From Sulfurimonas sp. (lineage in GTDB: Bacteria; Campylobacterota; Campylobacteria; Campylobacterales; Sulfurimonadaceae): a DNA stretch of 64,000 nt. The position numbers and the translations under genes were made by a program. This document shows, piece after piece, positions 1 to 64,000 of this stretch. The notes under the pieces are model-generated. The model had not been told where the DNA came from, did no database searches, and was given only the letters and a program-made list of their open reading frames with translations. The DNA lies in contig NZ_JAHYJB010000004.1 of assembly GCF_019429335.1 (NCBI RefSeq), positions 1-64,000 on the forward strand, given 5' to 3'. Positions within the stretch are counted from its first letter, which is position 1. Each line of letters begins with the position of its first letter.

Positions 1-234
1 CCAAAAGCGCATCATAGAAAAATACACTCTACAAACCTAGTAGAGCGTTTCAACAAAGAGATAAAAAGAAGAACCAAAGTCGTAGGTGCTTTTCCAAATC
101 AAGGCTCCGTGCTGCGTCTGTTAGTCCTGCTTGCTGTAGACACAAACGCAAAATGGCTTGATAGAAAATATGTATCTTGGGAAGATTTGGAACAGTTAAA
201 TGAAGTTGATGATGAATTTACAGAAAATTTTTGA
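1..234 (+). CDS. IS256-family (mutator-type) transposase, C-terminal end
   Basis: The frame is open from the first base of the window and closes at TGA 232-234, giving the last 77 residues of a transposase whose start lies outside. The segment ERFNKEIKRRTKVVGAFP followed by LRLLVLLAV and KWLDRKYV is the conserved end of IS256/mutator DDE transposases; it contains the glutamate (LVER) that I take as the last member of the DDE triad. The stop codon sits only a few bases from the predicted element end at about base 241, as is common in compact IS elements. Whether the rest of the gene is intact cannot be judged from this window. Confidence 0.88.
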   Translation, partial: PKAHHRKIHSTNLVERFNKEIKRRTKVVGAFPNQGSVLRLLVLLAVDTNAKWLDRKYVSWEDLEQLNEVDDEFTENF

Positions 235-241
235 CGCTATC
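1..241 (+). mobile_element. Right end of an IS256-family insertion sequence
   Basis: The transposase end is followed at once by TTTTGACGCTATC, whose reverse complement GATAGCGTCAAAA has the look of an IS256-family terminal inverted repeat. The element boundary is therefore placed near base 241. Directly beyond it begins the coding sequence of a truncated DUF2156 gene on the other strand, so the element appears to have inserted into that gene. The left end and the target duplication lie outside the window, so the exact border is an inference. Confidence 0.6.
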
Positions 242-941
242 GAGAAAGCTCGTCGTAGTGTTTAAGCATCTGCTTTATTGCATGTCTCTCCTGGTGAATA
301 CCCTCCAAAAAGACCTCTGCCTCCTCTTTTGGCATGTATTTAACTCTGTCGGAGACCCACTTGTTAAAGAGGTGCATAATTTCCTCTTTATGTTTTACGC
401 TCTCTAACTGCTCGATAACATAGTCAGGATAAGACTTCATAAACTTGTTTATCTCTGTTCGCTTTGTATGGTAGCTGTTTCCGCGAAGCTCAATAAGGGC
501 ATTTGCTTCATAAACATAATCTACAAGTTTTTTCTCCACAAGATAATTCTCAAGCATCTGAAACATGCTCTCAGCCTCATCCGCAGACTGCACAAACTCT
601 TCAATCATAGAGGCCTGAACATAGTCAATACGTGAGTAGTACGGAGAAGAGTTGTTTGTATTCATAACCTCGAAGCATTTTATCATAGCATCCGTGACAT
701 TTTTTTTCTTTCCCAAAGGAGGCAGCAGCATGGTTAGCTCCCCGCCCGTCATGATAAAGAGACAGAAGCACTTATTTATAATTGCGTAAAATCCGCTACT
801 GTTTGCAAGCCAGATATAATTTGCGGCAAATGTGTAATCGCTCAAATCCACATCAAGCTTTGAGAGATACTTTTCCATAACAGGTTTTATAGCGATTGAA
901 AAACGTTTTAACTTCTGTTTATTGACTGTGAGGCTGCCCAT
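237..941 (-). pseudogene. DUF2156 (phosphatidylglycerol lysyltransferase C-terminal-like) protein, 3' end lost to IS insertion
   Basis: The 234-residue frame matches the N-terminal and central part of DUF2156 proteins, which have an acyltransferase (GNAT-like) fold and are usually about 290-300 residues long. Visible family features are the LLPPLG motif near residue 73 and the acidic, Lys-rich C-terminal half. The frame stops just after HYDEL, and its stop codon (237-239) lies inside the adjoining IS256 end, so the last 50-60 residues, including the acetyl-CoA-binding part expected there, are missing. The start at 941 is the only sensible ATG. A residual function cannot be excluded, but loss of the catalytic end makes it unlikely. 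Confidence 0.72.
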
Positions 942-1120
942 TTAAATCCTTTTTCATAGCAAATATTAGCGAAATAATACATCTTTTTTTTGCATTTGCA
1001 GCAGCGTTTTTTTACTCTTTTTAGAAGTCTATATTATAGTAATTTTTTTGCTATTTGCCTTTAATATTTCAAGCAGATAATTCGCGGCAAAAAGAGATAT
1101 AATTAAGGGTATTATAAGGC

Positions 1121-1126
1121 TATAAT
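1121..1126 (+). promoter_or_regulatory. Candidate -10 box for tRNA-Gln
   Basis: A perfect TATAAT lies 54 bases before the tRNA. A second TATAAT lies at 1098-1103. No convincing -35 box is visible, which is usual for sigma-70 promoters in Campylobacterota. The rest of the 942-1179 gap is T-rich and shows no gene. Confidence 0.35.
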
Positions 1127-1179
1127 ATTTATAATTCCAGCGGTTTTACAAAAAAAGAGTAAAACAGCCGTCATTTTAT

Positions 1180-1254
1180 TGGGGTGTCGCCAAGCGGTAA
1201 GGCACTGGTTTTTGGTACCAGCATTCAGGGGTTCGAATCCCTTCACCCCATCCA
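1180..1254 (+). tRNA. tRNA-Gln (anticodon TTG)
   Basis: The cloverleaf can be folded by eye. The acceptor TGGGGTG pairs with CACCCCA, the anticodon stem CTGGT pairs with ACCAG around a seven-base loop containing TTG, and the T-arm reads AGGGGTTCGAATCCCTT. The D-arm has the AAGCGGTAAGG core. CCA is encoded at 1252-1254. TTG reads CAA, hence glutamine. Confidence 0.96.
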
Positions 1255-1281
1255 CACATAATCCATGCAAAAAGATACTTA

Positions 1282-1377
1282 ATGGAAGACTTAGACTCAA
1301 CTGCTATAATCATTAGAACTCTCATTTTTATCGTAATCGCTGCCGTCTTTTACTTCGTATTAAAATCTAAAAAGTAA
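1282..1377 (+). CDS. Small single-pass membrane protein, 31 residues
   Basis: The frame starts MEDLDSTAIIIRTL, continues with one hydrophobic segment of about 19 residues (residues 9-27) and ends with a basic KSKK tail. This is the layout of a small membrane protein with its C-terminus in the cytoplasm. It starts 28 bases after the tRNA. The upstream sequence AAAGATACTTA gives only a weak ribosome-binding site. No family is recognised; the call rests on the amphipathic layout and could be chance. Confidence 0.35.
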   Translation: MEDLDSTAIIIRTLIFIVIAAVFYFVLKSKK

Positions 1378-1462
1378 CTACTTTCATATAAAAACACCGC
1401 ATTTTGACAACAAAATGACAATTTGTTGACATTCTTAATACAAAATTAACACTCCTTAGCTA

Positions 1463-1494
1463 AATTTTTAAAAATATATTTAATTTTAAAAATT
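1463..1494. promoter_or_regulatory. AT-rich inverted repeat before the TonB receptor gene
   Basis: AATTTTTAAAA (1463-1473) and TTTTAAAAATT (1484-1494) are perfect 11-base inverted repeats around a ten-base centre. They lie just upstream of the ribosome-binding site AAGGA of the receptor gene. It could be an operator, for example for an iron-responsive repressor, or an mRNA hairpin. In such AT-rich DNA it could also be fortuitous. Confidence 0.3.
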
Positions 1495-1504
1495 AAGGAA
1501 AGAT

Positions 1505-3598
1505 ATGAAAATAAAATATTCACTGGCAACTTTGCTGGCAATCTCATCCATTTATGCACAAGAAGTAACTCTTGATTCAATAAGCATAACAGCAACAAAA
1601 ATCTCAACTGCCACAAAAGACATCTCCCAGTCAATTGCAGTTATTGACGAAAAAACAATAGAAGACAAAAACATTTTAAACATACAAGAAGCGATAGAAA
1701 ATATCCCCGGTGTTAATGCCGAGTCCTCTACAAACTCTCCAAGTCCAAGACTTATCATAAGAGGTGCTGGACTAAAGGCAAGATACGGAGTCAGAGAGAT
1801 AATGGTCATTAAAGACGGCGTTCCTTTGACAGACCCCGACTCTTTTACAAGATTTGATTTTATAGATATGCAGGATGTTCTAAGCGTTGAGGTGCAAAAA
1901 GGACCCGGCTCAATAAATGCCGTAAATGCAACAGGCGGCGTTATCCAGCTTGTAACAAAGTCTGTTTTTCAAGAAGATAAAAACAGAATAAAAATCGGCA
2001 TAGGCGATGACGGGCAAAAAAATATAAACCTTAAAGTAAGAGAAAAGTTAAGCGAAAACGATTTTATCTCAGCGACTATAAGCAGAAGAGAGATTGAAAA
2101 CAGCTGGAGAGACAACAATGAGTTTGACTCTACTCAAGCAAGCATAAAATATGGTCATATCTTCCAAGACGACTCTATCATGGAGAGTGAATTTTCATAT
2201 ACAAAATCAAATATGAATATTCCAGGGTCTATGGATGCTGCAGAGTTTGAACTCTTTAAGAGCAGCGGAACGCAGCACGACACAAGCTACCAATGGCAGC
2301 ACAGTGCAAGAGACTCCAAGATATTTTCTATAAACACAAAGTATGAAAAAGAGGTCGGGGATTTAGTATATAAACCAAGAGTCTACTTCAACTCTTGGAA
2401 GCATTTCCATCCTGTGAGCGGAATAATAAACGAGAGTGACGACAACAAAGTCTACGGAACCGACTTGGAACTAAACTATAACCATAATCTTTTTGGAGAG
2501 AAGGCTGTTTTAGTAGCGGGTGTAACGCTAAAAGCAGATATAACAAAAGATGCTAAAAAATATAAATATGCAGATTATATAACTCTGCCCTCTTTTTCAT
2601 GGCCTTTTACGCCTTATATAAGTGAGACGCTCTCAAATAATAAAGGCGATTTGGCAGCTACTGAAGATAGTACGACAACGCTTTACGGCGCTTACCTTAT
2701 GGAGACATTCTCTCCCACAAAAGATATAACGCTAGACGTCAGCTCAAGGGTAGACAAACTCAGTTTTGACATAAGCGGAAACCAGATATCAGACTACAGC
2801 TACAGTACAAAAAATTATATTGCAGGAGTAGGTCTATATAATATTGACAAGTCTTACACTCTCTTTTCTGCAAAAGTGGGTGCTATTTATAAAGTAACCA
2901 ACAGTACAAATGCCTATATATCTGTTGCAACCGCGAATCAGGCTCCGACCACAAGCGAGCTCTCCGAGAACGAATCTCTGAATAAATCAACCAGTATAAA
3001 CTATGAAGTGGGAGTAAAGACAAGAACAGAGAGTACCTCTTATGATTTAGCGCTTTATGAAAATATTGTTGATGATGAGATTATTCAAATTAGAGATGCA
3101 AACGGAAACTCTATCTATGACAATGCAGGAAAAACAAAAAAGAGAGGCTTGGAGTTTAACGCTGTTTATGCCATAAATAAGCAAGTCGGAGCTGGCGGCT
3201 CTTACGCATACAGCGATTTTAAATTTGTAACATTCAACGAGTCGGTGGCAGGTTCTCTGGTTTCAAGAGACGGAAACTATCTGCCGTACATACCAAAGAA
3301 TCAGTACTCTCTGTTTGCGACACTCAACCTATCAAACGGTTTTAAATCGAGAATTACAACAAAAACGTGGGGAAGCTACTACATGGACAATGCAAATACG
3401 CAAAAGTATGAGGGGTACAAGTTTGTGACAGACCTGATGCTCGGCTATGAGCATAAAGCGCACAACATCCAGCTCAATATTAGAAACATCACAAACGAAT
3501 ACTATGCGATGGAAGCTCTAAAAGATGTCTACGGCAACGAATCATACAAAGCGGCTGCTCCTGTTAGCGGGATGCTTACATACAGCTACAAGTTTTAG
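1505..3598 (+). CDS. TonB-dependent outer-membrane receptor
   Basis: This is a 697-residue precursor with a signal peptide (basic MKIK start, hydrophobic core, cleavage after SSIYA near residue 18). A TonB-box-like EVTLDSISITATK follows, then a plug domain (about residues 38-155, with NIPGVN, IIRGAG and the VQKGPGS signature) and a 22-strand-type barrel ending in an aromatic residue (SYKF). Such receptors import iron complexes, cobalamin or other scarce ligands using TonB-ExbB-ExbD energy; the ligand cannot be read here. AAGGA six bases before ATG supports the start. The membrane ferredoxin gene eight bases downstream suggests that both handle one substrate, perhaps a metal chelate reduced after uptake. 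Confidence 0.9.
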   Translation: MKIKYSLATLLAISSIYAQEVTLDSISITATKISTATKDISQSIAVIDEKTIEDKNILNIQEAIENIPGVNAESSTNSPSPRLIIRGAGLKARYGVREIMVIKDGVPLTDPDSFTRFDFIDMQDVLSVEVQKGPGSINAVNATGGVIQLVTKSVFQEDKNRIKIGIGDDGQKNINLKVREKLSENDFISATISRREIENSWRDNNEFDSTQASIKYGHIFQDDSIMESEFSYTKSNMNIPGSMDAAEFELFKSSGTQHDTSYQWQHSARDSKIFSINTKYEKEVGDLVYKPRVYFNSWKHFHPVSGIINESDDNKVYGTDLELNYNHNLFGEKAVLVAGVTLKADITKDAKKYKYADYITLPSFSWPFTPYISETLSNNKGDLAATEDSTTTLYGAYLMETFSPTKDITLDVSSRVDKLSFDISGNQISDYSYSTKNYIAGVGLYNIDKSYTLFSAKVGAIYKVTNSTNAYISVATANQAPTTSELSENESLNKSTSINYEVGVKTRTESTSYDLALYENIVDDEIIQIRDANGNSIYDNAGKTKKRGLEFNAVYAINKQVGAGGSYAYSDFKFVTFNESVAGSLVSRDGNYLPYIPKNQYSLFATLNLSNGFKSRITTKTWGSYYMDNANTQKYEGYKFVTDLMLGYEHKAHNIQLNIRNITNEYYAMEALKDVYGNESYKAAAPVSGMLTYSYKF

Positions 3599-3606
3599 GA
3601 GACAGT

Positions 3607-5043
3607 ATGGTTGATTATCAAAAGAGAGATAAAAACGATATTTACAATATTCCGGTATTGAGATTTATATTTAAAAACAAAATCTTCATAAGAGCTCTGC
3701 AACTCTCTGTTTTAGCGCTCTTTGTCTACGCAATAGTGTTTGGGATCATATATCCCTCAAAAGAGGAGAATATTTTTACGACTGCTCTTTTTTGGTCGCT
3801 CTTTTGGCCGCTCTTTATTGTCATAACACTCTCAACTTTTGGCAGAATTTTTTGCGGTATCTGCCCGCACGGATTTATAGGAAAGTATATAACCAAATTC
3901 GGTCTTAAAAAGAAGATGCCAAAAGCTCTCGCAAACCCATTCATAGGCATATTTCTGCTTCTAATAGCTTTTTGGGCGGTTTATTATATATATCCAGCTG
4001 CTTATAAAACTCCTTTGGCAACGGCAATCTTTTTTATAGTGCTGACACTTATAGCCATTGTCTTTTTTTATATATATGACGACATGAGCTACTGCAAGTC
4101 AATATGCCCGATAGGCACGGTTATGCGCGGATTTTCCAAAATATCATTTACAAAGCTTGGGACTTACAGCGATGCATGCAAAAGCTGCACTACATTTGAG
4201 TGTGCGGACGCCTGCTCATACAATCTCAAACCTTTTACTTTTGACAAAAGAGCAAGCATGACAGACTGCACCTTGTGTATGGACTGCAGCGGTGCATGCG
4301 AAGCGGTTAGTTTTAAATTTGTAAAACCATCCGAATCGCTCTTTAAAAACTTTCAAATCAAAAAAGCGGAAGTTTGGGCATTTATACTCATAACTGCGGC
4401 TATTACGGTTACTATGTCGTTTCATCACGCGCTCGGAAGAGTGGCAATCGCAGATGAGTTTATCTGGTCAAAAATGGGACTCTTTTTAGAAGAAAAAATA
4501 GGTTTTGCAGGACTTGACTACGTAGGAATAAGCGCCCTTTTTCTTGCACTCTCAACTACTATCTTTTTGGCTTACTTCGGTATGTTTGTAGCTTCAAAAT
4601 TTTTAAAAGAGAATTTTAGCAAGGTATTTTACACTCTGGGGTATGCTTTTGCGCCTATATTTATTATAGGCGGTCTCTCTCATACGTATGAATTTTTCTT
4701 TCTTCACCACTACGGCGACATAGCAAACGGTTTTATGCAAGGTTTTTTTATCTCAGCAGATGAAGTAAAACCTCTCGCTGCCAGACAAGACTCTTGGCTT
4801 AAAATATTCAGCCTTATGAACTATATCGCGATAATATGGGCGTTTATCATAATGGCAAAAAGAGTGAATTTTTTCACCGCTTCTAAAGCGGCTAAAACTT
4901 TGGCTTTTGTATTTGCCTCTTTTCTTATCATCTTTTACTTATGGCTTAACGTTTACAAAGTCTACGCTTTTAAAACTTACGGTGCAAAAAAGTATTCTCA
5001 TACCCACGCAGTTAAAACAGATAAACAGCTTGGTCAGAGATGA
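3607..5043 (+). CDS. Membrane polyferredoxin (NapH/NosR/CcoG-like 4Fe-4S protein)
   Basis: This 478-residue protein has several membrane helices in its N-terminal 160 residues and again in the last 230. Between and within these are cysteine motifs: C83GIC86P, C163KSIC167P, CKSCTTFECADAC near residue 191 and CTLCMDCSGAC near residue 220. CxxCP pairs on helices plus two soluble 4Fe-4S clusters are typical of the NapH/NosR/CcoG group, which passes electrons from the quinone pool or cytoplasm across the membrane. It follows the TonB receptor by eight bases, so it is probably co-transcribed. I infer a reductase for the imported metal complex; copper or nitrous-oxide-type maturation roles are alternatives. 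Confidence 0.78.
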   Translation: MVDYQKRDKNDIYNIPVLRFIFKNKIFIRALQLSVLALFVYAIVFGIIYPSKEENIFTTALFWSLFWPLFIVITLSTFGRIFCGICPHGFIGKYITKFGLKKKMPKALANPFIGIFLLLIAFWAVYYIYPAAYKTPLATAIFFIVLTLIAIVFFYIYDDMSYCKSICPIGTVMRGFSKISFTKLGTYSDACKSCTTFECADACSYNLKPFTFDKRASMTDCTLCMDCSGACEAVSFKFVKPSESLFKNFQIKKAEVWAFILITAAITVTMSFHHALGRVAIADEFIWSKMGLFLEEKIGFAGLDYVGISALFLALSTTIFLAYFGMFVASKFLKENFSKVFYTLGYAFAPIFIIGGLSHTYEFFFLHHYGDIANGFMQGFFISADEVKPLAARQDSWLKIFSLMNYIAIIWAFIIMAKRVNFFTASKAAKTLAFVFASFLIIFYLWLNVYKVYAFKTYGAKKYSHTHAVKTDKQLGQR

Positions 5044-5071
5044 AGCGCTAAGGCTCGCAGAGAGTGCAAAG

Positions 5072-5620
5072 TTACATCGTGTGTTCAAACAGAATTTTAA
5101 CGCCGATGCCTATAAGAACGGTGCCGCCGAGCATTTCTGCTTTGCTCTGGATGTATCCGCCGCCTCTTGAGCCAACAAATACTCCGATATAGCTAAATAT
5201 GTAAGCAACAAGCCCTATGATTGCCATAGAGACAAAAGGGTTTAAATCAAGCAGATTTAGCGTAAAGCCTGCCGCCATGGCATCTATGCTTGTGGCAATA
5301 GCAAGCAGCAGAAGCACTCTGTTTGTGATGCTTGCTATCTCGTCTTCAGTGTTTTCGCCAAAACTCTCATAAAGCATTTTACCGCCGATTGCACTTAGAA
5401 GCAAAAATGCCACCCAGTGGTCTACGGACTCTATAATAGTACCAAGACCGACACTCGCAAGATATCCAAAAAGAGGCATAAGCCCCTGAAAAAGACCAAA
5501 CAAAAGAGCGACTTTTAAAGCCAGTACTTTGCTAAATTCTCTATTTTTCACGCCAAGCCCGATTGAGACGGCAAAAGCATCCATGCTGAGTGCAAAAGCA
5601 AGTAAAAAAACTTCTAACAT
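5072..5620 (-). CDS. mntP: Manganese efflux pump MntP
   Basis: A 182-residue inner-membrane protein of about six helices. The N-terminus (LLAFALSMDAFAVSIGLG) and the internally repeated counterpart (IATSIDAMAAGFTLNLL) carry the paired aspartates typical of MntP (DUF204). The family exports Mn(II). Length and motifs are normal. It converges on the polyferredoxin gene and is followed upstream by a DUF350 gene on the same strand 21 bases away. No yybP-ykoY-type manganese riboswitch is visible before it. Confidence 0.92.
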   Translation of the reverse strand: MLEVFLLAFALSMDAFAVSIGLGVKNREFSKVLALKVALLFGLFQGLMPLFGYLASVGLGTIIESVDHWVAFLLLSAIGGKMLYESFGENTEDEIASITNRVLLLLAIATSIDAMAAGFTLNLLDLNPFVSMAIIGLVAYIFSYIGVFVGSRGGGYIQSKAEMLGGTVLIGIGVKILFEHTM

Positions 5621-5641
5621 GTTATTTCCTATTTAGCGCTT

Positions 5642-6043
5642 TTAGTAGCTCATTGAACCTGCGTTTAGAAGCCCGATGGAGACAGATAAAAATGCCATAA
5701 GCAAGCCAACTGGAACAACACCCTCGCTTATCTGCTCTTGAAGAGAAAACTTGTTAGGGATTCTTGTAAATACCAAAGCAAAAGTAAGCTGAATAAACAT
5801 AGCAACGCTTCCCCAGATTAAAAAATCTCCATAAGAAACTGAACTCACCAACGCACTGTAAAGCGGGATTGAAAAGCCTATAATAGCACCGCCAAACGTT
5901 AAAGATGCAGCCATATTGTTCTCATGAAAAATGAGCTTGTAGTCATCATATGGGGTAACTATGGCGTAAAGATACAAAAAAAGACCTACCAATACAACGG
6001 CTGTTATAAAAAACAGACCAAAAGCTAAAAACGATTCTACCAT
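5642..6043 (-). CDS. DUF350 family membrane protein
   Basis: A 133-residue protein with four predicted helices arranged as two DUF350-like halves. The signature region ENNMAASLTFGGAIIGFSIPLYSAL (residues about 42-66) is typical. The molecular function of the family is not established. It is the first gene of a likely two-gene unit with mntP (21-base gap). Confidence 0.8.
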   Translation of the reverse strand: MVESFLAFGLFFITAVVLVGLFLYLYAIVTPYDDYKLIFHENNMAASLTFGGAIIGFSIPLYSALVSSVSYGDFLIWGSVAMFIQLTFALVFTRIPNKFSLQEQISEGVVPVGLLMAFLSVSIGLLNAGSMSY

Positions 6044-6132
6044 GCGAACTCCGGTTCATTAAATTTTAAAAATGAATAATAGCGAAACAAAGCCAATTTA
6101 AATAACAATTGAATTTTAAAAAATATTTTCTG

Positions 6133-6504
6133 CTACGTCACGCTCTGCAAACCAAACTCTACTTTAAAGTAAGTCGCTTTTACCTCGGGAACTATGTTGT
6201 TTTTTACTTTGTTTAAATCTACAATCCTATATCTTTGAAGTGTTTTTAGCGTTCTTGATAGATTTGACTTTGCTCTTCCGCTCAACTCTTCAAGTTCTCT
6301 AAGTGATTGAGGATTGTTAAGCAAAATGATTCTAAGCAGCTCTTGATTTTCGTTTGAAAGAATTTGAGCCATTGATTTTAAAGATTCAAACCAGATTTTA
6401 GGCTCATCTTTTTTTGGGATGTACTCACCTTTTGCGATTGCTATCGTTCTTTTTTTATACTGCTTTAAAGGCATTATGCCTACTCTTAAAGTCTCTAGTT
6501 TCAT
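6133..6504 (-). CDS. tumA: TumA-type antitoxin, HVO_A0114-like winged-helix DNA-binding protein
   Basis: A 123-residue protein whose C-terminal half (about residues 45-110) is a MarR-like winged helix. The segment LRELEELSGRAKSNLSRTLKTL is the expected recognition helix region. This protein family commonly sits immediately downstream of a DUF6516 (TumE) toxin, as here, with a 12-base gap. The predicted role is to neutralise the toxin and repress the operon, probably through the palindrome at 6865-6883. The family call is from memory; pairing and gene order support it. Confidence 0.75.
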   Translation of the reverse strand: MKLETLRVGIMPLKQYKKRTIAIAKGEYIPKKDEPKIWFESLKSMAQILSNENQELLRIILLNNPQSLRELEELSGRAKSNLSRTLKTLQRYRIVDLNKVKNNIVPEVKATYFKVEFGLQSVT

Positions 6505-6516
6505 TTTTTTATCCTT

Positions 6517-6852
6517 TTAATTATTCGCTATATAGTAATCCACACTATTCCAAAAATCTTCTACAAGTTGCGCACAAAACTCAAACTTATAAGGTACGAT
6601 ATCCATTTTCTTATGTACATGGTCTAATGTCTCTTTTCTAGCCGCATACTTCTTAGAAGACTTAAAACTATGTGCATTATCATAAACGACCACTCTATGG
6701 TTTCTTTTGTCATGCAAAGTTAAAGAGTACTTAACTCCATGAGCAATAGCTTTGCTATTTTGAACTTTTTTTGCCTCAAACTTTACCCAGTAACCACTAT
6801 CCAAAGGATAAACTTCGCCATCAAGATTTAGTAAAAACTCTAAATCATTCAT
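6517..6852 (-). CDS. tumE: TumE-type toxin (DUF6516)
   Basis: A 111-residue protein beginning MNDLEFLLNLDGEVYPLDSG, with a central GVKYSLTLHDKRNHRVVVYDNAHSF segment and a C-terminal DFWNSVDYYI tail. This matches the compact DUF6516/TumE toxin family, in which the toxin gene precedes the antitoxin gene. The mode of toxicity is not established to my knowledge. It is the first gene of the pair; a perfect palindrome lies 13 bases upstream of its start codon, suggesting autoregulation. Length is normal and no disabling mutation is visible, so the module looks active. Confidence 0.74.
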   Translation of the reverse strand: MNDLEFLLNLDGEVYPLDSGYWVKFEAKKVQNSKAIAHGVKYSLTLHDKRNHRVVVYDNAHSFKSSKKYAARKETLDHVHKKMDIVPYKFEFCAQLVEDFWNSVDYYIANN

Positions 6853-6864
6853 AATGCTTCCTAT

Positions 6865-6883
6865 GTTATCATCAAATGATAAC
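6865..6883. promoter_or_regulatory. Perfect palindrome, probable operator of the tumE-tumA operon
   Basis: GTTATCA and TGATAAC flank the five-base centre TCAAA. The site is immediately upstream of the toxin start, where an antitoxin-repressor would bind. Binding is inferred from position and symmetry only. Confidence 0.5.
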
Positions 6884-6983
6884 TAAATTATTTTTATAAC
6901 AATGTTAAATATTTTAAATAGTAGCGATTTTAATTTTAGATGTATAAAAATATGACAGATTGAAATGTTTGTATATGGTATTA

Positions 6984-7066
6984 CTCGCTCCCATGCTCCT
7001 GCGTAGGAGTGTGTATTTCAGGTTATTGTTAGAGTATGTATTCCCATCGGAGACCATTGGAACGAG
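6984..7066. repeat. Dispersed palindromic repeat of the CTCGTTCC...GGAACGAG type
   Basis: The unit opens CTCGCTCCCATGCTCCTGCG and closes ATCGGAGACCATTGGAACGAG. The two arms are imperfect reverse complements and could fold into one long hairpin. Closely similar repeats with CGTTCCCA(C/T)GCTC...GGGAACGAG arms occur between genes in many bacteria. It lies in the gap between tumE and the HIT gene. Mobility and function are unknown. Confidence 0.5.
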
Positions 7067-7071
7067 AAAAG

Positions 7072-7098
7072 AAAAGTGGAGATTCATTCACAGGGGTT
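7072..7098 (-). repeat. Single copy of the GTGGAGATTCATTCAC repeat
   Basis: AAAGTGGAGATTCATTCAC followed by AGGGG is the reverse complement, with one mismatch in the shared part, of the repeat core GTGAATGAATCTCCACTTT in the array at 17181-17480. The copy here stops within the HIT gene's downstream region and lacks the TGTAATT arm. It is therefore a partial copy of a dispersed element. Confidence 0.6.
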
Positions 7099-7103
7099 AA
7101 AAA

Positions 7104-7598
7104 CTACCCGATATATTCGGGAATCAAACTCTTAATTTTTTGATATATCTTCATAAAGTCGGTAGAGTAAACCCTGCTCTGCGCAACGGATGTCATAAAG
7201 TTTGTATCTCTCTTCCAGCGCGGGACGATATGAAAGTGTACATGCTCCGCAATACCTGCTCCTGCGTCTTTTCCAAGATTCATGCCGATATTTACTCCGT
7301 GAGCGCCGAAGCCCTCTTTTAAAAGTCTCACGCTTTTTTGCGCCAAATCGCTCATGTGAAGCCAAGTCTGGCTCGGCAACTCTTCTAGTTTGTCGGTATG
7401 AAGATGGGGAATAATCATAAAGTGCCCAGGAGTGTACGGATAGCGGTTCATAACTATAAAACAGTGCTCGTCTCTGTAAAGTACATGCAACTCTTTATCC
7501 TCTTTCTCATTAGAGCTTATGTGACAAAAAACACACCCTTCTATCTTCTTGTTTGTCACGTACTTATCACGCCACGGCGCATATAAAATATCATTCAT
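7104..7598 (-). CDS. HIT family nucleotide hydrolase/transferase
   Basis: A 164-residue protein with the histidine triad AEHVHFHIVPRW (about residue 117), the catalytic motif HxHxH of nucleotide hydrolases and AP4A phosphorylase-like HIT enzymes. Upstream residues C23xxC26 and a later histidine could bind zinc, as in galactose-1-phosphate-uridylyltransferase-like and AP4A-type HIT proteins. The natural substrate is not predictable. It is separated from the TRAP genes by a hairpin and appears to be its own unit. Confidence 0.9.
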   Translation of the reverse strand: MNDILYAPWRDKYVTNKKIEGCVFCHISSNEKEDKELHVLYRDEHCFIVMNRYPYTPGHFMIIPHLHTDKLEELPSQTWLHMSDLAQKSVRLLKEGFGAHGVNIGMNLGKDAGAGIAEHVHFHIVPRWKRDTNFMTSVAQSRVYSTDFMKIYQKIKSLIPEYIG

Positions 7599-7690
7599 AT
7601 TTAATCCCTTTTGTTCAAATATCTGCCTCGAATGAGGCTGCTTTAGTGCCTTAGCGGTTTATTTTCTTTGGTTGAGGTCTAGCGTAGCAA

Positions 7691-7709
7691 AGAGGAATTT
7701 ACTTCCTCT
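7691..7709 (-). terminator. Hairpin after the TRAP permease genes
   Basis: AGAGGAA and TTCCTCT form a perfect seven-base stem around TTTAC, nine bases beyond the dctM stop. There is no strong T-run, so a terminator is probable but not certain. Confidence 0.4.
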
Positions 7710-7718
7710 GCGTTAAAA

Positions 7719-9014
7719 TCAAATAAATGCAAAGACTAGATTTGGAAACATCAGCACTAAAATAAGCGTCGCCAACTGCAGCAGTATAAAAGGAATAATC
7801 CCTTTATAAATCTCAATGGTTTTTATCGTATCTCCCGCGGCTCCCTTTAGGAAAAAGAGCGAAAGCCCAAAGGGCGGCGTTAAAAACGAGGCTTGAAGGT
7901 TTAGAGCTATCAAAACTCCAAACCAGACAGGGTCTATTCCAAAAGCGTTCATAACAGGCACTAAAATAGGAACGATGATAAAACTTATCTCTATAAAATC
8001 TATAAAAAAGCCGAGTATAAATATGCTTATCATCGCAACTGCTATAAAAATCCAAACATCGCCGATATCCTGAGAGAAAAACTCCAGTATCAGGTCTGTT
8101 CCGCCAAGTTCGTTGAAGACCAGAGAAAATGCGGTTGCTCCTATGAGAATCATAAAAATCATACCAGTCAGTTTTACGCTCTCAAGCGAGGCGTACTTTA
8201 GCATCCCAAAATTGAGCGACCCGTTCATAGCCGCAAGTAAAAGCGCGCCGATAACGCCAAACGCAGCCGACTCGGTCGGAGATGCGATGCCCAAAAAGAT
8301 ACTTCCCAAAACAGACATCATCAGAAGCATTGGAGGAACTATTGAGACTATTATCTCTTTTATACCAACCTCTTTTATATCTTTTGCAACTGGAGCGACT
8401 TCAGGGTTAAAGTATGCGCGAATAAGAATATAAGCGACATAAAGAGCGACTAAAACAAGCCCCGGCAAAACTGCGCCCATAAAAAGCTCGCCTACACTTA
8501 CGCTCATAACATCGCCCAAAATGATAAGAATGATAGAGGGCGGTATAATCTGCCCAAGAGTTCCGCTTGCCGCGACTGTTCCAGAAGCCAGACCTTTGTC
8601 ATAACCCGCTCTCAACATCAGAGGAAGCGCTATAACGCTCATCATAACAACACTCGCAGAGACTATTCCCGTTGATGCGGCGAGCATTGCACCGACCAGT
8701 ACGACGCTTACCGCCAAACCGCCACGAACACCGCGAAACATAGAACTCATGGCAACAAGCAACCTCTCCGCCATAAGTGATTTTTCAAGTATCAAACCCA
8801 TCGCTATAAAAAGAGGAACCGCCATAAGCGTCGTGTTTGACATAATGCCGTAGATACGAAACGGAAGTGTCGAAAAGATATCAGAACCAAGCTCAGGGAT
8901 AAAAAAGGCAAAAACTATCGATACTGCGCCAAATACAAAAGCAACGGGAATACCGACCATAAGAAGTGCCAAAACCACCACAAACATAAACATAGCAATC
9001 ATAGAGACTTCCAT
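7719..9014 (-). CDS. dctM: TRAP transporter large permease (DctM)
   Basis: A 431-residue membrane protein with about 12 hydrophobic segments. DctM features include LFIAMGLILEKS, the SGTLGQIIPPSI loop and FLTPPFGLSLFF near the C-terminus. In TRAP systems this subunit carries the Na+-coupled transport pathway for carboxylates or related acids. It overlaps the small permease gene by 16 bases, so the two are translationally coupled. A substrate-binding DctP gene is absent from the operon, so the substrate is unknown. Confidence 0.93.
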   Translation of the reverse strand: MEVSMIAMFMFVVVLALLMVGIPVAFVFGAVSIVFAFFIPELGSDIFSTLPFRIYGIMSNTTLMAVPLFIAMGLILEKSLMAERLLVAMSSMFRGVRGGLAVSVVLVGAMLAASTGIVSASVVMMSVIALPLMLRAGYDKGLASGTVAASGTLGQIIPPSIILIILGDVMSVSVGELFMGAVLPGLVLVALYVAYILIRAYFNPEVAPVAKDIKEVGIKEIIVSIVPPMLLMMSVLGSIFLGIASPTESAAFGVIGALLLAAMNGSLNFGMLKYASLESVKLTGMIFMILIGATAFSLVFNELGGTDLILEFFSQDIGDVWIFIAVAMISIFILGFFIDFIEISFIIVPILVPVMNAFGIDPVWFGVLIALNLQASFLTPPFGLSLFFLKGAAGDTIKTIEIYKGIIPFILLQLATLILVLMFPNLVFAFI

Positions 9015-9484
9015 GTGCTAAAGTTTGTTTTCGCCTCTTTTACGGCTTGCAGAAGCAAGAATGCAAAAGAGAGAGGCATAAGCGCTTTTACAAGATAGCG
9101 GTACTCTAAACCGCCCGGATTTGAAGAAGCTTCGTTTTGCACAAAACTCATATATACAAAATCAATACCTATGTATATAATAAGGATTGAAAACGGAAGT
9201 ATGAAAAAGAGCGAAGATATGATGTTTATAAGAGCTTTTGTTTTTTGGCTAAATGAGGCGTAGAAGATATCCACTCTTACATGTGCATTTTCTCTTAAGG
9301 TATATGCGATTGCAAAGAGTATAACTATGTCAAACAGATGCCACTCAAGCTCTTGCAGAGCCACTAAGCCTATTGAGAAAAGATATCTTGCCGTTGCATC
9401 GTAAACCACAAGCAAAACCAGTAGCCCAAGTATTACGGCTGTAAAATAACCCAGATATTTTGTGGTTTTATCTATGCAGTTCAC
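8999..9484 (-). CDS. dctQ: TRAP transporter small permease (DctQ)
   Basis: A 161-residue protein with four membrane helices. The segment ELEWHLFDIVILFAIAYTLRENAHVRVD (written here in part: ELEWHLF and HVRVD) is the DctQ signature. The start is GTG at 9482-9484 with a weak ribosome-binding site. It is encoded just before and overlapping dctM, and ten bases after the murF stop, so it may belong to the murF transcript. Confidence 0.9.
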   Translation of the reverse strand: MNCIDKTTKYLGYFTAVILGLLVLLVVYDATARYLFSIGLVALQELEWHLFDIVILFAIAYTLRENAHVRVDIFYASFSQKTKALINIISSLFFILPFSILIIYIGIDFVYMSFVQNEASSNPGGLEYRYLVKALMPLSFAFLLLQAVKEAKTNFSTWKSL

Positions 9485-9493
9485 TTTTTACAC

Positions 9494-10939
9494 TTATATA
9501 AAATTTGGTGCATCGTTAGCAAAAAGAATGATATCCCCTGCTCTTGTCTGACTTGCAAGCAAACTCTCTATCTTTGACTTATCATGCAGAATAATCTTGT
9601 TTTTTACATTTAAATTTTTATCAAACAGTTCAGCGTTTAGAGAGCCTGTAACTATTGCGATGTCAAATATCTCATTTATCGCATTGATAAGTTGCAGATT
9701 TAGCTCATCTCTGCTCTCTACAAGCCCCGGCGTAATGATAACTTTTCTGCCCTCATGCAGCGAGCAGAGACGAACTGCCTCAAGCATTCCGTCTATATTT
9801 CCGTTGTATCCGTCGTCAAGAATGAGCTTTCCGCCAGCTTTTATCATCTGAAGTCTGTGCTCTACAGGAGTCAAGCTCTTTACCGCTTCTATTATCTCCT
9901 CGTTGCTCATGTCGAACGTTTTTGCTATATGAACCGCAACTGCAATGTTTATGGTCTGAAAAGAGCCCAGCACGTTAGTATAAAAGTGTAAAATCTCATC
10001 GTTGATTTTTAAATCAAAATCCGTTCCGTCAAGCCTTGCATCTACGTTTTGTATCTCATCGCCGAAAAACGTAACCTTGTCATGTGGCTCATCTGTAACC
10101 GAAGTGTGGATAAACGCGCACTCAAGTCTTGGAGACTTCATAATCTCCAATTTTGTTGCTATGATATTTTCCAAACTTTTAAAATACTCAACATGCGCAA
10201 GCCCTACTTTACCGACAACTACCACCTGAGGTTCTAAAAAAGTGGTTATCTCAAAAATATCTCCGCTCTCTCTTGCCCCTGCTTCGCAGACATATATTTC
10301 AGTGTCGCTTGGAAGTGTTTCGTTTATATCTCTGATAATCCCGCCGATTGTGTTTACGCTTCTTGGAGTTGAGTAAACTCTATATTTTTTACCCAAAATC
10401 TCTCGCACAAAGTTTTTGATACTTGTTTTCCCGTAACTTCCCGTTATGGCAATTATCTGCAACTTATTCATGCTCTGAAGCTTCTTTTTCGCCTCTTTTT
10501 TAAACGACTCAAACAGGAACTTCTCTATTGCAAAACTTCCAGCATAAGCAAGCAGAAGCGGGAAAAATACGCCGTATGTCTCACATGCCGACTTTAGAGT
10601 ACAAAGCGTGTTTTGGAAAAGAACCAAAAAAACAAGAAGAATAAGAAATCTCTTTACTCTCCATGTCAAAATTAACTTTTTGTCCAGATTTTTATGCCAG
10701 ATAAAGATAGAAGGCAGCACGGCAAAATAGAAAAATATCAGAAAAAACTGCCCTGTCGTGTAGTAGGCGATAAATGGAATAAAAAAGTAGATAATATGCC
10801 ACTGCGGCTTGTGATGTTTTAAAACGACACGCGATATTTTGTAGTCATACCATTGAAGGTTTGTGATAAGGTACCAGCCTAAAACAGTTACAAAAAGTAC
10901 GTTAGTAATAAATGCCATAAATATTTCGTAATCCTGCAT
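9494..10939 (-). CDS. murF: MurF-type Mur ligase with N-terminal membrane domain
   Basis: MurF adds D-Ala-D-Ala to UDP-MurNAc-tripeptide in peptidoglycan synthesis. This 481-residue protein has about four membrane helices in residues 1-150, then the Mur ligase core with ATP loop GSYGKTSIKNF, the VCEAGARESGDI segment, the central HVEYFKS region and the C-terminal DDGYNGN motif. A membrane N-terminus is, as I recall, characteristic of Campylobacterota MurF. The clustering with ddl, which makes the D-Ala-D-Ala substrate, supports the assignment. It overlaps the alpha/beta hydrolase gene by one base. Confidence 0.88.
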   Translation of the reverse strand: MQDYEIFMAFITNVLFVTVLGWYLITNLQWYDYKISRVVLKHHKPQWHIIYFFIPFIAYYTTGQFFLIFFYFAVLPSIFIWHKNLDKKLILTWRVKRFLILLVFLVLFQNTLCTLKSACETYGVFFPLLLAYAGSFAIEKFLFESFKKEAKKKLQSMNKLQIIAITGSYGKTSIKNFVREILGKKYRVYSTPRSVNTIGGIIRDINETLPSDTEIYVCEAGARESGDIFEITTFLEPQVVVVGKVGLAHVEYFKSLENIIATKLEIMKSPRLECAFIHTSVTDEPHDKVTFFGDEIQNVDARLDGTDFDLKINDEILHFYTNVLGSFQTINIAVAVHIAKTFDMSNEEIIEAVKSLTPVEHRLQMIKAGGKLILDDGYNGNIDGMLEAVRLCSLHEGRKVIITPGLVESRDELNLQLINAINEIFDIAIVTGSLNAELFDKNLNVKNKIILHDKSKIESLLASQTRAGDIILFANDAPNFI

Positions 10940-11676
10940 TATTTATGCTCCAGTATCTTTAAAAATGTATTTTCTATGTTTTGCGCTATATCTTTTGCGT
11001 GATTCATAAAAAAGTAGTGATCGCCATCGTATGTTATAAGCGTTGAGTCTTTTATAAGGCTTTTTATCTTTTTGGCACTTTCAAGAGGAGTTGCCGTGTC
11101 ACTCTCTCCCCAGCAAAGAAGCGCTTTTCCGCCGTAGCGTGCAAACTCGTGTGAAAAATCCTCGTTTACGACATTTTTAAAAGTCTGATACATCGGCTCA
11201 CTTAGCTTTTTTGCATCTTTTGCAATGAAAAACTCTCTAAATTTAGCCAATCCAAAGAGTTTTAAAAATTTAAAAATCGCTATTTTTGTTCTTACTTTTA
11301 GCGATTTTTGAACGTAAATACCGGCACTTGAGACAAGAACAAGCACTTGAGGCTCAAGCAGAAGAGCCACTTTTCCGCCAAAAGAGTGTCCCAAGATTAT
11401 ATTTTTTGAAGCGTTTAGATGAATCATAAGAAGCTCGACTACTCTTGCATAATCTTTAGTCTCTAAGGCCAAATTGCATGTAGAATTTCCAAACCCTGGC
11501 AAATCTATATAAATATGGCGAAAAGCGTCCATATATGGCGAAAATGACTGCTTCATAAGGTTTTTATTGCTGCCCCAGCCGTGCAGAATTATCAAATCAA
11601 CAGGAGCGTCGGGGTTTAATATCTCATAGCTTATATCTAAAGTGTGTTGATTGAACTGAATCGACTTTATAGCCAT
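10939..11676 (-). CDS. Alpha/beta hydrolase
   Basis: A 245-residue alpha/beta-hydrolase: oxyanion HGWG at about residue 32, nucleophile elbow GHSFGG with the catalytic serine near residue 97, an acid in the WGESDTATP segment and the final histidine in DGDHYFF. It sits inside the murF-ddl operon with one-base overlaps on both sides. A role in cell-wall metabolism is suggested by context only; the substrate is unknown. Confidence 0.88.
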   Translation of the reverse strand: MAIKSIQFNQHTLDISYEILNPDAPVDLIILHGWGSNKNLMKQSFSPYMDAFRHIYIDLPGFGNSTCNLALETKDYARVVELLMIHLNASKNIILGHSFGGKVALLLEPQVLVLVSSAGIYVQKSLKVRTKIAIFKFLKLFGLAKFREFFIAKDAKKLSEPMYQTFKNVVNEDFSHEFARYGGKALLCWGESDTATPLESAKKIKSLIKDSTLITYDGDHYFFMNHAKDIAQNIENTFLKILEHK

Positions 11677-12713
11677 TATTTTCCTTTAGCTTTGGAAATA
11701 GAGTGGATATATTCATAATTTACTTTTGGTCTTTTTGCATGAGGAAGCGAGTTTATAAGCATCTCCAAAGAGCCTTGAAAATCTTCAAAAAGATAGTTTG
11801 CCATTGAGCCTGGAATCGGGTTTATTTCATTGAGATAGACATCGTTGTTTACTACGAAAAAGTCACATCTAATCAATGAACCCTCAAAAAGGTCTTTGTA
11901 AACTTTTTCAAAATTTGCTCTTAGTTTTAATTCAAGCTCTTTAGTCACGTCAGCATTTAGCACCTGCTCACTTCTTGAAAAATCCATATATTTTTTCTCA
12001 AAGTCCAAAAACTCCTCTTTATGCGGCTCTTCTACAATAGAGAAATGAAACTTTCCATTTGCTCTAAAACCTGCAAGGTTATACTCTTTAACGCCATCAA
12101 TAAACGGCTCCACTAAAACGTTGTTATCAAACTCAAACGCACTCTCAAGTGCATAATCAAGCTTGTTCTCCTCTCTTACGATACTAACACCGATAGAGCT
12201 TCCAAGACGGGCAGGCTTTACTATTATAGGATATGGGATTTTGATATTTGAGTGCTCTTTTGTACTCAGACTCTCTGATTCTAAAGACTTTATACCCCTT
12301 GCTTTACAGAGCCACTTTGTATATCTCTTGTCGTATGAAAATACGCTTGCATCGACTCTAGGACCTATGTATTTGATAGAGAAGAAGTCAAGAAGAGCTG
12401 CAATAGAGCCGTCTTCACCGTCTGCACCGTGGATAAGGTTTAAGACAGTACCGCTGTGCTCGGTAGAACCAAGCAATCCCTTTTGAACAAAAGCTCCGTT
12501 TGTAATGGAGAGTTTAGGCATCTTTTTATGCAGACCTTTTGAGAAAGTCACCGCTTTCATCTTTGATGGTTCAATAATATAAAACGTATGGTCCTGATCG
12601 CAAAATACAAAGCTCAAGTCAAACTTTGAGAGTTTTTGCTTTAGAGTGATTGCACTCACTATGCTAATTTCATGTTCAAAACTAGCGCCGCCGAATAAAA
12701 TAGTTAATTTCAA
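11676..12713 (-). CDS. ddl: D-alanine--D-alanine ligase
   Basis: A 345-residue ATP-grasp enzyme. N-terminal LFGGASFEHEISIVS, central IVKPARLGSSIGVSIV (ATP binding), FIDGVKEYN, and C-terminal FFVVNNDVYLNEINPIPGSM with the Mg-binding ENxxPG-like motif are all present. It joins two D-Ala for peptidoglycan. Its place between ruvA and the hydrolase-murF pair gives a direct pathway link to MurF. Confidence 0.96.
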   Translation of the reverse strand: MKLTILFGGASFEHEISIVSAITLKQKLSKFDLSFVFCDQDHTFYIIEPSKMKAVTFSKGLHKKMPKLSITNGAFVQKGLLGSTEHSGTVLNLIHGADGEDGSIAALLDFFSIKYIGPRVDASVFSYDKRYTKWLCKARGIKSLESESLSTKEHSNIKIPYPIIVKPARLGSSIGVSIVREENKLDYALESAFEFDNNVLVEPFIDGVKEYNLAGFRANGKFHFSIVEEPHKEEFLDFEKKYMDFSRSEQVLNADVTKELELKLRANFEKVYKDLFEGSLIRCDFFVVNNDVYLNEINPIPGSMANYLFEDFQGSLEMLINSLPHAKRPKVNYEYIHSISKAKGK

Positions 12714-12728
12714 TATATATTTCCTTGA

Positions 12729-13298
12729 TTAAAGTGTTTGCAGAAGCTTTAAGGCCTCTTTTACGAGTGTTGCAGTATCGTTGCTGCTACTGCATGAGCT
12801 TAGAGCTTTGGATATCTTATCTTTTTTAAATCCAAGAGATTCCAGAGCTTCGCTTGCCTGAGCTACCGATAGATTTTTAGGTGTGTCCGATGATGAGAGA
12901 AGTTCAACGTCAAACCCGCTAAGCTCAACCAAAATCCGCCCTGCACTCTTAGGTCCAATTCCAGGGACTCTCTGAACACCGTTTATATCTTTGTTGTTTA
13001 TAACCGCGCCAAACTGCGATGGAGTGTATGTCGAGCAGATTGCCATTGCAACCTTTGGACCCACGCCGTTGATTTTAATAAGCCTCTCAAAAAGCTTTTT
13101 TTCGCTCATTTCCAAAAATCCATAAAGAAGCTGTGCGTCTTCACGGATAATATGCGACGTAAAAAGTTTTACCTCATCACCGCCTAGAGCAGAAAAGCTC
13201 TGAAGGGAGATAAACACCTCATAAACTACGCCGTTCACATCTACATGTACAAACGAGGGCTCTTTATAAGAAACCCTCCCTTTTAAGCCTACTATCAC
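12729..13298 (-). CDS. ruvA: Holliday junction branch migration protein RuvA
   Basis: A 189-residue RuvA. The N-terminal OB domain starts MIVGLKGRVSYKEPSFV, followed by paired helix-hairpin-helix motifs (LIKINGVGPKVAMAI and VQRVPGIGPKSAGRIL). The C-terminal domain III binds RuvB. With RuvB it drives branch migration of recombination intermediates. The start overlaps the fapA stop in an ATGA arrangement, showing translational coupling. Confidence 0.97.
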   Translation of the reverse strand: MIVGLKGRVSYKEPSFVHVDVNGVVYEVFISLQSFSALGGDEVKLFTSHIIREDAQLLYGFLEMSEKKLFERLIKINGVGPKVAMAICSTYTPSQFGAVINNKDINGVQRVPGIGPKSAGRILVELSGFDVELLSSSDTPKNLSVAQASEALESLGFKKDKISKALSSCSSSNDTATLVKEALKLLQTL

Positions 13299-15208
13299 TG
13301 ATGCACCGCCTGTATCTCAAATACTCCCTCGTCCGTCTCAACAACTGCAAATATCTTGTCAGGCGAGCCTTCAGGCGGTTTAAAACTGAGCTCTATCGGC
13401 GGTTCTATAAGCTTGAAAATAAGCTCGTTGTGTCCTATCCATCTGTCTCTGTTTATAATCCTTGCATCGACGATATTATCTTGAAAAGATGCTGTTTTTG
13501 TGGTTAGAAGATGAAGTTTGTCGTTTTTTACTCTATACTCGTTTGTTATTCCCTCAAGATGCTCTTGAGCCTTTGTAAACTGCTTATATTTTGTCACAAA
13601 CGCTTCTGGCATTTTTATACCGTTTTGCTTAAAATGCATCAATCTTTTTTTTATTTCATTAAAAGAGTCTGTGTTATCTTTAATCATCTTTTTATATTTA
13701 TCTACCTCTTTTTTTATCTCTTCTACGCTTACTCTAAGTTCATCAATCTCATGCTTGTTTTCACCTAACCCTTCTTGTTTGTCTTTTTGCATTAGAGGGT
13801 CTATTGTGAAGACATTCTCACTTCCCTGAAGCTTTTGAATCTCGATAAGTCTAGAAGCCGTTGCTTTGACGTAAGAGGCGCAGATGCCTATCTCTATATC
13901 TTTTGCTCTTATGTTTCCGCCTACGGCTTCGACGATTTCTACTTTTTTGCCCTCAACTATTCCGTGTTCAAGTCTGGTTATTTTTATATTGTCGCCTATT
14001 GCCGTGCCTTTATGCACGTTAATTGTCAAATCATTGGCTTTTATCTCTGAGGTTTTGTGAGTTTGACCCTCTATAGTAGCTCTTTTAGCATGTACTTTTG
14101 CGTTTGGTCCGACATTGCCTTTTATGTCTATCTCGCTTACCTCAACCTCCATGCCACTGCCTATGGCATCTTTTTGGGAGTCATTCTCTTTTACGCTTAG
14201 AGACACATCCGAATCAAGACCCGTAGAGATAGAGCCTGTAGTTTTAAAGCTGATTTCTCCTACATCCATATCCGACTTTATCTGGTAAACTTTTCCGTCA
14301 AGGCTTATATATCCGCTTGTCTTTGCACGGTAGAGCACATTATCTTTATTATCTACAATCTCGATGGTTTCGTTAACCGTAAAATCAGGTGCATGTTTTA
14401 CTTCAGGCTCGGGAGGCTCCATATATTCGCCACGGCAATTTCTTCCCGGCTTTCCTTTTTTTGGCTTTATATATTCCATCAAAAGGTCGCCCTCTACAAC
14501 ACTGTGGATAAATCCCCTATTGGAGTAGTCAACACGCTCGTTTTCGTTCTTTTGTCCTAATGTGTTCTCTTTGTCATAATGCAAAATAAGCTCGTCGTTT
14601 ATTGTCGGTGTTGGTTCATACGCATCTGAGATAAGGATTGTCTGGTTTTTATCGTAGCCAATTTTTCCATCAACCTTTGCAAGAGCGGAAACTCTTGAAA
14701 CAACCTCTGGAACCATCTCCTCAAATATATCCACAAGTATTCCGGCGCGTATTTTGCTCTTCTTTATATAATTTAAAAAATCCTCTTCAAATTTTGGACT
14801 TGAAATAGCTTCGGAACCTGCTTTTATGCTTAGATAGACCTTGCACTTTGTGGCATTTGCCCCGACAGCGGCATGAAAGTTTTTAAATACGTCGTTATCC
14901 TCTTTGGAGTAAATCTCAATCTCGTATATCTGTTTTATCTCAAAATTTTGATTTAGTATTTCTGTAGCATCGTCAAGCTCTCGAAGTTCGTTTTTGCTTC
15001 TCTCTTCCCAGTCGGATTCAATTTTATCTTTATTTGTTCTTGTATATGTCTGCACTTCAAGGATGTCAAAATCTAAACTGCCTGTACTTACGCCGTTTCT
15101 TTTTGCTATCTCGATTATCTCTTTTGCAACATTTTGGGTTTTTACAACGGTAGGACGAATTTTTTTTACTACTTGTTCTGTTTTATTGTTTGAACCAAAT
15201 AATCCCAT
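13295..15208 (-). CDS. FapA/DUF342 family protein
   Basis: A protein of about 637 residues from the chosen start (MGLFGSNNKTEQ at 15208, preceded by GAGAAT). Upstream in-frame ATGs up to 15262 are possible. It has a conserved DUF342 (FapA) core, about residues 230-470 with KPKKGKPGRNCRGE, SGYISLDGKVYQI and the repeated beta-rich IKGNVG...GHTHK-like segments, followed by a coiled coil (about 500-590). FapA-type proteins are polymer-forming beta-solenoids linked in some bacteria to polar localisation and flagella. Its function here is unclear. It leads the leftward operon into ruvA. Confidence 0.82.
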   Translation of the reverse strand: MGLFGSNNKTEQVVKKIRPTVVKTQNVAKEIIEIAKRNGVSTGSLDFDILEVQTYTRTNKDKIESDWEERSKNELRELDDATEILNQNFEIKQIYEIEIYSKEDNDVFKNFHAAVGANATKCKVYLSIKAGSEAISSPKFEEDFLNYIKKSKIRAGILVDIFEEMVPEVVSRVSALAKVDGKIGYDKNQTILISDAYEPTPTINDELILHYDKENTLGQKNENERVDYSNRGFIHSVVEGDLLMEYIKPKKGKPGRNCRGEYMEPPEPEVKHAPDFTVNETIEIVDNKDNVLYRAKTSGYISLDGKVYQIKSDMDVGEISFKTTGSISTGLDSDVSLSVKENDSQKDAIGSGMEVEVSEIDIKGNVGPNAKVHAKRATIEGQTHKTSEIKANDLTINVHKGTAIGDNIKITRLEHGIVEGKKVEIVEAVGGNIRAKDIEIGICASYVKATASRLIEIQKLQGSENVFTIDPLMQKDKQEGLGENKHEIDELRVSVEEIKKEVDKYKKMIKDNTDSFNEIKKRLMHFKQNGIKMPEAFVTKYKQFTKAQEHLEGITNEYRVKNDKLHLLTTKTASFQDNIVDARIINRDRWIGHNELIFKLIEPPIELSFKPPEGSPDKIFAVVETDEGVFEIQAVHQ

Positions 15209-15312
15209 ATATTCTCTATCCATAGCTAAATTTTTAAAAATTAAACTCTCCATTTTAATCAAATATTTGTTAAACTTTCGTAAAAGTTATACTATTTCTC
15301 CAAAAGAAGCCC

Positions 15313-16719
15313 ATGTTTAAAGCAATTTTCACCAATAGTTTTGGAATTTTATTCTCAAGAATTTTAGGATTTTTACGAGATATGATGACTGCTTCGGCTC
15401 TTGGAGCAAACATATACAGTGACATATTTTTCGTCGCTTTCAAACTCCCAAATCTTTTTCGCCGTATCTTCGCAGAGGGCGCTTTTACGCAGGTTTTTAT
15501 CCCCGCTTATGCACGCTCACGGCACAAGTCGGTCTTCTCGGCAAAAATATTTACTATTTTTCTCTCAATCATACTTATCATCACACTGCTTGTAAACATT
15601 TTACCCTCACTTGCAACTCAGGCAATCGCGGTTGGTTTTGATGAAGAGACAGTTAAACTTGCCTCTCCTTTTGTTGCTATAAACTTCTGGTATCTTCCGC
15701 TTATATTTACAGTAACGTTTCTAAGTGCCATGCTTCAGTACAAACGCCACTTTGCAACCACAGCATTTTCTACTGCGCTTCTAAATATATCGCTTATCGC
15801 GGCTCTGTATCTATCCTCCGACAAAAGCCACGGCGAGATAGTCTACTACCTTAGTTTTGGAGTTGTTGCAGGCGGTATCTTGCAGCTTATATCGCATCTT
15901 ATTGCCATACATCAGCTTGGTCTTTTAAAACCTTTTTGCGGCGGGTTTAAATATCTCAAACTAAAGTCATATAAAATCAAAAGCGAAACAAAAAAGTTTC
16001 AAAAGCAGTTTTTTCCTGCAATGTGGGGAAATTCAACGCCACAGGTTAGTGCATTTTTGGACACTTTTTTGGCATCCTTTTTGGTCTCTGGCTCTATCAG
16101 CTATCTCTACTATGCAAACCGCATATTTCAACTCCCTCTTGCTCTTTTTGCTATTGCAACCTCAATCGCGCTTTTTCCAACCATTGCCAGATATATAAAA
16201 AATAACGACGAGACAAAAGCCAGACTCTTTATGGAGAAGGCTTTTTGGTTTTTGGCGTTTTTACTTACAGCCAGCACAATCGGCGGCTATATACTCTCAC
16301 ATGAAATCATCTGGCTTCTTTTTGAGAGAGGCTCTTTTACTGCACAAGATACACTCCAAAGCGCGGCGGTTTTACAGATGTACATGATAGGACTTCTTCC
16401 GCTTGGACTTCAAAAACTCTTTTTGCTCTGGCTCTATGCGAACGAACAGCAGATGAGAGCCGCAAAAATCGCCACTTTTTCTCTGCTGTTTTATGTTGTA
16501 TCCGCACTCACATTTATCGGCCCGATGGGAGCAAGCGGTTTGGCTCTTGCAGGTACAATCGGCGGATTTTTAGGATTTGCTATGACCGTTAAAGCTTTTG
16601 GAGTAAAAAACTTTTTTGATATAGTTGCATCAAAAAAAGCGCTATATCTTGCAGCAGGCTCTGTTTTGCTCACTATACTCCTTCTGCTTTTTAAAGATTT
16701 TATAGCTGTTTATATTTAA
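15313..16719 (+). CDS. murJ: Lipid II flippase MurJ
   Basis: A 468-residue membrane protein with about 12-14 helices. The N-terminus has the SFGILFSRILGFLRDMMTA motif with the conserved GFLRD arginine, and PNLFRRIFAEGAF follows, both hallmarks of MurJ/MviN. It flips lipid II to the periplasm. It diverges from the fapA-ruvA-ddl-murF operon across a gap of about 100 bases, keeping peptidoglycan genes together. Confidence 0.96.
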   Translation: MFKAIFTNSFGILFSRILGFLRDMMTASALGANIYSDIFFVAFKLPNLFRRIFAEGAFTQVFIPAYARSRHKSVFSAKIFTIFLSIILIITLLVNILPSLATQAIAVGFDEETVKLASPFVAINFWYLPLIFTVTFLSAMLQYKRHFATTAFSTALLNISLIAALYLSSDKSHGEIVYYLSFGVVAGGILQLISHLIAIHQLGLLKPFCGGFKYLKLKSYKIKSETKKFQKQFFPAMWGNSTPQVSAFLDTFLASFLVSGSISYLYYANRIFQLPLALFAIATSIALFPTIARYIKNNDETKARLFMEKAFWFLAFLLTASTIGGYILSHEIIWLLFERGSFTAQDTLQSAAVLQMYMIGLLPLGLQKLFLLWLYANEQQMRAAKIATFSLLFYVVSALTFIGPMGASGLALAGTIGGFLGFAMTVKAFGVKNFFDIVASKKALYLAAGSVLLTILLLLFKDFIAVYI

Positions 16720-16732
16720 AAACGGTTTGCTC

Positions 16733-17176
16733 TCAAAAGTCTAAAGGGCTGATAACTTTAGCTTTGTTCATCTCTGAAACAACATGCATGTATATCATTA
16801 TAGTTTCAACACTTTTGTGTCCTAAGAGTTCTTGAATTGAACGCAAATCTATCCCAGTTTGTAGTAGATGTGTAGCATACGAATATCTAAAAATATGGGA
16901 AGTAACGCGCTTATTTAAATTTGCTTTTTTGGGATGCTACTTTGATATTTCTACCAAGTGTTTGTGGGTGAACATGATGTCGCCTCTTTTCTTTACTTCA
17001 AGGTTTGTAACCAACTCAACTTAACTAATCAATTGCTGCTTTAGCTTCAAGGGCAATGGAACAGTTCTATCTTTTAATGACTTAGAATCCCAAATATATA
17101 CCTTATCAAAACCAAAGTCTATATCCTTGATTCTCAAGCTTAAAGCCTCGTTCATTCTTAGTCCACAGCCGTACAT
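16733..17176 (-). pseudogene. Tyrosine recombinase remnant, integron-integrase-like
   Basis: On the minus strand one frame reads MYGCGLRMNEALSLRIKDID ... DRTVPLPLKL, meets a TAA at 17021-17023, continues through KKRGDIMFTHKHLVEI to a TAG at 16937-16939, and then reads [34 protein letters not shown] and a final stop at 16733-16735. These include the catalytic Arg (GLRMNEAL), HxxR, LLGH and Tyr of tyrosine recombinases. The TVPLPLKL and RGD/H...KRVTSH spacing resembles IntI. The N-terminal half is missing, cut at about 17176 where the repeat array begins. Two stops and only about 148 codons against about 320 make it dead. Confidence 0.75.
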
Positions 17177-17499
17177 CTACAAATTACACCTCAGTGAATG
17201 AATCTCCACTTTTTGCATACAAATTATAAGCCAAACGAAAATATTTCACAAATTACACCCCAGTGAATGAATTACACCCCAATTACACCCCAGTGAATGA
17301 ATCTCCACTTTTTGAAAATTACACCCCAGTGAATGAATCTCCACTTTTTGTAAATTACACCCCAATTACACCCCAATTACACCCCAAATTACACCCCAGT
17401 GAATGAATCTCCACTTTTTGTAAATTACACCCCAATTACACCCCAGGGGAAAATTACACCAAAATTACACCCCAGAGGTAGCATCTCCACTTTCTATAA
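17177..17499. repeat. Array of transposon-end-like repeats (AATTACACCCC + GTGAATGAATCTCCACTTTTTG)
   Basis: About 300 bases are built from two modules: the 11-mer AATTACACCCC and the 22-mer AGTGAATGAATCTCCACTTTTTG-like tail. Full 34-35-base units start at 17181, 17281, 17315 and 17386; a truncated unit runs 17250-17270; free 11-mers stand in tandem at 17270-17280, 17353-17385 and 17430-17445; a degenerate unit (AATTACACCCCAGAGGTAGCATCTCCACTTTC) ends the array near 17495. Read on the other strand, each ends GGGGTGTAATT, like an IS terminus beginning TGT. There are no unique spacers and no cas genes. Best explanation: piled-up ends of an IS (IS21- or IS481-like multiple end repeats are possible), family not determined. 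Confidence 0.7.
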
Positions 17500-17681
17500 A
17501 ATCACATATACAGATTTAAACTAAAATCTTTCAATTTGCAATATGTTTAATTGTAATGAATATAAATAGTTAAGATACATGATTAAAAGATAGGATTGAC
17601 AAATGCCGACAAGAATGAGAGTTGATTTAGGAGATTCACTCACATGATGGATACAATTATGTATATATCATTTAATGATAA

Positions 17682-17714
17682 AATATACATCATTTTGCTA
17701 AAATGGTGTATATT
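17682..17714. promoter_or_regulatory. Inverted repeat at the antitoxin promoter
   Basis: AATATACATCATTTT (17682-17696) and AAAATGGTGTATATT (17700-17714) are inverted repeats with one mismatch around GCT. A smaller palindrome, ATCATTTAATGAT, lies at 17668-17680. They sit 15-60 bases before the antitoxin start, the expected place for an autoregulatory operator. The 17500-17680 stretch between the array and this site holds no recognisable gene. Confidence 0.45.
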
Positions 17715-17729
17715 AAAATATTGGAGTTC

Positions 17730-17966
17730 ATGATGTTAGCTTTAAAACAAGAACAACTTTTTGAAGAAATAGATATTTTACCAATAGATTTAAAGACTGA
17801 AATTGTGGATAAGATATTGGCTAGTATTACACCGCTAAGCAGTGAAATATACAAATTATGGATAAAAGAAGCTAACAAAAGAAAACAAGAAATCGAGTCA
17901 AATTCCGTTAAGTTAGTTGATGGAGATGAAGTTTTTAAAAAAATATCTCAAAGACTCCACTCATAA
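17730..17966 (+). CDS. Addiction-module antitoxin (Unstab_antitox-type)
   Basis: The frame gives 78 residues from ATG 17730, chosen because GGAG lies five bases upstream; the earlier in-frame ATG at 17703 falls inside the inverted repeat. The sequence LFEEIDILPIDLKTEIVDKILASI ... WIKEANKRKQEIESNSVKLVDGDEVF (shown in part) matches the small acidic antitoxins annotated as addiction module proteins, which pair with ParE/RelE-type toxins. The C-terminal VDGDEVFKKI is typical. The stop abuts the toxin start codon (17967), indicating coupling. With the partner toxin frameshifted, it may now be an orphan. Confidence 0.75.
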   Translation: MMLALKQEQLFEEIDILPIDLKTEIVDKILASITPLSSEIYKLWIKEANKRKQEIESNSVKLVDGDEVFKKISQRLHS

Positions 17967-18258
17967 ATGACCTACTCTTTCCACCCAGATGCTGAACTTG
18001 AATTAAATGCTTCGGTTGATTATTATCAAGAGTGCAAAGATGGACTTGGAGGAGAATTTGCATATGAAGTTCAAAAAAACAATCCAAAGAATTTTAGAAT
18101 ATCCAACTGCTTGGCAAAAACTGAATATGGATATAAGAAGATGTTTAACAAATAGATTTCCATTTGGAATAATTTATTTTCAAAGAGATAATAAAATTAT
18201 TATTTTAGCTGTTATGCAACTAAACAGAAAAGCAAACTATTGGAAAAGTAGAAAATAA
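17967..18258 (+). pseudogene. ParE/RelE-type toxin, frameshifted in an A7 run
   Basis: The toxin begins MTYSFHPDAELELNASVDYY and reads normally to FAYEVQK. It then runs into the homopolymer A7 at 18073-18079. Downstream the family sequence (TIQRILEYPTAW, RRCLTNRFPFGIIY, ILAVMQLNRKANYW) continues one frame over and ends at 18258. Removing one A restores a continuous protein of about 96 residues, the normal size of ParE/RelE mRNA interferases or gyrase toxins. Three explanations fit: a disabling mutation, slippage on the A7 run, or a sequencing error. Confidence 0.72.
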
Positions 18259-18289
18259 CGATAGGTGTAACAAATCATAGGAAATACAA

Positions 18290-18472
18290 ATGACAGCACT
18301 TTGCAATTTACATGTAAAGAAAAATGTAACCAACCTCAGTATAAATTCTGATTTACTTAAAAAAGCAAAAGAAATGAAAAACTGGGAGTCTAAAAACAAA
18401 ACTTCTATCAGCATCTACAATGAGAAAATTGCAAAAAACGGTACTTTCAGCGATGAAATAAGAAGTTTTTAA
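18290..18472 (+). pseudogene. Orphan, internally deleted CcdA-family antitoxin
   Basis: The 60-residue product has the CcdA N-terminal ribbon-helix-helix part (KNVTNLSINSDLLKKAKEM) joined directly to the C-terminal toxin-binding tail (NWESKNKTSISIYNEKIAKNG, then TFSDEIRSF). In intact relatives about 20 residues of the DNA-binding second helix and linker lie between them. No CcdB toxin follows; cysS starts 14 bases downstream. It looks like a decayed module remnant. A weak GGAAAT ribosome-binding site precedes it, so a short peptide could still be made. Confidence 0.6.
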
Positions 18473-18486
18473 AAGGAAATAATTTA

Positions 18487-19887
18487 ATGACAATTTACGA
18501 TTCAGTACAAAAAACAAAAAGGGAGTTTATCCCTCAAGAGAGCGGCAAAGCAAGCCTATATGTGTGCGGTCCTACCGTTTATGATGATGCCCACTTGGGA
18601 CATGCAAAAAGCGCTCTTGTTTTTGACCTTTTAACTAGAGTTTTAAAGGCTGAGGGCTACGATGTTACCTATGCCAGAAACATAACGGATATCGACGATA
18701 AAATCATAAACAAAGCAAGCCAGAGCGGCAAGAAGATAAAAGAGATAACAGATTTTTATACCGATGCTTACCATGAAGAGATGGGCAAACTCGGTGTTAC
18801 AAAACCAAATATCGAGCCAAAAGCGACCGAATCGCTTGAAGCGATGTTTGAGCTAATTCAGAGGTTACTTGATAACAAACACGCATATAAAACTGCCGAT
18901 GGAGATGTCTACTTTGACACCTTAAGCGACAGTGAGTACCTGAAACTCTCCCACAGAGTTCAAAACGAAGATGAGAAGCTTCAAAGAGTAGAGAGCTCTG
19001 CGCAGAAGAAAAACAGTGCGGATTTTGCTCTATGGAAGAGTGTAAAAGACGGCAGCGTTACGTTTGACTCCCCTTTTGGAGCTGGTCGTCCCGGATGGCA
19101 CCTAGAGTGTTCTGCGATGATTGAAAAACATCTGGCACAACCAAATAAAAAATTTGCGGTAGATATTCACGGCGGGGGAGCAGACCTGCTCTTTCCACAC
19201 CACGAAAACGAAGCCGCGCAGACAAGATGCGCAACTTCACATTCACTCGCCAACTACTGGATGCACAACGGTTTTGTAAACATAGACGGCGAAAAGATGT
19301 CAAAGAGCCTCGGAAACAGCTTCTTTTTAAAAGACGCACTTAAAATTTACGACGGCGAGGTTTTACGCTTCTACCTTTTAAGCACTCACTACAGAAGCAA
19401 CTTCAACTTTAATGAAGATGATTTGCTCTCATCTAAAAAGCGTCTGGACAAGATTTACAGAGTGAAAAAACGCCTTTTTGGTTTGAGTAGTGAAAATGTC
19501 AAAACTCCATTTAAAGATGAGCTGCTGAAAGTTTTGGGAGATGATTTGAACGTATCTGCTTCGCTCGCACTCATTGATGAGATGATTACATCTGCGAACG
19601 AGACTCTCGACACTTCAGGAAAGCACAAAGAGCTCAAGCGCGACACGCTCTCAAACCTTGCGTTCACAGAAGATGTTTTGGGTTTTGGTGTAAAAAACCC
19701 TTACGAGTATTTTCAGTTCGGCGTCAATGAAGAGACAAAAGCAAAAATCAATACGCTAATAATGCAGAGAGATGAAGCAAAGAAAGCAAAAGATTTTGCA
19801 ACTTCAGACAAACTTCGCGATGAGATTTTGGCGTTTGGCGTTAGTTTGATGGACACGGCTGCGGGAACGTTTTGGGAGAGAGTTTAA
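18487..19887 (+). CDS. cysS: Cysteinyl-tRNA synthetase
   Basis: A 466-residue class I synthetase. It has the N-terminal CGPTVYDDAHLGHAKS (HIGH-type motif, zinc cysteine), the GWHLECSAM zinc region, HHENEAAQ and the KMSKSLGN signature near residue 265. It charges tRNA-Cys. Length and motifs are normal. Its stop (TAA) overlaps the ATG of the following methyltransferase gene, so the two are co-translated. Confidence 0.98.
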   Translation: MTIYDSVQKTKREFIPQESGKASLYVCGPTVYDDAHLGHAKSALVFDLLTRVLKAEGYDVTYARNITDIDDKIINKASQSGKKIKEITDFYTDAYHEEMGKLGVTKPNIEPKATESLEAMFELIQRLLDNKHAYKTADGDVYFDTLSDSEYLKLSHRVQNEDEKLQRVESSAQKKNSADFALWKSVKDGSVTFDSPFGAGRPGWHLECSAMIEKHLAQPNKKFAVDIHGGGADLLFPHHENEAAQTRCATSHSLANYWMHNGFVNIDGEKMSKSLGNSFFLKDALKIYDGEVLRFYLLSTHYRSNFNFNEDDLLSSKKRLDKIYRVKKRLFGLSSENVKTPFKDELLKVLGDDLNVSASLALIDEMITSANETLDTSGKHKELKRDTLSNLAFTEDVLGFGVKNPYEYFQFGVNEETKAKINTLIMQRDEAKKAKDFATSDKLRDEILAFGVSLMDTAAGTFWERV

Positions 19888-20801
19888 TGAGCATATCTGA
19901 GATTGAGGCGCATTTAAGAGAAAACTCAGCAAATTTAATAAATGAATTTAAGAGACTTTTTCACGGTCGCGGCGGACTTTATGAGGGGTGGAGACACTTA
20001 ACCATTGATTCTATTGACGATATTTTAAGCGTAGCTCTCTACTTTGAATCTGAGGGCACTCTGGAAGCCGAGCTGATAGAGATGTTAAAAAACTTCATCA
20101 CTGCAAGCGGGCATAAAACTATAGTGGTGCAAAGAAGATACATAAAAGGAAGTCCGAGCGAGGTTGTAGAGGGCGAACTTAAAGAGAATCTTTTTGCGGT
20201 TGAGAATGGAATGAAGTTTAAACTAAACCTTCTCTTAAATCAAAACAGCCTCTACTTCCCCGATATGAAAAACGCCAGAGCATATGTGAGAGAAAACGCA
20301 AAGGACAAAAGAGTGCTCAACCTCTTTAGTTATACCTGTGCATTTAGCGTTGCGGCAAAACTTGGAGGCGCCATAAGCGTCTCAAACATAGATATGAGCA
20401 AAAGCGCGCTCTCTGTGGGAAAAGCAAATCATCATCTAAACAACATTGATGCAAGAGGGGTGAGTTTTTTGCCATACAACATACTAAAATCCTTCTCACG
20501 CATCAAACAAAACGGTCCATATGATTTGGTTATTATCGACCCGCCGACACTTCAAAAAGGAAGTTTTTCAGCTATTAAAGATTATGGGAAGATTGTAAAA
20601 AAACTGCCGGAAATAGCCTCAAACGACTGCACAGTTTTGGCATCCCTAAACTCTCCTGACTTGGATTCGAGTTTTATAACAGATATGATGAGCGAATATG
20701 CGCCAGAGTTTAAATATGTAAAACGGCTTGAAAACTTAAAAGAGTTTGCAAGCCAAGATGAAGAGAGAAGCGTTAAAAATCTGGTTTTTAGTCGCAGTTA
20801 G
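19887..20801 (+). CDS. Class I SAM-dependent methyltransferase, rRNA RlmK/RlmI-like
   Basis: The start is placed at ATG 19887 (MSISEIEAH), overlapping the cysS stop; the in-frame ATG at 19872 would extend into cysS. The 304-residue protein has a Rossmann methyltransferase domain in its C-terminal two thirds: KRVLNLFSYTCAFSVAA (SAM motif I), SNIDMSKSAL (motif II) and VIIDPPTLQKG (motif IV). This set resembles the large-subunit rRNA methyltransferases RlmI/RlmK. The exact target is unknown. It converges on the DJ-1 gene with a 14-base overlap. Confidence 0.85.
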   Translation: MSISEIEAHLRENSANLINEFKRLFHGRGGLYEGWRHLTIDSIDDILSVALYFESEGTLEAELIEMLKNFITASGHKTIVVQRRYIKGSPSEVVEGELKENLFAVENGMKFKLNLLLNQNSLYFPDMKNARAYVRENAKDKRVLNLFSYTCAFSVAAKLGGAISVSNIDMSKSALSVGKANHHLNNIDARGVSFLPYNILKSFSRIKQNGPYDLVIIDPPTLQKGSFSAIKDYGKIVKKLPEIASNDCTVLASLNSPDLDSSFITDMMSEYAPEFKYVKRLENLKEFASQDEERSVKNLVFSRS

Positions 20802-21345
20802 TGGCCAAAAGAGCAGATTTAACCTCGCTGTATTTCTGTTCGCCTTGAAGCTTTTTAATGATTTGAAGAGCAAAGCAGATAGCAGTTGCAGGACCTCTGG
20901 AAGTCATAACATTTCCGTCTTCTACAACCATCTTTGTCTCATCAAACCCATCAAGACGTATCTGCTCCTCGGTATTAGGATAACAAGTGTAGTTGTGTTT
21001 TAAAACTCCGGCTTTGTGTAGAGCAAGGGGTGCCGCGCAGATAGCTCCAATTTTTTTGCCCTTTTTATCCATCTCTTGAAGAATTCTCTGCACATTTGCG
21101 TCATCACAAAGCGCTAAAGTTCCGTCCCAGCCTCCTGGAAGCACTATCATATCAATAGCTTCAACCGCAACGTTCGTAATCTGTATGTCTGTTAAAACAG
21201 TTACATTATGGGCACCTTTTACAGCCACTTTTTCATCAAGAGAGGCAATCAAGACCTCAATACCGCCTCTTCTTAAAACATCTATAATATTAATAGCTTC
21301 TATCTCTTCAAATCCGTTTGCTAGCGGTACTAAAACTCTGACCAT
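20788..21345 (-). CDS. DJ-1/PfpI family protein (YajL-like)
   Basis: A 185-residue DJ-1 superfamily protein: N-terminal LVPLANGFEEIEAINIIDVLRRGG with the conserved Glu, VLPGGWDGT, and the nucleophile elbow GAICAAPLAL with the reactive cysteine near residue 104. Relatives include YajL and human DJ-1, which are linked to oxidative-stress protection and glyoxalase/deglycase activity. The specific activity here is not determinable. Convergent, slightly overlapping with the methyltransferase gene. Confidence 0.93.
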   Translation of the reverse strand: MVRVLVPLANGFEEIEAINIIDVLRRGGIEVLIASLDEKVAVKGAHNVTVLTDIQITNVAVEAIDMIVLPGGWDGTLALCDDANVQRILQEMDKKGKKIGAICAAPLALHKAGVLKHNYTCYPNTEEQIRLDGFDETKMVVEDGNVMTSRGPATAICFALQIIKKLQGEQKYSEVKSALLATNCD

Positions 21346-21413
21346 TCCTCGCTCCTTGGTTTTATTGTATGTCCAATTCTATACTTTTTTGGTTACTTTT
21401 ACAAGTAAAATGT

Positions 21414-21419
21414 TATAAT
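21414..21419 (+). promoter_or_regulatory. Candidate -10 box of the arabinofuranose operon
   Basis: A perfect TATAAT lies 24 bases before the UbiA gene, in the divergent gap shared with the DJ-1 gene. The ribosome-binding site TTAGGAG follows. No clear -35 box is visible. It is probably the promoter for 21443-26765, since no other gap in that block is long enough for one. Confidence 0.4.
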
Positions 21420-21442
21420 CCCGCATTAATTAGGAGAAGTTT

Positions 21443-22309
21443 TTGATAGAAATTTTAAAGCTCTTTAGAGTCCACCAATATATTAAAAATCTATTTATTT
21501 TTATGCCACTGCTCTTCTCCTTCTCTTTTGCAAATATTAACGACAATCTAAATACGCTTATTGCGTTTATACTTTTTTCTCTTCTTGCAAGTAGCATCTA
21601 TATCTTTAACGACCTTATGGATATCAACGAAGACAGAGTGCATCCAAAAAAGAAGTATCGCCCTTTGGCAAGTGGCAGAGTCTCTATGAACAGCGCAAAA
21701 GCGCTTATCTTGCTCCTCTCTATCTCATCTCTTAGCATCTCATTTGTTGTAAACATCGAGCTTTTTGCGGTAATGATTATATATTTTCTTCTCAATATCT
21801 CCTACTCTCTTAAACTAAAACACATAGCTATTTTGGATATTTTCATCATTGCAACAGGCTTTGTTCTGCGTCTTTTTGCAGGCTCTGCAGTTACAGGCAT
21901 CTCCCTCTCAATGTGGATAATTCTTATGACTTTTCTGCTCGCTATCTTTTTGGCGCTTACAAAAAGACGAGATGACGTTTTGCTCTCCCTTGAAGGTCAA
22001 GAGACGCGAAAAAACATAGACGGATACAACTTAGAGTTTGTAAATGCGGCAATGGTTTTAATGGCTGGAGTTGTCATTGTAAGCTATATCCAGTACACAA
22101 TCTCGGCCGAAGTTATAGAGAGGCTTGATACAGAGTATCTCTACCTTACCTCTTTTTTCGTCATTCTTGGAATTTTTCGCTATATGCAGATTACTTTTGT
22201 TGAGCAAGACAGCGGGAGTCCTACAAAGGTGGTCATAAGAGACAGATTTTTAAAAGTTACGATTTTTCTCTGGCTGCTCACCTTTATCGGAGTTGCAAAA
22301 CTTACATGA
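21443..22309 (+). CDS. Decaprenyl-phosphate phosphoribosyltransferase-like (UbiA superfamily)
   Basis: A 288-residue UbiA-fold membrane enzyme with about nine helices. RVHQYIKNLFIFMPLLFSF and FNDLMDINEDRVHPKKKYRPLASG carry the NDxxD...D prenyl-diphosphate-type motif in the form typical of DPPR synthase (mycobacterial UbiA, Rv3806c); LTKRRDDVLL is the second acidic motif. That enzyme transfers phosphoribose from PRPP to polyprenyl phosphate, the first step toward polyprenyl-phospho-arabinose. Start codon is probably TTG or the first in-frame codon after TTAGGAG. The dprE1-dprE2 neighbours strongly support this over ubiquinone or heme synthesis. Confidence 0.85.
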   Translation: MIEILKLFRVHQYIKNLFIFMPLLFSFSFANINDNLNTLIAFILFSLLASSIYIFNDLMDINEDRVHPKKKYRPLASGRVSMNSAKALILLLSISSLSISFVVNIELFAVMIIYFLLNISYSLKLKHIAILDIFIIATGFVLRLFAGSAVTGISLSMWIILMTFLLAIFLALTKRRDDVLLSLEGQETRKNIDGYNLEFVNAAMVLMAGVVIVSYIQYTISAEVIERLDTEYLYLTSFFVILGIFRYMQITFVEQDSGSPTKVVIRDRFLKVTIFLWLLTFIGVAKLT

Positions 22310-22695
22310 TTGCTCTTTGGTACGCGCTATTTGCGTTAATCTCTACTGCCGTAAATATTGCATTTCAATACCTTAGTTTTTTGGTTTACGATGGAGAGTT
22401 CTCGCTCTATGTGGCAATGGTTACGGGAACAGTTGCAGGGCTTGTTTTAAAATATATTTTGGATAAAAAATATATCTTTTTTCATACTCCAAGGAGCAAA
22501 AAGGATGACGGCAAAAAGTTTTTTCTCTACTCTCTTATGGGCGTTTTTACGACGTCTATCTTCTGGGGTTTTGAGATTGGATTTGACTACATGCTTGAGA
22601 GCCAAAACGCAAAATATATAGGCGCAGTAATAGGTCTTGGCATAGGTTATGTCGTTAAATATTTTTTAGATAAAAAATTCGTCTTTAAGGATTAG
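22306..22695 (+). CDS. GtrA family membrane protein
   Basis: A 129-residue protein with four membrane helices. The repeated VLKYILDKKYIF and VVKYFLDKKFVF segments after helices 2 and 4 are the GtrA signature. GtrA proteins are thought to help move polyprenyl-phosphate-linked sugars across the inner membrane. It overlaps the UbiA gene by four bases (ATGA) and precedes dprE1 by two. Predicted role: flipping the arabinofuranosyl lipid to the periplasm for the GT39 enzyme. Confidence 0.88.
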   Translation: MIALWYALFALISTAVNIAFQYLSFLVYDGEFSLYVAMVTGTVAGLVLKYILDKKYIFFHTPRSKKDDGKKFFLYSLMGVFTTSIFWGFEIGFDYMLESQNAKYIGAVIGLGIGYVVKYFLDKKFVFKD

Positions 22696-22697
22696 TC

Positions 22698-23990
22698 GTG
22701 GGACTACTTAGCTGGGGAATGTACCCAAAGATAAAAAACAAAATCTTCTCTTTAAGAAGCAAAGAAGCGCTTGGCGCATATATCGAAAAAACGGATGAGT
22801 TCATCCCGCACGGAAACGGCAGAAGCTACGGTGATTGTGCTTTAAACGAAAATATTCTCTACGCTAAAAGATATAACAATTTCTTAGCATTTGATGAGCT
22901 TAGCGGCACTCTTACATGTCAAGCTGGAGTTCTTCTTAGCGAAATACTCGACACCTTTGTGAAACGCGGATGGTTTTTAAAAGTGACCCCTGGAACCAAG
23001 CTTATCACCATTGGCGGAGCGATTGCAAGCGATGTTCACGGAAAAAACCACCACGTAGAGGGGTGTTTTAGCGAATGCGTTTTAGCGTTTGACATCATGT
23101 TGCCAAACGGCGAGATAAAGAGCTGTAAAAAGGGCGATGAACTCTTCCGTGCAACATGCGGAGGGATGGGACTTACCGGCGTAATACTAGCTGCAAAAAT
23201 AAACCTCAAAAAAATAAACTCCAAAAATATAAACCAGACAACCATAAAGACAAAAAACCTAAAAGAGACTTTTGAAGCCTTTGAAAACTATCAGGAGATG
23301 CCCTACTCCGTGGCGTGGATAGATTGTTTGGCAAAAGACGAGGAGATTGGAAAGTCTCTGCTTATGGTCGGAGATTTTGCCGACGACGGCGACTTGGATT
23401 ACAAAAGCAAAAAGAAGCTAAGCATCCCGTTTAACTTCCCCTCTTTTGCACTTAATAACCTGAGCGTAAAAGCTTTTAACACTCTCTACTACGCAAAAGC
23501 GAAAGACGGTGTATCCAGACAAAAAGTAGATATAGACACCTTTTTCTACCCGCTCGATGCCATAGGCAACTGGAACAGAATCTACGGAAGCGGCGGTTTT
23601 ACGCAGTATCAGTTTATCCTGCCAAAAGAGAGCAGTTTTGAGGGTTTAAAAGAGATTTTAACCAAAATTTCTGCTTCAGGCAAAGGCTCATTTTTGGCAG
23701 TTTTAAAACTATACGGCAAAGAGAATGGAAACTACCTCTCATTTCCGCTAGAGGGCTACTCGCTCGCGCTTGATTTTAAGATAGAGGCGGGTCTGTTTGA
23801 GCTTTTAAACACTCTTGATGAGAGTGTTGTTAAGTACGGCGGCAGAATTTATCTTACAAAAGATGTGCGCGTCAGCTCTGAGATGTTTGAGAAGGGCTAT
23901 CCGCTAGTAGAGAAGTTTCGTGCGTTTAGAAGAGAGAACAACATGGATAAAAAATTAAATTCACTCCAATCAAAAAGGATAAAAATATGA
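22698..23990 (+). CDS. dprE1: Decaprenylphosphoryl-beta-D-ribose 2'-oxidase DprE1
   Basis: A 430-residue FAD oxidoreductase of the vanillyl-alcohol oxidase fold. The FAD-binding segment HGNGRSYGDCALNEN (about residue 35), the PGTKLITIGGAIASDVHGKNHH core and the C-terminal YGGRIYLTKDVRVSSEMF match DprE1; the lysine in LTKD aligns with the catalytic Lys418 of M. tuberculosis. DprE1 oxidises the ribosyl lipid to the 2'-keto form. At the place of the mycobacterial cysteine hit by benzothiazinones (about Cys387) this protein has alanine (SLALDF). The start is GTG at 22698. It overlaps dprE2 by four bases. Confidence 0.92.
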   Translation: MGLLSWGMYPKIKNKIFSLRSKEALGAYIEKTDEFIPHGNGRSYGDCALNENILYAKRYNNFLAFDELSGTLTCQAGVLLSEILDTFVKRGWFLKVTPGTKLITIGGAIASDVHGKNHHVEGCFSECVLAFDIMLPNGEIKSCKKGDELFRATCGGMGLTGVILAAKINLKKINSKNINQTTIKTKNLKETFEAFENYQEMPYSVAWIDCLAKDEEIGKSLLMVGDFADDGDLDYKSKKKLSIPFNFPSFALNNLSVKAFNTLYYAKAKDGVSRQKVDIDTFFYPLDAIGNWNRIYGSGGFTQYQFILPKESSFEGLKEILTKISASGKGSFLAVLKLYGKENGNYLSFPLEGYSLALDFKIEAGLFELLNTLDESVVKYGGRIYLTKDVRVSSEMFEKGYPLVEKFRAFRRENNMDKKLNSLQSKRIKI

Positions 23991-24718
23991 GCTACATTCT
24001 GATAATAGGCGCAAAAAGCGACATCGCAAAAGAGGTGGCAAGAGTATATGCCAAAGCAGGCTACAACCTCTATCTTGCAGCTAGAGAGTGCTCATCTTTA
24101 GAGGATTTAAAGCAGGATATCGAAATAAGAGGCGGCGTGGAAGTGGAGCTTAAAGAGTTTGACATTACAGCCTATGCGACTCATGAAAACTTCTACGACT
24201 CGCTTAAAAAAAGACCGCTTGGCGTTATAGTCGTCTCCGGTTATATGGCTGAGCAAAAAACGGCGCAAAAAGAGTGGATTGAGACTCTAAACACCATTAA
24301 CGTAAACTACACAGGAGCCATCAGCATCCTAAACATAGTCGCCAACGATTTTGAAAAAGAGAGACGCGGCTTTATAGTCGGTGTCAGCTCTGTTGCGGGT
24401 GAGCGAGGAAGAAAAGCCAACTACATCTACGGAAGCGCAAAAGCAGGCTTCTCTGCCTACTTAAGCGGTCTTAGGAATAGACTCCATGAGAGCGGGGTGC
24501 AGGTTCTAACAGTGAAACCGGGCTTTGTTGATACAAAAATGACAGAGGGGCTTGACCTGCCTCAAAAACTCACGGCAAGCCCTAGCGAAGTGGCAGAAGA
24601 TATCTTTAATGCCCAGCAAAAAGGAAGAAATATTCTCTACTCAAAATCTATCTGGATGATTATTATGCTAATCATCAAGCATATCCCTGAGTCTATTTTT
24701 AAGAAAATGAGCATATGA
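23987..24718 (+). CDS. dprE2: Decaprenylphospho-beta-D-erythro-pentofuranosid-2-ulose reductase DprE2
   Basis: A 243-residue short-chain dehydrogenase. It has a Rossmann start ILIIGAKSDIAKEVAR, catalytic serine in GVSSVAGERGRKANY, and the YGSAK (YxxxK) motif near residue 147. The SVAGERGRKxNYIYGSAKAG stretch is especially like mycobacterial DprE2. It reduces the 2'-keto lipid to the arabino epimer, completing epimerisation with DprE1. The C-terminal hydrophobic stretch (WMIIMLIIKHIP) may anchor it to the membrane. It overlaps both neighbours by four bases. Confidence 0.92.
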   Translation: MSYILIIGAKSDIAKEVARVYAKAGYNLYLAARECSSLEDLKQDIEIRGGVEVELKEFDITAYATHENFYDSLKKRPLGVIVVSGYMAEQKTAQKEWIETLNTINVNYTGAISILNIVANDFEKERRGFIVGVSSVAGERGRKANYIYGSAKAGFSAYLSGLRNRLHESGVQVLTVKPGFVDTKMTEGLDLPQKLTASPSEVAEDIFNAQQKGRNILYSKSIWMIIMLIIKHIPESIFKKMSI

Positions 24719-26190
24719 GAAGCAGCTACAATCAAGAGATTCGCATCCTCTTTGCAATCTTTGTTTTTAAGATTATTTTACTCGCGCTTCTGCCACTTAC
24801 CGGAGATGAAGTCTACTTTATAAGGTGGGCGCAGAACCTGAATATAGGCTACTACGATCACCCACCGATGGTCGGCTGGCTGATTTATCTTATGAACTAT
24901 ATCAGCGGCTCGCATATCTTTTTCAGACTTTTTGCAGTTGCAACCACATTCGTTGCGGCTTTTGTCATATATAAAATTGCTCTGCTTTACAGAGTAGAGA
25001 GATCAAAAGCACTATTAACCTCGTTTGCATTCTTGGCTTCGCCGGTTGATCTGCTTCTTATGCTTATGACAAACGACGTCGCCCTACTCTTTTTTGGCTC
25101 GCTCGGAACTCTCTTCTTGTTATACTCCTTAGAGAAAAAAGAGTGGCTTAGATATTCTATTCTGGCAGGTCTGTTTTTGGGCTCCGCATTTTTAAGCAAA
25201 TATTTTGCAGTTTTTCTGATGCTCTCGCTGCTTATTTTCTCTTTTTACATGTACAAATTAAAAGCCCTAAAAAACGTCTTAATAGTAAGCGCAGTCGTAT
25301 CTCTATTTATAGCCCAAAACCTCTACTTCAACTACAACAGCTGCTGGAACAACATAATGTTCAATTTTTTTGCCAGAACCGAGGAGAGCAATTATAACAT
25401 AGGCACGATTATCGGCTATTTTGGACTTATTCTCTACATCTTGACTCCATGGGGAGCCTACTTTTTATTTAAGACAAAATTTGAAAAAACAACACTTTAT
25501 AAGCTTCTGCTATCAATTCTTGGTGTTGCGTTTTTTATCTTTTTTGTTGTCTCGCTAAAGAATAAAATAGGACTTCACTGGTTCTTGCTCTTTACACCAT
25601 ATATATTTCTGTTCTTTAGCTTTTTGGATGAGAAAAATCTTGCAAAACTCTTCAAATACAACGCGATTTTTACATTTCTGCATGTAGCTGTTTTTATGAC
25701 TCTTTTACTGCTTCCAACCTCGCTCTTAAGTGGACACAAAAAATACTCAGATGTTGTTATGTACACACAGCCACAGAACATCTGCTCAGAGCTTGAGAGA
25801 TTTGATGATGAGAGGATTTTCACATCCAGCTACTCTACCGCCTCACTGCTCTCGCACTACTGCAAAAGAGATTTGAAGGTTCTTTTTAACAACTCAAAAT
25901 ATGGTCGCTTAGATGACAAACTTTTGGATGTAAGAACTTTGGCAGGCAAAGAGATTGCCATCTTTAATAAAAGCCCGATTAGAGAGGAGCTCTTAAATGG
26001 GGTTTGCAACTCTTACATGTTAGAAAATTTCGAGGCAGACGGTGCAATTTTTTATACCGCAAAATGCAGCGGGTTTAAGTATGATGAGTATAAAAAACGC
26101 TATCTTGATTATCAGAATGAGAAATTTTACAACATTCCACCATGGCTTCCTGTTGGAAAATGCTACTTTAAAGAGAGGTATTATAAATGA
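24715..26190 (+). CDS. GT39 (ArnT/PMT-like) lipid-linked-sugar glycosyltransferase
   Basis: A 491-residue protein with about 11 membrane helices and a C-terminal periplasmic part (about residues 345-491). The first loop carries LTGDEVYFIRWAQN with the catalytic DE pair and YYDHPPMVGW, both diagnostic of GT39/ArnT-type enzymes that use polyprenyl-phosphate sugars outside the membrane. In this operon the likely donor is polyprenyl-phospho-D-arabinofuranose. The acceptor (LPS, glycan or protein) cannot be read from sequence. It overlaps dprE2 and the HAD gene by four bases each. Confidence 0.87.
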   Translation: MRSSYNQEIRILFAIFVFKIILLALLPLTGDEVYFIRWAQNLNIGYYDHPPMVGWLIYLMNYISGSHIFFRLFAVATTFVAAFVIYKIALLYRVERSKALLTSFAFLASPVDLLLMLMTNDVALLFFGSLGTLFLLYSLEKKEWLRYSILAGLFLGSAFLSKYFAVFLMLSLLIFSFYMYKLKALKNVLIVSAVVSLFIAQNLYFNYNSCWNNIMFNFFARTEESNYNIGTIIGYFGLILYILTPWGAYFLFKTKFEKTTLYKLLLSILGVAFFIFFVVSLKNKIGLHWFLLFTPYIFLFFSFLDEKNLAKLFKYNAIFTFLHVAVFMTLLLLPTSLLSGHKKYSDVVMYTQPQNICSELERFDDERIFTSSYSTASLLSHYCKRDLKVLFNNSKYGRLDDKLLDVRTLAGKEIAIFNKSPIREELLNGVCNSYMLENFEADGAIFYTAKCSGFKYDEYKKRYLDYQNEKFYNIPPWLPVGKCYFKERYYK

Positions 26191-26765
26191 ATCTGGCACT
26201 TTTTGATTTTGACGGCACACTTACGACAAAGGACTCGCTTGACGAGTTTTTAAAAGAGAGTGTTGGCAAAAAAAAGTACATGTTAAATATGCTCAAATTT
26301 GTTCCGTACTTTATACTTTGGCAACTTAGGCTCATGAATAACGGTGTGGCAAAAGAGCATCTGTTTAGGATATTTTTCAAAGGGACGGATGAGGAGTTTT
26401 TTAAAAAAAGAGCAAAAGAGTTCTCACTTACAAAACTAGACTCTATCATCAACAAAGAGAGGATTAAAATCCTAAGAGAGCATCAAGAAAAAGGAGACAG
26501 AGTCGTCATTGTATCAGCCTCTATGCGCTGTTGGCTGCAGCCTTGGTGCGACAAAGAGGGTATTGAGTTGCTTTCAACGCAGCTTAAGTTTAAAGATGGG
26601 CTCTTCAGCGGCAAATTTTTAACCCCAAACTGCCACGGAAAAGAGAAAGCAAGACGCATACATGAACACATTGACGTCAGCGACTATGAGACTATTTACG
26701 CCTACGGTGACAGCTCCGGAGACAAAGAGATGCTCGCTCTTGCGCACAAAAGCATACGTTACTAA
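26187..26765 (+). CDS. HAD-IB family phosphatase, candidate DPPR phosphatase
   Basis: A 192-residue HAD hydrolase. Motif I is FDFDGTLTTKDS (nucleophile Asp8-Asp10), motif II VSASMRCW, and motif III/IV YAYGDSSGDKEML near residue 170. The family includes phosphoserine phosphatase-like enzymes. As the last gene of the operon with a four-base overlap, it could remove the 5'-phosphate from polyprenyl-phosphoribose-5-phosphate, the step between UbiA and DprE1. In mycobacteria a PAP2-type protein (Rv3807c) has been proposed for it. Assignment of this step is inference. Confidence 0.8.
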   Translation: MNLALFDFDGTLTTKDSLDEFLKESVGKKKYMLNMLKFVPYFILWQLRLMNNGVAKEHLFRIFFKGTDEEFFKKRAKEFSLTKLDSIINKERIKILREHQEKGDRVVIVSASMRCWLQPWCDKEGIELLSTQLKFKDGLFSGKFLTPNCHGKEKARRIHEHIDVSDYETIYAYGDSSGDKEMLALAHKSIRY

Positions 26766-26824
26766 AGAAGAAAAATTAAAGGAGTATCTCTGTATCATTC
26801 TACCGATAAAAGAGAGGAAAAATT

Positions 26825-27409
26825 ATGAACCATACAAACAACTACGCCGTGCAAGAAGACGAAATAGATTTAAGAGAGCTTTTTAAAACTCTTGCAAAAA
26901 ATAGAAAAATTATTATTTTTACAACTCTCATAATTACTCTTGCTGCGATTGTTTATGCCTTAATGAAAAATCCTACTCCAGTTTATCAAGGAAAAGTTTT
27001 AGTTGAGATCGGTGAAATCCAGAGTGATAATTTTGGCACCAGTTATTTTGATAATCCTGATAACTTATCTATTGTTGTATCTAATCAATTTGAAAACATA
27101 TCCGCTTCTGTTCCAAAAGGTACAAATAAATTGATTGAACTTACATCTTCAAGTACTAATAAAGACTTAATATCAAACAATTTAAACAGTGCCGTCTCTT
27201 TTATTTTAGAGAGACATAAAGAAAAAGCAAGCTTTCATACTAAGCATATAATGACAAAACAGATTGGAGAGACTCAAATAGATGGCACTCCAATAAATAT
27301 TCCAAAGAAAAAGCTCATTGTCGCAGTCGCTTTTGTAACGGGTCTGATTTTATCTATATTTTTCGTCTTTTTTCTAGAGTTCATCAGGAACGAAAAGAGA
27401 GAAAAATAG
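26825..27409 (+). CDS. Short Wzz-like chain-length determinant protein
   Basis: A 194-residue protein with an N-terminal membrane helix (KIIIFTTLIITLAAIVYALM, residues about 35-54), a periplasmic part of about 110 residues and a second helix near the C-terminus (LIVAVAFVTGLILSIFFVFF). DEIDLRELFKTLAKNRK at the N-terminus is typical of Wzz/polysaccharide co-polymerases, which normally have about 300 residues and a proline-rich motif before helix 2; here that motif is poor and the periplasmic domain short. It starts after GAGAGGAAAA, 59 bases downstream of the HAD gene, and suggests surface polysaccharide as the context of the operon. Confidence 0.78.
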   Translation: MNHTNNYAVQEDEIDLRELFKTLAKNRKIIIFTTLIITLAAIVYALMKNPTPVYQGKVLVEIGEIQSDNFGTSYFDNPDNLSIVVSNQFENISASVPKGTNKLIELTSSSTNKDLISNNLNSAVSFILERHKEKASFHTKHIMTKQIGETQIDGTPINIPKKKLIVAVAFVTGLILSIFFVFFLEFIRNEKREK

Positions 27410-27438
27410 CTCTTAGCAAAACTTTACCATTATTTTTG

Positions 27439-27444
27439 TATAAT
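27439..27444 (+). promoter_or_regulatory. Candidate -10 box of the pyrD operon
   Basis: TATAAT lies 35 bases before the pyrD start, in the only gap between the polysaccharide block and the pyrD-M16-dapA-SDR run. AAAGGTAAAGAGG provides the ribosome-binding site. Confidence 0.4.
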
Positions 27445-27479
27445 CACTAAATTTTTAAAAAAGGTAAAGAGGCAACCAA

Positions 27480-28538
27480 ATGATAGATTATCAAAGCATG
27501 AAACCTTGGCTATTCAAGCTCGAACCCGAGAACGCACACTATCTTGCAGAGTCTATTCTTAGATTGCCAAATATCTGCCAGATACCTTTCAACCCATTCT
27601 TAGAGTCTCACTTCGTAACGAACAACATCTTAAAGCAAGAGCTCTTTGGCCGCACATTTTTAAACCCGATAGGTCTTGGTGCGGGGTTTGACAAAAATGC
27701 TACTATGATTCGCGGTATGCAGATTTTAGGGTTTGGTTTCACCGAGATAGGTACAGTTACTCCAAAACCCCAAACAGGAAATCCAAAGCCTAGAATGTTT
27801 CGTCATATTGAAGAGCAGAGTATCCAAAATGCTATGGGATTTAACAACGACGGTCTGCTTAAAGTGCAAAATAGATTAAAAACCAGATACCCTTTTACAA
27901 CACCCATAGGCATAAACATCGGCAAAAACAAAGTTACGCCTGAGAGTGAAGCAATAAACGACTACACGACTCTTATCAAAGCGCTTCACACACTTGGAGA
28001 CTATCTCGTTATAAACATCTCTTCGCCAAACACCCCCGGACTTCGCGACTTGCAAAATGAGGAGTTTATAACGAAGCTTTTCGCAGAAGCAAAGGCTATA
28101 ACGTCTAAACCGATTCTGCTAAAAATCGCGCCCGACATGTCTGTTGAAAATGCGGTTGCGCTTACAACTTTGGCGGCTAAGAGCGGAGCTGACGGTATAA
28201 TCGCAACAAACACTACCGTTGACTACTCACTTGTAAAAAATCCACAAAGCTTCGGCGGACTTAGCGGTGCGGTTTTAAAGAAAAAAAGTTTTGAGATTTT
28301 TGAAGCTGTTGCAAAAGAGCTTTACGGAAAAACAACGCTTATCTCAGTTGGCGGGATTGACTCAGCGCAAGAGGCGTATAAGCGCATAAAAGCCGGAGCT
28401 TCACTTGTTCAAATATACAGCGGACTTGTATTTCATGGCTTTGACATGGTTAAAAACATCAATATGGAACTCACAGAGCTAATAAAAGCCGACGGATACA
28501 CAAACATAACTCAAGCAATAGGTGCGGACAGAAAATAG
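27480..28538 (+). CDS. pyrD: Dihydroorotate dehydrogenase (quinone), class 2
   Basis: A 352-residue FMN enzyme of pyrimidine synthesis that passes electrons to quinone. It has the N-terminal membrane-association segment of class 2 enzymes (residues 1-45), NPIGLGAGFDKNA, GFGFTEIGTVTPKPQ, the catalytic serine loop NISSPNTPGLRDLQ and the phosphate site SVGGIDSAQEAY. Length is normal. It heads a four-gene run (with an M16 peptidase, dapA and an SDR) in the same order as I recall for C. jejuni Cj0804-Cj0807. Confidence 0.97.
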   Translation: MIDYQSMKPWLFKLEPENAHYLAESILRLPNICQIPFNPFLESHFVTNNILKQELFGRTFLNPIGLGAGFDKNATMIRGMQILGFGFTEIGTVTPKPQTGNPKPRMFRHIEEQSIQNAMGFNNDGLLKVQNRLKTRYPFTTPIGINIGKNKVTPESEAINDYTTLIKALHTLGDYLVINISSPNTPGLRDLQNEEFITKLFAEAKAITSKPILLKIAPDMSVENAVALTTLAAKSGADGIIATNTTVDYSLVKNPQSFGGLSGAVLKKKSFEIFEAVAKELYGKTTLISVGGIDSAQEAYKRIKAGASLVQIYSGLVFHGFDMVKNINMELTELIKADGYTNITQAIGADRK

Positions 28539-28539
28539 T

Positions 28540-29838
28540 ATGAAAATTTTCTTAGCACTCACACTCATCACAGGAGCATTAATGGCATCTTCACTACCAA
28601 AATATGAAACGAAAACTCTAAAAAACGGATTGCAGATCGTCGTAATTCCGCTAAAAAACTCTACAAATGTCATTAGCACGGATATTTTCTATAAAGTCGG
28701 AAGCAGAAACGAGGTCATGGGCAAAACAGGTATCGCTCACATGCTTGAACACATGAACTTCAAATCCACAAAAAAACTCCCTGCAGGAGAGTTTGACAAA
28801 GAGGTAAAGAGCATCGGCGGCGTAAATAACGCATCTACCAGCTTTGACTACACCCACTACTACATAAAATCAAGCACGCAAAATCTTGAGAAGTCGCTTG
28901 AACTCTATGCCGAACTTATGCAAAATCTAAAACTCCAAGACAAAGAGTTTCAGCCGGAGCGTGACGTAGTGGCAGAAGAGAGACGCTGGAGAACTGAGAA
29001 CTCTCCGCTTGGTTATCTCTACTTTGCGCTATTTAACAACGCTTACGTATATCATCCGTACCACTGGACTCCGATAGGTTTTATGAATGATATCCAGACT
29101 TGGAGTATTGATGATATAAAAGATTTTCACAAAACATACTATCAGCCAAGCAATGCCATCTTGATGGTAACAGGCGACGTTGAGCCTGCGGAAGTTTTCA
29201 AAAAAGCAAAAAAGAAGTTCGGACATATCAAAAACAAAGCAGAAATTCCTACGCTAAAATTTGTGGAGCCTGAACAAAACGGCGCAAAAAGAGTAATTAT
29301 CCATAAAGATAGCGAAGTTGAGATGCTCGCAATTGCTTTTCATATTCCCGACTTCAAACATGAAGACCAGATTGTGTTAAATATGATTTCAGAGATTCTA
29401 TTTTCAGGAAAAAGCTCAAGACTCTACAAAGAGCTTATCGAGAAAAAACGTCTTGTAAACAGCATCTACGCATACAATATGGAAAATATCGATCCGGGAC
29501 TTTTTATATTTTTAGCAACATGTAATCCTGACGTAAAAGCTGCCGACGTTGAAAAAGAGCTTATTAAGCAGATAGAGCTTATCAAGAAGAAAAAAGTTGA
29601 TGAAAAAGAGATAGAGAAGGTTAAGATTAACACAAAAGCCGACTTTATCTACTCGCTAGAGAGCTCTACATCGGTTGCAAACCTTTTTGGAAGCTATCTT
29701 GTTAGAGGCGATTTGACGCCACTTTTAACATATGAAGAAAATATTAAAAAGATAACCCAAGAGAGAGTTCAAGAAGTTGCTCAAAAATACTTCAACTTTA
29801 ACAAATCGACAACACTTATTTTAAAAAAAGGTAACTAG
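28540..29838 (+). CDS. M16 family zinc peptidase (processing-protease-like)
   Basis: Start set at ATG 28540 (MKIFLALTLITGALMAS), one base after the pyrD stop, because this gives a clean signal peptide; an earlier in-frame ATG lies inside pyrD. The 432-residue protein carries the inverted zinc motif HMLEHMNFKST (HxxEH, about residues 72-76) and the downstream Glu in VVAEERRWR, so the catalytic site is complete. The export signal points to a periplasmic peptidase. The C-terminal M16 lobe (about 180-350) is present. Substrate unknown. Confidence 0.92.
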   Translation: MKIFLALTLITGALMASSLPKYETKTLKNGLQIVVIPLKNSTNVISTDIFYKVGSRNEVMGKTGIAHMLEHMNFKSTKKLPAGEFDKEVKSIGGVNNASTSFDYTHYYIKSSTQNLEKSLELYAELMQNLKLQDKEFQPERDVVAEERRWRTENSPLGYLYFALFNNAYVYHPYHWTPIGFMNDIQTWSIDDIKDFHKTYYQPSNAILMVTGDVEPAEVFKKAKKKFGHIKNKAEIPTLKFVEPEQNGAKRVIIHKDSEVEMLAIAFHIPDFKHEDQIVLNMISEILFSGKSSRLYKELIEKKRLVNSIYAYNMENIDPGLFIFLATCNPDVKAADVEKELIKQIELIKKKKVDEKEIEKVKINTKADFIYSLESSTSVANLFGSYLVRGDLTPLLTYEENIKKITQERVQEVAQKYFNFNKSTTLILKKGN

Positions 29839-30732
29839 ATGAATATCGTAACCGGTTCAACAACTGCACTCATCACCCCGTTTAAAGGCGGAAAACTAGA
29901 TGAGCAGACTTACGCGAACCTAATTAAAAGACAAATTAAAAATGGCATTGATGCGGTTTGTCCCGTAGGAACAACCGGTGAGAGTGCTATGCTTACTTAT
30001 GATGAAGACAGAAGATGTATAGAGATAGCAGTTGAAGTATGCCGTGGAACTAACACAAAGGTTCTTGCAGGTGCAGGAAGCAACTCAACCGTAGAAGCGA
30101 TTGAAGCCGCAAAAACTGCACAGAAATGTGGCGTTGATGCTATATTTTCCGTTGCACCGTACTATGTTAAACCGTCTCAAGAGGGACTGTACCAACACTA
30201 CAAAGCTATTGCCGAGTCGGTTCCTGAAATGCCGTTTTTACTCTACAATGTTCCGGGGCGTACGGTCGTGGATATTAGTGCAGATACTGTTATAAGACTC
30301 TTTGATAATGTTAAAAATATATACGGCATAAAAGAGGCTACAGGAAGTTTGGAGCGCACAATAGAGCTGCTCTCACGCAGACCTGAACTTAAAGTATTCA
30401 GCGGTGATGACGCAATCGACTACCCTATTCTTGCAAACGGCGGAGCGGGTATAACATCTGTAACGTCAAATCTTTTGCCTGACCTTAAAAGTGAACTGGT
30501 ACAAAAAGCGCTAAGCGGTGATTTTGCAGCATCCAAAGTTTTAAATGACAAACTATTTCCTATAAACAAAGTTCTATTTTTAGAATCAAATCCGATTATG
30601 ATAAAAGCTGCCATGTATATAGCGGGGCTTATTGAAACACTGGAGTACAGACTCCCTCTTGTCGCCCCAAGTTTGCAAAATATGAAAAAACTAGAAGAAG
30701 TTATGAAAAACTATAAGATTAAGGGATTGTAA
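29839..30732 (+). CDS. dapA: 4-hydroxy-tetrahydrodipicolinate synthase
   Basis: A 297-residue TIM-barrel lyase. GSTTALITPFKGG, PVGTTGESAML, VLAGAGSNST, APYYVKPSQEG, LYNVPGRT and the Schiff-base lysine in YGIKEATGS are all present. It condenses pyruvate with aspartate semialdehyde for lysine and diaminopimelate, feeding the peptidoglycan genes elsewhere in this window. The ATG directly follows the TAG of the peptidase gene. Confidence 0.97.
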   Translation: MNIVTGSTTALITPFKGGKLDEQTYANLIKRQIKNGIDAVCPVGTTGESAMLTYDEDRRCIEIAVEVCRGTNTKVLAGAGSNSTVEAIEAAKTAQKCGVDAIFSVAPYYVKPSQEGLYQHYKAIAESVPEMPFLLYNVPGRTVVDISADTVIRLFDNVKNIYGIKEATGSLERTIELLSRRPELKVFSGDDAIDYPILANGGAGITSVTSNLLPDLKSELVQKALSGDFAASKVLNDKLFPINKVLFLESNPIMIKAAMYIAGLIETLEYRLPLVAPSLQNMKKLEEVMKNYKIKGL

Positions 30733-30733
30733 A

Positions 30734-31501
30734 ATGAAGGGAAAAACTCTATTTGTAAGCGGAGGAACTCGCGGAATCGGAAAGGCAATCGTCTACGCTT
30801 TTGCCGAAAAAGGGTGTGATGTGGCATTTACCTATGCGACAAAAGCAGATACCGCAAAAGAGATTATCGCAGACATCGAGTCAAAATACGGCATAAAAGC
30901 CCGAGCTTATGCGCTTAATATACTTGAGCCTGAGACATACAGAGATGTTTATGCAGAGTTTGACAAAGATTTTGAGAGACTTGACTTTTTTATATCAAAT
31001 GCAATCATCTCCGGTCGCGCAGTTGTCGGCGGATTTGGTCCTTTTATGAGACTAAAACCAAAAGGTTTAAACAATATATATATAGCAACCGTAGATGCTT
31101 TTGTCGTAGGTGTTCAAGAAGCAGCTAAGAGAATGGAGAAAGCGGGCGGCGGAAGCATCATCAGCATGAGCTCTACGGGCAATCTCGTCTACACTCCAAA
31201 CTACGCAGGACATGGAACAAACAAAGCTGCAGTTGAAGCGATGGTTCGCTATGCAGCGGCGGAACTCGGTGAGAAAAACATAAGAGTAAACGCGGTAAGC
31301 GGCGGACCGATTGATACGGATGCACTTAAAGCTTTTCCAAACTATGAAGAGGTAAAGAGAGAAGTAGTAAGGCGCTCTCCGCTCTCTAGAATGGGAGAGC
31401 CTGAAGACCTCACGGGGGCATGTCTCTTTCTTTGCGCCAACGAGTCTTCTTGGCTTACAGGACAGACAATCGTCATTGACGGCGGAACAACGTTTCAATA
31501 A
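30734..31501 (+). CDS. Short-chain dehydrogenase, FabL-like enoyl-ACP reductase candidate
   Basis: A 255-residue SDR. N-terminal LFVSGGTRGIGKAIV is the NAD(P) site, and the end AAALFLCANES-like block reads CLFLCANESSWLTGQTIVIDGG. The catalytic region is NYAGHGTNK, that is Y-x6-K, the spacing found in enoyl-ACP reductases FabI/FabL rather than the Y-x3-K of ordinary SDRs. A role in fatty-acid elongation is therefore likely. It follows dapA by one base, in the conserved pyrD-M16-dapA-SDR order. Substrate proof is lacking. Confidence 0.85.
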   Translation: MKGKTLFVSGGTRGIGKAIVYAFAEKGCDVAFTYATKADTAKEIIADIESKYGIKARAYALNILEPETYRDVYAEFDKDFERLDFFISNAIISGRAVVGGFGPFMRLKPKGLNNIYIATVDAFVVGVQEAAKRMEKAGGGSIISMSSTGNLVYTPNYAGHGTNKAAVEAMVRYAAAELGEKNIRVNAVSGGPIDTDALKAFPNYEEVKREVVRRSPLSRMGEPEDLTGACLFLCANESSWLTGQTIVIDGGTTFQ

Positions 31502-31544
31502 TCTAAAATAAAATATTTACCTAGATAATGTTATTATCAGCTCT

Positions 31545-32447
31545 ATGAAAAATATGCAAAAACTCATTGAGCCGTTAAATCTTATCTACTACGAGTATGA
31601 CAAGGCAGCTAACTCATTCATACTTGATAGAAACTACTCAAACGAGCATATATTTGAAGAGCTTATAAAGATTACGTATCTGCTGAGCAAGCAAAATATA
31701 AATTTTTTCGTAGATGAGAACAAATCTCTGGTTTTAAACAGCCAAAACACACTTCTCTCAAGAATCAAAAGATACATTAGCTCTATTGTTGAAAATATCA
31801 AAAACAGCTCTTTAAATATCTATGTCCTTAATGACAAAAAAGTAAAATGGGCTAAAAATCTTCCTGTAATCAGAATAGAGACCATAAAAGCCGTTATTGA
31901 TTTTTCACAATATGATGCGCTTATTTTTACATCCAAAAATGCACTCTATTCGCTTAACTCCTACAATCAGAAGTGGAAAACAAAGCCTCTCTACGTCATA
32001 GCTCCACAAACGGCAAAAGTTGCCAGCAATTTTGGCGGAAAGATAAAGTTTGTAGGCAAAGAGAAGCATGGAGATGCGTTTGCTAACGAGCTTATTCCTC
32101 TGCTAAAGGGCAAAAAAGTTCTCTATATAAGAGGTTCAAAAGTTGTTAGCAATTTAGTAGATACGCTAAACTCCAACAATATTGTTTGCGATGAAGCAAT
32201 TGTTTATCAGACAGTGTGCGTAAATTTTAAGAGGAAGATTACGCTTCCGAAAAAATCCGTAATCATATTCTCCTCGCCCTCTACAATAGAGTGTTTTTTA
32301 AAGAGTGCCGATTGGGATGAGAGCTACAGAGCTGTTTGTATCGGTCATACTACAAAAAACTACTTTCCATCCTACATCACACCTGTTGTCTCTGAGACGA
32401 CATCATTGGATTCATGCGTTAAAAAAGCAATCACACTTCTGAAGTAA
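31545..32447 (+). CDS. hemD: Uroporphyrinogen-III synthase with N-terminal extension
   Basis: A 300-residue protein. The C-terminal 210 residues (from about SLNIYVLND) are HemD-like: YDALIFTSKNALYSL, KPLYVIAPQTAKVA, VLYIRGSKVVSNL, IIFSSPSTIECF and a final CIGHTTKNYF. HemD cyclises hydroxymethylbilane into uroporphyrinogen III for heme and siroheme. The first 85-90 residues are extra compared with most HemD proteins and have no recognised domain. Sequence conservation in HemD is low, so the call is good but not certain. Confidence 0.8.
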   Translation: MKNMQKLIEPLNLIYYEYDKAANSFILDRNYSNEHIFEELIKITYLLSKQNINFFVDENKSLVLNSQNTLLSRIKRYISSIVENIKNSSLNIYVLNDKKVKWAKNLPVIRIETIKAVIDFSQYDALIFTSKNALYSLNSYNQKWKTKPLYVIAPQTAKVASNFGGKIKFVGKEKHGDAFANELIPLLKGKKVLYIRGSKVVSNLVDTLNSNNIVCDEAIVYQTVCVNFKRKITLPKKSVIIFSSPSTIECFLKSADWDESYRAVCIGHTTKNYFPSYITPVVSETTSLDSCVKKAITLLK

Positions 32448-32500
32448 ATTTTGATTTGTTAAAAATTGATTTTATTAAGTTTTGGTTATATATTGACGTG

Positions 32501-32506
32501 TATAAT
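32501..32506 (+). promoter_or_regulatory. Candidate -10 box of the Spy-like gene
   Basis: TATAAT lies 33 bases before the start of the Spy-like gene, preceded by TTGACG and TTGGTT at non-standard spacing. The ribosome-binding site is AAAGGGGAA. Confidence 0.4.
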
Positions 32507-32539
32507 ACAGACTTACACAAAACTTAAAGGGGAATCAAA

Positions 32540-33073
32540 ATGAAATCAATCAAAACCATAGTTGCAATTACATCTTGTACTATCATGTTAGCTACTACTG
32601 CGATAGCAAAACCAAATCTTCCTCTGCCGGCAGAAGAGTTCGCAAAAGTGGAAAAAAAGGCAGGTCCTGCAGGAGCATTTGTTGCTAAAGAAAATTTTCC
32701 AAAAGACTATTTTTTAATGCCGAAAAACCTTCCATATCTAGTCGGTCTTTCTCTGTATGACCCATCAAGTTCAAATCTAAACCTAAGCAAAGGGCAAATT
32801 GACGCGATACTTAAAATCAAAAAAGAGCTAATGACAAAAGCGATTGACAAAGCTTTAGTTGTAAAAAAGCTTGAACTAGAAGTAGTCCAAAAAATTTCAT
32901 TTGAGTATAAGAGCATAAAAGCTACTGAATTGCATCCGAAAATTGATGAGATAGCAAAACTAAGAGCGGAACTTACAAAATTGCATTTAAATTGTATTGA
33001 ACAGGTAAAAGCCGTCCTCACCAAAGAGCAGTACGAAGAGCTATTGGATTACGGCGTAGTAAATATGTTTTAG
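32540..33073 (+). CDS. Spy/CpxP-like periplasmic protein
   Basis: A 177-residue precursor with a signal peptide (MKSIKTIVAITS...TTAIA, cleavage near residue 23). The mature part is helical and has two LTxxQ-like motifs, LSKGQIDAILKIK (about residue 82) and LTKEQYEELL (about residue 162), characteristic of the CpxP/Spy/ZraP family of periplasmic chaperones or metal-stress proteins. It has its own promoter and is followed by a strong hairpin. Function is inferred from motifs only. Confidence 0.7.
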   Translation: MKSIKTIVAITSCTIMLATTAIAKPNLPLPAEEFAKVEKKAGPAGAFVAKENFPKDYFLMPKNLPYLVGLSLYDPSSSNLNLSKGQIDAILKIKKELMTKAIDKALVVKKLELEVVQKISFEYKSIKATELHPKIDEIAKLRAELTKLHLNCIEQVKAVLTKEQYEELLDYGVVNMF

Positions 33074-33142
33074 AAGATGTTCAAAAAACAGAAAAAATAG
33101 ACTGAAAACAAAAATCACTTCCGTCAAGAAATTTTTAAACAG

Positions 33143-33171
33143 TGAAGATACAGTCTTGTGCTGTATCTTCA
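33143..33171. terminator. Hairpin between the convergent Spy-like and Hsp20 genes
   Basis: TGAAGATACAG and CTGTATCTTCA form a perfect 11-base stem around TCTTGTG. It lies between two converging genes and probably ends both transcripts. T-runs on either side are modest. Confidence 0.65.
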
Positions 33172-33177
33172 TTAAGG

Positions 33178-33609
33178 CTATTTAACCTTTATTTTCTTCT
33201 TCTCTTCGCTTTTTTTGGTTAATTTTGGGATAACAACCTCTAAAACGCCGTTTTCACAAGTTGCTTTGATATTTTCTGCATCAACGCCTTTTGGAAGAGT
33301 GAAGCTTCTTACGAATTTTCCATAACTGCTCTCAAGCTTATAGTAGTCATCTTTTTTAACTTCATCTTTATGCTTTCTCTCTCCTGATATCGTCAAGACG
33401 TTATCTTTTGTCTCAACAGAGATATCCTCTTTCTTTACTCCAGGCAAATCAGCCTCAACGTGGTAGGCAAACTCGCCCTCTCTGGTATTGACAACAGGTG
33501 TAAATCCTGACAGCGCACTCTCCTCATTTAAAGCAGAAAAACCGCCTCTCATCCTCTTTTCGAGTTCTCTAAACTCTCTAAACGGATCATATGTAGCAAG
33601 TAACATCAT
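33178..33609 (-). CDS. Hsp20/alpha-crystallin family small heat-shock protein
   Basis: A 143-residue protein. The alpha-crystallin domain (about residues 40-130) contains VEADLPGVKKEDISVE, VLTISGERKHK and FVRSFTLPKGVDAENIKA followed by NGVLEVVIPK, and a basic tail ends it. It holds unfolding proteins in a refoldable state. AGGAG precedes the start. No HrcA CIRCE element or other heat-shock operator is apparent upstream. Confidence 0.95.
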   Translation of the reverse strand: MMLLATYDPFREFRELEKRMRGGFSALNEESALSGFTPVVNTREGEFAYHVEADLPGVKKEDISVETKDNVLTISGERKHKDEVKKDDYYKLESSYGKFVRSFTLPKGVDAENIKATCENGVLEVVIPKLTKKSEEKKKIKVK

Positions 33610-33676
33610 AGACTCCTTTTATTTGAATTGCAACCATCCTACTCCTAAAAAACTTAAAAAATAATTTAATTTTAAG

Positions 33677-34438
33677 TTACTCCTTTGCACCGCTTTTGAA
33701 CATCTTGGCAAAATCTATCGGAAACGGAAAGATAAGCGTACTTGATTTATCATTTGAGATATCACTCATTGTCTGAAGATAACGTAACTGTATTCCCAAA
33801 TCATTTTCGCTTAGTTTTTGAGCGGCTAAGAGTATATTTTCGCTCGCTTCCAGCTCTCCTTTTGCGTTTATGACTTTGGCGCGGCGTTCACGCTCAGCCT
33901 CAGCCTGTTTTGCCATCGCTCTGACCATACTCTCGTCAAGGTCGATATGTTTAATCTCAACGTTGGATATTTTAATCCCCCACGCATCAGTCTGTTTGTC
34001 CAAAATTTCCTGTATATCACGATTTAATTTTTCCCTCTCAGCCAACATCTCATCTAACTCATGTCCTCCAAGAACTGAGCGAAGTGTAGTTTGTGCAAGC
34101 TGGCTTGTTGCATCATAAAAATCCTCAACCTGAATTATCGCTTTTTGCGGGTCTATCACGCGAAAATAGACAACCGCATTTACATGTACCGAGACATTAT
34201 CATGCGATATTACATCCTGTGTAGGCACGTCTAGCACGACGGTGCGAAGGTCTACTCTGACCATCTGCTGAATAAAGGGAATCAATATAATAAGTCCTGG
34301 ACCCTTTATGCCTGAAAAACGCCCAAGCGTGAATATGACGGCACGCTGGTACTCTCTTAAAATACGAATAGCCGCAGCTAAAAAAGCGATTATAAAAAAA
34401 GCCATATATATTCCGGTTACATAAAAATCAAAAAACAT
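33677..34438 (-). CDS. Slipin (SPFH/band 7 membrane protein)
   Basis: A 253-residue protein with an N-terminal membrane helix (residues about 8-24) followed by an SPFH domain: [38 protein letters not shown] and a long helical [17 protein letters not shown] segment. Slipins scaffold membrane microdomains. The nfeD gene lies directly upstream on the same strand (86-base gap); the slipin-NfeD pair is a well-known conserved unit in which the NfeD protease can cut the slipin C-terminus. Confidence 0.94.
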
Positions 34439-34524
34439 TGCTTACTCCTATTAATTAATCTCATATAATTTGAACACGTCCAAATTATATTCAGTCACTA
34501 AAGCTTCACCTTTGGTGAGAGGAG

Positions 34525-35826
34525 TCATTTAGACTCCTTTATTGGTTTAACTTTTAAAACAAGACCTGAGAGTTCAATAACTTCTACTCTCTGTCCGACA
34601 ATCAGTTCACTCTGACTTGTTGCACTCCACATCTCTCCATGACATCGAACGATGTAGCCATTCTCAACGCTATCGATAACTTCCGCAGCGGCACCTATCA
34701 TCTCCTCTGCTCCTGAGACCACTTTTGCAGATCTTGCATTTAAAAACAGTTTTATAACTACAATAAAAAAAGAGAGGCTTATTATTGTAAAAGCAACGAC
34801 AAGCGGGATAGAAACCGCGCTTCCAATAACATCCGCATCAAAGAGCAAAAGCGAGCCAAAAGCAAAGGCGACAACGCCGCCGATGCCCAAAATTCCAAAT
34901 CCGGCAATAAAGACCTCGGCGACCATAAATGCTATGCCAAGCAGAATTAGCAGCAATCCAGCATAATTAAAAGAGAGCATATTCAGCGCGTAGAGCGCAA
35001 TAACCCCGCTTATCACACCGATAACCCCTGAATAAAGCGTACCTGGATTCATAAGCTCAAAAAATATACCGTATATTGCTATAAGCAGAAGAATATATGC
35101 GATATTTGGATTGGTAATGGTTGATAAAAAACGTGTTTTCCAGTTTGCCTCAAAATCTATAATTTGAGCATCTTTTGTTTGGAGCGTAATACTTTTGCCC
35201 GAGATAGTAACGCTTCTGCCATCAAGTCTGTTTAGGAGCTCCTGGGTATTTTGGGCTATTAAATCTATAACGCCGTACTTGAGAGCATCTTCCGCAGAGA
35301 TGCTTTTTGACTCTTCCACCGCAGAGAGCGCCCATGAAATATTGCGATCGTTTAGCTCTGCCAAACTCTTGATATACGCCATTGCATCATAGGTTACCTT
35401 TTTCTCCATAGTCGTTGCGACACTGGAGTTTAAATCGCCGCTTTGAGGTGATGGCATAAGAGTGACTGGAGTTGCGGCGCCGAGGTTTGTTCCGGGCGAC
35501 ATTGCTGCGATGTGGGAGGCATAAAGAAGATATGTGCCTGCGCTTGCCGCATGTGCGCCTTTTGGATAGACATACATAACCACTGGGACAGAACTGTTTG
35601 TAATGCTTTGTATCATCTCTCGCATAGAGGTGGATAGCCCGCCTGGGGTGTCAAGCTCGATTAAAACAATCTGAGCATCTCTATCCCTTGCAAACATTAT
35701 CCCCTCATTTAGATACTCGCTGCTGGCGGGTACGATGGCACCCTTTATCTCAAGCTTAACTACAAGCGAGTTCTCCGCGAAAAGCGACAAAAATGTCAAA
35801 AGCAGAAGAAAATATAAACGTATCAT
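34525..35826 (-). CDS. NfeD family membrane serine protease (long form)
   Basis: A 433-residue long NfeD. It has a signal/anchor (MIRLYFLLLLTFLSLF), a ClpP-class protease domain (about 20-220) with ELDTPGG and GAHAASAGTYLLYASH holding the catalytic serine and a lysine expected in MTLMP...KKVTYDAM, then four helices (about 245-365) and a C-terminal OB-fold (VIDSVENGYIVRCHGEMWSA). Long NfeDs cleave stomatin/slipin partners, and the partner gene follows on the same strand. All domains appear complete. Confidence 0.93.
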   Translation of the reverse strand: MIRLYFLLLLTFLSLFAENSLVVKLEIKGAIVPASSEYLNEGIMFARDRDAQIVLIELDTPGGLSTSMREMIQSITNSSVPVVMYVYPKGAHAASAGTYLLYASHIAAMSPGTNLGAATPVTLMPSPQSGDLNSSVATTMEKKVTYDAMAYIKSLAELNDRNISWALSAVEESKSISAEDALKYGVIDLIAQNTQELLNRLDGRSVTISGKSITLQTKDAQIIDFEANWKTRFLSTITNPNIAYILLLIAIYGIFFELMNPGTLYSGVIGVISGVIALYALNMLSFNYAGLLLILLGIAFMVAEVFIAGFGILGIGGVVAFAFGSLLLFDADVIGSAVSIPLVVAFTIISLSFFIVVIKLFLNARSAKVVSGAEEMIGAAAEVIDSVENGYIVRCHGEMWSATSQSELIVGQRVEVIELSGLVLKVKPIKESK

Positions 35827-35907
35827 ATTAACCGCCTTGCTGGTTTAAAATAACGCTAAAGTACAATCAATGATAACCAAGAAGCGTTATCAAGTCAATA
35901 GAGCACT

Positions 35908-36933
35908 TTAGCTCCATACACCTTCAAGCATATAGTCGCAATGCGGGCATTTGCCCTCTTCATCAAGCTCGTTTGTCACGAACTGCCCGATATTTCCGCT
36001 TCTGTCAATCACTCTTTTTTTGCAGCTCGGGCAATATGTAGATTCATGGTCTTCATTATCAATATTGCCAATATAAAGGTACTTCAACCCCTCTTCTGCT
36101 CCTATCTTATAGGCTCTAAGAAGAGTAGATTCTGGAGTACTGGGGACACCAAGCATCTTATACGTCGGATGAAATGCCGATAGGTGCCAAGGCATAGATG
36201 TGTCAAGAGCAGCTATAAACTTTGCAATACCTCTTATCTCTTCATCGGAGTCATTTTTACCCGGAATCAAAAGAGTAGTTATCTCTATCCAAATTCCCTT
36301 CTCATGTGCATATTTTACAGCTTCAAGCACCGGTTTTAATCTCGCACCGCAAATTTCTTGATAAAACTCATCAGAAAAACTCTTAATATCTATGTTCATT
36401 CCGTCTATGTAAGGCGCTAACAGGTCTATTGCTTTGCGTGTCTCATAGCCGCTTGTGACGTAGATATTTTTCAGCCCTTTTTCATGCGCAATTTTTGCCG
36501 TGTCATATGTGTACTCAAAGAAGACTATCGGCTCATTATAGGTGTAGGCTATAGATTTGCAGACATTATCCACAGCCGCTTCAACAATGCTTTGCGGAGA
36601 AAATTCACGACCGACTATCTTGTGTACATGCTCTTTTGGGTATTGCGATATATCATAGTTTTGACAAAACTTACAAGAGAAGTTGCATCCCACAGTTCCA
36701 ACCGAAAAGGCTCTTGTTTTTGGCAGAAAATGAAACATCGGTTTCTTCTCTACGGGGTCGATATTAACAGCCGCCACAAGACCGTAAACAAGAAGCTTAA
36801 GCTCGCCATCTTCTACACGCCTTACACCGCATATCCCATACTCGCCCTCATTAAGCTTGCAAGCTTGCGCACATGCTTGACACAAGATTTTTCCGCTGTC
36901 GAGTTTTTTACTTAACCATGCTACTTGTGACAT
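35908..36933 (-). CDS. amrS: AmmeMemoRadiSam system radical SAM enzyme AmrS
   Basis: A 341-residue radical SAM protein. Near the N-terminus is CQACAQACKLNEGEYGICGVR, then the cluster motif GCNFSCKFCQN (CxxxCxxC, about residue 80), YTYNEPIVFFEY and the AFHPTYKM loop, all typical of the PflA-like AmrS group. The C-terminus adds a zinc-ribbon-like CPSCKKR...CPHC. AmrS genes often lie with AmrA/Memo-type AmrB genes, but these are absent here. The reaction is not established. Confidence 0.88.
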   Translation of the reverse strand: MSQVAWLSKKLDSGKILCQACAQACKLNEGEYGICGVRRVEDGELKLLVYGLVAAVNIDPVEKKPMFHFLPKTRAFSVGTVGCNFSCKFCQNYDISQYPKEHVHKIVGREFSPQSIVEAAVDNVCKSIAYTYNEPIVFFEYTYDTAKIAHEKGLKNIYVTSGYETRKAIDLLAPYIDGMNIDIKSFSDEFYQEICGARLKPVLEAVKYAHEKGIWIEITTLLIPGKNDSDEEIRGIAKFIAALDTSMPWHLSAFHPTYKMLGVPSTPESTLLRAYKIGAEEGLKYLYIGNIDNEDHESTYCPSCKKRVIDRSGNIGQFVTNELDEEGKCPHCDYMLEGVWS

Positions 36934-36978
36934 TTTGCTCTCCTGTGTATAAATTAAACTATTTTATCATCACTTCAT

Positions 36979-38412
36979 TTATATCTTTGAAGCTTTTAAA
37001 AATGTATCTACCCACCAATAAATATCAAACTTTTTAACAATCTTTTGCATATTTTTCATGCGACGTTGTTTCTCTTTGTCATCCATCAACAGAGCTTTTT
37101 TAATAGCTTCAACTACAGAATTTTCATCGAATGGATTTACCAGCAGAGCGTTATCTTTAAACTGATCTTTTGTTCCAGCAAACTCGCTAAGAATCAATAC
37201 TCCGTTTTTATTAATATTTGTAGCACAGTACTCTTTTGCAACCAAATTCATACCATCTCTTAAAGGAGTTACCATGGCAATCTCTGAAGCTCTATAATAG
37301 GCAAGGAGTTCTGTATTATTTAAAGAGTAATAACAATACTGAATAGGAATCCATCCGGGTTGCGTAAACTCCCCATTTATTTCACTTACCAACTGCTCTA
37401 TATCACTTTTAAGATGTATATACTTTATTATATTTTCACGACTTGGCACGACGATTTGAATCAATTTAACTTTTTTGTGCAAATCATGATTTTCATCCAA
37501 AAGCTTCCAGTAAGCCCTTAGCTTTTGCAAGATACCTTTACTATAGTCAAGCCTGTCAACTCCCAACATAATTTTTTGGCCATAGTACTCTTTATTTATC
37601 TTCTCTACCTCTTTGGAGACACGTCTGCTTTTTGCTTTATCATGAAACTCGTCATAATCTATACTTATTGGAAAGACACCGACTTTATGCTCTTTTTTAT
37701 CTATTATTATCTTAGAGATTTCAAGTTTTTCATCTTCAACAACAGCGCTCTTTATAAGTGAGGTAACAACCTCTAGAAAATTCTTTTTATCCAGTGCAGT
37801 CTGAAATCCTATAAGGCTATACGACAACATTGCTTCTATAATCTCTAGCCGCCACGGAAGACGATTGAAAGTCTCTGCGGGAGGGAAAGGTATATGAAGA
37901 AAAAAAACTACTATATTTTTTACACCCTCTTCTCTTAACTCTTTTGCCACATTAATCAGATGATAATCATGAATCCATATAAAATCATCGTCTACTAGTT
38001 CATCCATTACTGTTTTAGCAAACTTTTTATTTACCTTTTTAAAAGCTTCATAATATTTTGGAACAAAATTACAATAAACAGAGACATTATGGAAAAGTGG
38101 CCACAGCACTTCATTGGAAAAACCTTTATAGTAGAGCTTATAGTCATTTAAAGTAATATCTACGGATCTATACTCATAATTTAATTTCTCACCCTCTTTT
38201 TTTAAAAGATTCTCGACTTCAACACTCTCCTCAAAATAATTCCCTGCCCAGCCTATCCAAAGACCACCGTCTCTTTTTAAAATTGGGGTCATAGCCGTAA
38301 CAAGACCTCCTGATGCAGACTGCACTCTATACTCATCATTATCAATCTTTTTTACCACAATAGGAAGCCTGTTTGAAACAACAATCAATCTTCTCTTCTC
38401 TCTATCTTGCAT
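36979..38412 (-). CDS. otsA: Alpha,alpha-trehalose-phosphate synthase (OtsA, GT20)
   Basis: A 477-residue GT20 enzyme that makes trehalose-6-phosphate from UDP-glucose and glucose-6-phosphate. It has VVSNRLPIVV, GGLVTAMTP, WIGWAGNY, GVDRLDYSKGI (donor site) and RDGMNLVAKEY, all complete. It follows the OtsB1-like gene by 18 bases on the same strand, so synthase and phosphatase are made together. Trehalose is a likely osmolyte or stress protectant. Confidence 0.96.
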   Translation of the reverse strand: MQDREKRRLIVVSNRLPIVVKKIDNDEYRVQSASGGLVTAMTPILKRDGGLWIGWAGNYFEESVEVENLLKKEGEKLNYEYRSVDITLNDYKLYYKGFSNEVLWPLFHNVSVYCNFVPKYYEAFKKVNKKFAKTVMDELVDDDFIWIHDYHLINVAKELREEGVKNIVVFFLHIPFPPAETFNRLPWRLEIIEAMLSYSLIGFQTALDKKNFLEVVTSLIKSAVVEDEKLEISKIIIDKKEHKVGVFPISIDYDEFHDKAKSRRVSKEVEKINKEYYGQKIMLGVDRLDYSKGILQKLRAYWKLLDENHDLHKKVKLIQIVVPSRENIIKYIHLKSDIEQLVSEINGEFTQPGWIPIQYCYYSLNNTELLAYYRASEIAMVTPLRDGMNLVAKEYCATNINKNGVLILSEFAGTKDQFKDNALLVNPFDENSVVEAIKKALLMDDKEKQRRMKNMQKIVKKFDIYWWVDTFLKASKI

Positions 38413-38430
38413 TATTTTATCCTTTCTATA

Positions 38431-41400
38431 TCAGTTGCCATACTCTATCTTTCTAATCTCTTTGCCATTAAGTACAAATTTTTTACCTTTTATATTAACG
38501 CTTATAGGCTCCGCATTTGGAACCTGAGTTTCTACAATAACCATATTTTTATATATATTAATTTTTAGCCACTGCCCTCTATAGTGCAGTTTTAGTTTTA
38601 TCTCGTCGAGCTCTTTTGGAAGAGAGGGGTTAAGAATAAAAGTGTTATCTCTTGCTTCTAGACCAGTATAACAACGCTGCATTATGTCAACAGTACCTGC
38701 CATCGCACCGATATGGACGCCCTCAGGTGTTGTTCCTCCTTGTCTGTCCATTACATCCGTCAACAAAGCTTCGTTAAAAAAGCTCCAAGACTCTCTTCTG
38801 TTTGTTCTTGCACTTATCCATGCATGCACGACCTGGCTTAAAGAGGAACCGCCAGAAGTTCTCTGTAGATAATATTTAGAATTCTTTTTGAGCATTTTTT
38901 TGGAAAACATATAACCGAGCTGATGAAAGAGCCCTTTGAGTTCTTCATGAGAAAAGAGGTAAAAAAGCATCAACACATCTGCCTGTTTAGATATCTTGTA
39001 TTGATTTGCACTATCCCCTTCGGCTTCTAGTATTCTATCTAGCCGTTGAATATTCTCATATTTTTGAAGATACAAATCCCAATCAAGCTCTTTAAGATTT
39101 TCATACCCTTCAAACTGGCTGATAATATCATTATCATGAAAAGAAATTTTCATTTTGCGACGGATATCCTCCCATCTTTGGATTTCACTCTGCTCTATTT
39201 GTAGTTTTTCGCATAGCTCTTCAAAATGCAATGGAGATACTATTTTTTGGAGCTCAATAGCTTTATTAAGAACAAATACAGCCATAATATTTGTGTACGC
39301 ATTGTTGTTAATTCCCGAAGTTTTACTTTTTGGATAAGCATCATGATACTCATCAGGTCCGACAACACCTAAAATCTCATATCTCTCTTCGCTATCATTG
39401 TAAGTTGCGATACAAGACCAGAATCTGGCAATTTCAAGTATCATCTCAGCACCGTAAAAATATAAAAACTCATTGTCACCGCTTACTTGGTAGTATTGCC
39501 AAATGTTATAGACAATAGCAGAGTTGATATGTCTTTGAAGATGAGTATTATCCTCTATCCATCTATTGGAATGCGGGTTAAGGTGCAGTGTTTGCGTCTC
39601 CTCTTTGCCGTTGCTTCCGCTCTGCCACGGGTACATTGCACCTTTATATCCCAACGCTTTAGCTGCGCGTCTGGCCTCAGGAAGTCTTCTGTAGCGATAG
39701 AGGATAAAAGAGCGTGTTATCTGGGGAACCCTGTAGTTAAAAAATGGAAATATAAACACCTCATCCCAAAATATATGACCCCTGTATGCCTCTCCATGCC
39801 ATCCTCTAGCCGGAATACCGACATCCATATCAATGGTATGAACAGAAGCGGTCTGCAAAAGATGAAAAATATAAAGGTGCAGCACTCTTTTTAAAAAATA
39901 GTCTTTTTTATCATCTGTAAATTTAAGCTCTATATCAAACTTGTCCCAAAGATGTCCCCAAGCGATTTTATGTTCAACAAGCATTTCCTCAAATCTTTTG
40001 ATATCTTCTAAATCAAGTCTCGATTCAAGATAGCAGTTTGATATCGCTTTATCTTTTGAAGTATAAAACGATATACTCTTCTCTATTTTAAGATACGCTT
40101 CGTTACTTATAGACTCTATAAAAAAACGCTTGGCAATGTAGGACTCATCTTCTATAAATTCAACCTCTGCCAAAAAAGGCTCACTTTTTATAAAAAGTCT
40201 TGTCTTCGCTGCCATGGAAATAGCATGATTTGACTGCAGTGTCTCCATTTTCAAAAAAATTACATCACTCTCAAACTCTTTTTCTATGCACTTTAGATGT
40301 TGATTGCTTAAAGCACTGTAACGTTGCACTCCTTCATTTTTTACATTGCCGTCTATCCCTGATTCCACCTCAATAGCCCCCTCCCAATTAATAGGGATAA
40401 TAATGAGTTCAACTGAAGCAATATGCTTATTTCCCATATGAACAAAACGCTTCTCTATAAGCCTCGTTTCCCTTCCTTTTGCATCACTAAAGTTTATAAG
40501 TTTATGAAAAATGCCATCTTGCATATCAAGTTCTTGGCGAAAAGAGAGAACTGTAGCTTCGTCTATACTAAACCAATCATCGTTTTGTATCTTAAATTTT
40601 AAACTCAGCCAGTTTGGAAAATTAACAAGATCTTCATTCTTAATCTCTTTTCCTTGAATTACTGTTTTAAGCCTATTGTAGCCGCCTGCCAAATAAGTTC
40701 CTGGATAGTGTGTGTTATTAGCTTTTGATTCAGTTGCGGCTGCCCTTGTGATAAAATAACCGTTGCCAAGCGCACATAACACCTCTCTAAGCTTCTCCTC
40801 TTTTGGCGTATAATTATTATAAATCAAAGACCAGATATTACCTTTTTCTATAGAAGAGGAGAGTATCTCTAAAAATTTCAGAGTCTGCTGTGTATCTTTT
40901 AATTTGTACTGAGCTGATGTTGTTCGTGCTTCATTCCCTACCAATATCCCTATTCCATAAGTTTTAATAGCATTAAAAGCATCTTCATCGGTAATGTCAT
41001 CACCGATGTAAAATATTTTACTTCCCTTTTTTTCAATATGAAGCGCTTCAATAAGCCACTCTACGGCTTTGCCTTTATTCCACTCCAGATCAGGCTGCAG
41101 TTCATATAGTTTTTTACCGTAACTCTTACGAATTTTAGGATATTTTTTGAGTGCATCATCCGCCGCTTTTTCTACGACAGCAATATCCTTATTTGCAACA
41201 TTTCTATAATGAAGTGCGATGCTAAATTTTTTACGCTCAACCAAAACCCCTTTTACGCCCGATACTGTTTCATTTAGCTCTACTTCCAACTTATCAAAGA
41301 GTGCAACAAATTCCAAAGCCGGCTGATACTCCATTTTAATGCTTGGACCTTCAATCTCATAACCGTGACTGCCTGAGTAGCAGATGCCCTTGATGCCGAC

Positions 41401-42351
41401 TCTGCTTTTGATATCGTTTAGTCCTCTGCCGCTTATTATGGACAAACTGCACTGGTTTGATAGTTTTGTTAATATGTTTTTCATCTCTACAGAGAGATTT
41501 GCATCTTTTGGATGGGATACAATGGGAGTGAGTGTTCCATCGTAATCAAAAAAGAGGATAACTTCTTTGTCTTTAAACTTGTTTTCGATTTTCTTAAAGG
41601 ATTGTAGTGCAGAGGGAAGTTGTGTTGTATTTGCTTCGATATCTATCTCGGCAAGATCCTCTATAACCAAGTCCGCTCCGGCTTTTTTTAGCTCTTTTGA
41701 ATGTCTGCCCCTATTTACGCCTATTACTTTTGCAAATTCTCCTCTCTTTCCTGCCTTTACCCCGGCAACCGCATCCTCTATCACGATGCTTCTGGATGGT
41801 TTAACACGCAATCTTTTGGCAGCTTCTAAAAAAAGATCTGGCTCAGGCTTGCCCTTTAAATCTAAATTTTGAAGATCAAAGCCATCTACCGTTACGTTAA
41901 AGTATAAATTTATTTTGGCTAATTGCAGTATTGAGGTACAGTTTTTACTTGAGGAGACTACAGCGGTCAGAAAACCTAGATTGTTTAATTTTAAAAGTAG
42001 CTCTACAGAACTCTCATACGTTTCTACGCCCTTGGATACAAGCTCTAAAAAATAGCTGTTTTTGGCATCTCCTAAAATTTCTACACACTCTGTATCTTTT
42101 ATATCTCTTGAAGCAAGAAAACTTTTTATCCCGTCTTCTCTGGATTTTCCATCTACATATTTAAGATAATCTTTAGAGATATCAAAAGGGATAAATGAAG
42201 TTCCCCTCGCTCTCTCTTTTAAAAAATCATCAAAAGTTTTTTTCCATGCTTTTGCATGAAGCTCCTGCGTCTTGGTAACAACGCCATCAAGATCAAATAT
42301 AACAGCATCATACAGTGATCTGTTTATCATATATTTTTCTTTTATACTCAC
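38431..42351 (-). CDS. otsB: Three-domain trehalose enzyme: beta-phosphoglucomutase-like HAD, OtsB phosphatase and GH65
   Basis: A 1306-residue protein in three parts. Residues about 14-240: HAD domain FDLDGVVTKTQ, SSSKNC, KGKPEPDLF, IEDAVAGVKAG, like beta-phosphoglucomutase. Residues about 255-490: trehalose-6-phosphate phosphatase, with FFDYDGTLTPI, IISGRGLNDI and GDDITDEDAF. Residues about 505-1306: GH65, with GHIFWDEVFIFPFF (about 850) and GPDEYHDAY (about 995) holding the catalytic glutamate. All active-site residues seen are intact. The same order occurs in the mycobacterial OtsB1 (Rv2006, 1327 residues). It could both make trehalose (OtsB) and phosphorolyse it to glucose plus beta-glucose-1-phosphate, then isomerise that. 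First of a pair with otsA. Confidence 0.9.
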   Translation of the reverse strand: MSIKEKYMINRSLYDAVIFDLDGVVTKTQELHAKAWKKTFDDFLKERARGTSFIPFDISKDYLKYVDGKSREDGIKSFLASRDIKDTECVEILGDAKNSYFLELVSKGVETYESSVELLLKLNNLGFLTAVVSSSKNCTSILQLAKINLYFNVTVDGFDLQNLDLKGKPEPDLFLEAAKRLRVKPSRSIVIEDAVAGVKAGKRGEFAKVIGVNRGRHSKELKKAGADLVIEDLAEIDIEANTTQLPSALQSFKKIENKFKDKEVILFFDYDGTLTPIVSHPKDANLSVEMKNILTKLSNQCSLSIISGRGLNDIKSRVGIKGICYSGSHGYEIEGPSIKMEYQPALEFVALFDKLEVELNETVSGVKGVLVERKKFSIALHYRNVANKDIAVVEKAADDALKKYPKIRKSYGKKLYELQPDLEWNKGKAVEWLIEALHIEKKGSKIFYIGDDITDEDAFNAIKTYGIGILVGNEARTTSAQYKLKDTQQTLKFLEILSSSIEKGNIWSLIYNNYTPKEEKLREVLCALGNGYFITRAAATESKANNTHYPGTYLAGGYNRLKTVIQGKEIKNEDLVNFPNWLSLKFKIQNDDWFSIDEATVLSFRQELDMQDGIFHKLINFSDAKGRETRLIEKRFVHMGNKHIASVELIIIPINWEGAIEVESGIDGNVKNEGVQRYSALSNQHLKCIEKEFESDVIFLKMETLQSNHAISMAAKTRLFIKSEPFLAEVEFIEDESYIAKRFFIESISNEAYLKIEKSISFYTSKDKAISNCYLESRLDLEDIKRFEEMLVEHKIAWGHLWDKFDIELKFTDDKKDYFLKRVLHLYIFHLLQTASVHTIDMDVGIPARGWHGEAYRGHIFWDEVFIFPFFNYRVPQITRSFILYRYRRLPEARRAAKALGYKGAMYPWQSGSNGKEETQTLHLNPHSNRWIEDNTHLQRHINSAIVYNIWQYYQVSGDNEFLYFYGAEMILEIARFWSCIATYNDSEERYEILGVVGPDEYHDAYPKSKTSGINNNAYTNIMAVFVLNKAIELQKIVSPLHFEELCEKLQIEQSEIQRWEDIRRKMKISFHDNDIISQFEGYENLKELDWDLYLQKYENIQRLDRILEAEGDSANQYKISKQADVLMLFYLFSHEELKGLFHQLGYMFSKKMLKKNSKYYLQRTSGGSSLSQVVHAWISARTNRRESWSFFNEALLTDVMDRQGGTTPEGVHIGAMAGTVDIMQRCYTGLEARDNTFILNPSLPKELDEIKLKLHYRGQWLKINIYKNMVIVETQVPNAEPISVNIKGKKFVLNGKEIRKIEYGN

Positions 42352-42435
42352 AAAAACCTCCTTTATCTTTTAAATAAAGAAAATATAAAAAAACATTATA
42401 TCATTATTTTTTATTTGGCTTAAACACTCTCTTAT

Positions 42436-43068
42436 CTAATAAATAAGCGGAACAAAGGTAAATCCGTAATGTTCAACTCCATCAAGCTCACCGTTTTTAT
42501 CTTTTGTCATCTCGTATATTGAATTTTGCACCGGGATGACAATCTTTCCACCGACTTTTAGCTGGCTTTTAAGCTCATATGGAAACTCCTCGGCTGCGGC
42601 AGAGACCAAGATGCGCTCAAACGTCTCGCCATCAATGCCTAGTTTATCTCCCGCTTCCATAATCTTAACATTTTTAAAATTGTATTTATTGAGATTAGCG
42701 CTTCCAAACTTTACTAGCTCCGCTACTTTCTCAACTCCTATTACTGAGCCGCTCTCTCCCACAATGTATGCCAAGAGCGCAGTTGTCCATCCTGAACCAC
42801 TTCCAATATCGAGTATTTTCTGTCCCTCCTCTGGAGAGAGCATCTCCATCATCATCGCCACTGTTCTTGGCTGGGATATGGTCTGTCCACGACCTATACC
42901 AAGAGGATAGTCCTCATAGATATCTGCGGCTCTCGCGTCTGCGACAAAATCAGCTCTGTCTATATTTCTAAACGCCTCTATGATGTTTTTTGAGCGAAGT
43001 GCACCGATATCTATAAGATAATCAACCATCTCGCTGTTAGAGTTCATGGCTATCTGCCCGCAAGACAT
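42436..43068 (-). CDS. pcm: Protein-L-isoaspartate O-methyltransferase
   Basis: A 210-residue methyltransferase that repairs isoaspartyl residues. The motifs RGQTISQPRTVAMM, KILDIGSGSGWTTALLAY (SAM motif I) and ILVSAAAEEFPYEL are typical. From 43068 the start overlaps ald by 19 bases; the in-frame ATG at 43047 (MNSNSEM), three bases beyond the ald stop, is an equally good start. It is the last gene of the GDPD-dnaJ-ald-pcm run. Confidence 0.93.
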   Translation of the reverse strand: MSCGQIAMNSNSEMVDYLIDIGALRSKNIIEAFRNIDRADFVADARAADIYEDYPLGIGRGQTISQPRTVAMMMEMLSPEEGQKILDIGSGSGWTTALLAYIVGESGSVIGVEKVAELVKFGSANLNKYNFKNVKIMEAGDKLGIDGETFERILVSAAAEEFPYELKSQLKVGGKIVIPVQNSIYEMTKDKNGELDGVEHYGFTFVPLIY

Positions 43069-44168
43069 GATTCAATGCTTCTAAACTCCAGATTGTGCGT
43101 ATTTGCTACTGAGAGATTCGTCACAGTGCCTCTGCAAATATTAACGCCAAGAGCGAGTGATGCGTCATTTTTAATAGCATTAACAACTCCCTCATTTGCC
43201 AATTTTCTAACATAAGAGATTGTTGCGTTTGAGAGTGCCAAAGTGGAGGTTTTCGGATAAGCTCCCGGCATATTTGCCACGCAGTAGTGCAACACGCCCT
43301 CTTCTACAAAGATAGGATTTGTGTGGGTTGTAGGATGTGAAACCTCAGAGGTACCACCCTGATCTATGGCAATATCCACAACTACAGCCCCGTTTTTTAT
43401 CTCTTTTAACATCTTACATGTAATAAATTTTGGAGTTGGGGCACCGCCGTGAACAAGGACCGCGCCTATAACTATATCTGAAACTTTTATAGCCTCAAGA
43501 AAGAACTCTTCTGAATACAGAGCAGTTTTAACATTCGGGAGCAGTTTTTGCAGCTCTTCAAGTTTTGGCAGACTGCGATTAACTACCGTTACATCCGCGC
43601 CCATGCCTGAAGCTATCTTAGCTGCGCTAAATCCGGCATTGCCTGCACCGATGACCAAAACTTTAGCCGCTTCAACTCCCTCTGAACCGCATATCAGGAT
43701 GCCCTCTCCGCCTTGATACCTACTTAGATGATAAGCTCCGACTATCGGCGCCATTGAGCCTGCTATTTCGCTCATTGGCTTTAAAAGCGGAAGTTCGCTT
43801 CCAAGAGCAACCGTCTCGTAAGCAATCGCACAAACTCTCTTTTGCACCAAGGCTTTCGTCAGCTCTTTTGCTGGGGCAAGATGAAGATAACAAAAGAGCG
43901 TGTGCTTCTCATTTAAAAATTCATACTCTGAGGGCTGCGGCTCTTTAACCTTTACAATCAAGTTTGCTTTTTCATAGAGTTCTTTGGCACTTGGCGCTAT
44001 TTTTGCCCCTGCATATACGTACTCTTCATCGCTAAAACCGCTCCCCTCGCCTGCACCGCTTTGAACAAATACTACATGCCCATCACTCACTAAAACAGCA
44101 ATATTTGATGGCGTTGCTCCGACGCGAAACTCATCAGTCTTAACCTCTTTTGGAATTCCTATAACCAT
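43050..44168 (-). CDS. ald: Alanine dehydrogenase
   Basis: A 372-residue NAD-dependent enzyme converting alanine and pyruvate plus ammonia. N-terminal MVIGIPKEVKTDEFRVG with the substrate-binding arginine, KVKEPQPSEY with the catalytic lysine, LFCYLHLAPA, and the Rossmann segment VLVIGAGNAGFSAAKIA are complete, as is the EVSHPTTHTNPIF region with an active-site histidine-aspartate neighbourhood. Length is normal. It links nitrogen and carbon metabolism and may supply alanine for cell-wall D-Ala. Confidence 0.96.
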   Translation of the reverse strand: MVIGIPKEVKTDEFRVGATPSNIAVLVSDGHVVFVQSGAGEGSGFSDEEYVYAGAKIAPSAKELYEKANLIVKVKEPQPSEYEFLNEKHTLFCYLHLAPAKELTKALVQKRVCAIAYETVALGSELPLLKPMSEIAGSMAPIVGAYHLSRYQGGEGILICGSEGVEAAKVLVIGAGNAGFSAAKIASGMGADVTVVNRSLPKLEELQKLLPNVKTALYSEEFFLEAIKVSDIVIGAVLVHGGAPTPKFITCKMLKEIKNGAVVVDIAIDQGGTSEVSHPTTHTNPIFVEEGVLHYCVANMPGAYPKTSTLALSNATISYVRKLANEGVVNAIKNDASLALGVNICRGTVTNLSVANTHNLEFRSIESCLAGR

Positions 44169-44179
44169 ACTTTTGCTCC

Positions 44180-44452
44180 TTAAAAATTATAAAACCAATC
44201 TTTTGATTTTCTTGAAAAAGGGTTTTGTTCGTAAAACTCCTCTTCATCTAGTCTAAATCTAAAATTTTGCATATACTCATCAACTATTTTATAAGCCTCG
44301 TTTATCTCTTTGAACTTTTTTGCATCGCCATCAGGCATGTCAGGATGATAACTCTTTGATATTTTACGGTACCTTTTTTTAAGCTCAGCATGAGATACGC
44401 GCGAAGATATATCAAGTATGTCAAGAGCCTCTTGAAACTTTTCATAACTCAT
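44180..44452 (-). CDS. Small DnaJ-domain protein
   Basis: A 90-residue protein that is little more than a J domain: LDISSRVSHAELKKRYRKISKSYHPDMPDGDAKKF (in part) carries the HPD motif near residue 36 needed to stimulate DnaK. The C-terminal stretch RKSKDWFYNF has no known domain. It lacks the glycine-rich, zinc and substrate domains of full DnaJ. The start overlaps the GDPD stop by four bases. Confidence 0.92.
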   Translation of the reverse strand: MSYEKFQEALDILDISSRVSHAELKKRYRKISKSYHPDMPDGDAKKFKEINEAYKIVDEYMQNFRFRLDEEEFYEQNPFSRKSKDWFYNF

Positions 44453-45249
44453 AAAGCACCTACCTCTTTTTTCTCCAGAGTGTCGCTAAATATACAGTTT
44501 ACACCCATGCCAAAGAGCTTTTTTGCACGCTTTACATCATTAACCGTATAGACGCCCACAAAAAAACCAGCTTCTCTTAACATCTCAACACTCTCTTTAT
44601 CAACAAGCTCACTGTTAAGATTATATCCGTTTACGCCCAGCTCTCTTAAATATTCAATAAGTTTTGGAGGGTGATTGTTCTCAACCAGAGCAGCAGTCGG
44701 CACATCAGGCAATTTTTCTTTAGCCAATTTTAGGTATTCGTGTCTAAACGAAGATATCAAAACCAGCTCGCTTGCATCGCTCTCTTTTATCTCTTTTACA
44801 ACCGCCTCGACTGCCGCATCATCGCTGAGTATGCCACTCATATCTTTTATCTCAATATTTAAAAAAATATTATTCTCTTTTATAAACTCTAACGCCTCTC
44901 TGAGAGTAAGCAGCGGCTCTTTATGCTTTTTATCCTTGTAAAACCAGCTTCCATAATCAAGAGTACGAAGCTCATCAAGAGTGAAGTCGCAAACTCTGTA
45001 TGGCTTACGAGATTTAAACCTCTCAATCTCGGTTATGTTTGTAGTTCTCTCCAGCGTATCGTCATGCATGACAATAACCGCGCCATCACGGCTTAGCTGC
45101 ACGTCTATCTCGATAAAATCACACCTTCCTAGACTTTTTTTTAACGCAATAAGCGTGTTTTCAGGCGCAATAGAACGTGCACCCCTGTGAGCAGCAATAA
45201 TGTTGGTTTTGTTTAAAAGTTCTAAAAATTTCATACAATATTCTATCAT
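44449..45249 (-). CDS. Glycerophosphodiester phosphodiesterase
   Basis: A 266-residue GDPD-type TIM barrel. AAHRGARSIAPENTLIAL, FIEIDVQLSRDGAVIVMHDDTLERTTN (in part: EIDVQLS, MHDDTLERT) with metal-binding His/Glu/Asp residues, and the late VYTVNDVKRAKKLFGMGVNCIFSD are complete. It releases glycerol-3-phosphate from phospholipid head groups. No signal peptide is evident, so it is probably cytoplasmic. MKFLELL at 45234 is an alternative start. Confidence 0.94.
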   Translation of the reverse strand: MIEYCMKFLELLNKTNIIAAHRGARSIAPENTLIALKKSLGRCDFIEIDVQLSRDGAVIVMHDDTLERTTNITEIERFKSRKPYRVCDFTLDELRTLDYGSWFYKDKKHKEPLLTLREALEFIKENNIFLNIEIKDMSGILSDDAAVEAVVKEIKESDASELVLISSFRHEYLKLAKEKLPDVPTAALVENNHPPKLIEYLRELGVNGYNLNSELVDKESVEMLREAGFFVGVYTVNDVKRAKKLFGMGVNCIFSDTLEKKEVGAL

Positions 45250-45311
45250 TTATTTTATCCAATCTCTGCTTTTGTGGTAAAATTGACACAAACCTAAGTC
45301 ATGGAGCCATT

Positions 45312-46583
45312 GTGCAAAAAGATAAAAGAACTATCTACTCGTGGGCGCTTTACGACTGGGCAAATTCTGCCTATGCAACTACGGTGATGGCTGGATTTTT
45401 TCCCATATTTTTCAAGTCCTACTACAGTGCAGACGTTGAAGCAACACTAAGCACGGCACATCTTGGTTTTGCAAACTCCATTTCTAGTTTTATCATAGTT
45501 CTTATCGCCCCTCTGCTTGGCGCAATGGCAGATAGCGGCTCACTTAAAAAAAGGTTTCTTTTTCTCTTTGCATATCTCGGTATTTTGATGAGCGCTGCTT
45601 TGGCGCTTGTTTCTCAGGGTGAGTGGCAGCTGGCGGCATTTATATACATACTTGGAAATGTCGGATTTATGGGTGCCGATGTATTTTACGACGGTCTGCT
45701 TCCCTCTATATCGGATAGAAAAAATGTAGATTATGTCTCCGGACTCGGTTTTGCGCTTGGGTATCTCGGCGGCGGAATACTCTTTGCGCTTAATGTTGCA
45801 ATGGTGCAAAACTTCTCACTTTTAGGGCTGGAAAATGAAGCCGAGGCGATAAAAGTCGCATTTTTAAGTGTGGCAATCTGGTGGGCGCTCTTTTCGCTTC
45901 CGCTGTTTCTCTTTGTTGAGGAGAAAAAAGGGGAGTCAAAAAGTGCTCTCGTACTCGTAAAAGACGGCTTTATCAGACTAAAAAATACATTCGGTAAGAT
46001 AAGAGAGATTAAAGGCATTTTTCTGTTTTTACTGGCTTACTGGCTATACATTGACGGTGTTGATACAATTATAAGAATGGCGGTTGATTACGGAATGGCG
46101 ATTGGATTTGACTCCAAAAATCTTATTTTTGCCCTTTTAATCGTTCAGTTTGTAGGTTTTCCCGCAACTCTTCTTTTTGCAAAAATTGCCCAGCTTTGGG
46201 ATACGAAAAAGGCTATATTTTTGGCAATCGGCATCTATCTCTTTATAACGCTTTGGGCTACGATGATGCAAGAGGTGTATGAGTTTTATATTCTAGCCGT
46301 TATGATTGCACTTGTTCAAGGCGGTATTCAGGCGCTTAGCCGCTCGTACTACTCAAGGATGATTCCAAAAGAGCATGCTGGGGAATTTTTCGGTTTTTAC
46401 AACTTTTTGGGTAAATTTGCAGCTATTTTAGGACCGCTTTTAGTGGCTCTTGTTGCACTTTTTTCTCAAAACTCACGCGCCTCTATCGGCTCTGTTTCCA
46501 TACTATTTATACTCGGCGCAATTTTGCTCTATTTTGTGGATGAGAAGAAGACGGCTGATGATGCAAAAAATGCGCTAAAGTGA
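45312..46583 (+). CDS. MFS transporter of the UMF1 (Atg22-like) type
   Basis: A 423-residue protein with about 12 membrane helices. The start YSWALYDWANSAYATTVMAGFFP is the signature of UMF1/Atg22-like permeases, and RSYYSRMIPKEHAGEFFGFYNF marks the second half. The start is GTG with GGAG eight bases upstream. The substrate is unknown; Atg22 relatives export amino acids in yeast. It converges with the ACP-PlsC gene, overlapping by nine bases. Confidence 0.9.
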   Translation: MQKDKRTIYSWALYDWANSAYATTVMAGFFPIFFKSYYSADVEATLSTAHLGFANSISSFIIVLIAPLLGAMADSGSLKKRFLFLFAYLGILMSAALALVSQGEWQLAAFIYILGNVGFMGADVFYDGLLPSISDRKNVDYVSGLGFALGYLGGGILFALNVAMVQNFSLLGLENEAEAIKVAFLSVAIWWALFSLPLFLFVEEKKGESKSALVLVKDGFIRLKNTFGKIREIKGIFLFLLAYWLYIDGVDTIIRMAVDYGMAIGFDSKNLIFALLIVQFVGFPATLLFAKIAQLWDTKKAIFLAIGIYLFITLWATMMQEVYEFYILAVMIALVQGGIQALSRSYYSRMIPKEHAGEFFGFYNFLGKFAAILGPLLVALVALFSQNSRASIGSVSILFILGAILLYFVDEKKTADDAKNALK

Positions 46584-47816
46584 AACAGGATTTCTCTTTA
46601 ACTCGCTCTCTATCGCGTCTCTTGTTATTTTAGCGAGTTTTGTGCTCTCAAAACCATCCGCAATTATTGGCTTTAAAAAAGTAACTCTTATTTTTTTGGG
46701 TCTTGGAACTATTTTGCCGGTCTGTAATGCCTCGTAACTGCCGTCAATCACAACGGGGAGAATAGGGATATTAAAAGTCTTGGAGAGCATCGCAAAAAAC
46801 GGTCTGAACTCCAGAAGTTTTCTGTCTCTTGTTCTCGCACCCTCTGGAAAAATAACAAGGTTATTCCCCTCTCTCAGCGGCAGCGCACACAGCTGCATCG
46901 TATGTTTCAGATCTACGTTTGCGTCGATGAGTATTGACTGTCCATGCTTTGATATCGGCTCCAAAAGCGTTGTGCCAAAAACTTGTTTATACGCCAAAAA
47001 GAAGCTCTTTTTTAAAACTTTATATGGCAGTATCGACTCTATTAAAAAGCCGTCAAGCATACTTTGATGCGAGGGCGCGATTATACATGGATACGAAGGA
47101 ATATTCTCTGCTCCAACTACTTCAAGGCGGAAATAGAGCTTAAATAGAGGAAAAAGGACAGTTTTGTATGCAAACATTATGATTGGCGAATAGACAAGTT
47201 TTTCATCTATTTTCTCATCCAATATCTTCTCCCAATCAGGCTTTACAAAATCTACATGTAGAGAATTTTCTAAAATGTACATGTAGAGTGATTCAACCCT
47301 CATTAGCCCAGAAAATGTGGCTTCATCTATTTTTATTCCAAAGCTCTGCTCCATAAAAACAAAAAGCTCTACATAGTTAAAAGAATCCAGCCCAAGGTCA
47401 AGCTCTAGGTGTGAAGATGGCATGATTTTATTTTTTGTTATAGTCGAGAGGTAGCTCTTTAAAGTTGTATAAATCTCATCTTTTGGCTCATCTTCATCGC
47501 CAATTTCAGGCACATTTTTTGAATTGAGAAGTTCATTTATTGCAGCAAAATCAACCTCTCCTGATGCAGTTTTTGGCATCGGCGCTCTTAAAATCCTATA
47601 TCCTTTTATCTTTTGCGCTTCATCTGCTTCCATATTGTAAAGCTCAATGGCGTACCATCGCAGCTCTTCTTGGATATTGATGATTTTTGCCTCTTTTAGA
47701 GCCTCAAAATCGGGATAAATTAGAGCATATGGGTAATGGTTATGTTCTACAACCTCTATCTCTTTAATATAACGTGTAAACGAGAGAACTCTATTTTTTA
47801 TTTTTTCTAAATCCAT
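46575..47816 (-). CDS. Fusion of acyl-ligase C-terminal domain, acyl carrier protein and PlsC acyltransferase
   Basis: Starting at MDLEKI (47816, with GGAG upstream) the protein has about 413 residues; an in-frame upstream TTG would extend it to 47855. Residues about 20-105 match the small C-terminal lid of acyl-CoA/acyl-ACP ligases (ALIYPDFEALK, RILRAPMPKTASGEV). Residues about 115-195 form an acyl carrier domain with the attachment serine in LGLDSFNYVE. Residues about 230-410 are PlsC-like, with HQSMLDG (HxxxxD) and FPEGARTRDR. The large ATP-binding half of the ligase is absent. It may transfer acyl groups from its own ACP to lysophospholipid. Confidence 0.82.
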   Translation of the reverse strand: MDLEKIKNRVLSFTRYIKEIEVVEHNHYPYALIYPDFEALKEAKIINIQEELRWYAIELYNMEADEAQKIKGYRILRAPMPKTASGEVDFAAINELLNSKNVPEIGDEDEPKDEIYTTLKSYLSTITKNKIMPSSHLELDLGLDSFNYVELFVFMEQSFGIKIDEATFSGLMRVESLYMYILENSLHVDFVKPDWEKILDEKIDEKLVYSPIIMFAYKTVLFPLFKLYFRLEVVGAENIPSYPCIIAPSHQSMLDGFLIESILPYKVLKKSFFLAYKQVFGTTLLEPISKHGQSILIDANVDLKHTMQLCALPLREGNNLVIFPEGARTRDRKLLEFRPFFAMLSKTFNIPILPVVIDGSYEALQTGKIVPRPKKIRVTFLKPIIADGFESTKLAKITRDAIESELKRNPVSL

Positions 47817-48012
47817 TTTACAGATACGCTCCAATATTAGCCCAATAATACCCAAGAGGTAAATAGATTGTCAAGCCTAAATTAAGAGCCAAGAGGCTAA
47901 AATTTCACCAATATCTTTCATAACAATACTCACTCTCTTAGGCTTCACCGCGGGTACCCCAAAGCTGAAGCTTTGACCCTTCGGTTGCAGAATCGTTCGT
48001 TTCGTATAAGTT

Positions 48013-48594
48013 ATGAAAAAAGTAAAACAAAAAAGGATATATTTGCTAAATCTTCCTAATGCCTTGGCATCAATTCGAATAATTTTAGCTCCGCTTATGT
48101 TTTGGATAATCTTAAATCCTGACTATTTTACAGACAACGGCTACCACATAAGCTGGAACTACTACACAGCATCGCTTCTCTTTGTTTTGGCAAGCGTGAC
48201 GGACTTTTTTGACGGCTACATCGCAAGAGAGTGGAACCAAATGACAATGCTTGGCGCAATCATAGACCCGCTTGCAGATAAGATGCTCATAATCGCGGCA
48301 TTTTTAGGGCTTATGCTGATTGGCGAAGCGAGTGCGTGGGCTATTTATATCATCATTATCCGCGAGCTCTTTATCACAGGAATCCGTACCGTCGCGGTAA
48401 GCGAGGGGCTTGACATCAAGGCTTCATGGGCAGGAAAAGTGAAGACTGTTGTTCAGATGATTGCCATAGGTTTTTTGCTTATGCACTGGCCGCTTGGGAC
48501 TGAGCTTTTATGGCTTGCGGTCACGCTGACACTCTACTCAGGTTTTGAGTATCTCTGGGGATTTAGAGCAGCACTTTTGGGAGTTAAGAAGTAA
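48013..48594 (+). CDS. pgsA: CDP-diacylglycerol--glycerol-3-phosphate 3-phosphatidyltransferase
   Basis: A 193-residue membrane enzyme. The CDP-alcohol phosphatidyltransferase motif DGYIAREWNQMTMLGAIIDPLADKM (D-G-x2-A-R-x8-G-x3-D-x3-D, in part) is complete near residues 67-90. It makes phosphatidylglycerol phosphate, the route to PG and cardiolipin. It overlaps rseP by one base, and the order pgsA-rseP-yggS looks like an operon. Confidence 0.94.
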   Translation: MKKVKQKRIYLLNLPNALASIRIILAPLMFWIILNPDYFTDNGYHISWNYYTASLLFVLASVTDFFDGYIAREWNQMTMLGAIIDPLADKMLIIAAFLGLMLIGEASAWAIYIIIIRELFITGIRTVAVSEGLDIKASWAGKVKTVVQMIAIGFLLMHWPLGTELLWLAVTLTLYSGFEYLWGFRAALLGVKK

Positions 48595-49646
48595 TGAGTT
48601 TTTTAGTATCTTTAATAGTAATTTCCGCACTTATATTTTTTCACGAGCTTGGGCACTACTTTGCGGCACGCGCAATGGGTGTCTACGTTGAAGTTTTCAG
48701 CATAGGTTTTGGACGAAAAGTAGCCTCTTTTAAGAGATGGGGAACCGAGTGGAAATTGGCAATAATTCCTCTTGGCGGATATGTGAAAATGAAGGGTCAG
48801 GATGACTCCGATCCTACAAAAAAGAGTTATGACGACGACAGCTACAATGTAAAAACACCTTCGCAAAAGATTTTTATCCTGCTTGCAGGACCATTAGCAA
48901 ACTTTGTTTTGGCGTTTGTTCTCTACTTTGTCATAGCTCTTGGCGGACCAAATATCCTCTCTCCAGTCATAGGAACCGTTGTTAAAGACTCTCCCGCATT
49001 CGTTGCAGGTTTAGAGACAAACGACACTATTCGCTCAATCAATGGCATGCAAATCGCTACTTGGAAAGATATGGCAAAGGTTATTGAAACCTCTGAGGGC
49101 TCGCTAAACATTGAAGTCGAGAGAGCTGGATATATCCACTTTATAACTCTGAGCCCAAAAATCACTCAAAGCACAAATATGTTTAATGAAGTGATAGAGA
49201 AGAAGATGATAGGAATCGGGAGTGCTGGAGTTTCACACAAACTTGATTTAAGCGTCGGCGATACTCTCTCGTATGCGACCGAACAGACTGTTTTTGCTTC
49301 AACTCTGATATTTACAGGACTTAAAAAACTCATAGTGGGAGAAGTTCCCGCGAACGAGCTTGGCGGAATAATCTCCATAGTAAAACTGACATCGGATGCA
49401 ACAGATGCGGGCTGGATGAGCGTGCTCTTTTTTGCGGCACTCATCTCCGTCAACCTCGGTGTTTTAAACCTTCTCCCTATTCCGGCACTCGATGGCGGAC
49501 ACATCATGTTTAACCTCTATGAGCTGATATTTAGAAGAGAAGTAAACGAAGAGGTTATGATAAAATTGACCATTGCAGGCTGGGTGATACTCTTTTCACT
49601 TATGGGGCTTGGACTGTATAACGATATAAATAGACTGGTGGGGTAG
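48594..49646 (+). CDS. rseP: Site-2 protease RseP-type RIP metalloprotease
   Basis: A 350-residue membrane zinc protease. The first helix holds FFHELGHYF (HExxH, residues about 18-22). A PDZ domain (about 115-190, with DTIRSINGMQIATWKDM) follows, then the second zinc motif LLPIPALDGGH near residue 300 and the final helix. It cuts membrane-spanning anti-sigma factors or signal-peptide remnants. All catalytic residues are present. Confidence 0.95.
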   Translation: MSFLVSLIVISALIFFHELGHYFAARAMGVYVEVFSIGFGRKVASFKRWGTEWKLAIIPLGGYVKMKGQDDSDPTKKSYDDDSYNVKTPSQKIFILLAGPLANFVLAFVLYFVIALGGPNILSPVIGTVVKDSPAFVAGLETNDTIRSINGMQIATWKDMAKVIETSEGSLNIEVERAGYIHFITLSPKITQSTNMFNEVIEKKMIGIGSAGVSHKLDLSVGDTLSYATEQTVFASTLIFTGLKKLIVGEVPANELGGIISIVKLTSDATDAGWMSVLFFAALISVNLGVLNLLPIPALDGGHIMFNLYELIFRREVNEEVMIKLTIAGWVILFSLMGLGLYNDINRLVG

Positions 49647-49649
49647 AGA

Positions 49650-50336
49650 ATGAAAACCAAAATGAATGACGAAGAGTACAAAATCTATATTGACGACATA
49701 ATAAGAAGAGTTGAGTTTGCAAGAGTAAGATTTGATGAAAAACATATAGTCAAAATCATAGCAATCAGCAAATACTCTAACTCAGATGAGATAGCAAAGC
49801 TATACCGCATAGGACAGCGTGCCTTTGGCGAGAACAAAGTTCAGGATTTACGCGCAAAAAGCTCAGAACTTGAAGATTTGCCTCTTGAGTGGCACTTTGT
49901 TGGGAACCTGCAAAAAAACAAGATAAACAACCTGCTTGACATAAACCCTGCTCTTTTTCATGCTCTAGACTCTTTGGAGTTGGCGCATGAGCTTCAAAAG
50001 AAGCTAGAAGCAAGAGATATGACACTTGATGCCCTGCTTCAGATAAACTCTGCAAAAGAGGAGTCTAAACACGGCGTAATGCCCGAAGATACTGTTGCGA
50101 TTTACAACCAGATAAAAAAAGAGTGTCCGAATATCCATCTAAGAGGCGTTATGAGCATCGGCGCACATACCGAAGATAAAGCGGTAATAAAAAAGAGTTT
50201 TGAGACTACTTACGACATCTACAAACAGCTAGAGGGTGCAACAATCTGTTCTATGGGAATGAGCGGGGATTTTGATATGGCTATCGAGTGCGGGTCAAAT
50301 ATGGTAAGGCTTGGCTCTTTGATGTTTAATAAATAG
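49650..50336 (+). CDS. YggS/PLPBP family pyridoxal-phosphate homeostasis protein
   Basis: A 228-residue TIM-barrel PLP-binding protein. IIAISKYSNSDE carries the PLP lysine (K42), and FGENKVQDL, EWHFVGNLQKNKI, RGVMSIGAH and SMGMSGDFDMAIECGSNMVRLGS complete the family pattern. It buffers PLP and has no known enzymatic reaction. Three bases after rseP; last gene of that run before an accessory patch. Confidence 0.94.
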   Translation: MKTKMNDEEYKIYIDDIIRRVEFARVRFDEKHIVKIIAISKYSNSDEIAKLYRIGQRAFGENKVQDLRAKSSELEDLPLEWHFVGNLQKNKINNLLDINPALFHALDSLELAHELQKKLEARDMTLDALLQINSAKEESKHGVMPEDTVAIYNQIKKECPNIHLRGVMSIGAHTEDKAVIKKSFETTYDIYKQLEGATICSMGMSGDFDMAIECGSNMVRLGSLMFNK

Positions 50337-50391
50337 AGATAGCATCACTGCAAACTCTTTGCAAGAAGTTTAATACACAGAGGAACTTAAA

Positions 50392-50982
50392 GTGAAATCA
50401 CAAATAACTAGAGAGCAGTGGGATAAATATATATTAGATTTATTTTTCGGAACAAATAAACCATTAGAAAATTGTATTAATAGAGCCTATAGAGACTTTA
50501 ATCGTACTTTACATGGCTTTGGCTCACTTTCAAACAATGAAAATATAACAAGCGATATAAAAAAATATTTATCTGATGAATTTGAAAAAGTAAAAACACT
50601 AAATATTACAACCAAAATTGATTTTGACAATTGGCATAAAAATAAATGCATGGAGATTGAAACTTTGTATTTTGAAAATGGCTATTCCTCATTTCATATT
50701 GGACAAGCGCAGAAATGGATAAATATGACATTTAAGTATATTTTTTCATACGGAAATAAATATTTAGATGGTTATAATGAAATTTATCAGTTTTGCCATG
50801 TTCCGCTTGACAATATACTTATAGACGCGCTTAAAAAATTTCATCCACCAGAACTAAAAACAAGTTGGAGCAGAATAGATAACTATGAAACTTACATAGA
50901 ATATCAAAATTGGTTTAGAAATAAATTTGACAATTTACCTCTTGATGTTGAGTTTAAACTTTGGTTACAAGAAAGCCTATAA
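50392..50982 (+). CDS. Hypothetical protein beside an MntA/HepT module
   Basis: A 196-residue protein from GTG 50392, preceded by GAGGAA at good spacing. No family is recognised. It is rich in aromatic residues and contains HIGQAQKWINMTFKYIF (about residue 101) and a repeat of WHK/WFR-type basic-aromatic pairs; no signal peptide or membrane helix. Base composition is more AT-rich than the flanking yggS, as often seen in acquired genes. Its position just before a HepT/MntA pair suggests an accessory or defence context, but that is guilt by association only. Confidence 0.65.
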   Translation: MKSQITREQWDKYILDLFFGTNKPLENCINRAYRDFNRTLHGFGSLSNNENITSDIKKYLSDEFEKVKTLNITTKIDFDNWHKNKCMEIETLYFENGYSSFHIGQAQKWINMTFKYIFSYGNKYLDGYNEIYQFCHVPLDNILIDALKKFHPPELKTSWSRIDNYETYIEYQNWFRNKFDNLPLDVEFKLWLQESL

Positions 50983-51090
50983 CAGGTACTTACAACACAG
51001 CATGACCAGACCCCAAAACAGGAAGAAAAATTAAACTTTCTCTATGCTAGAAAATGGGGTGGCAGGAAGCACTCTTAAAGTAAATTCTCA

Positions 51091-51438
51091 CTATTTTATC
51101 AAAGTTTTACACTGCTTTTTAAACTTAGGAAGACCATTTCTAATAATCCATTCAATTATTGCTAGATTAACACCCTCGTAGTCATGAGCGATATATGTTC
51201 TTACATCATACATGCCTTTGATATCATTCTCATCAAAAGCACTCAAAATATTGTCTGCATGTTCTTTTTTTAGTTTATTGAATTGTTCAGCTATTGCAGT
51301 AAGGTGCATTAAAATCGCAGGTCTATCAGTCACATAATCTTCAAGCGCCTTAGTTACACTTCCGCTATTTTTAACTATCTGCTCAATGTAATCTATTTTT
51401 TCTAGAATTAGATAGACTTTACTGATAGATTCTTTAGA
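51091..51438 (-). CDS. hepT: HepT-type HEPN ribonuclease toxin (DUF86)
   Basis: The start MSKESISKVYLI at 51438 overlaps the stop of mntA, which is the usual coupling; the frame upstream of this runs through mntA. The product has 115 residues, all helical, with the HEPN active-site motif RTYIAHDY (R-x4-H-x-Y) near residue 87. HepT is an RNase toxin that the MntA partner inactivates by AMP transfer to the tyrosine of this motif. Length and motif are intact. Confidence 0.9.
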   Translation of the reverse strand, partial: SKESISKVYLILEKIDYIEQIVKNSGSVTKALEDYVTDRPAILMHLTAIAEQFNKLKKEHADNILSAFDENDIKGMYDVRTYIAHDYEGVNLAIIEWIIRNGLPKFKKQCKTLIK

Positions 51439-51742
51439 CATATATTGCTCTATCAATAATAAATTTTTTGCCTGTTTTGCCCATACCGGTGCTATCTGCA
51501 AGGTCAACAGGCACTCCAAGAGCTTTGCTTATCTCTGCTTGTATCTCGCGTATGCGTTTTATCGCACCAAAGCCATGTTTATTTGCAAATTCAGGTGTAG
51601 CCTCAACAAGAATATCTACATCACTCTGCGCATCAGCTTCATCACGAGAGTATGAACCAAAAAGCGCTTTAATTAAAAAGCCCTCTTTTTCATAAATTTC
51701 TTTAACATTAACAAGATAATTAAGTATTGATTCTTTATTCAT
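51434..51742 (-). CDS. mntA: MntA-type minimal nucleotidyltransferase antitoxin
   Basis: A 102-residue nucleotidyltransferase. FGSYSRDEADAQSDVDILVE gives the GSx10DxD motif (about residues 29-43), and VPVDLAD supplies the third acidic residue. MntA AMPylates HepT to switch it off. It precedes hepT with an overlap. The pair stands alone between two housekeeping blocks, as is typical of horizontally moved modules. Confidence 0.9.
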   Translation of the reverse strand: MNKESILNYLVNVKEIYEKEGFLIKALFGSYSRDEADAQSDVDILVEATPEFANKHGFGAIKRIREIQAEISKALGVPVDLADSTGMGKTGKKFIIDRAIYV

Positions 51743-51796
51743 GGCTAGATTATAACACGTTAGATATTAGAAAATGGGTGTCAACTGGTATTTTTA

Positions 51797-51821
51797 ATTA
51801 TTTCCCGCTTGGGGAAATAAT
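51797..51821. terminator. Inverted repeat after the carbonic anhydrase gene
   Basis: ATTATTTCCC and GGGAAATAAT form a perfect 10-base stem around GCTTG, two bases beyond the end of the carbonic anhydrase gene. No T-run follows on the minus strand, so termination is likely but not certain. Confidence 0.5.
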
Positions 51822-51823
51822 AT

Positions 51824-52582
51824 CTACTCTATTACTTTTCTAGCGTTTATAGGCTGGATTGGTCTGTTGTTTTCGTGGTGAAAAATGTCTAAAAACTCTT
51901 TTGTCTGCTCTTTAGAGATAGTCGAGTAGTTTTTAAGGACAAGCCATCTGACACCCTCACTACATGGCGGAGTTGTCAATGAACCGTTAAATCTGTAGTA
52001 GTCTTTATCTTTTGGCAAAAGCGCGTTTACTTCATCCGCGGAGATACTTAAAGACTCTTTGCCACCAGCTTTTTTAGGCATCTTAGCCCATACTTTTGCT
52101 AAAAACTCATTTTTTGCGCCATCTTCAAACATCAACCCGATAACCGCCAAAGAGCCATCTTTTGTTGCATGAACAAAGTGTCCTTCAAGCGGGAACTCTT
52201 TACCGTCAATCTGATTTTCGCTTGGAGTGTGGAAGTGGAGCTGAACTAGGGGAAATTTAATCTCATCAACTGTAATTGTGCCTCCCTCATCAAAATTGAC
52301 CTGAATCGTATGTCCGTTGTTTATAACAGAAGAGATGCCCGCATTGTAATCAAAAGCAATCTTCTCCATATTTTCTACATCCACCGTCACGCTTGAAGCG
52401 ATGTTGATAGGAGACTGGCTTTTTCCGCTTTTGCACAGAGTGTAATCAGCCGACAAATCACCCCAATTTGCAGGTCCCTCATGTCCAGTATAACCCCAGT
52501 GAGTCTTACCTCCTGCCCCTAAAACAGCCGTACTTAGTAGCGCTATTGCGATACCGCTTGTTAATATTTTACCTAGTCTCAT
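51824..52582 (-). CDS. Alpha-class carbonic anhydrase, periplasmic
   Basis: A 252-residue precursor with a signal peptide ending near VLGAGG (residue 22). The mature protein has WGYTGHEGPANWGDL, QSPINI, the zinc histidines in VQLHFHTPSEN and GHFVHA, and LTTPPCSEGVRWLV. It interconverts CO2 and bicarbonate in the periplasm, which fits an organism fixing CO2 or controlling pH. All three zinc histidines are present. Confidence 0.96.
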   Translation of the reverse strand: MRLGKILTSGIAIALLSTAVLGAGGKTHWGYTGHEGPANWGDLSADYTLCKSGKSQSPINIASSVTVDVENMEKIAFDYNAGISSVINNGHTIQVNFDEGGTITVDEIKFPLVQLHFHTPSENQIDGKEFPLEGHFVHATKDGSLAVIGLMFEDGAKNEFLAKVWAKMPKKAGGKESLSISADEVNALLPKDKDYYRFNGSLTTPPCSEGVRWLVLKNYSTISKEQTKEFLDIFHHENNRPIQPINARKVIE

Positions 52583-52730
52583 TTTTAAACCTTTATAAGA
52601 AATTTTTATTCGACAATCGTATCATATAAAATTAAATTTAAACAATTTATCTATTATAATTATTTATGTTTAGCTTCTCTGCTACCTGTAGTTACATAAA
52701 TAAATAAGAAAAATTAGACTAAAATAGCGC

Positions 52731-53981
52731 ATGAAAAACGAAAAAATATACGACCTTATAGTCATCGGCGGCGGGGCTGCAGGAATGATGGCCGCAATTG
52801 TGGCTGCAAGAGAGAAAAAAAGCGTTCTTCTTTTGGAAAAGCTCTCCAAAATCGGTGCAAAACTAAAAGCAACAGGCGGAGGCCGATGCAATCTTACAAA
52901 CACTCTTGAGAACGAAGAGTTTATGACAAAATTCGGTCGCAACGGCCGTTTTATGCAAGATGCGCTAAAGCTCTTTGACCACAATGCTCTTGTTGGCTTC
53001 TTTAAAGAAATAGGCGTTGATACACACGCACCTGACGGCTTTAGAGTCTTTCCTACTTCGCACAGCTCATCTACAATCATAGAGGCTCTTCTTGGCGAGA
53101 TAGGGCGTCTTGACGTCGAGATTTTAACATCACAAAAAGTCGAAAAAATTCTACATGTAGATAATTGTGTAAGCGGTGTTAAAACCGCTGAGCATCTGTT
53201 TCACGCCAAAAATGTCATCGTTGCAACAGGAGGTCTTGGATATCCAACTCTTGGAGCCGAGGGTGATGGGCACGATATGGCAAGAGAGCTTGGGCACAAA
53301 GTAACAGAGCTACATCCTGCAATGATGCCGCTTCATACCAAAGAGAGATGGGTTGAGAATTGCCGTGCCGATACAATTGCCAAAGTCGAACTTAGAGTTG
53401 CTATGAAAAAACACGCCAAAATAAGAGCAGACGGAGATTTGATTTTTACAAAAAGCGGCATAAGAGGTCCCGTAGTTCTTGATGCGGCAAGAGATTTGAC
53501 ACCGCTTTTGGATAAATACGGCGAAGTGCCTATCTTGCTAAATCTTACAAAAGGTATGAACGAGGAGCAGATTTTAAATCATCTCAAATTCCAAACCGCA
53601 AAAAATCAACATGCAACTACTCTTGAACTTCTAAGCACCCTTCTGCCCGCTCCGCTGTCCAATGAGTTGTGCCTGATAGCAGAAGTAGACCCGCAAGCTG
53701 CATACTCCAAAATCTCAGGAGCCCAGAGAGCAAAACTTGTAAGGCTTCTTGCATGGACACCGCTCACAGTTACGGGGCATGAGGGGTTTAAGATGGCGAT
53801 GATTACAAGAGGCGGAGTGGATTTGAAAGATATAGACCCAAAAAGCATGCAGAGCAGAGTTATTAAAGGGCTCTATTTTTGCGGAGAGATTATGAATCTT
53901 GACGGTCCGTGCGGAGGATATAATCTGCAATGGTCATTTGCAAGCGGACATATGGCGGGATTACTCAGAAAAAGTACCTAA
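52731..53981 (+). CDS. NAD(P)/FAD-dependent oxidoreductase, HI0933/BaiN family
   Basis: A 416-residue flavoprotein. The FAD-binding start YDLIVIGGGAAGMMAAIVAA, GAKLKATGGGRCNLTN (family signature), the mid-chain VIVATGGLGYPTLGAEGDG and the end LYFCGEIMNLDGPCGGYNLQWSFASG are all typical of the HI0933 family. The physiological substrate of most members is unknown. It converges on the TenI-like gene with a 17-base overlap. Confidence 0.92.
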   Translation: MKNEKIYDLIVIGGGAAGMMAAIVAAREKKSVLLLEKLSKIGAKLKATGGGRCNLTNTLENEEFMTKFGRNGRFMQDALKLFDHNALVGFFKEIGVDTHAPDGFRVFPTSHSSSTIIEALLGEIGRLDVEILTSQKVEKILHVDNCVSGVKTAEHLFHAKNVIVATGGLGYPTLGAEGDGHDMARELGHKVTELHPAMMPLHTKERWVENCRADTIAKVELRVAMKKHAKIRADGDLIFTKSGIRGPVVLDAARDLTPLLDKYGEVPILLNLTKGMNEEQILNHLKFQTAKNQHATTLELLSTLLPAPLSNELCLIAEVDPQAAYSKISGAQRAKLVRLLAWTPLTVTGHEGFKMAMITRGGVDLKDIDPKSMQSRVIKGLYFCGEIMNLDGPCGGYNLQWSFASGHMAGLLRKST

Positions 53982-54516
53982 TAGAAGCAAAACCGTAAGC
54001 TTCTGTTTGCGCAATCATAGCAATCTGCTCTTTTGTCACTATTCCGCCAAGTGCAAAAACTTTGATATTACAAATCTTCAAAAGCTCTCTTAAATCATCC
54101 ATCCCTTTAGGCTCACCCTTACCCGGTGAGGCAAAAACCGGACCGTAGGTAACTGCGTCTGCACCGAGTTTTTGGGCCTGCAAAACCTCTTCATGTGTAT
54201 GCGTGCTAATGATAACCTCAAGCCCAAGCTCTTTTGCTCTCTCAATCTCGCCAAATTGGCTTGAAGCAAGATGAACACCCGTAGCACCAAGCTCTTTTGC
54301 CAAATCTGCATGTTGATGAATAAAGCTCTTAATTTTCTTAAACTGTGAACAAACCTCTACAAAATGCGCGGCTTGAAGAGTGTAATTTTGGTTTGATTTA
54401 TCTCTGTAAAGAGCGTGCGTCGGATGGTGTTTTTTTAGCTGTGCATGTAAAATTGAGCGAAACAGTGCTGGAGTATCTGTATAAAACTCTCTTGAAGTTA
54501 TTAGATATTTTTTCAT
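53965..54516 (-). CDS. TenI/ThiE-like thiamine protein
   Basis: The start is put at ATG 54516 (MKKYLITSR); an upstream in-frame TTG is possible. The 183-residue TIM barrel resembles TenI, the thiazole tautomerase branch of the ThiE family: GATGVHLASSQ replaces the ThiE GVHLGQ block, followed by YGPVFASPGKGEPKG and FALGGI. ThiE enzymes are slightly longer and conserve other phosphate ligands, so TenI is preferred. No TPP riboswitch is visible. Confidence 0.8.
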   Translation of the reverse strand: MKKYLITSREFYTDTPALFRSILHAQLKKHHPTHALYRDKSNQNYTLQAAHFVEVCSQFKKIKSFIHQHADLAKELGATGVHLASSQFGEIERAKELGLEVIISTHTHEEVLQAQKLGADAVTYGPVFASPGKGEPKGMDDLRELLKICNIKVFALGGIVTKEQIAMIAQTEAYGFASIRYFF

Positions 54517-54684
54517 TTTGCGACCCAATTATGAATTTTGCTTTTTAAAAAATTTGTGAATTCCAGAATTATACCCTGTAGCAATTAATAGAGCTTTTAG
54601 TGACGCCAATATGACATTTTTCATTATAAGTTTTTAACTTCACATCCTATAAACTACCAAATATTTATAAGTAAGGGGACAATC

Positions 54685-56781
54685 ATGGTTGAAAATATTT
54701 TAAAGAGAGACGGCACGCACAAAGAGTTCTCGCCTTTCAAAATTGAAGATGCTATTAAAAAAGCTTTCAAATCTCAAAATGTTACTTATGATAGTTCGAT
54801 ATTTTTCAATGTTCTTGATAAACTTAAAGCTAAAAGAGTCGTTGCCGTTGAAGATATCCAAGATTTAATCGAAAAAGAACTCTACAAAGCCAGATATTTT
54901 GATGTTATGCGCTCGTTTATGATTTACCGCCACACACACAAGATGCAAAGAGACGGTGGGCTCGATGAAGACACGACATTCATAAACTCTACTCAGACGA
55001 TAGAGGAGTATATTTTAGGAACTGACTGGCGTATCAAAGCAAACTCAAATACAGGCTACTCAAACGCAGGGCTTGTAAACAACACGGCGGGAAAAGTTAT
55101 AGCAAACTACTGGCTGGATAAAGTCTACTCAAAAGAGGAAGGTTACGCTCACAGAAACGGCGACTACCATATCCACGACCTAGATTGTCTTACCGGATAT
55201 TGTGCAGGATGGTCTCTTCGCGTTCTTCTTGATGAAGGCTTTAACGGCGTAAGAGGAAGGGTTGAGAGCAGCGCTCCAAGACACTTCCGCGAGGCGCTTG
55301 GACAGATGGCAAACTTTTTGGGAATTCTGCAATCAGAGTGGGCAGGAGCTCAGGCATTTAGCTCGTTTGACACATACCTGGCACCTTACGTCTTTAAAGA
55401 CAAACTTCCTTACAATGAGATAAAAAAAGCAATAAGAAGTTTTGTTTATAACCTGAATGTTCCTGCACGATGGGGTCAATCCCCGTTTACAAATATTACA
55501 ATCGATTGGAGTGTTCCGCAGGATTTAAAAGATCAGATTCCGACATCTAATCAAGTTCATCTATTTAAAAATATTTTAGATAGCGACTTAGAAGATAGGG
55601 CGCTACAGAGAGGCTGTAGTACACTTGTAGATATGACATACAAAAATTTTCAGCCAGAGATGAATCTTATCAACCGTGCATATTATGAGATAATGACCGA
55701 GGGCGACCTGACAGGACAGCCCTTCACATTTCCTATCCCGACCGTAAATATTACGGAGGATTTTGACTGGTATGGGGAAAATACAGACATTCTGTTTGAA
55801 AATACAGCAAAAGTCGGCTCGTCATATTTTCAAAACTTTATAGGTTCTCAATACAAAAGGGACAGCAGCGGAAATTTAGTTCCAAACGAAGAAGCTTACA
55901 AACCTGGACACGTAAGAAGCATGTGCTGCAGACTACAACTTGATTTAAGAGAGCTTCTGAAGCGTGGCGGCGGGCTATTCGGCTCAGCAGAGATGACTGG
56001 AAGCATCGGCGTTGTAACTATAAATATGGCAAGGCTCGGCTTTTTATATAAAGGGAGCAAAGAGGCTCTATTCTCTCGCTTGGACGAACTGATGGAGCAT
56101 GCAAAATCTACACTGGAAAAGAAGAGAGTATTTATCCAAGAGATGTATGAGAGAGGTCTTTATCCATACACAAAGCGCTATCTTTCAGGGTTTAGAAACC
56201 ACTTCTCGACCATCGGCGTAAACGGCATTAACGAGATGATCAGAAACTTTACAAGCGACAGCTACGATGTCAGTTCGCAAAAGGGCATAGAGTTTACAAC
56301 CGAGATTTTAAACTATATGAGAGAGAAAATGGTGGAGTTTCAAGAGGCTACAGGAAATCTCTACAACCTTGAGGCAACTCCTGCAGAGGGAACAACATAC
56401 AGGTTTGCCAAAGAGGATAAGAAGCGTTACGGCGATTCTATCATCCAAGCCGGAATGGGTGAGAATATCTACTATACAAACTCATCTCAAATCCCTGTTG
56501 ACTTAACAAATGACCCGTTTGAGGCACTGACTCTTCAAGATGATTTGCAGTGCAAATATACGGGCGGAACTGTTCTTCACCTCTACATGCAGGAGAAGAT
56601 AAGCTCAACGGAGGCTTGCAGAAAACTGGTTAAAAATGTAATAACAAACTTTAGACTTCCCTACATCACGGTTACTCCGCTCTTCTCGGTATGTCCAAAA
56701 CACGGATACATCGCAGGCGAGCATGAGTATTGTCCAAAGTGTGACGAAGAACTGCTAAGCGATGTAACTATCGCATCTTAA
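54685..56781 (+). CDS. nrdD: Anaerobic (class III) ribonucleoside-triphosphate reductase, large chain without glycyl-radical tail
   Basis: A 698-residue NrdD. The N-terminal ATP-cone (residues 1-90, with KRDGTHKEFSPFKIEDAI) senses ATP/dATP; the core contains HIHDLDCLTGYCAGWSL, RWGQSPFTNITIDW and FTFPIPTVNIT. The end is a zinc-ribbon-like CPKHGYIAGEHEYCPKCDEE. Class III enzymes normally continue into a loop with RVxGY, the glycyl-radical site; here TAA stops the chain just after the zinc site and that loop is encoded by the next gene. Makes dNTPs without oxygen. It follows a perfect ATG with GGGGAC upstream. Confidence 0.93.
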   Translation: MVENILKRDGTHKEFSPFKIEDAIKKAFKSQNVTYDSSIFFNVLDKLKAKRVVAVEDIQDLIEKELYKARYFDVMRSFMIYRHTHKMQRDGGLDEDTTFINSTQTIEEYILGTDWRIKANSNTGYSNAGLVNNTAGKVIANYWLDKVYSKEEGYAHRNGDYHIHDLDCLTGYCAGWSLRVLLDEGFNGVRGRVESSAPRHFREALGQMANFLGILQSEWAGAQAFSSFDTYLAPYVFKDKLPYNEIKKAIRSFVYNLNVPARWGQSPFTNITIDWSVPQDLKDQIPTSNQVHLFKNILDSDLEDRALQRGCSTLVDMTYKNFQPEMNLINRAYYEIMTEGDLTGQPFTFPIPTVNITEDFDWYGENTDILFENTAKVGSSYFQNFIGSQYKRDSSGNLVPNEEAYKPGHVRSMCCRLQLDLRELLKRGGGLFGSAEMTGSIGVVTINMARLGFLYKGSKEALFSRLDELMEHAKSTLEKKRVFIQEMYERGLYPYTKRYLSGFRNHFSTIGVNGINEMIRNFTSDSYDVSSQKGIEFTTEILNYMREKMVEFQEATGNLYNLEATPAEGTTYRFAKEDKKRYGDSIIQAGMGENIYYTNSSQIPVDLTNDPFEALTLQDDLQCKYTGGTVLHLYMQEKISSTEACRKLVKNVITNFRLPYITVTPLFSVCPKHGYIAGEHEYCPKCDEELLSDVTIAS

Positions 56782-56796
56782 AAAGGAGGTGAAAAA

Positions 56797-56949
56797 ATGA
56801 GTAAGAATGAAGCTTTGACTATGTTAAAAGATAAGAGACAAAAGTGTACGGTTTACACAAGAGTTATGGGTTATCACAGACCTGTTGAGAGTTTTAACGT
56901 AGGAAAAACCGGTGAGCATAGACAGAGAAAACAATTCACTGAATGCTAA
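56797..56949 (+). CDS. Detached NrdD glycyl-radical tail, 50 residues
   Basis: The product is only 50 residues. Its C-terminal half, TVYTRVMGYHRPVESFN followed by VGKTGEHRQRKQF, is the RVxGY glycyl-radical loop that normally ends NrdD; the likely radical glycine is residue 25. The perfect ribosome-binding site AAGGAGGTG seven bases before ATG shows independent translation. It lies in the same frame as nrdD, separated only by TAA and 15 bases. Its 3' end overlaps the nrdG start by 38 bases. It should bind NrdD and be activated by NrdG, like the spare-part protein YfiD for pyruvate formate-lyase. Confidence 0.85.
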   Translation: MSKNEALTMLKDKRQKCTVYTRVMGYHRPVESFNVGKTGEHRQRKQFTEC

Positions 56950-57613
56950 GGTAATATATGATTTAACATCATTCACCCATTTAGACTACACTAACCATCT
57001 CGCGTGCATAGTGTGGTTTAGCGGGTGCAATATGCGATGCGACTACTGCTACAACAAAGACATAGTTTTTGCCAAAGAGGGCAAATACAGCTACATAGAT
57101 ATCCTCGATTTTTTAAAAACAAGAGTAAATCTGCTTGAAGCAGTTGTTTTATCTGGCGGCGAAGCCTCATCTTATGAGTTAGTGCCGTTTTGCCGCAAGA
57201 TAAAAGAACTCGGTTTTAAAATCAAGCTTGACACCAACGGAACAAATTTTCTGCATGTAAAAGAGCTCCTTGACTTAAATCTTTTAGATTATATTGCTCT
57301 TGATTACAAAGCCCAAAAAGAAAAATTTACACGTATTGCACACTCAAACAAGTTTGACGAATTTAGTAAAACTCTGGATTTGCTCATAGAGAGCCATGTA
57401 GAGTTTGAAGCAAGAACAACAGTGCACGGCGACCTTTTGGATAGTGATGACGTAAATGAGATTATCTTGGATTTAAAAAACAGAGGGTATAAGAAGAGCT
57501 ACTATATTCAAGAGTTTCTGGAGACCGAGAAAAACATAGGAGACCTAAAGCGACCAAAAAAGAGGCTTAATAGGTCTCTGCTTAGAGATGATATAGAAGT
57601 TATCTTTAGATAA
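56912..57613 (+). CDS. nrdG: Anaerobic ribonucleotide reductase activase NrdG-like radical SAM protein
   Basis: A 233-residue radical SAM enzyme with the cluster motif GCNMRCDYCYNKD (CxxxCxxC, about residues 39-46) and VVLSGGEASSYEL for SAM binding. It installs the glycyl radical in NrdD-type enzymes. The likely start is GTG 56912 inside the preceding small gene, with AGGAAAA upstream. It is longer than the 155-175 residues of E. coli NrdG and resembles the anaerobic-reductase activating proteins of the NrdG2 type. The position next to the radical tail gene fixes the role. Confidence 0.88.
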   Translation: MSIDRENNSLNAKVIYDLTSFTHLDYTNHLACIVWFSGCNMRCDYCYNKDIVFAKEGKYSYIDILDFLKTRVNLLEAVVLSGGEASSYELVPFCRKIKELGFKIKLDTNGTNFLHVKELLDLNLLDYIALDYKAQKEKFTRIAHSNKFDEFSKTLDLLIESHVEFEARTTVHGDLLDSDDVNEIILDLKNRGYKKSYYIQEFLETEKNIGDLKRPKKRLNRSLLRDDIEVIFR

Positions 57614-57621
57614 CTTCTATA
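57592..57621 (+). terminator. Hairpin spanning the nrdG stop codon
   Basis: TATAGAAGTTATC and GATAACTTCTATA are a perfect 13-base stem around TTTA, and the TAA of nrdG lies in the right arm. It could end the nrd transcript or protect its 3' end. Confidence 0.45.
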
Positions 57622-57702
57622 CTCACATGAACGCCAAATGAACAGAGTCCATTTGGCTACGCTTAGACCGCTGTGGTCACTGAAGTTTGCCTCTTCTAGG
57701 CA

Positions 57703-57736
57703 AGTAATCTTCTTGCAGTTTTGCAAGAAGATTACT
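57703..57736. terminator. Strong hairpin between nrdG and the M1-ChaN gene
   Basis: AGTAATCTTCTTGC and GCAAGAAGATTACT form a perfect 14-base stem around AGTTTT between the two converging genes, and the M1 gene's stop lies in it. It is a good bidirectional terminator candidate. A smaller stem, TTGCCT/AGGCAA, lies at 57687-57703. Confidence 0.65.
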
Positions 57737-60185
57737 CTTTAAATTCTATCTCTACCTCTATTTTCTTCGACTCTCTCTCAATGGTCAGCGTAACACTCTC
57801 TTTTGCAAAAGCGAGTTCTGTTTTTAGCTCATAGAGATTTTTTACGGCGGTTTTATTAAACGCGACAACATTGTCACCCTCTTTTATCTGAGCTTTTTGT
57901 GCCAAAGAGTTATCGGCGATTTTTTTAACATGTAACTTCTCGTCAGACTCAAAATATACTCCGAGTTTTTTTGCCTTTGTCGTACCGACTGCTGATGGAT
58001 AGAGAATATAGTCGCCGATTTCAGGTTCAGGATTTGTTAGATTTAAAACAATTTTATAATCCGTTATGCCTCTTCGCTCTGCTCTGCTTGGGATTCCGTA
58101 TCCATGCATAACATGTCCGTTTCCTGCAAGTACAGCCATAGAGTAGTCAGGATTTTTCTGTAAAAATAAAACCATATTTGCAGCCATTGACTCATCCCAG
58201 AGCAGCTGCGCATGGTAGAACTGTTCAAAATTTTCAAAACGCTCTGCTTGGTGCATGCCATATACTTCTCTTAACTGCTCTTTGTATTTTTCATTATCAA
58301 AATTAATTGAGTTTGGAACTTCTGCGAGCTGCTCTTTGCTTAGAGAGTCAAATCCTGTGCCGACAACTTTCTTGGTAATCTCTCTGTCGATATTTAGGGC
58401 TACTATCGGTATGCGGTTCTCTTTTACAAAGAGCATAATCGGGCGGTACAACTCATAATCATACTTCCATCTTTTAAAATACTCCGTCTTTTTGATCATC
58501 TCTTTTTCGCTGATTTTTCCAAGAACAAACTCATCGAGATATTTTTGAAACTGCTTTTGAAACATCTCCATGCCGATAGAGAGCTTAGGATTGTTTTTAT
58601 ACATCGCCTTTATAATTTTTAGCTGGTTTAGGTGGCTTGAAAACTCCATGTGGCTCTCTCCGACATAGACCACTCTGCTCTTGACAATCTTATCTATCAC
58701 CTCGTTAAGCTTTTGCGGTGTCGGTTTTAATGCATACGAACCGCTCTCTATCTTGCAGAGAACACCTTTTTGTGAAGGCTTTATTGTTTTTTCTACAATT
58801 TTTTCACCCTCAAATATAACAGTAGAGTACTTTCCAAGATGCTTCAGTTTGTAAAGCAGAGATTCAAAGGGCTTTGTTGCCTCAAAAACCGCAATAACAT
58901 TTGCTTCATTTAGCGGATTTTTAAAAAGCTCTATTTTTGCATCTCCCTCCATTTTAAAAGGAAGAACTATCCTCTCAAGAAGCTCATTTTTTGCTCCCAA
59001 AATAAAGATATTGCTGTTTTTAATCTCATTATACGTTAAAGTATCTGCATATTTGAAATTTTGAAATATCTTCCTAAAAGAAGCAAATCTCTTCTCATCG
59101 GCTCTGCTTATAACCAAAAGAGCATTGCTCTCAATTATCTTTGATATTACGGCCGGAGTCTCCTGAGTGCTCAGCTTTCTAAATAACTCATAGTTCTCAT
59201 CAAACACTATTTTTATTGGCTCAATATCAAGCTCCAGCCGCTGCCTTTCCTTACTTAGATCAATTTTTGTTGATAAGCACTCATCATCGGAGCAGATAGA
59301 GACGGGGATATACTCCGCTTTGTTGTTGCTTATGATATCAAACTCAAGAATATATCTGTTTTCGACAAAATTTAGAGCCGTGTTGCTTATGCTAAAGTCA
59401 AGCGCACCCTTTTCATAAACCCATGTTTTAAAAAAATCACCAAGTTTCATACCCGATGTTTTTTCATAAATCTCTCTTAGATTCTCATAAGTTGCAATCT
59501 TAAAAGGATAGTTCTCAAGGAGCATCTTTGTTCCTGTATCAAAGGCTTTTTGACCTATTTTTTGTTCTAACATGTAGAAAAAGAAAGCCGACTTTTCATA
59601 CCCGATTGCATTTTTGCTGTTTTTTGTTTTATGCTCAAAATCAGTCAGCGCAATCTCATTGTTTTGATCTACATAAGAGTTATATTTTACCAGCATATCT
59701 TTTCTATACTCTGCGCCTCTGTTATCATTTTTCGCATATAAAAAGTCCGCGTAGTATGTGGTAATCCCCTCAGCCCAATTTCCTCTCTCCGGTGAGTAGA
59801 CGTAGTTGCCAAACCACTGGTGCGCTATCTCATGCCCAAGCGAGCTATCTAAAACATAATCTTTGTCTATTATCTGCTTACCTATAAGAGTATATGCAGG
59901 CATTGAGTATCCTACAGGAGATGGCGCTTCCACCACCGAGAAGCTCTTAAATGGCATAAATCCGAACATATTTTTATAAAGCTCAAAATACTCAGCACTC
60001 TTTTTTAGGTATCTTTGAGATAAATTTGAGTCACTTAGATAGAAATAAGTTGAGAGTTCCAAACCATCTTTTGTAATATATGAGTTTTTAGTATGGTTTT
60101 TTAGATCCATATTTAGACTATTTTTATGCTCACTCGCTTCTATTGTTGCTATTATAAAAGATAATAATAAAACTATTTTTTTCAT
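57732..60185 (-). CDS. Exported M1 aminopeptidase-like, ChaN-like and PDZ fusion
   Basis: A protein of about 817 residues from MKKIVLLLS (60185), with a signal peptide ending near IEASE. Residues about 70-260: M1 metallopeptidase core with LGHEIAHQWFGN (HExxH, about 116) and WAEGITTYYAD (third zinc ligand); the N-terminal beta domain that usually precedes it is almost absent. Residues about 505-740: ChaN/DUF399 (RVVYVGESHMEFSSHLNQL, SIGMEMFQ, LAGNGHVMHGYGIP), an iron/heme-linked domain. Residues about 740-815: PDZ (GVYFESDEKLHV, LAQKAQIKEGDNVVAF). A periplasmic protein processing heme or damaged proteins is conceivable; the real role is unknown. Confidence 0.82.
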   Translation of the reverse strand: MKKIVLLLSFIIATIEASEHKNSLNMDLKNHTKNSYITKDGLELSTYFYLSDSNLSQRYLKKSAEYFELYKNMFGFMPFKSFSVVEAPSPVGYSMPAYTLIGKQIIDKDYVLDSSLGHEIAHQWFGNYVYSPERGNWAEGITTYYADFLYAKNDNRGAEYRKDMLVKYNSYVDQNNEIALTDFEHKTKNSKNAIGYEKSAFFFYMLEQKIGQKAFDTGTKMLLENYPFKIATYENLREIYEKTSGMKLGDFFKTWVYEKGALDFSISNTALNFVENRYILEFDIISNNKAEYIPVSICSDDECLSTKIDLSKERQRLELDIEPIKIVFDENYELFRKLSTQETPAVISKIIESNALLVISRADEKRFASFRKIFQNFKYADTLTYNEIKNSNIFILGAKNELLERIVLPFKMEGDAKIELFKNPLNEANVIAVFEATKPFESLLYKLKHLGKYSTVIFEGEKIVEKTIKPSQKGVLCKIESGSYALKPTPQKLNEVIDKIVKSRVVYVGESHMEFSSHLNQLKIIKAMYKNNPKLSIGMEMFQKQFQKYLDEFVLGKISEKEMIKKTEYFKRWKYDYELYRPIMLFVKENRIPIVALNIDREITKKVVGTGFDSLSKEQLAEVPNSINFDNEKYKEQLREVYGMHQAERFENFEQFYHAQLLWDESMAANMVLFLQKNPDYSMAVLAGNGHVMHGYGIPSRAERRGITDYKIVLNLTNPEPEIGDYILYPSAVGTTKAKKLGVYFESDEKLHVKKIADNSLAQKAQIKEGDNVVAFNKTAVKNLYELKTELAFAKESVTLTIERESKKIEVEIEFKE

Positions 60186-60307
60186 AATCATTTGCCCTTT
60201 TATCTAAGAAAATGTATTCTAACGAGAAAAAGAATACTAACACCAAACACACACAAAGATGACCAATATCAAGAGAAATTATTTTACATGTTAGATAAAA
60301 TACAACC

Positions 60308-62011
60308 ATGGAAAACAAACTAAACAAAAGAGAGCGTTACAAAGCTCAACTCACCCCTATTGATTACTATAAAGACTTCAAAGATATAGATTTTGAGAGC
60401 TTGACCGAAGTTGACAGATTTTATCTTCAGGATTTTGGAATCTTTAGTGTTGAATTTTTAGATGATGAGTTTACTGTCCGCCTGCGCGTTCCGGGCGGCA
60501 GAATAAGTGCACAGGAGTTTCAAAAAGTAGCAGATATTGCTGCGGAGTTTGAACTTAGCATTATTTTAACGGCACGTGGTGGCATCCAGCTTCACAATGT
60601 TATGGCAGATAATGTTTTAGAAATTTATAATCGCGCAAATGCTCTTAGACTCACCACTTGGCAGAGTTTTGGCGATAACGTAAGAAATATTATCACTGAT
60701 GTGTACGACGGATGCGGAGAGTTTGCAGAGATTGAAGCTTATCCGATACTTATGCAGATGCATAACTACATCATCAAAAACCCTCGCTACGTCGGCATGC
60801 TTCCCCGCCGTATATCTGTCGCTATATCCGGAAACCGCGCAAACGTAACCTCATTTTTTGCAAACGACCTCTATTTCGCACTCTCACAAAAAAATGGAGT
60901 GTTTGGTTTTAACGTCTATATGGGCGGAAAAAATACTGAAGTGGCGCAGTGCGCCGACATTTTTTTAAAACCTGAGGAAGTTTTTGACTTTTTTAAAGCC
61001 TTTGTAGAGGCATTTTACCTTCACGGTTCACGCTTCTCAAGGGCTAAAACCAGACTCTTTCACATGATAGAAGAGATAGGAATGGATGGACTAAAAGCTC
61101 ATATAAAAAATGAGTACAAAAAAGATTTTGAGAGTGGTGGCGAGCTTGTTTTACAAAAGGCAAGATTTGATGAGTTTCATAAACTCAAAGATGCAAGATT
61201 CGGCTTTTGCTACCAAACCGACTTTTCAAGACTAACAACAGATGAGATAGGAAAAATTGCCTCTTTTGCAACACAAAACAGCGCTGAGATTCGCTTTGGA
61301 ATTGACCAGAATATCTATATCATAGGCTTAAATGAGCCTTCTTTTGCGCTAAAATCGCCTGCAATCAGCAGCACCATAGTCGCATGTGCGGGCAACCTCT
61401 GCCCGTATGCCGTCTGGAGCATAAAGGATGAGACCTCATACCTGCCGCTTGAGAAGATAAACGAACACCGCATACAAGTCGGTTTTTCGGGCTGCGCAAA
61501 GGGGTGCGGAAGACATAGGCATACCGACATCGGTCTAATTGGTCTAAAAACAAACAACTTCGGAGATACGGACGGTGGAGCTAGAATCTTCTTGGGAGCC
61601 GAGCACTCTCATGGAGGAGCTGTCGGACGCCAACTTTTTTCTATGGTGCCGTTTGTACACCTTGAGAGCGTTGTCTCTCTGGCGATAAAGCTTTACGAAC
61701 TCAGCGGATACGGTGACTTTGAAGAGTATGCTTCAAAAGTTTTAAACAACTACTCAGAAGAGTTTGTATCTCTCTGGTTTTTGGCAAATCTTGAAACCAA
61801 TAGCACTTTTGAACTCTTGCCTCGTGATGAGATAGGTAGTTTTGAGTATGAAAAAGAGCTTCTTAAAAAAGAGTTCTCTGGGCTTGATTTTTGGGAACAT
61901 GCAGATGAGAATTTTCATAATGCGGTGAGTTACTTATCAAAGAAACTCTGGACAATCGAGGGAGAAGACCCTCACTACAAGCCAAAGATAGAGAGAACTA
62001 ATTTTCGCTAA
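60308..62011 (+). CDS. Siroheme nitrite/sulfite reductase (ferredoxin-type)
   Basis: A 567-residue siroheme 4Fe-4S enzyme. Residues about 55-180 and 330-400 are the two ferredoxin-like half-domains (RLRVPGGRISAQEFQKVADIA, TARGGIQLHN). The first cluster motif reads ACAGNLCPYA and the second FSGCAKGCGRHRHTDIGL. It reduces nitrite to ammonia or sulfite to sulfide; which one cannot be decided. The first motif is C-x4-C, one residue shorter than the usual C-x5-C. The 3' end overlaps the response regulator gene by 14 bases. Confidence 0.86.
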   Translation: MENKLNKRERYKAQLTPIDYYKDFKDIDFESLTEVDRFYLQDFGIFSVEFLDDEFTVRLRVPGGRISAQEFQKVADIAAEFELSIILTARGGIQLHNVMADNVLEIYNRANALRLTTWQSFGDNVRNIITDVYDGCGEFAEIEAYPILMQMHNYIIKNPRYVGMLPRRISVAISGNRANVTSFFANDLYFALSQKNGVFGFNVYMGGKNTEVAQCADIFLKPEEVFDFFKAFVEAFYLHGSRFSRAKTRLFHMIEEIGMDGLKAHIKNEYKKDFESGGELVLQKARFDEFHKLKDARFGFCYQTDFSRLTTDEIGKIASFATQNSAEIRFGIDQNIYIIGLNEPSFALKSPAISSTIVACAGNLCPYAVWSIKDETSYLPLEKINEHRIQVGFSGCAKGCGRHRHTDIGLIGLKTNNFGDTDGGARIFLGAEHSHGGAVGRQLFSMVPFVHLESVVSLAIKLYELSGYGDFEEYASKVLNNYSEEFVSLWFLANLETNSTFELLPRDEIGSFEYEKELLKKEFSGLDFWEHADENFHNAVSYLSKKLWTIEGEDPHYKPKIERTNFR

Positions 62012-62675
62012 AAGAGAGTTGGTAGCCAAACCCTTTTATGTTTTTTATCAGCTGTTTTGAGGTTTTTTCCCTGAAACGCTTGATAAAAGTTCTAACCCTC
62101 TCATCGCTCGCATCACCGCCCCAGAGGCTCTCTTTAATAGTCGCATCATCAATTACCCTGTTTTGGCTATCAAGCAGAAGAGATAAAAATTTTATATCAT
62201 TTTTTGTGAGGGCAATATATCTCTCATTTTTATAAAGGGAGTTTGTAGTTTTATTAAAAACAAAGCCCTCGGTAAGCTTAAGCAGCTTGCTTGAAAGCTT
62301 TGGCGCAATAGTGCCTATATAATCAAGAAGCTCGTCAGTATCAAACGGCTTTAAAAAATATTTTGTTATGCCCACATCAATAGCGCTAAATAGCTTCTCT
62401 TTTTCGCTAAATGCACTAAGTATGATTATAGGAGTCTTTGGATTTAGCTGCTTTAACTCTTTTGCCATATCAAGCCCCGAGAGAAGCGGCATCATTATAT
62501 CCGTTATAACTATGTCGGGCTTTATTTTTTTAAAGAGCTCTATGCCCTCTAGTCCGTCTTTTGCGAGAGTAAAACTGTAAAAATTATCCCCTATGGCATC
62601 TTTTAAAAGTCTTGCCAGATTCTCTTCATCCTCTACAAGCAGAATTTTAAGCTCTTTTAATGCTCTATTTTTCAT
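61998..62675 (-). CDS. OmpR-type response regulator
   Basis: A 225-residue two-domain regulator. Receiver (residues about 9-122): KILLVEDEENLARLL with acidic pocket, VITDIMMPLLSG with the phosphoacceptor aspartate, IILSAFSE and KYFLKPF. C-terminal winged helix (about 135-222): IALTKNDIKFLSLLLDSQNRV, LWGGDASDERVRTFIKRFREK, IKGFGYQLSF. It is 10-12 bases overlapped by the upstream kinase gene and follows it, so the two form a two-component pair. Targets unknown. Confidence 0.94.
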   Translation of the reverse strand: MKNRALKELKILLVEDEENLARLLKDAIGDNFYSFTLAKDGLEGIELFKKIKPDIVITDIMMPLLSGLDMAKELKQLNPKTPIIILSAFSEKEKLFSAIDVGITKYFLKPFDTDELLDYIGTIAPKLSSKLLKLTEGFVFNKTTNSLYKNERYIALTKNDIKFLSLLLDSQNRVIDDATIKESLWGGDASDERVRTFIKRFREKTSKQLIKNIKGFGYQLSFSEN

Positions 62676-63876
62676 GTTCGTCCAATGGAATTTTTATACT
62701 AAAGGTTGTCGTATTCTTTTTGCTCTTTACATCTAGTGTGCCGCCAAGCCCCTGTTCGCAAATCATCTTTGACATAAAAAGCCCCAAACCCGTGCCGCGG
62801 CTTTTGTGTTTTGTCGTAAAATATGGCTCAAAAATCTTCTCTATGTTCTCTTTTGATATTCCGCCTGCGTTGTCCCCAACCTCGATGAGAGCAAAGCCTT
62901 TTTCTCTTTTGGTGGTTATGGTTATCTCTCGAAGAAGGATACTGTTGTGTATAAACGCGTCTTTTGAGTTGTTTATCAAGTTTATCATAACCTGCGTAAG
63001 CTCATTTGTTATTCCAAGAACTTCTATATCTTCAAAACTTCTCTTAATAGTTATCATCTCATCATTAACGATGCTCTCTAAAAGCCCGATGGCCTCTTGA
63101 ATGCTCTCGCTGATGTTAAAATAGTGTCTCTCCTTATCCGGAGAAAAAAAGTTTGTAAAATCATCGATAGTCTGGGACATGTTTTTGATGATACCCTTGC
63201 TCTCGTCATAAAATTTAGTCACATCCTCAACTCTGTCGTTTTGAGCGGCTTTTTTTATATTAAACATGGCAAGACTAAGTTCTGTAAGCGGCTGTCTCCA
63301 CTGATGTGCTATATTTGCAAGCATCTGCCCAAGGCTAGCATGGCGCGACTGCCAAAACATAACACGCTGCTTCTCCTCGTTTTTTACTATTTCGTCTCTT
63401 ACGCGCTCCTCTAAGGTTTGGTTTAGCTCTTTTAACTCTCTTGTCTGCTCCTGCACCCTCTTCTCTAAACTTCTGTTTAACTCTTCGTACTCAGCCTCTT
63501 TTTTTAGAAGCTCCTCTCTTAAGAGAACCTCTTTTGTCACATCATATCTGATTGCAACATACTCTTCGATATTCTCATTTTCATCAAGTATAGGAATTAT
63601 CGTGGTGTTTACGTAGAATGTAGAGCCGTCTTTAGCCCTGTTTTTAACGGTACTTTTGTATATATTTTTATTTTTTATCGTATCCCAAAGGAGGCTGAAT
63701 TTCTCTTTAGAAACGTCTGGATGTCTTACAATATTATGGTTTTGCCCGATGAGTTCGCTTTTTGTATAGCCGCTGATATTGCAAAACTCCTCGTTTACAA
63801 AGGTTATTATTCCATTAACATCGGTTTTGGAGATAATATTGCTCTTTTCAATTGCATCTTTATACTGTTTTAACAT
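62665..63876 (-). CDS. PAS-domain sensor histidine kinase
   Basis: A 403-residue soluble kinase. PAS domain (residues about 8-118: ITFVNEEFCNISGYTKSELIGQNHNIVRHPDVS in part) with PAC extension, coiled coil (about 120-180), histidine box HASLGQMLANIAHQWRQPLTELS (H about 196 or 204), N-box INLINNSKDA, G1 IEVGDNAGGIS, G2 SRGTGLGLFMSKMI. No membrane helix, so it senses a cytoplasmic signal, perhaps redox or oxygen through PAS. It precedes and overlaps its regulator gene. AGTTAAAAC-like leader, no strong ribosome-binding site. Confidence 0.93.
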   Translation of the reverse strand: MLKQYKDAIEKSNIISKTDVNGIITFVNEEFCNISGYTKSELIGQNHNIVRHPDVSKEKFSLLWDTIKNKNIYKSTVKNRAKDGSTFYVNTTIIPILDENENIEEYVAIRYDVTKEVLLREELLKKEAEYEELNRSLEKRVQEQTRELKELNQTLEERVRDEIVKNEEKQRVMFWQSRHASLGQMLANIAHQWRQPLTELSLAMFNIKKAAQNDRVEDVTKFYDESKGIIKNMSQTIDDFTNFFSPDKERHYFNISESIQEAIGLLESIVNDEMITIKRSFEDIEVLGITNELTQVMINLINNSKDAFIHNSILLREITITTKREKGFALIEVGDNAGGISKENIEKIFEPYFTTKHKSRGTGLGLFMSKMICEQGLGGTLDVKSKKNTTTFSIKIPLDEHEK

Positions 63877-63906
63877 TCAACACTCTCTCTCTTTTTTAAA
63901 AAAAAA

Positions 63907-64000
63907 TTACTTGTCCTCAAGATTTATTATCTTTAAACTAACCAAATGAAGGCCTTTTTTTCTCTCATCACTGCCCTCTAAGTACTCTTTTAAAACAAAA
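63907..64000 (-). CDS. C-terminal end of an unidentified protein
   Basis: On the minus strand a frame open from the window edge ends FVLKEYLEGSDERKKG then LHLVSLKIINLEDK and TAA at 63907-63909, about 31 residues. The length of the whole protein and its family cannot be told. It lies 31 bases upstream of the kinase start, so it may be the first gene of the same unit. Confidence 0.5.
   Translation of the reverse strand, partial: FVLKEYLEGSDERKKGLHLVSLKIINLEDK

Follow-up and report, generated by a model that had tools for sequence, protein, structure and literature searches.

Tip-anchored partial copies of a TIRYT-type transposon end appear to form a nested array in Sulfurimonas sp.

A nested array of transposon-end copies

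In the window, that is, the whole 64,000-nucleotide stretch of a Sulfurimonas sp. contig analyzed here, a repeat array at 17182-17495 (+ strand) consists of nested partial copies of one transposon end, which share their outer end and differ in where they stop inward. The repeated unit is the terminal inverted repeat (TIR) of a one-gene element whose Y1 HUH transposase belongs to the TIRYT/RAYT kind, and it is nearly certain that the array is one of TIRYT-type ends. The best explanation, to which we give a little more than an even chance, is that the 5' end of a TIRtron acquired extra partial end copies, stacked outside it, through transposase nicking, inward extension and early religation, steps that would fit the layout described below.

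The array comprises 13 same-orientation pieces, each starting at AATTACACC; the 34-mer is present three times in perfect form and once with one change, alongside a diverged unit and several 11-19-mers. The core AATTACACCCC occurs in 11 exact copies within 17251-17473 plus one single-mismatch copy at 17182, all on the + strand, whereas 0.69 matches were expected by chance and 12 were never reached in shuffles. The nearly spacer-free, one-orientation packing of 34-mers and tandem 11-mers described in the initial annotation is thus confirmed far above chance. Its 34-mer is a real repeat, although the conserved unit measures 33 nt (profile positions -8 to +24), and the repeats do lie within its bounds of 17177-17499, but the structure continues into a deleted transposase element to ~17660. 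A CRISPR, already discounted there, was rejected on the repeat layout, with almost no spacers and an irregular period.

Splitting at AATTACACC yielded pieces of 69, 19, 11, 36, 36, 11, 11, 12, 36, 11, 18 and 11 nt; the 13th unit is diverged and passes into the element's own, non-repeat leader. The outermost piece (17182-17250, +, 69 nt) contains a one-mismatch TIR (AATTACACCTCAGTG...) and ~34 nt of subterminal leader, and aligns across both with the intact 5' ends of loci L072, L079, L016 and L130; it is a tip-anchored partial copy of the element 5' end including part of the leader. Two short tip-anchored pieces, AATTACACCCCAGTGAATG (19 nt) and AATTACACCCC (11 nt), occupy 17251-17280 (+), and two full TIR units in 36-nt pieces, with the endings TTTTTGAA and TTTTTGTA, lie at 17281-17352 (+). 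Three tip pieces of 11, 11 and 12 nt (17353-17386, +) and a full 36-nt TIR unit (17387-17422, +), all delimited by AATTACACC, precede three further tip pieces of 11 nt, 18 nt (AATTACACCCCAGGGGAA) and 11 nt (AATTACACCAA) at 17423-17462 (+). The diverged unit at 17463-17495 (+, AATTACACCCCAGAGGTAGCATCTCCACTTTC) is taken as the genuine 5' TIR of the resident element, running on into leader and ATG as in intact elements. It carries AGAGG where the outer units carry AGTGAATG, and because of this difference some outer units may not descend from the innermost TIR. A second TIR variant, CCCCAGGGGTTGAATCTCCACTTT or CCCCAGAGGTTGAATC, is present in the genus (genomes G062 and G066) and resembles the innermost array units (17434-17451), and locus L193 combines a CCCCAGGGGTAAC TIR variant with its own transposase gene; this type may represent a separate TIRYT subfamily.

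Tight packing in one orientation would suit a selected array of binding sites, either iterons or operators, for a protein of replication, recombination or regulation; the initial annotation had raised the first two of these functions. The irregular spacing (11, 12, 18, 19, 36 and 69 nt), the truncation of units at differing inner points, the absence of the array from this site in the congeners examined and the lack of an Rfam match all speak against it, leaving it highly improbable. A draft assembly of 73 contigs with perfect internal repeats may have miscounted the 36-nt and 11-nt units, but that the array as such is a draft-assembly artefact is the least credible reading, since most pieces differ from their neighbours and other genomes have the nested pattern too, one of them, G012 (L130), being a single contig.

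The unit as the end of a TIRYT-type element

The 33-nt unit has the consensus AAAttACACCCCwGTGAATGAATCTCCACTTTT, and in a profile of 170 units conservation extends from -8 to +24 and ends at both edges. A pattern search found it dispersed in 69 of 135 congeneric genomes, with at most 22 copies per genome, and the reversed pattern gave zero matches over the same 135 genomes. Solitary units are scattered across the genus. The source genome carries ~6 dispersed copies besides the array, among them a solitary TIR unit with a degenerate tip (GTTTTTAACCCCTGTGAATGAATCTCCACTTTT) elsewhere in the window at 7072-7104 (-). The proposal in the initial annotation that the repeats are mobile-element ends is therefore borne out by mobile copies elsewhere in the genome and genus. 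Units occurred in 14 of the 15 congeners with a transposase match of at least 60% identity, compared with 55 of the 120 other congeners (p = 0.00035); named relatives were mostly Sulfurimonas, Sulfurovum, Sulfurospirillum and Arcobacter MAGs. In genome G095 (L062, L081, L114-L122), 22 TIR units were found, many at contig ends, which suggests a recent burst of units that broke the assembly. At several loci (L015 792-2230, L013 1571, L022, L048 and L061), TIR units run straight into a second dispersed repeat that has a GTTCCCAtcgtcctcgaTGGGAAT hairpin, so that two repeat families make up a composite.

A full transposase gene is present in the source genome on another contig. The intact protein runs from MPTRLRVDLAGYHH... 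to KSGDSFTGV and stop, and was also read as MPTRLRVDLAGYHHIINRGVN...DNHYHLLIE...YIE.NP...KSGDSFTGV and stop, with the HYH motif and conserved tyrosine (YIE.NP) present in the alignment. It matched Pfam Y1_Tnp (PF01797) above the cut-off (E 1e-12 to 1e-13), NCBIfam REP_Tyr_transpos (NF047646) at 67-71 bits, under the cut-off of 80, and HTH_38 at residues 222-252 (E 0.0002-0.005, under the gathering score); a PDB sequence search gave no match at 0.001. TIRs lie at both gene ends, and the 3' inverted unit overlaps the last codons in the source genome and in relatives' copies. Long flanking TIRs were present in L018, L021, L072 and L130, and the inverted-repeat score was at least 13 in 27 of the 28 relatives screened.

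These features resemble TIRYTs and TIRtrons as described by Di Nocera et al. 2013 (PMC3733652): a RAYT-like Y1 HUH transposase, long non-hairpin TIRs, a 3' TIR overlapping the gene, and TIRs that also occur singly, in dimers and in groups. That study and a later one (PMC6006769) give GGGGWSAS as the TIR motif of the majority of TIRYTs. Several relatives ~43-47% identical in protein have GGGGTCAG in their TIRs; these distant Campylobacterota members fit GGGGWSAS as given there, whereas the focal subfamily has GGGGTGTA, and its tip, which reads GGGGTGTAATT on the outward strand, departs from that motif. Because of this departure, the element is assigned to the TIRYTs by its protein, by the layout of its inverted repeats, by the absence of a hairpin and by an inner TIR half that is similar. 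It probably corresponds to TnpAY1 subclass 2.1 of Quentin et al. 2018 (PMC6006769), a subclass marked by a C-terminal helix-turn-helix domain, for which the focal protein has the sub-threshold HTH_38 match.

REP/BIME systems with RAYT (TnpAREP) likewise have dispersed short ends tied to a related Y1 transposase and form clusters, but the focal unit has no hairpin or GTAG-tagged palindrome and the array is head to tail with truncations. A GTAG REP/BIME (hairpin-REP) identity was rejected, as hairpin folding of the unit was no better than that of shuffles (DNA folding z-scores -0.02 to -0.68); an Rfam search gave no match. IS21 elements have several repeats at their ends, an analogy drawn in the initial annotation. 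It was rejected, the IstA-type DDE transposase domain (PF22483) being absent from the source genome and the focal ends belonging to a different enzyme class, that of a Y1 HUH transposase. IS91 and Helitrons transpose one-endedly by a rolling circle; the focal system is comparable in its HUH nuclease and in having one end fixed and one variable, but differs in its Y1 enzyme, symmetrical TIRs and 11-69 nt pieces apparently made locally.

Tip-anchored duplications across the family

Exact tandem duplications were sought around all units with no start position assumed, in genome collections holding one genome per species. They were found near 25 of 171 units (14.6%) as against 52 of 3100 control windows (1.7%), loci of one genome being not fully independent. 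Outside the window, 19 of 24 duplications have their start between -9 and -7, where TIR conservation ends on the outside; 6.9 such starts were expected, and 0 of 100000 simulations reached 19. The inner ends of the duplications range from +1 to +32. Two events (L066 and L011) were clearly not tip-anchored. Distant TIRYTs with unrelated tips (e.g. TAACTTAAGTACCG and TCTTTGGGGTC) had duplications at 7 of 54 ends compared with 36 of 3079 controls (1.2%); these take in several flanking bases, and the fixed edge is less sharp there.

The duplications could have been copied from the adjacent tip or brought in from other elements. Neighbouring tip pairs were identical at 12 of 12 bases in 15 of 28 cases; random donors gave 0.7, and never more than 5 in 5000 draws. 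The 15-of-28 figure partly escapes the bias of an exact-copy screen, in which recent local events are preferred and imported copies could be missed. Neighbouring tips also hold rare local variants in common (AAACAACG, CCTATAA, AGAAACA and TAACTTAAG). We favour copying on the spot, from the local tip, over transposition from elsewhere. The alternative of serial insertion, in which TIR fragments of other copies enter the tip of a resident element by one-ended transposition into a preferred target, can point to the solitary 33-nt units dispersed in the genus, by which TIR-only pieces do spread, and to the outer array units that differ from the innermost TIR. The rare variants, common to neighbouring tips far more often than random donors allow, make it an unlikely source. 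Repeated one-ended transposition, as suggested in the initial annotation, matches the common-start, variable-end layout, but local copying is favoured over import.

Proposed mechanism and ordinary repeat expansion

HUH enzymes cut one strand, hold a 5'-phosphotyrosine and leave a 3'-OH for priming synthesis or strand transfer (PMC8266576). Local copying could proceed by such chemistry. The transposase would nick one strand at the TIR outer edge and stay bound to the 5' phosphate; synthesis from the flank's free 3'-OH would run inward and duplicate the tip plus a stretch of varying length behind it; the 3' end so formed would then attack the phosphotyrosine and be religated early, producing flank-[tip...x]-[tip...x...rest]. 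Every new tip would again be a site, so that repeated rounds could build a nested array.

Its main competitor is ordinary replication slippage or unequal recombination at repetitive element ends, with the transposase uninvolved. Segments 17316-17375 and 17386-17445 match at all 60 nt, and this perfect segmental repeat, together with the 11-mer runs, looks like ordinary repeat expansion; 10 of the 24 duplications outside the window show 1-3 nt of microhomology. The other 14 of 24 lack it, however, the outer breakpoint keeps to the TIR edge, distant members with unrelated tips behave alike, and the unit folds into a hairpin no better than shuffles do. Because the outer ends are fixed, the inner ends variable and homology often absent, an event starting at a defined nick is favoured over plain slippage, which we regard as improbable though worth serious weight. 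Ordinary expansion probably contributed as well, for example to the perfect 60-nt repeat. Set against all rivals together, nick-primed copying is at about even chances.

Tip-anchored partial tandem duplications could, more tentatively and at somewhat under an even chance, be a footprint that TIRYT-type Y1 transposases leave in vivo in general, arising by nick-primed inward synthesis and premature religation. If so, these enzymes would use replicative, rolling-circle-like chemistry at their own ends. The spread of short repeats through bacterial genomes by RAYT/TIRYT enzymes has been described as unresolved (PMC8266576), and the proposed copying offers a simple route by which clustered repeats could form around one single end. 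A fixed outer and a variable inner breakpoint also yield a testable prediction on cut position and use of the 3' end. In the parts covered of the TIRYT/TIRtron literature, no report of nested tip-anchored partial tandem copies was found.

Resident element and insertion site

Downstream of the innermost TIR, a 5' leader of the TIRYT element was assigned at 17496-17602 (+) by similarity to intact elements; the alignments run through the ATG, with 86% identity to L130 (160 nt) and 91% to L072 (116 nt). The stretch 17543-17587, considered as an integron attI site, was rejected as such, being TIRYT leader of intact elements. An internally deleted TIRYT gene follows at 17603-17647 (+), with its ATG at 17603 and nine N-terminal codons (MPTRMRVDL) joined to C-terminal codons (GDSLT and stop). 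The 3' TIR remnant GTGAGTGAATCTCC, a common TIR variant, lies at 17630-17643 (-), inverted relative to the array and complementary at 13 of 14 positions. Judged from these remains, the resident element is an internally deleted copy of ~200 bp that is probably dead in cis.

The element interrupts what is left of an integron integrase gene, with murJ and cysS on either side. A C-terminal IntI remnant at 16720-17180 (-) ends where the array starts and is 57.6% identical to the intact integrase adjoining murJ in L088, which matches TIGR02249 at 420 bits (cut-off 265); the N-terminal half was not found in 14001-20500. Where a congener locus carries both murJ and cysS, the two genes mostly lie almost side by side, and none of the congener loci read has the array at this site. 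The initial annotation had named intact conservation of the array at the same site in distant genomes, with no mobile copies, as evidence against its reading; this was looked for, and 0 of the congeners examined carry the array there.

An integron integrase directly follows murJ in at least one congener (L088), and other genes are inserted there in L086 and L091, which suggests that the murJ site is a chromosomal integron platform. Beyond the element, 17703-18258 holds a toxin-antitoxin-like pair, an antitoxin with PF09720 followed by a ParE/RelE-like toxin frame that by eye is apparently frameshifted and whose C-terminal part gave no Pfam match. A 15-nt tandem repeat, AAAAATAAACCCCAA, is present in 2.7 copies at 23195-23235.

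Follow-up and report, generated by a model that had tools for sequence, protein, structure and literature searches.

Six genes at positions 21443-26765 of the window (the whole 64,000-nucleotide stretch of Sulfurimonas DNA analysed here) raise the question of whether a member of the Campylobacterota makes lipid-linked D-arabinofuranose (D-Araf) and adds this sugar to a periplasmic acceptor. We consider it very probable that the operon does both. All six genes lie on the + strand; neighbours overlap by 4 bases at four junctions and are 2 bases apart at the fifth, and all six ORFs are open in the window. Domains were assigned with Pfam and NCBIfam, and the run of ORFs, the coordinates, and the domains are as the initial annotation described them. 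Gene order, family identity, catalytic residues, the fold of the transferase, and the co-inheritance of the genes as a unit were computed here. The first gene starts with TTG and is preceded by a possible promoter element and ribosome-binding site; in a promoter consensus scan, the upstream sequence was no richer than shuffles. The features are:

21411..21442, + strand: upstream element (-10 and Shine-Dalgarno) before the UbiA TTG, from sequence reading
21411-21419, + strand: promoter-like extended -10, TGTTATAAT (letters read from the sequence; putative function)
21432-21437, + strand: Shine-Dalgarno AGGAGA (letters read from the sequence; putative function)
21443..22309, + strand: UbiA-fold polyprenyl-phosphate 5-phosphoribosyltransferase, PPPRS/DPPRS type (NCBIfam, PDB, residues)
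22306..22695, + strand: GtrA family protein, predicted lipid-linked sugar flippase (Pfam, NCBIfam, neighbourhood)
22698..23990, + strand: DprE1-type FAD oxidase, acting on C2 of polyprenyl-P-ribose (NCBIfam, PDB, residues)
23987..24718, + strand: DprE2-type SDR keto-reductase (NCBIfam, PDB, residues)
24715..26190, + strand: PMT_2/GT39-like GT-C transferase, candidate arabinofuranosyltransferase (Pfam, fold, residues, co-occurrence)
26187..26765, + strand: HAD-IB phosphatase, candidate 5-phosphatase for polyprenyl-P-ribose-5-P (Pfam, TIGR01490, motifs, hhalign)
26825..27409, + strand: Wzz-family gene, shortened, probably outside the conserved cassette (Pfam Wzz, 44 bits)

Enzymes of the proposed donor pathway

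Judged by sequence, UbiA, DprE1, and DprE2 belong to the arabinose pathway, which is their best match both among named functions and among solved structures; for all three, the nearest solved relative is the mycobacterial enzyme, well ahead of any other. UbiA scores 228 bits with the NCBIfam decaprenyl-phosphate phosphoribosyltransferase family and 57 bits with the next unrelated UbiA type, and its best PDB match is 8j8j (E 1e-35). Its scores with the quinone and haem types of UbiA are much lower, and the comparison with DPPR synthases that had been proposed places the protein with them rather than with the haem or quinone enzymes. Its loop-II residues (N56, D57, D60, and D64) are present in 104/104 homologues, and a second UbiA, separate from the cassette, is found elsewhere in the genome. 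DprE1 reaches 375 bits with the NCBIfam DprE1 family versus 48 for the next family, its top PDB matches are DprE1 (E 2e-72), and the HGKNHH motif and K388 are kept among 117 homologues. DprE2 scores 356 bits with PRK07102 of NCBIfam, above the cut-off, and DprE2 is its best named function. Its best PDB match is the DprE2 of a DprE1-DprE2 entry (106 bits versus 57 for the next), and S135, Y148, and K152 are invariant among the aligned homologues. Thus, the two proteins match the epimerase pair best, as first proposed, and not non-epimerase oxidoreductases. The scores do not reach the NCBIfam equivalog cut-offs (UbiA 228/234, DprE1 375/500, DprE2 184/250 bits), which are naming thresholds, and the proteins are filed as DprE1/DprE2-type rather than as the mycobacterial equivalog. 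Across phyla, the catalytic residues of the pathway enzymes are invariant or nearly so (~100 homologues). Cassette DprE1 has an alanine where benzothiazinones attack a cysteine, which predicts natural resistance to covalent inhibitors.

The HAD protein scores 127 bits with Pfam HAD and exceeds the TIGR01490 cut-off; a phmmer search of the PDB returned no match for it. Its motifs (DxD with D7/D9, SAS, K, and GDxxxD) are all invariant among homologues. By hhalign (97.7%), it is homologous to the N-terminal phosphatase domain of fused HAD-UbiA proteins, which adjoin DprE1 in other phyla, and a fused protein of this kind has been shown experimentally to make polyprenyl-P-ribose (Kelly 2024, PMC11127046). 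The masses given in that paper are m/z 513 for the ribose-5-P product without HAD and 435 with HAD.

From these assignments we infer a series of reactions. UbiA would transfer 5-phosphoribose from PRPP to polyprenyl (undecaprenyl) phosphate, and HAD would then take the 5-phosphate off polyprenyl-P-ribose-5-P. DprE1 would oxidise C2 and DprE2 would reduce the resulting keto sugar, a net conversion of ribose to arabinose. GtrA is predicted to flip the lipid-linked sugar across the inner membrane, where the ArnT-fold GT39 protein would transfer D-Araf to the acceptor; a single side-chain residue is the probable outcome, since the genome has only one such transferase. The initial proposal is supported in part, namely as a complete predicted donor pathway (phosphoribosyl transfer, dephosphorylation, C2 epimerisation, and export) with a dedicated GT-C transferase. 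Since one operon carries candidates for the 5-phosphatase, the flippase, and the transferase, the whole pathway can be tested in one construct.

Transferase fold and co-inheritance of the cassette

GtrA and GT39 have no meaningful match in the PDB by sequence search. GtrA is recognised by Pfam GtrA (43 bits) and by NCBIfam gtrA_1 (171 bits versus a cut-off of 50), and it adjoins DprE1 in 47/48 Campylobacterota loci. The GT39 protein scores 58 bits with Pfam PMT_2. Its AlphaFold model (pLDDT 88) places ArnT (5f15) on top in a Foldseek search of the PDB (E 3e-6, TM 0.62), with 13% sequence identity over the structural alignment, and D31, E32, and D48 are invariant among its homologues. GT39 is thus a candidate transferase whose modelled GT-C fold lies nearest ArnT. 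Its donor specificity is unreadable from the fold, because GT-C enzymes differ in the sugar they take, which is L-Ara4N for ArnT.

The same six-gene order, which the initial annotation suggested seeking in other Campylobacterota, is present in other species of the genus, at 70-85% DprE1 identity, and in related genera. The cassette occupies a fixed site between DJ-1 and pyrD, which is empty in other species of the same genus. This gene order is not due to chance, since it recurs in other Campylobacterota loci and genomes with the empty site exist within the genus. Among 48 DprE1 loci of the phylum, UbiA is present in 47, GtrA in 47, DprE2 in 44, HAD in 42, and a GT-C-like protein in 40. Within the genus, 31 of the 33 DprE1 carriers and 1 of the 102 non-carriers have a GT39 ortholog (Fisher p 5e-27, uncorrected for the relatedness of the species). 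The lone apparent GT39 without DprE1 lies at a contig end that cuts inside DprE2, and the 2 carriers without GT39 have other large membrane proteins.

As read from these sequence comparisons, the cassette is a movable module, and its kind has been described before. The rarity implied at first does not hold, for relatives of DprE1 are present in at least six further phyla and complete systems have been published (PMC11127046; PMC12369383). The system is not unprecedented: it joins the polyprenyl-phosphate pentofuranose systems of Pseudomonas pilin and Citrobacter O-antigens. In the papers searched, no DprE1 was reported in Campylobacterota. What may be new is the spread of the system in this phylum, the PMT_2 transferase of ArnT fold, and a donor core with interchangeable transferases. 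The cassette thus extends to Campylobacterota a pathway known above all as a target of tuberculosis drugs.

Possible acceptors and alternative readings

The acceptor is likewise proposed from context. The cassette probably decorates a surface sugar, and the first guess is LPS, whether core, lipid A, or O-antigen, with about an even chance of being right. The genome has a GT9 heptosyltransferase-type gene adjoining an O-antigen ligase-type gene, and at sister loci a GT9 gene adjoins the cassette itself. The acceptor need not be an O-antigen, because within the genus the ligase shows no significant association with the cassette (p 0.2) and is undetected in 2 nearly complete carrier genomes. Pentofuranose in LPS would not be new to the phylum, given the riban of H. 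pylori LPS (PMC5371381); in the papers searched, no measurement of D-arabinose in Campylobacterota surface polymers was reported. The adjoining Wzz gene had been taken as a hint of the acceptor, a use that comparison does not support: in relatives, the slot between HAD and pyrD either holds nothing or is taken by other genes, and this copy, with an internal gap, has 194 aa of a protein of 318-332 aa (332 aa in the relative L109). For the same reasons, Wzz was rejected as a member of the cassette.

A pilin or another glycoprotein is a less likely acceptor, and a capsule or other glycan is about level with it. Arabinosylation of protein rather than LPS would follow Pseudomonas paraeruginosa, as pilin is the target of the best-known Gram-negative D-Araf pathway (PMC12369383). 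The genome does have pilin-like genes and an STT3/PglB-type gene, and protein O-glycosyltransferases are among the GT-C folds. However, neither a pilin gene nor an OST gene lies near the cassette, the closest fold to that of GT39 is ArnT, and the neighbours at sister loci are GT9 (heptosyltransferase-family), other glycosyltransferases, or the initiating transferase Bac_transf. Rather improbable is a lipid-linked pentofuranose other than D-arabinose (a stop at ribose or another epimer) that GT39 would add. The same kind of system has been described with ribose or xylose, and a Citrobacter transferase takes either donor (Kelly 2024, PMC11127046). Yet xylose systems have a different, single epimerase while DprE1/DprE2 go with D-arabinose glycans (Kelly 2024, PMC11127046), and here both genes sit between other cassette genes with catalytic residues kept. 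That the set is decayed or unrelated, a chance neighbourhood of DprE-like oxidoreductases and a quinone-type UbiA, is hardly credible and already strongly disfavoured by the conservation data: sub-cut-off NCBIfam scores and the shortened Wzz would fit it, but the frames are all open, the active sites are conserved, the order recurs between species, and UbiA scores far better with its own type than with the quinone/haem types and is not the only UbiA of the genome.

Returning to D-Araf on LPS, we would tentatively, and with more doubt than confidence, extend the proposal: the donor module may be transferable, with unrelated GT-C proteins filling the transferase slot by lineage, so that one lipid donor could serve many acceptors; in this genus the acceptor would be LPS, close to the heptose core or to lipid A, a decoration not found in the papers searched. 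Cassette-bearing and empty-site species within one genus form a natural comparison and a direct route to the acceptor.

Relation to known systems

The mycobacterial DPA pathway (Rv3806c, DprE1, DprE2, Rv3789, and Aft/Emb) supplies the best solved matches to UbiA, DprE1, and DprE2. However, its proposed 5-phosphatase, Rv3807c, is unrelated to HAD, and its many transferases build a polymer, whereas the single transferase here goes with no expected arabinogalactan. ArnT, the L-Ara4N transferase to lipid A and the top fold match of GT39, also uses an undecaprenyl-phosphate pentose donor. Its sugar and donor route differ from those proposed here, and the likeness is one of fold; GT39 is not filed as ArnT.

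Among Gram-negative systems, the D-Araf genes of Pseudomonas paraeruginosa PA7/Pa5196 (PSPA7_6245-6251 with TfpW; PMC12369383) likewise include a UbiA for donor synthesis and serve a periplasmic GT-C transferase. There, TfpW lies with the pilin gene and pilin is the acceptor, whereas here the operon itself encodes the candidate transferase and has no pilin gene in its vicinity. In the three-component extracytoplasmic systems described for Citrobacter youngae O1/O2 (Kelly et al. 2024, PMC11127046), a UbiA-fold phosphoribosyltransferase and a HAD phosphatase work with a flippase and with a transferase of the GT-C class; the cassette has the same two enzymes along with a predicted flippase and a candidate GT-C transferase. 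It differs in that HAD is a separate gene, GtrA takes the place of the MATE flippase, and the candidate transferase is of PMT_2/ArnT fold. The family of Citrobacter ORF12 is GT136. In systems of the Citrobacter type, optional epimerases decide the sugar, and D-Araf glycans are tied to DprE1/DprE2 homologues (PMC11127046).

The predicted donor pathway

In the operon, six plus-strand ORFs follow one another closely, with overlaps of 4 bases at four junctions and a gap of 2 bases at one. This tight arrangement, the gene set, and the families reported in the initial annotation were all recovered, with assignments from Pfam and NCBIfam:

21443-26765, plus strand, operon: UbiA, GtrA, DprE1-type FAD oxidase, DprE2-type SDR, PMT_2 protein (GT39-like, here GT39), and HAD-IB protein
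22698-23990, plus strand, the DprE1-type gene
26825-27409, between HAD and pyrD, a shortened Wzz gene of 194 aa

Read by eye, the TTG start is preceded by a Shine-Dalgarno sequence 5 bases upstream and by an extended -10 sequence; a promoter consensus scan found no promoter excess overall. The G+C content of the operon is about that of the flanking DNA. At 17703-18258 lie two small adjoining ORFs (87 and 83 aa) that, by eye only, resemble the antitoxin of an addiction module and a toxin of the ParE/RelE type.

The donor pathway of the operon is well supported by computation. Against NCBIfam, with scores that fall below the equivalog cut-offs, UbiA reaches 228 bits for decaprenyl-phosphate phosphoribosyltransferase (first unrelated UbiA types, ≤57; quinone and haem types, lower still) and DprE1 reaches 375 bits for DprE1 (next family, 48). 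For the SDR, whose NCBIfam score is likewise below its cut-off, the best PDB match is a DprE2 chain, from a DprE1-DprE2 entry, with 106 bits (next best, 57). The proposed phosphoribosyltransferase and epimerase pair are the top matches by wide margins; given the cut-offs, the latter two are named DprE1/DprE2-type and not mycobacterial equivalogs. Among solved structures, UbiA aligns best with mycobacterial 8j8j (E 1e-35), and this alignment covers the entire NDxxDxxxDRxHPxK stretch. N56, D57, D60, and D64, whose counterparts are required for activity (Kelly 2024, PMC11127046), are all present in 104 of 104 homologues. DprE1 matches solved DprE1 structures with an E of 2e-72. Its residue A357, which aligns with the cysteine attacked by benzothiazinones, is alanine in 98% of 117 homologues, and would predict natural resistance to covalent DprE1 inhibitors.

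The lone HAD protein, in which the DxD, SAS, K, and GDxxxD motifs are invariant, is a candidate 5-phosphatase. Outside Campylobacterota, DprE1 often adjoins a fused protein of 476-520 aa, whose N-terminal half is HAD and whose C-terminal half is UbiA. Profile comparison matches the lone HAD to these N-terminal halves (97.7% probability, E 2.6e-12). Experimentally, the fused protein of Citrobacter makes polyprenyl-P-ribose, and efficient dephosphorylation depends on the Asp of its HAD domain (Kelly 2024, PMC11127046). This homology and the Citrobacter experiment are the main support for the phosphatase role.

The probable transferase and its variable slot

GT39, the sole PMT_2 protein of the genome, likely acts as the operon's transferase. 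Its AlphaFold model (mean pLDDT 88) matches ArnT best among solved folds (E 3e-6, TM 0.62), followed more weakly by oligosaccharyltransferases, PMTs, EmbA, and AftB, and all of 41 homologues keep residues D31, E32, and D48. Among 135 species surveyed in the genus, 33 carry DprE1; a GT39 ortholog is present in 31 of the 33 carriers versus 1 of 102 non-carriers (Fisher p 5e-27, ignoring shared ancestry), and that single non-carrier reflects an assembly edge cutting inside DprE2.

Campylobacterota loci without GT39 often have another multi-membrane protein of 500-650 aa in or near the slot (L113, L178, L175, L187, L004, and others). Most slot proteins cannot be aligned to one another, and Pfam recognised no family for the non-GT39 proteins tested, some from other phyla (L113, L005, L020, L011, L030, L175, L178, L187). 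A crude rule of length, hydropathy, and acidic residues, which also counts GT39 proteins, picks out 69 GT-C-like proteins among the 687 non-core ORFs near DprE1 versus 11 of 322 far from it. The non-GT39 slot proteins may be GT-C enzymes.

Extended loci of the same genus read GT39b-UbiA-GtrA-DprE1-DprE2-GT39a-HAD, where GT39a and GT39b are PMT_2 genes. Several continue past HAD with an LPG_synthase_TM protein, a heptosyltransferase-type gene of family GT9, and one more PMT_2 gene, the third (GT39c), and a sulfatase-fold gene is often nearby. At L174, L180, L182, L183, and L114, three PMT_2 genes surround the core together with a GT9 gene and the gene of a PF03706 membrane protein; several of these loci adjoin a sulfatase-fold gene of EptA-like size. 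Because GT39b and GT39c have weak matches also in genomes without DprE1, they are not necessarily arabinosyltransferases. Two genomes each carry two donor cores, G403 (L174 and L175) and G264 (L116 and L119); in G403, the differing flanking transferases are consistent with a single donor serving different acceptors.

Site and distribution of the cassette

The full six-gene order recurs in many genomes of the genus and also in several relatives (L112, L122, L123, L003); in L123, a Na/Ca exchanger precedes GtrA, and UbiA is absent from its expected place. In the genus, the cassette usually has DJ-1 on one side and pyrD on the other, or adjoins DJ-1. In other species of the genus (L159-L162), DJ-1 and pyrD are directly adjacent and the site is empty. 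The window's DprE1 belongs to a clade of 12 cassettes at this site (support 99/98).

In a sample of 397 Campylobacterota species, 20 have DprE1 (11 of 68 genera). The earlier picture of a rare pathway is out of date, since public genomes hold at least 577 DprE1 relatives, the best 80 of which include Bacteroidota, Pseudomonadota, Chlorobiota, Kiritimatiellota, Thermodesulfobacteriota, Myxococcota, and others. The DprE1 proteins of Desulfamplus, Cyclobacteriaceae, Methylococcaceae, and Thiomicrorhabdus records (L005, L008, L011, L013) nest among Campylobacterota in the tree, reflecting either horizontal transfer or mis-binning, the latter for the metagenome bins.

Possible acceptors and known systems

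On contig C10 of the same genome, LPS-type genes lie together, among them a GT9 gene and one of O-antigen ligase type, and the genome also has an STT3/PglB-type gene and pilin-like genes; thus LPS, glycoprotein, and pilin are each possible acceptors. The ArnT fold of GT39 and the GT9 gene of sister loci favour LPS. Across the genus, the O-antigen ligase gene showed no association with the cassette (p 0.2). Within the phylum, a ribofuranose oligomer in the LPS of one H. pylori strain (PMC5371381) provides a pentofuranose precedent. Wzz, previously read as part of a surface-glycan context, is not a constant partner: the HAD-pyrD slot is hypervariable in the genus. Compared between the window, L109 (12159-13157), L166, L107, and L108, it is empty or holds a full-length Wzz (318-332 aa), the window's shortened form, Wza-Wzc-CpsB export genes, or unrelated ones such as a 262 aa ORF with a metal P-type ATPase.

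The operon joins the pentofuranose glycosylation systems already described (Kelly 2024, PMC11127046; Pseudomonas pili, PMC12369383). Within this kind, it has a separate HAD, a predicted GtrA flippase, and a probable transferase of ArnT fold, all in one operon.

What the first reader, a model, noticed from the sequence alone, without database searches (positions are those of the whole stretch)
36979..42351. Mycobacterial OtsB1-like three-domain protein with OtsA
HAD-OtsB-GH65 fused in one chain next to otsA would allow synthesis and phosphorolysis of trehalose in one operon, potentially a futile cycle unless regulated. All seen catalytic residues are intact. Together with the dprE genes it is a second mycobacterial-like trait in this window.
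Basis: partly seen in the sequence, partly recalled or inferred. Interest (0 to 1): 0.5.

Follow-up and report, generated by a model that had tools for sequence, protein, structure and literature searches.

The report
Three-in-one trehalose enzyme beside OtsA
One bacterial gene joins three sugar enzymes that together could build the protective sugar trehalose directly from glucose-6-phosphate; related modules exist in bacteria that lack the usual first enzyme, and this suggests a testable function for the tuberculosis protein OtsB1.

Summary
Confirmed: window 38431-42351 (-) encodes a 1306-aa HAD/OtsB/GH65 protein, 18 bp upstream of otsA (36979-38412), with catalytic residues kept in all three domains.

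The reading changes in two ways. (1) The GH65 specificity positions read D-Q-G-Q-(D/N)-E. The published motif of trehalose-6-phosphate (T6P) phosphorylase is DQGQDE; that of trehalose phosphorylase is TRIGPP. All 46 scored OtsB-linked GH65 domains carry R677/H923/R1106, which a T6P-named Weissella enzyme shares and kojibiose phosphorylase lacks. So GH65 most likely acts on T6P, not free trehalose. (2) The trait is not mycobacterial: HAD-OtsB plus GH65, fused or adjacent, occurs in many phyla. In a family around Thioalkalivibrio, 12 of 47 genomes have GH65, all 12 also OtsB, and none of 47 has OtsA. One such cluster also holds GlgB, GlgE and TreS.

Best explanation, inferred: 2 glucose-6-P -> beta-glucose-1-P + glucose-6-P -> T6P -> trehalose on one chain, without a nucleotide sugar. 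Against it: TreY exists in most OtsA-less genomes, the window genome has OtsA but no GH37 trehalase, and the M. tuberculosis otsA mutant needs TreXYZ. Enzymology is decisive. The sampled M. tuberculosis literature calls OtsB1 uncharacterised.

The parts
38431..42351 (-). three-domain gene HAD-OtsB-GH65, 1306 aa (OtsB1-like architecture)
42357..42364 (-). Shine-Dalgarno AAAGGAGG for the GTG start
41632..42312 (-). HAD domain, residues 14-240, beta-phosphoglucomutase-like (D20, D22, W36, R71, S135, K136, N137, E192)
40858..41559 (-). OtsB trehalose-6-phosphate phosphatase domain, residues 265-498; TIGR00685 168.7 bits, cut-off 68.05
38458..40839 (-). GH65 domain, residues 505-1298, predicted T6P phosphorylase
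40630..40632 (-). GH65 specificity position D574 (CsKP 64)
39550..39624 (-). GH65 loop Q910-D934 with Q910, G912, Q920, H923 and D934 (CsKP 392, 394, 402, 405; 416 is D934 by phmmer or N935 by MAFFT)
39349..39351 (-). general acid E1001 in GPDEYH
39019..39036 (-). R1106 to E1111 (E1111 = CsKP 585); R1106 is a candidate ligand of the 6-phosphate
38842..38847 (-). Ser1169-Ser1170, phosphate-site serines of GH65 phosphorylases
38713..38715 (-). His1213, phosphate-site histidine
36979..38412 (-). otsA, T6P synthase, 477 aa, 18 bp downstream

Best explanation
The protein is a self-contained trehalose synthase built from three enzymes. The HAD domain (beta-phosphoglucomutase) turns glucose-6-P into beta-glucose-1-P. 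The GH65 domain (T6P phosphorylase run backwards) joins beta-glucose-1-P to a second glucose-6-P, giving T6P and phosphate. The OtsB domain then removes the phosphate irreversibly. Net: 2 glucose-6-P + H2O -> trehalose + 2 Pi, without UDP- or ADP-glucose. In the window organism OtsA is a second, nucleotide-sugar-dependent source of T6P for the same OtsB domain. Shown here: domains, intact residues, T6P-type specificity residues, fusion or linkage, and existence of related modules without OtsA. Inferred: substrate, direction and physiology.
For: Specificity residues DQGQ(D/N)E equal the motif of the verified T6P phosphorylase of Caldithrix abyssi. R677/H923/R1106 are present in 46 of 46 scored OtsB-linked GH65 and in the T6P-named Weissella enzyme 9lb6, and absent from the OtsB-less HQGP group (0 of 5) and the OtsB-less Nitrobacter HAD-GH65. 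The phosphate-site serines and histidine of phosphorylases are kept, unlike the GH65 hydrolase FjGH65A. The partner of HAD-OtsB is GH65 (fused or adjacent in 39 of 45 loci), while OtsA is on the locus in 5 of 45. No OtsA match in 11 of 50 genomes and in 0 of 47 genomes of the Thioalkalivibrio family, where 12 have GH65 and all 12 also OtsB. No trehalose PTS over cut-off in 14 genomes checked. L104: three-domain gene - GlgB - GlgE - TreS/maltokinase, a trehalose-consuming glucan operon without OtsA in the genome. Fused versus split needs at least 5 changes on the tree. The T6P phosphorylase step strongly favours T6P synthesis in vitro (PMC13121652 passages).
Against: TreY is over cut-off in 18 of the 21 OtsA-less genomes searched, so trehalose can also come from glycogen there. 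Only two genomes (both bins, G225 and G231) lack OtsA, TreS and TreY together. In M. tuberculosis, which has OtsB1, the otsA deletion makes treX/Y/Z essential without trehalose, so OtsB1 does not supply enough under those conditions (PMC5148154 passages); OtsB1 is a DosR-regulon protein seen only in starved cells in one proteome (PMC12090744). Most OtsB-module genomes do have OtsA (38 of 50 over cut-off). The HAD domain is below the beta-PGM equivalog cut-off (108.3 against 189.4). No activity of any member was found in print in the searches made. Position 416 aligns as D or N depending on the program. The OtsB-linked GH65 sequences are related to one another, so 46 of 46 is not 46 independent cases.
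Confidence: 0.5

Rival explanations
1. One reading: the GH65 domain is a trehalose phosphorylase. OtsA and OtsB make trehalose; GH65 and the mutase later return it to glycolysis as glucose plus glucose-6-P. Synthesis and mobilisation sit in one operon.
For: The window genome and its three module-bearing relatives have no GH37 trehalase (0 of 4), and TreS and TreY are absent or only sub-cut-off, so trehalose would otherwise have no known exit. In OtsA-less genomes TreY could supply free trehalose.
Against: Specificity residues are not those of trehalose phosphorylase (TRIGPP). OtsB would have no substrate in genomes without OtsA and PTS, yet it stays with catalytic residues intact. GH15-type trehalases were not searched.
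Confidence: 0.25
2. T6P valve: GH65 and the mutase break down T6P from OtsA back to two glucose-6-P when phosphate is high, so OtsB and GH65 compete for T6P and set its level.
For: Same specificity evidence for T6P. OtsA is adjacent in all 4 genomes of the window clade. T6P accumulation is toxic in M. tuberculosis (PMC5148154). Lactococcus uses its T6P phosphorylase catabolically (reference titles seen; otherwise recalled).
Against: Cannot apply where OtsA and PTS are missing. The reaction is described as nearly irreversible towards T6P under standard conditions.
Confidence: 0.18
3. The GH65 domain is a hydrolase of T6P or trehalose, as fungal acid trehalases are hydrolases in this family.
For: The closest solved chain is deposited as 'trehalose-6-phosphate hydrolase', while the entry title says phosphatase. 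A Streptomyces GH65 of subgroup 19 was predicted to be a hydrolase in print.
Against: FjGH65A lost the two phosphate serines and the histidine; the window protein keeps all three. A fused beta-phosphoglucomutase makes sense only with beta-glucose-1-P. The base residue Glu616 could not be placed by alignment.
Confidence: 0.06

Closest known systems
Mycobacterium tuberculosis OtsB1 (Rv2006), function unknown
   Same: 1327 aa in size; same HAD-OtsB-GH65 order in Mycobacteriales loci L047, L048, L050, L056, L058; same RHR residues
   Different: Different GH65 clade; first specificity letter S instead of D; not beside otsA in the loci seen; Rv2006 itself was not fetched
GH65 trehalose-6-phosphate phosphorylase (EC 2.4.1.216), Lactococcus TrePP, Caldithrix CaGP
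   Same: Six specificity letters DQGQDE (CaGP) by the phmmer alignment, and fold (9lb6 Z 47.1, rmsd 1.9 over 768)
   Different: Fused to OtsB and HAD; no PTS; proposed to run in the synthesis direction
OtsAB pathway
   Same: Ends in T6P -> trehalose by OtsB
   Different: T6P proposed to come also from beta-glucose-1-P, without a nucleotide sugar
Beta-phosphoglucomutase 8h5s (probably Rv3400 of M. tuberculosis, recalled)
   Same: 8h5s is the closest solved HAD chain, E 9.3e-50
   Different: Stand-alone protein
In vitro T6P phosphorylase cascade (PMC13121652, 'new-to-nature')
   Same: Same key reaction, run to T6P
   Different: Maltose phosphorylase and polyphosphate glucokinase supply the sugars; a synthetic cocktail

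Membership tests
OtsB1-type three-domain protein | HAD, OtsB and GH65 domains in that order in one chain of about 1300 aa | tested here: met
T6P phosphatase (OtsB, EC 3.1.3.12) | equivalog score over cut-off and catalytic Asp residues | tested here: met
   168.7 bits, cut-off 68.05; D269, D271, D451, D452 invariant
GH65 T6P phosphorylase (EC 2.4.1.216) | specificity motif DQGQDE at CsKP 64, 392, 394, 402, 416, 585 | tested here: met
   D,Q,G,Q,D,E by phmmer; the fifth letter is N by MAFFT
GH65 T6P phosphorylase (EC 2.4.1.216) | phosphate site: two Ser, His, Lys | tested here: inconclusive
   Ser-Ser and His kept; the lysine was not placed with certainty, both candidate lysines of CsKP (330, 338) are Arg here and in 9lb6
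GH65 T6P phosphorylase (EC 2.4.1.216) | activity on T6P | not testable with these tools
   needs enzyme assay
GH65 trehalose phosphorylase (EC 2.4.1.64) | specificity motif TRIGPP | tested here: not met
GH65 hydrolase (FjGH65A type) | loss of the phosphate serines and histidine, gain of base Glu616 | tested here: not met
   serines and histidine retained; Glu616 equivalent not placed
beta-phosphoglucomutase (EC 5.4.2.6) | HAD nucleophile and acid/base Asp pair with cap residues | tested here: met
   D20, D22, the H..AWK stretch, R71, S135-K136-N137 and E192 align with 1lvh; conservation; residue roles recalled
beta-phosphoglucomutase (EC 5.4.2.6) | equivalog score TIGR01990 over cut-off | tested here: not met
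   108.3 against 189.4; subfamily TIGR02009 just over, 154.6 against 153.35
OtsA (EC 2.4.1.15) | TIGR02400 equivalog over cut-off | tested here: not met
   525.7 against 564.85, but PF00982 465 bits and close to solved OtsA

The most novel reading that the evidence does not exclude
A further natural trehalose biosynthesis pathway, across many phyla, that makes trehalose from two glucose-6-phosphates on one protein or one operon (beta-phosphoglucomutase, reverse T6P phosphorylase, T6P phosphatase) with no nucleotide sugar. It would feed GlgE-type glucan synthesis in OtsA-less bacteria and would be the function of mycobacterial OtsB1.
Probability: 0.42. Interest if true: 0.82.

Novelty: new variant of a known kind. 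Interest (0 to 1): 0.56.

Why it matters
The function of M. tuberculosis OtsB1 is called unknown in a 2024 review (PMC11046441) and 'yet to be biochemically characterized' in 2025 (PMC12090744). The window protein and its OtsA-less relatives give a concrete, cheap test: does the GH65 domain make T6P from beta-glucose-1-P and glucose-6-P, and does the whole protein make trehalose from glucose-6-P alone? If so, trehalose synthesis has a route independent of nucleotide sugars that pathway lists based on OtsA would miss in sulfur oxidisers and others, and it would explain how GlgE operons without OtsA get their trehalose.

Tried and rejected
Hydrolase idea: at first E1210 (TPEGVH) looked like a hydrolase base, but a putative kojibiose phosphorylase from the human microbiome (6w0p) has Glu there too, so it does not discriminate. 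The fold search does not separate hydrolase from phosphorylase (7fe3 Z 39.5). R677 may lie far from the active site; no coordinates were available to measure it.

In the linkage table L034 and L079 were scored 'none' although HAD-OtsB or OtsB frames overlap the start of their GH65 frame; putting them right would add two more RHR cases to the linked side. Three OtsB-linked rows were incomplete (L027, L033, L035), and these and other rows with gaps at the scored columns were left out of the 46/0 against 9/6 count. In one search I gave 50 of the 80 loci: those with HAD and OtsB detected, plus L065 and L094; L094 has OtsAB and HAD but no HAD-OtsB frame. L071 and L077 were not given. Of the 11 genomes without OtsA, G223 has no GH65 hit. 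G240 has only sub-cut-off OtsA hits and is not counted as OtsA-less. For some searches G223 and G240 were left out.

Literature: searches in the open PMC set listed no paper that, from title and abstract, proposes T6P phosphorylase plus OtsB as a natural trehalose route; searches used narrow terms and found nothing. Subscription papers are not covered. Papers were read as passages or named sections only (PMC8626586, PMC8537180 sections 5-7 and passages, PMC6606615, PMC11046441, PMC13121652, PMC12282177, PMC8950772, PMC5317091, PMC5148154, PMC2867773, PMC12090744).
Full report
OBSERVATION. The window holds, on the minus strand, a 3921-bp gene (38431-42351) for a 1306-aa protein and, 18 bp further on, a 477-aa gene (36979-38412). 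Pfam finds HAD, Trehalose_PPase and the three GH65 parts in one frame, and Glyco_transf_20 in the second gene. Both starts have Shine-Dalgarno sites. It is the only OtsB and the only GH65 in the genome. Of 200 genomes of the same family 4, including the window's own, carry the full-length protein, in two genera, with otsA directly downstream in all 4. The sequence observation is confirmed.

ACTIVE SITES. In alignments of the related loci with HAD and OtsB, D20 and D22 are invariant in 55 of 55 HAD domains, and D269, D271, D451 and D452 in 55 of 55 OtsB domains. The OtsB domain is well over the T6P-phosphatase equivalog cut-off. The HAD domain is closest to a solved beta-phosphoglucomutase, 8h5s; it passes the subfamily cut-off narrowly and not the equivalog cut-off. 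The GH65 general acid E1001 and the phosphate-site Ser1169, Ser1170 and His1213 are present. The GH65 hydrolase FjGH65A has lost those serines and the histidine (PMC8626586 passages).

WHAT THE GH65 DOMAIN ACTS ON. De Beul et al. (PMC8537180, sections read) give six positions that predict GH65 specificity and verified the T6P phosphorylase of Caldithrix abyssi, motif DQGQDE, and a trehalose phosphorylase, motif TRIGPP. Mapped through CsKP (3wiq), the window protein reads D574, Q910, G912, Q920, D934 (or N935 by MAFFT), E1111. 3wiq itself gives EEAPWE, as the paper's EEAPxx requires, so the mapping works. Three further basic residues, R677, H923 and R1106, are shared by this clade and by 9lb6, a Weissella ceti enzyme deposited with T6P in its name, but not by 3wiq. 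All 46 scored OtsB-linked GH65 domains have H923 and R1106; among 15 scored without OtsB linkage 9 have both and 6 do not (Fisher p 9e-5, but the rows are related, and two of the 15 were misplaced). The OtsB-less Nitrobacter relative with the same six letters lacks all three. H923 lies between specificity positions 402 and 416 and R1106 five residues before position 585, so they are plausible ligands of the 6-phosphate; this is inference. The AlphaFold model (pLDDT 92.7) fits 9lb6 with rmsd 1.9 over 768 residues.

DISTRIBUTION AND PARTNERS. One genome-contig scan kept the best 80 of 525 loci. HAD and OtsB share a frame in 45; GH65 is fused (11) or adjacent (28) in 39 of these 45, and of the other 6 two end at a contig end within 1.5 kb. 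OtsA is on the locus in only 5 of 45. Hosts include Desulfobacterota, Gammaproteobacteria, Alphaproteobacteria, Bacteroidota, Nitrospirota, Chlamydiota, Chloroflexota, Elusimicrobiota, Omnitrophota, Spirochaetota and Actinomycetota, many of them metagenome bins. On the GH65 tree the window clade joins a Ca. Ethanoperedens bin and is not close to Mycobacteriales; fused versus split needs at least 5 changes. Repeated fusion or fission of the same three activities argues for one linked reaction sequence.

MODULES WITHOUT OTSA. PF00982 found no match in 11 of 50 genomes, among them the isolates Kineobactrum sediminis, Thiohalocapsa halophila, Thioalkalivibrio thiocyanoxidans and Legionella saoudiensis. 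In the family around Thioalkalivibrio, 12 of 47 genomes have GH65, 0 of 47 have OtsA, and all 12 have exactly one OtsB. In 9 of the 12 the OtsB and GH65 hits lie in open frames of the same length, 1361-1378 aa; the fusion was read directly in 6 of 8 fetched stretches of that family. No trehalose PTS passes its cut-off in 14 genomes searched, 12 of them the OtsA-poor set. In L104 the three-domain gene is followed by GlgB, GlgE and TreS-maltokinase; GlgE and TreS also lie beside the module in Legionella saoudiensis (L111). That pathway consumes trehalose, so a head gene that makes trehalose fits.

MECHANISM. With no OtsA and no PTS, the T6P for the OtsB domain most simply comes from GH65 itself: beta-glucose-1-P + glucose-6-P -> T6P + Pi. 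Passages of PMC13121652 report a Keq of 760 (given once for the cascade, once for its last step), call the T6P phosphorylase step nearly irreversible towards T6P, report 93% yield, and call their pathway new-to-nature. The HAD domain would supply beta-glucose-1-P, and OtsB would complete the pull. Substrate, direction and flux are inferred, not shown.

AGAINST. TreY passes its cut-off in 18 of the 21 OtsA-less genomes searched and TreS in 11 of 21; the four window-clade genomes searched with them have neither over cut-off. Trehalose could thus come from glycogen, and a trehalose-degrading GH65 is possible there. Only G225 and G231, both bins, lack all of OtsA, TreS and TreY. The window genome and three relatives lack GH37 trehalase, which makes a trehalose-mobilising role attractive in the window itself. 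In M. tuberculosis, treX/Y/Z become essential without trehalose once otsA is deleted (PMC5148154), so OtsB1 does not replace OtsA under those conditions; OtsB1 is listed as DosR-regulated and was seen only in starved cells in one proteome. A lack of T6P phosphatase activity of OtsB1 is stated in PMC11046441, while PMC12090744 says that the 2004 claim came without data.

VERDICT. Real and intact; a known three-domain architecture; not mycobacterial in spread or nearest kin. Trehalose phosphorylase remains the main rival.

Noticed in passing
window 22698-24718 (+): DprE1-like (375.1 bits, cut-off 500) and DprE2-like (183.7, cut-off 250) genes side by side, followed by a PMT_2 mannosyltransferase gene; both are below NCBI's cut-offs for the mycobacterial enzymes.
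   Followed up: partly
window 38431-42351 versus PDB 5gvx: The solved trehalose-phosphate phosphatase 5gvx (430 aa; mycobacterial OtsB2 as I recall) aligns from query residue 172, so its N-terminal part looks like the remnant of a HAD domain: it may descend from a HAD-OtsB protein.
   Followed up: no
L020:5468-15694 (Nitrobacter hamburgensis plasmid): HAD-GH65 without OtsB lies among acetate kinase, glucokinase, a HAD-IIB hydrolase, a glycosidase and phosphoketolase; its GH65 lacks the R/H/R residues. It could be a phosphorolytic route for free trehalose into fermentation.
   Followed up: partly
L018, L065, L069, L072 (Rhodococcus, Mycobacterium): In some Actinomycetota the HAD domain of the three-domain protein is shortened or not detectable while OtsB and GH65 stay intact.
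   Followed up: no
L019:11360-12193 and L102:5959-7233: Polyphosphate kinase 2 genes lie next to the module in Rubrobacter and in a Thioalkalivibrio-family genome.
   Followed up: no
L101:9451-12099, L103:4792-7482, L108:89-2749: An acyl-activating enzyme/acyltransferase protein of about 890 aa follows the three-domain gene in three Thioalkalivibrio-family loci.
   Followed up: no
L021: The closest non-family relative sits on a 6.9-kb contig binned as the archaeon Ca. Ethanoperedens; it may be a binning error or a transfer.
   Followed up: no
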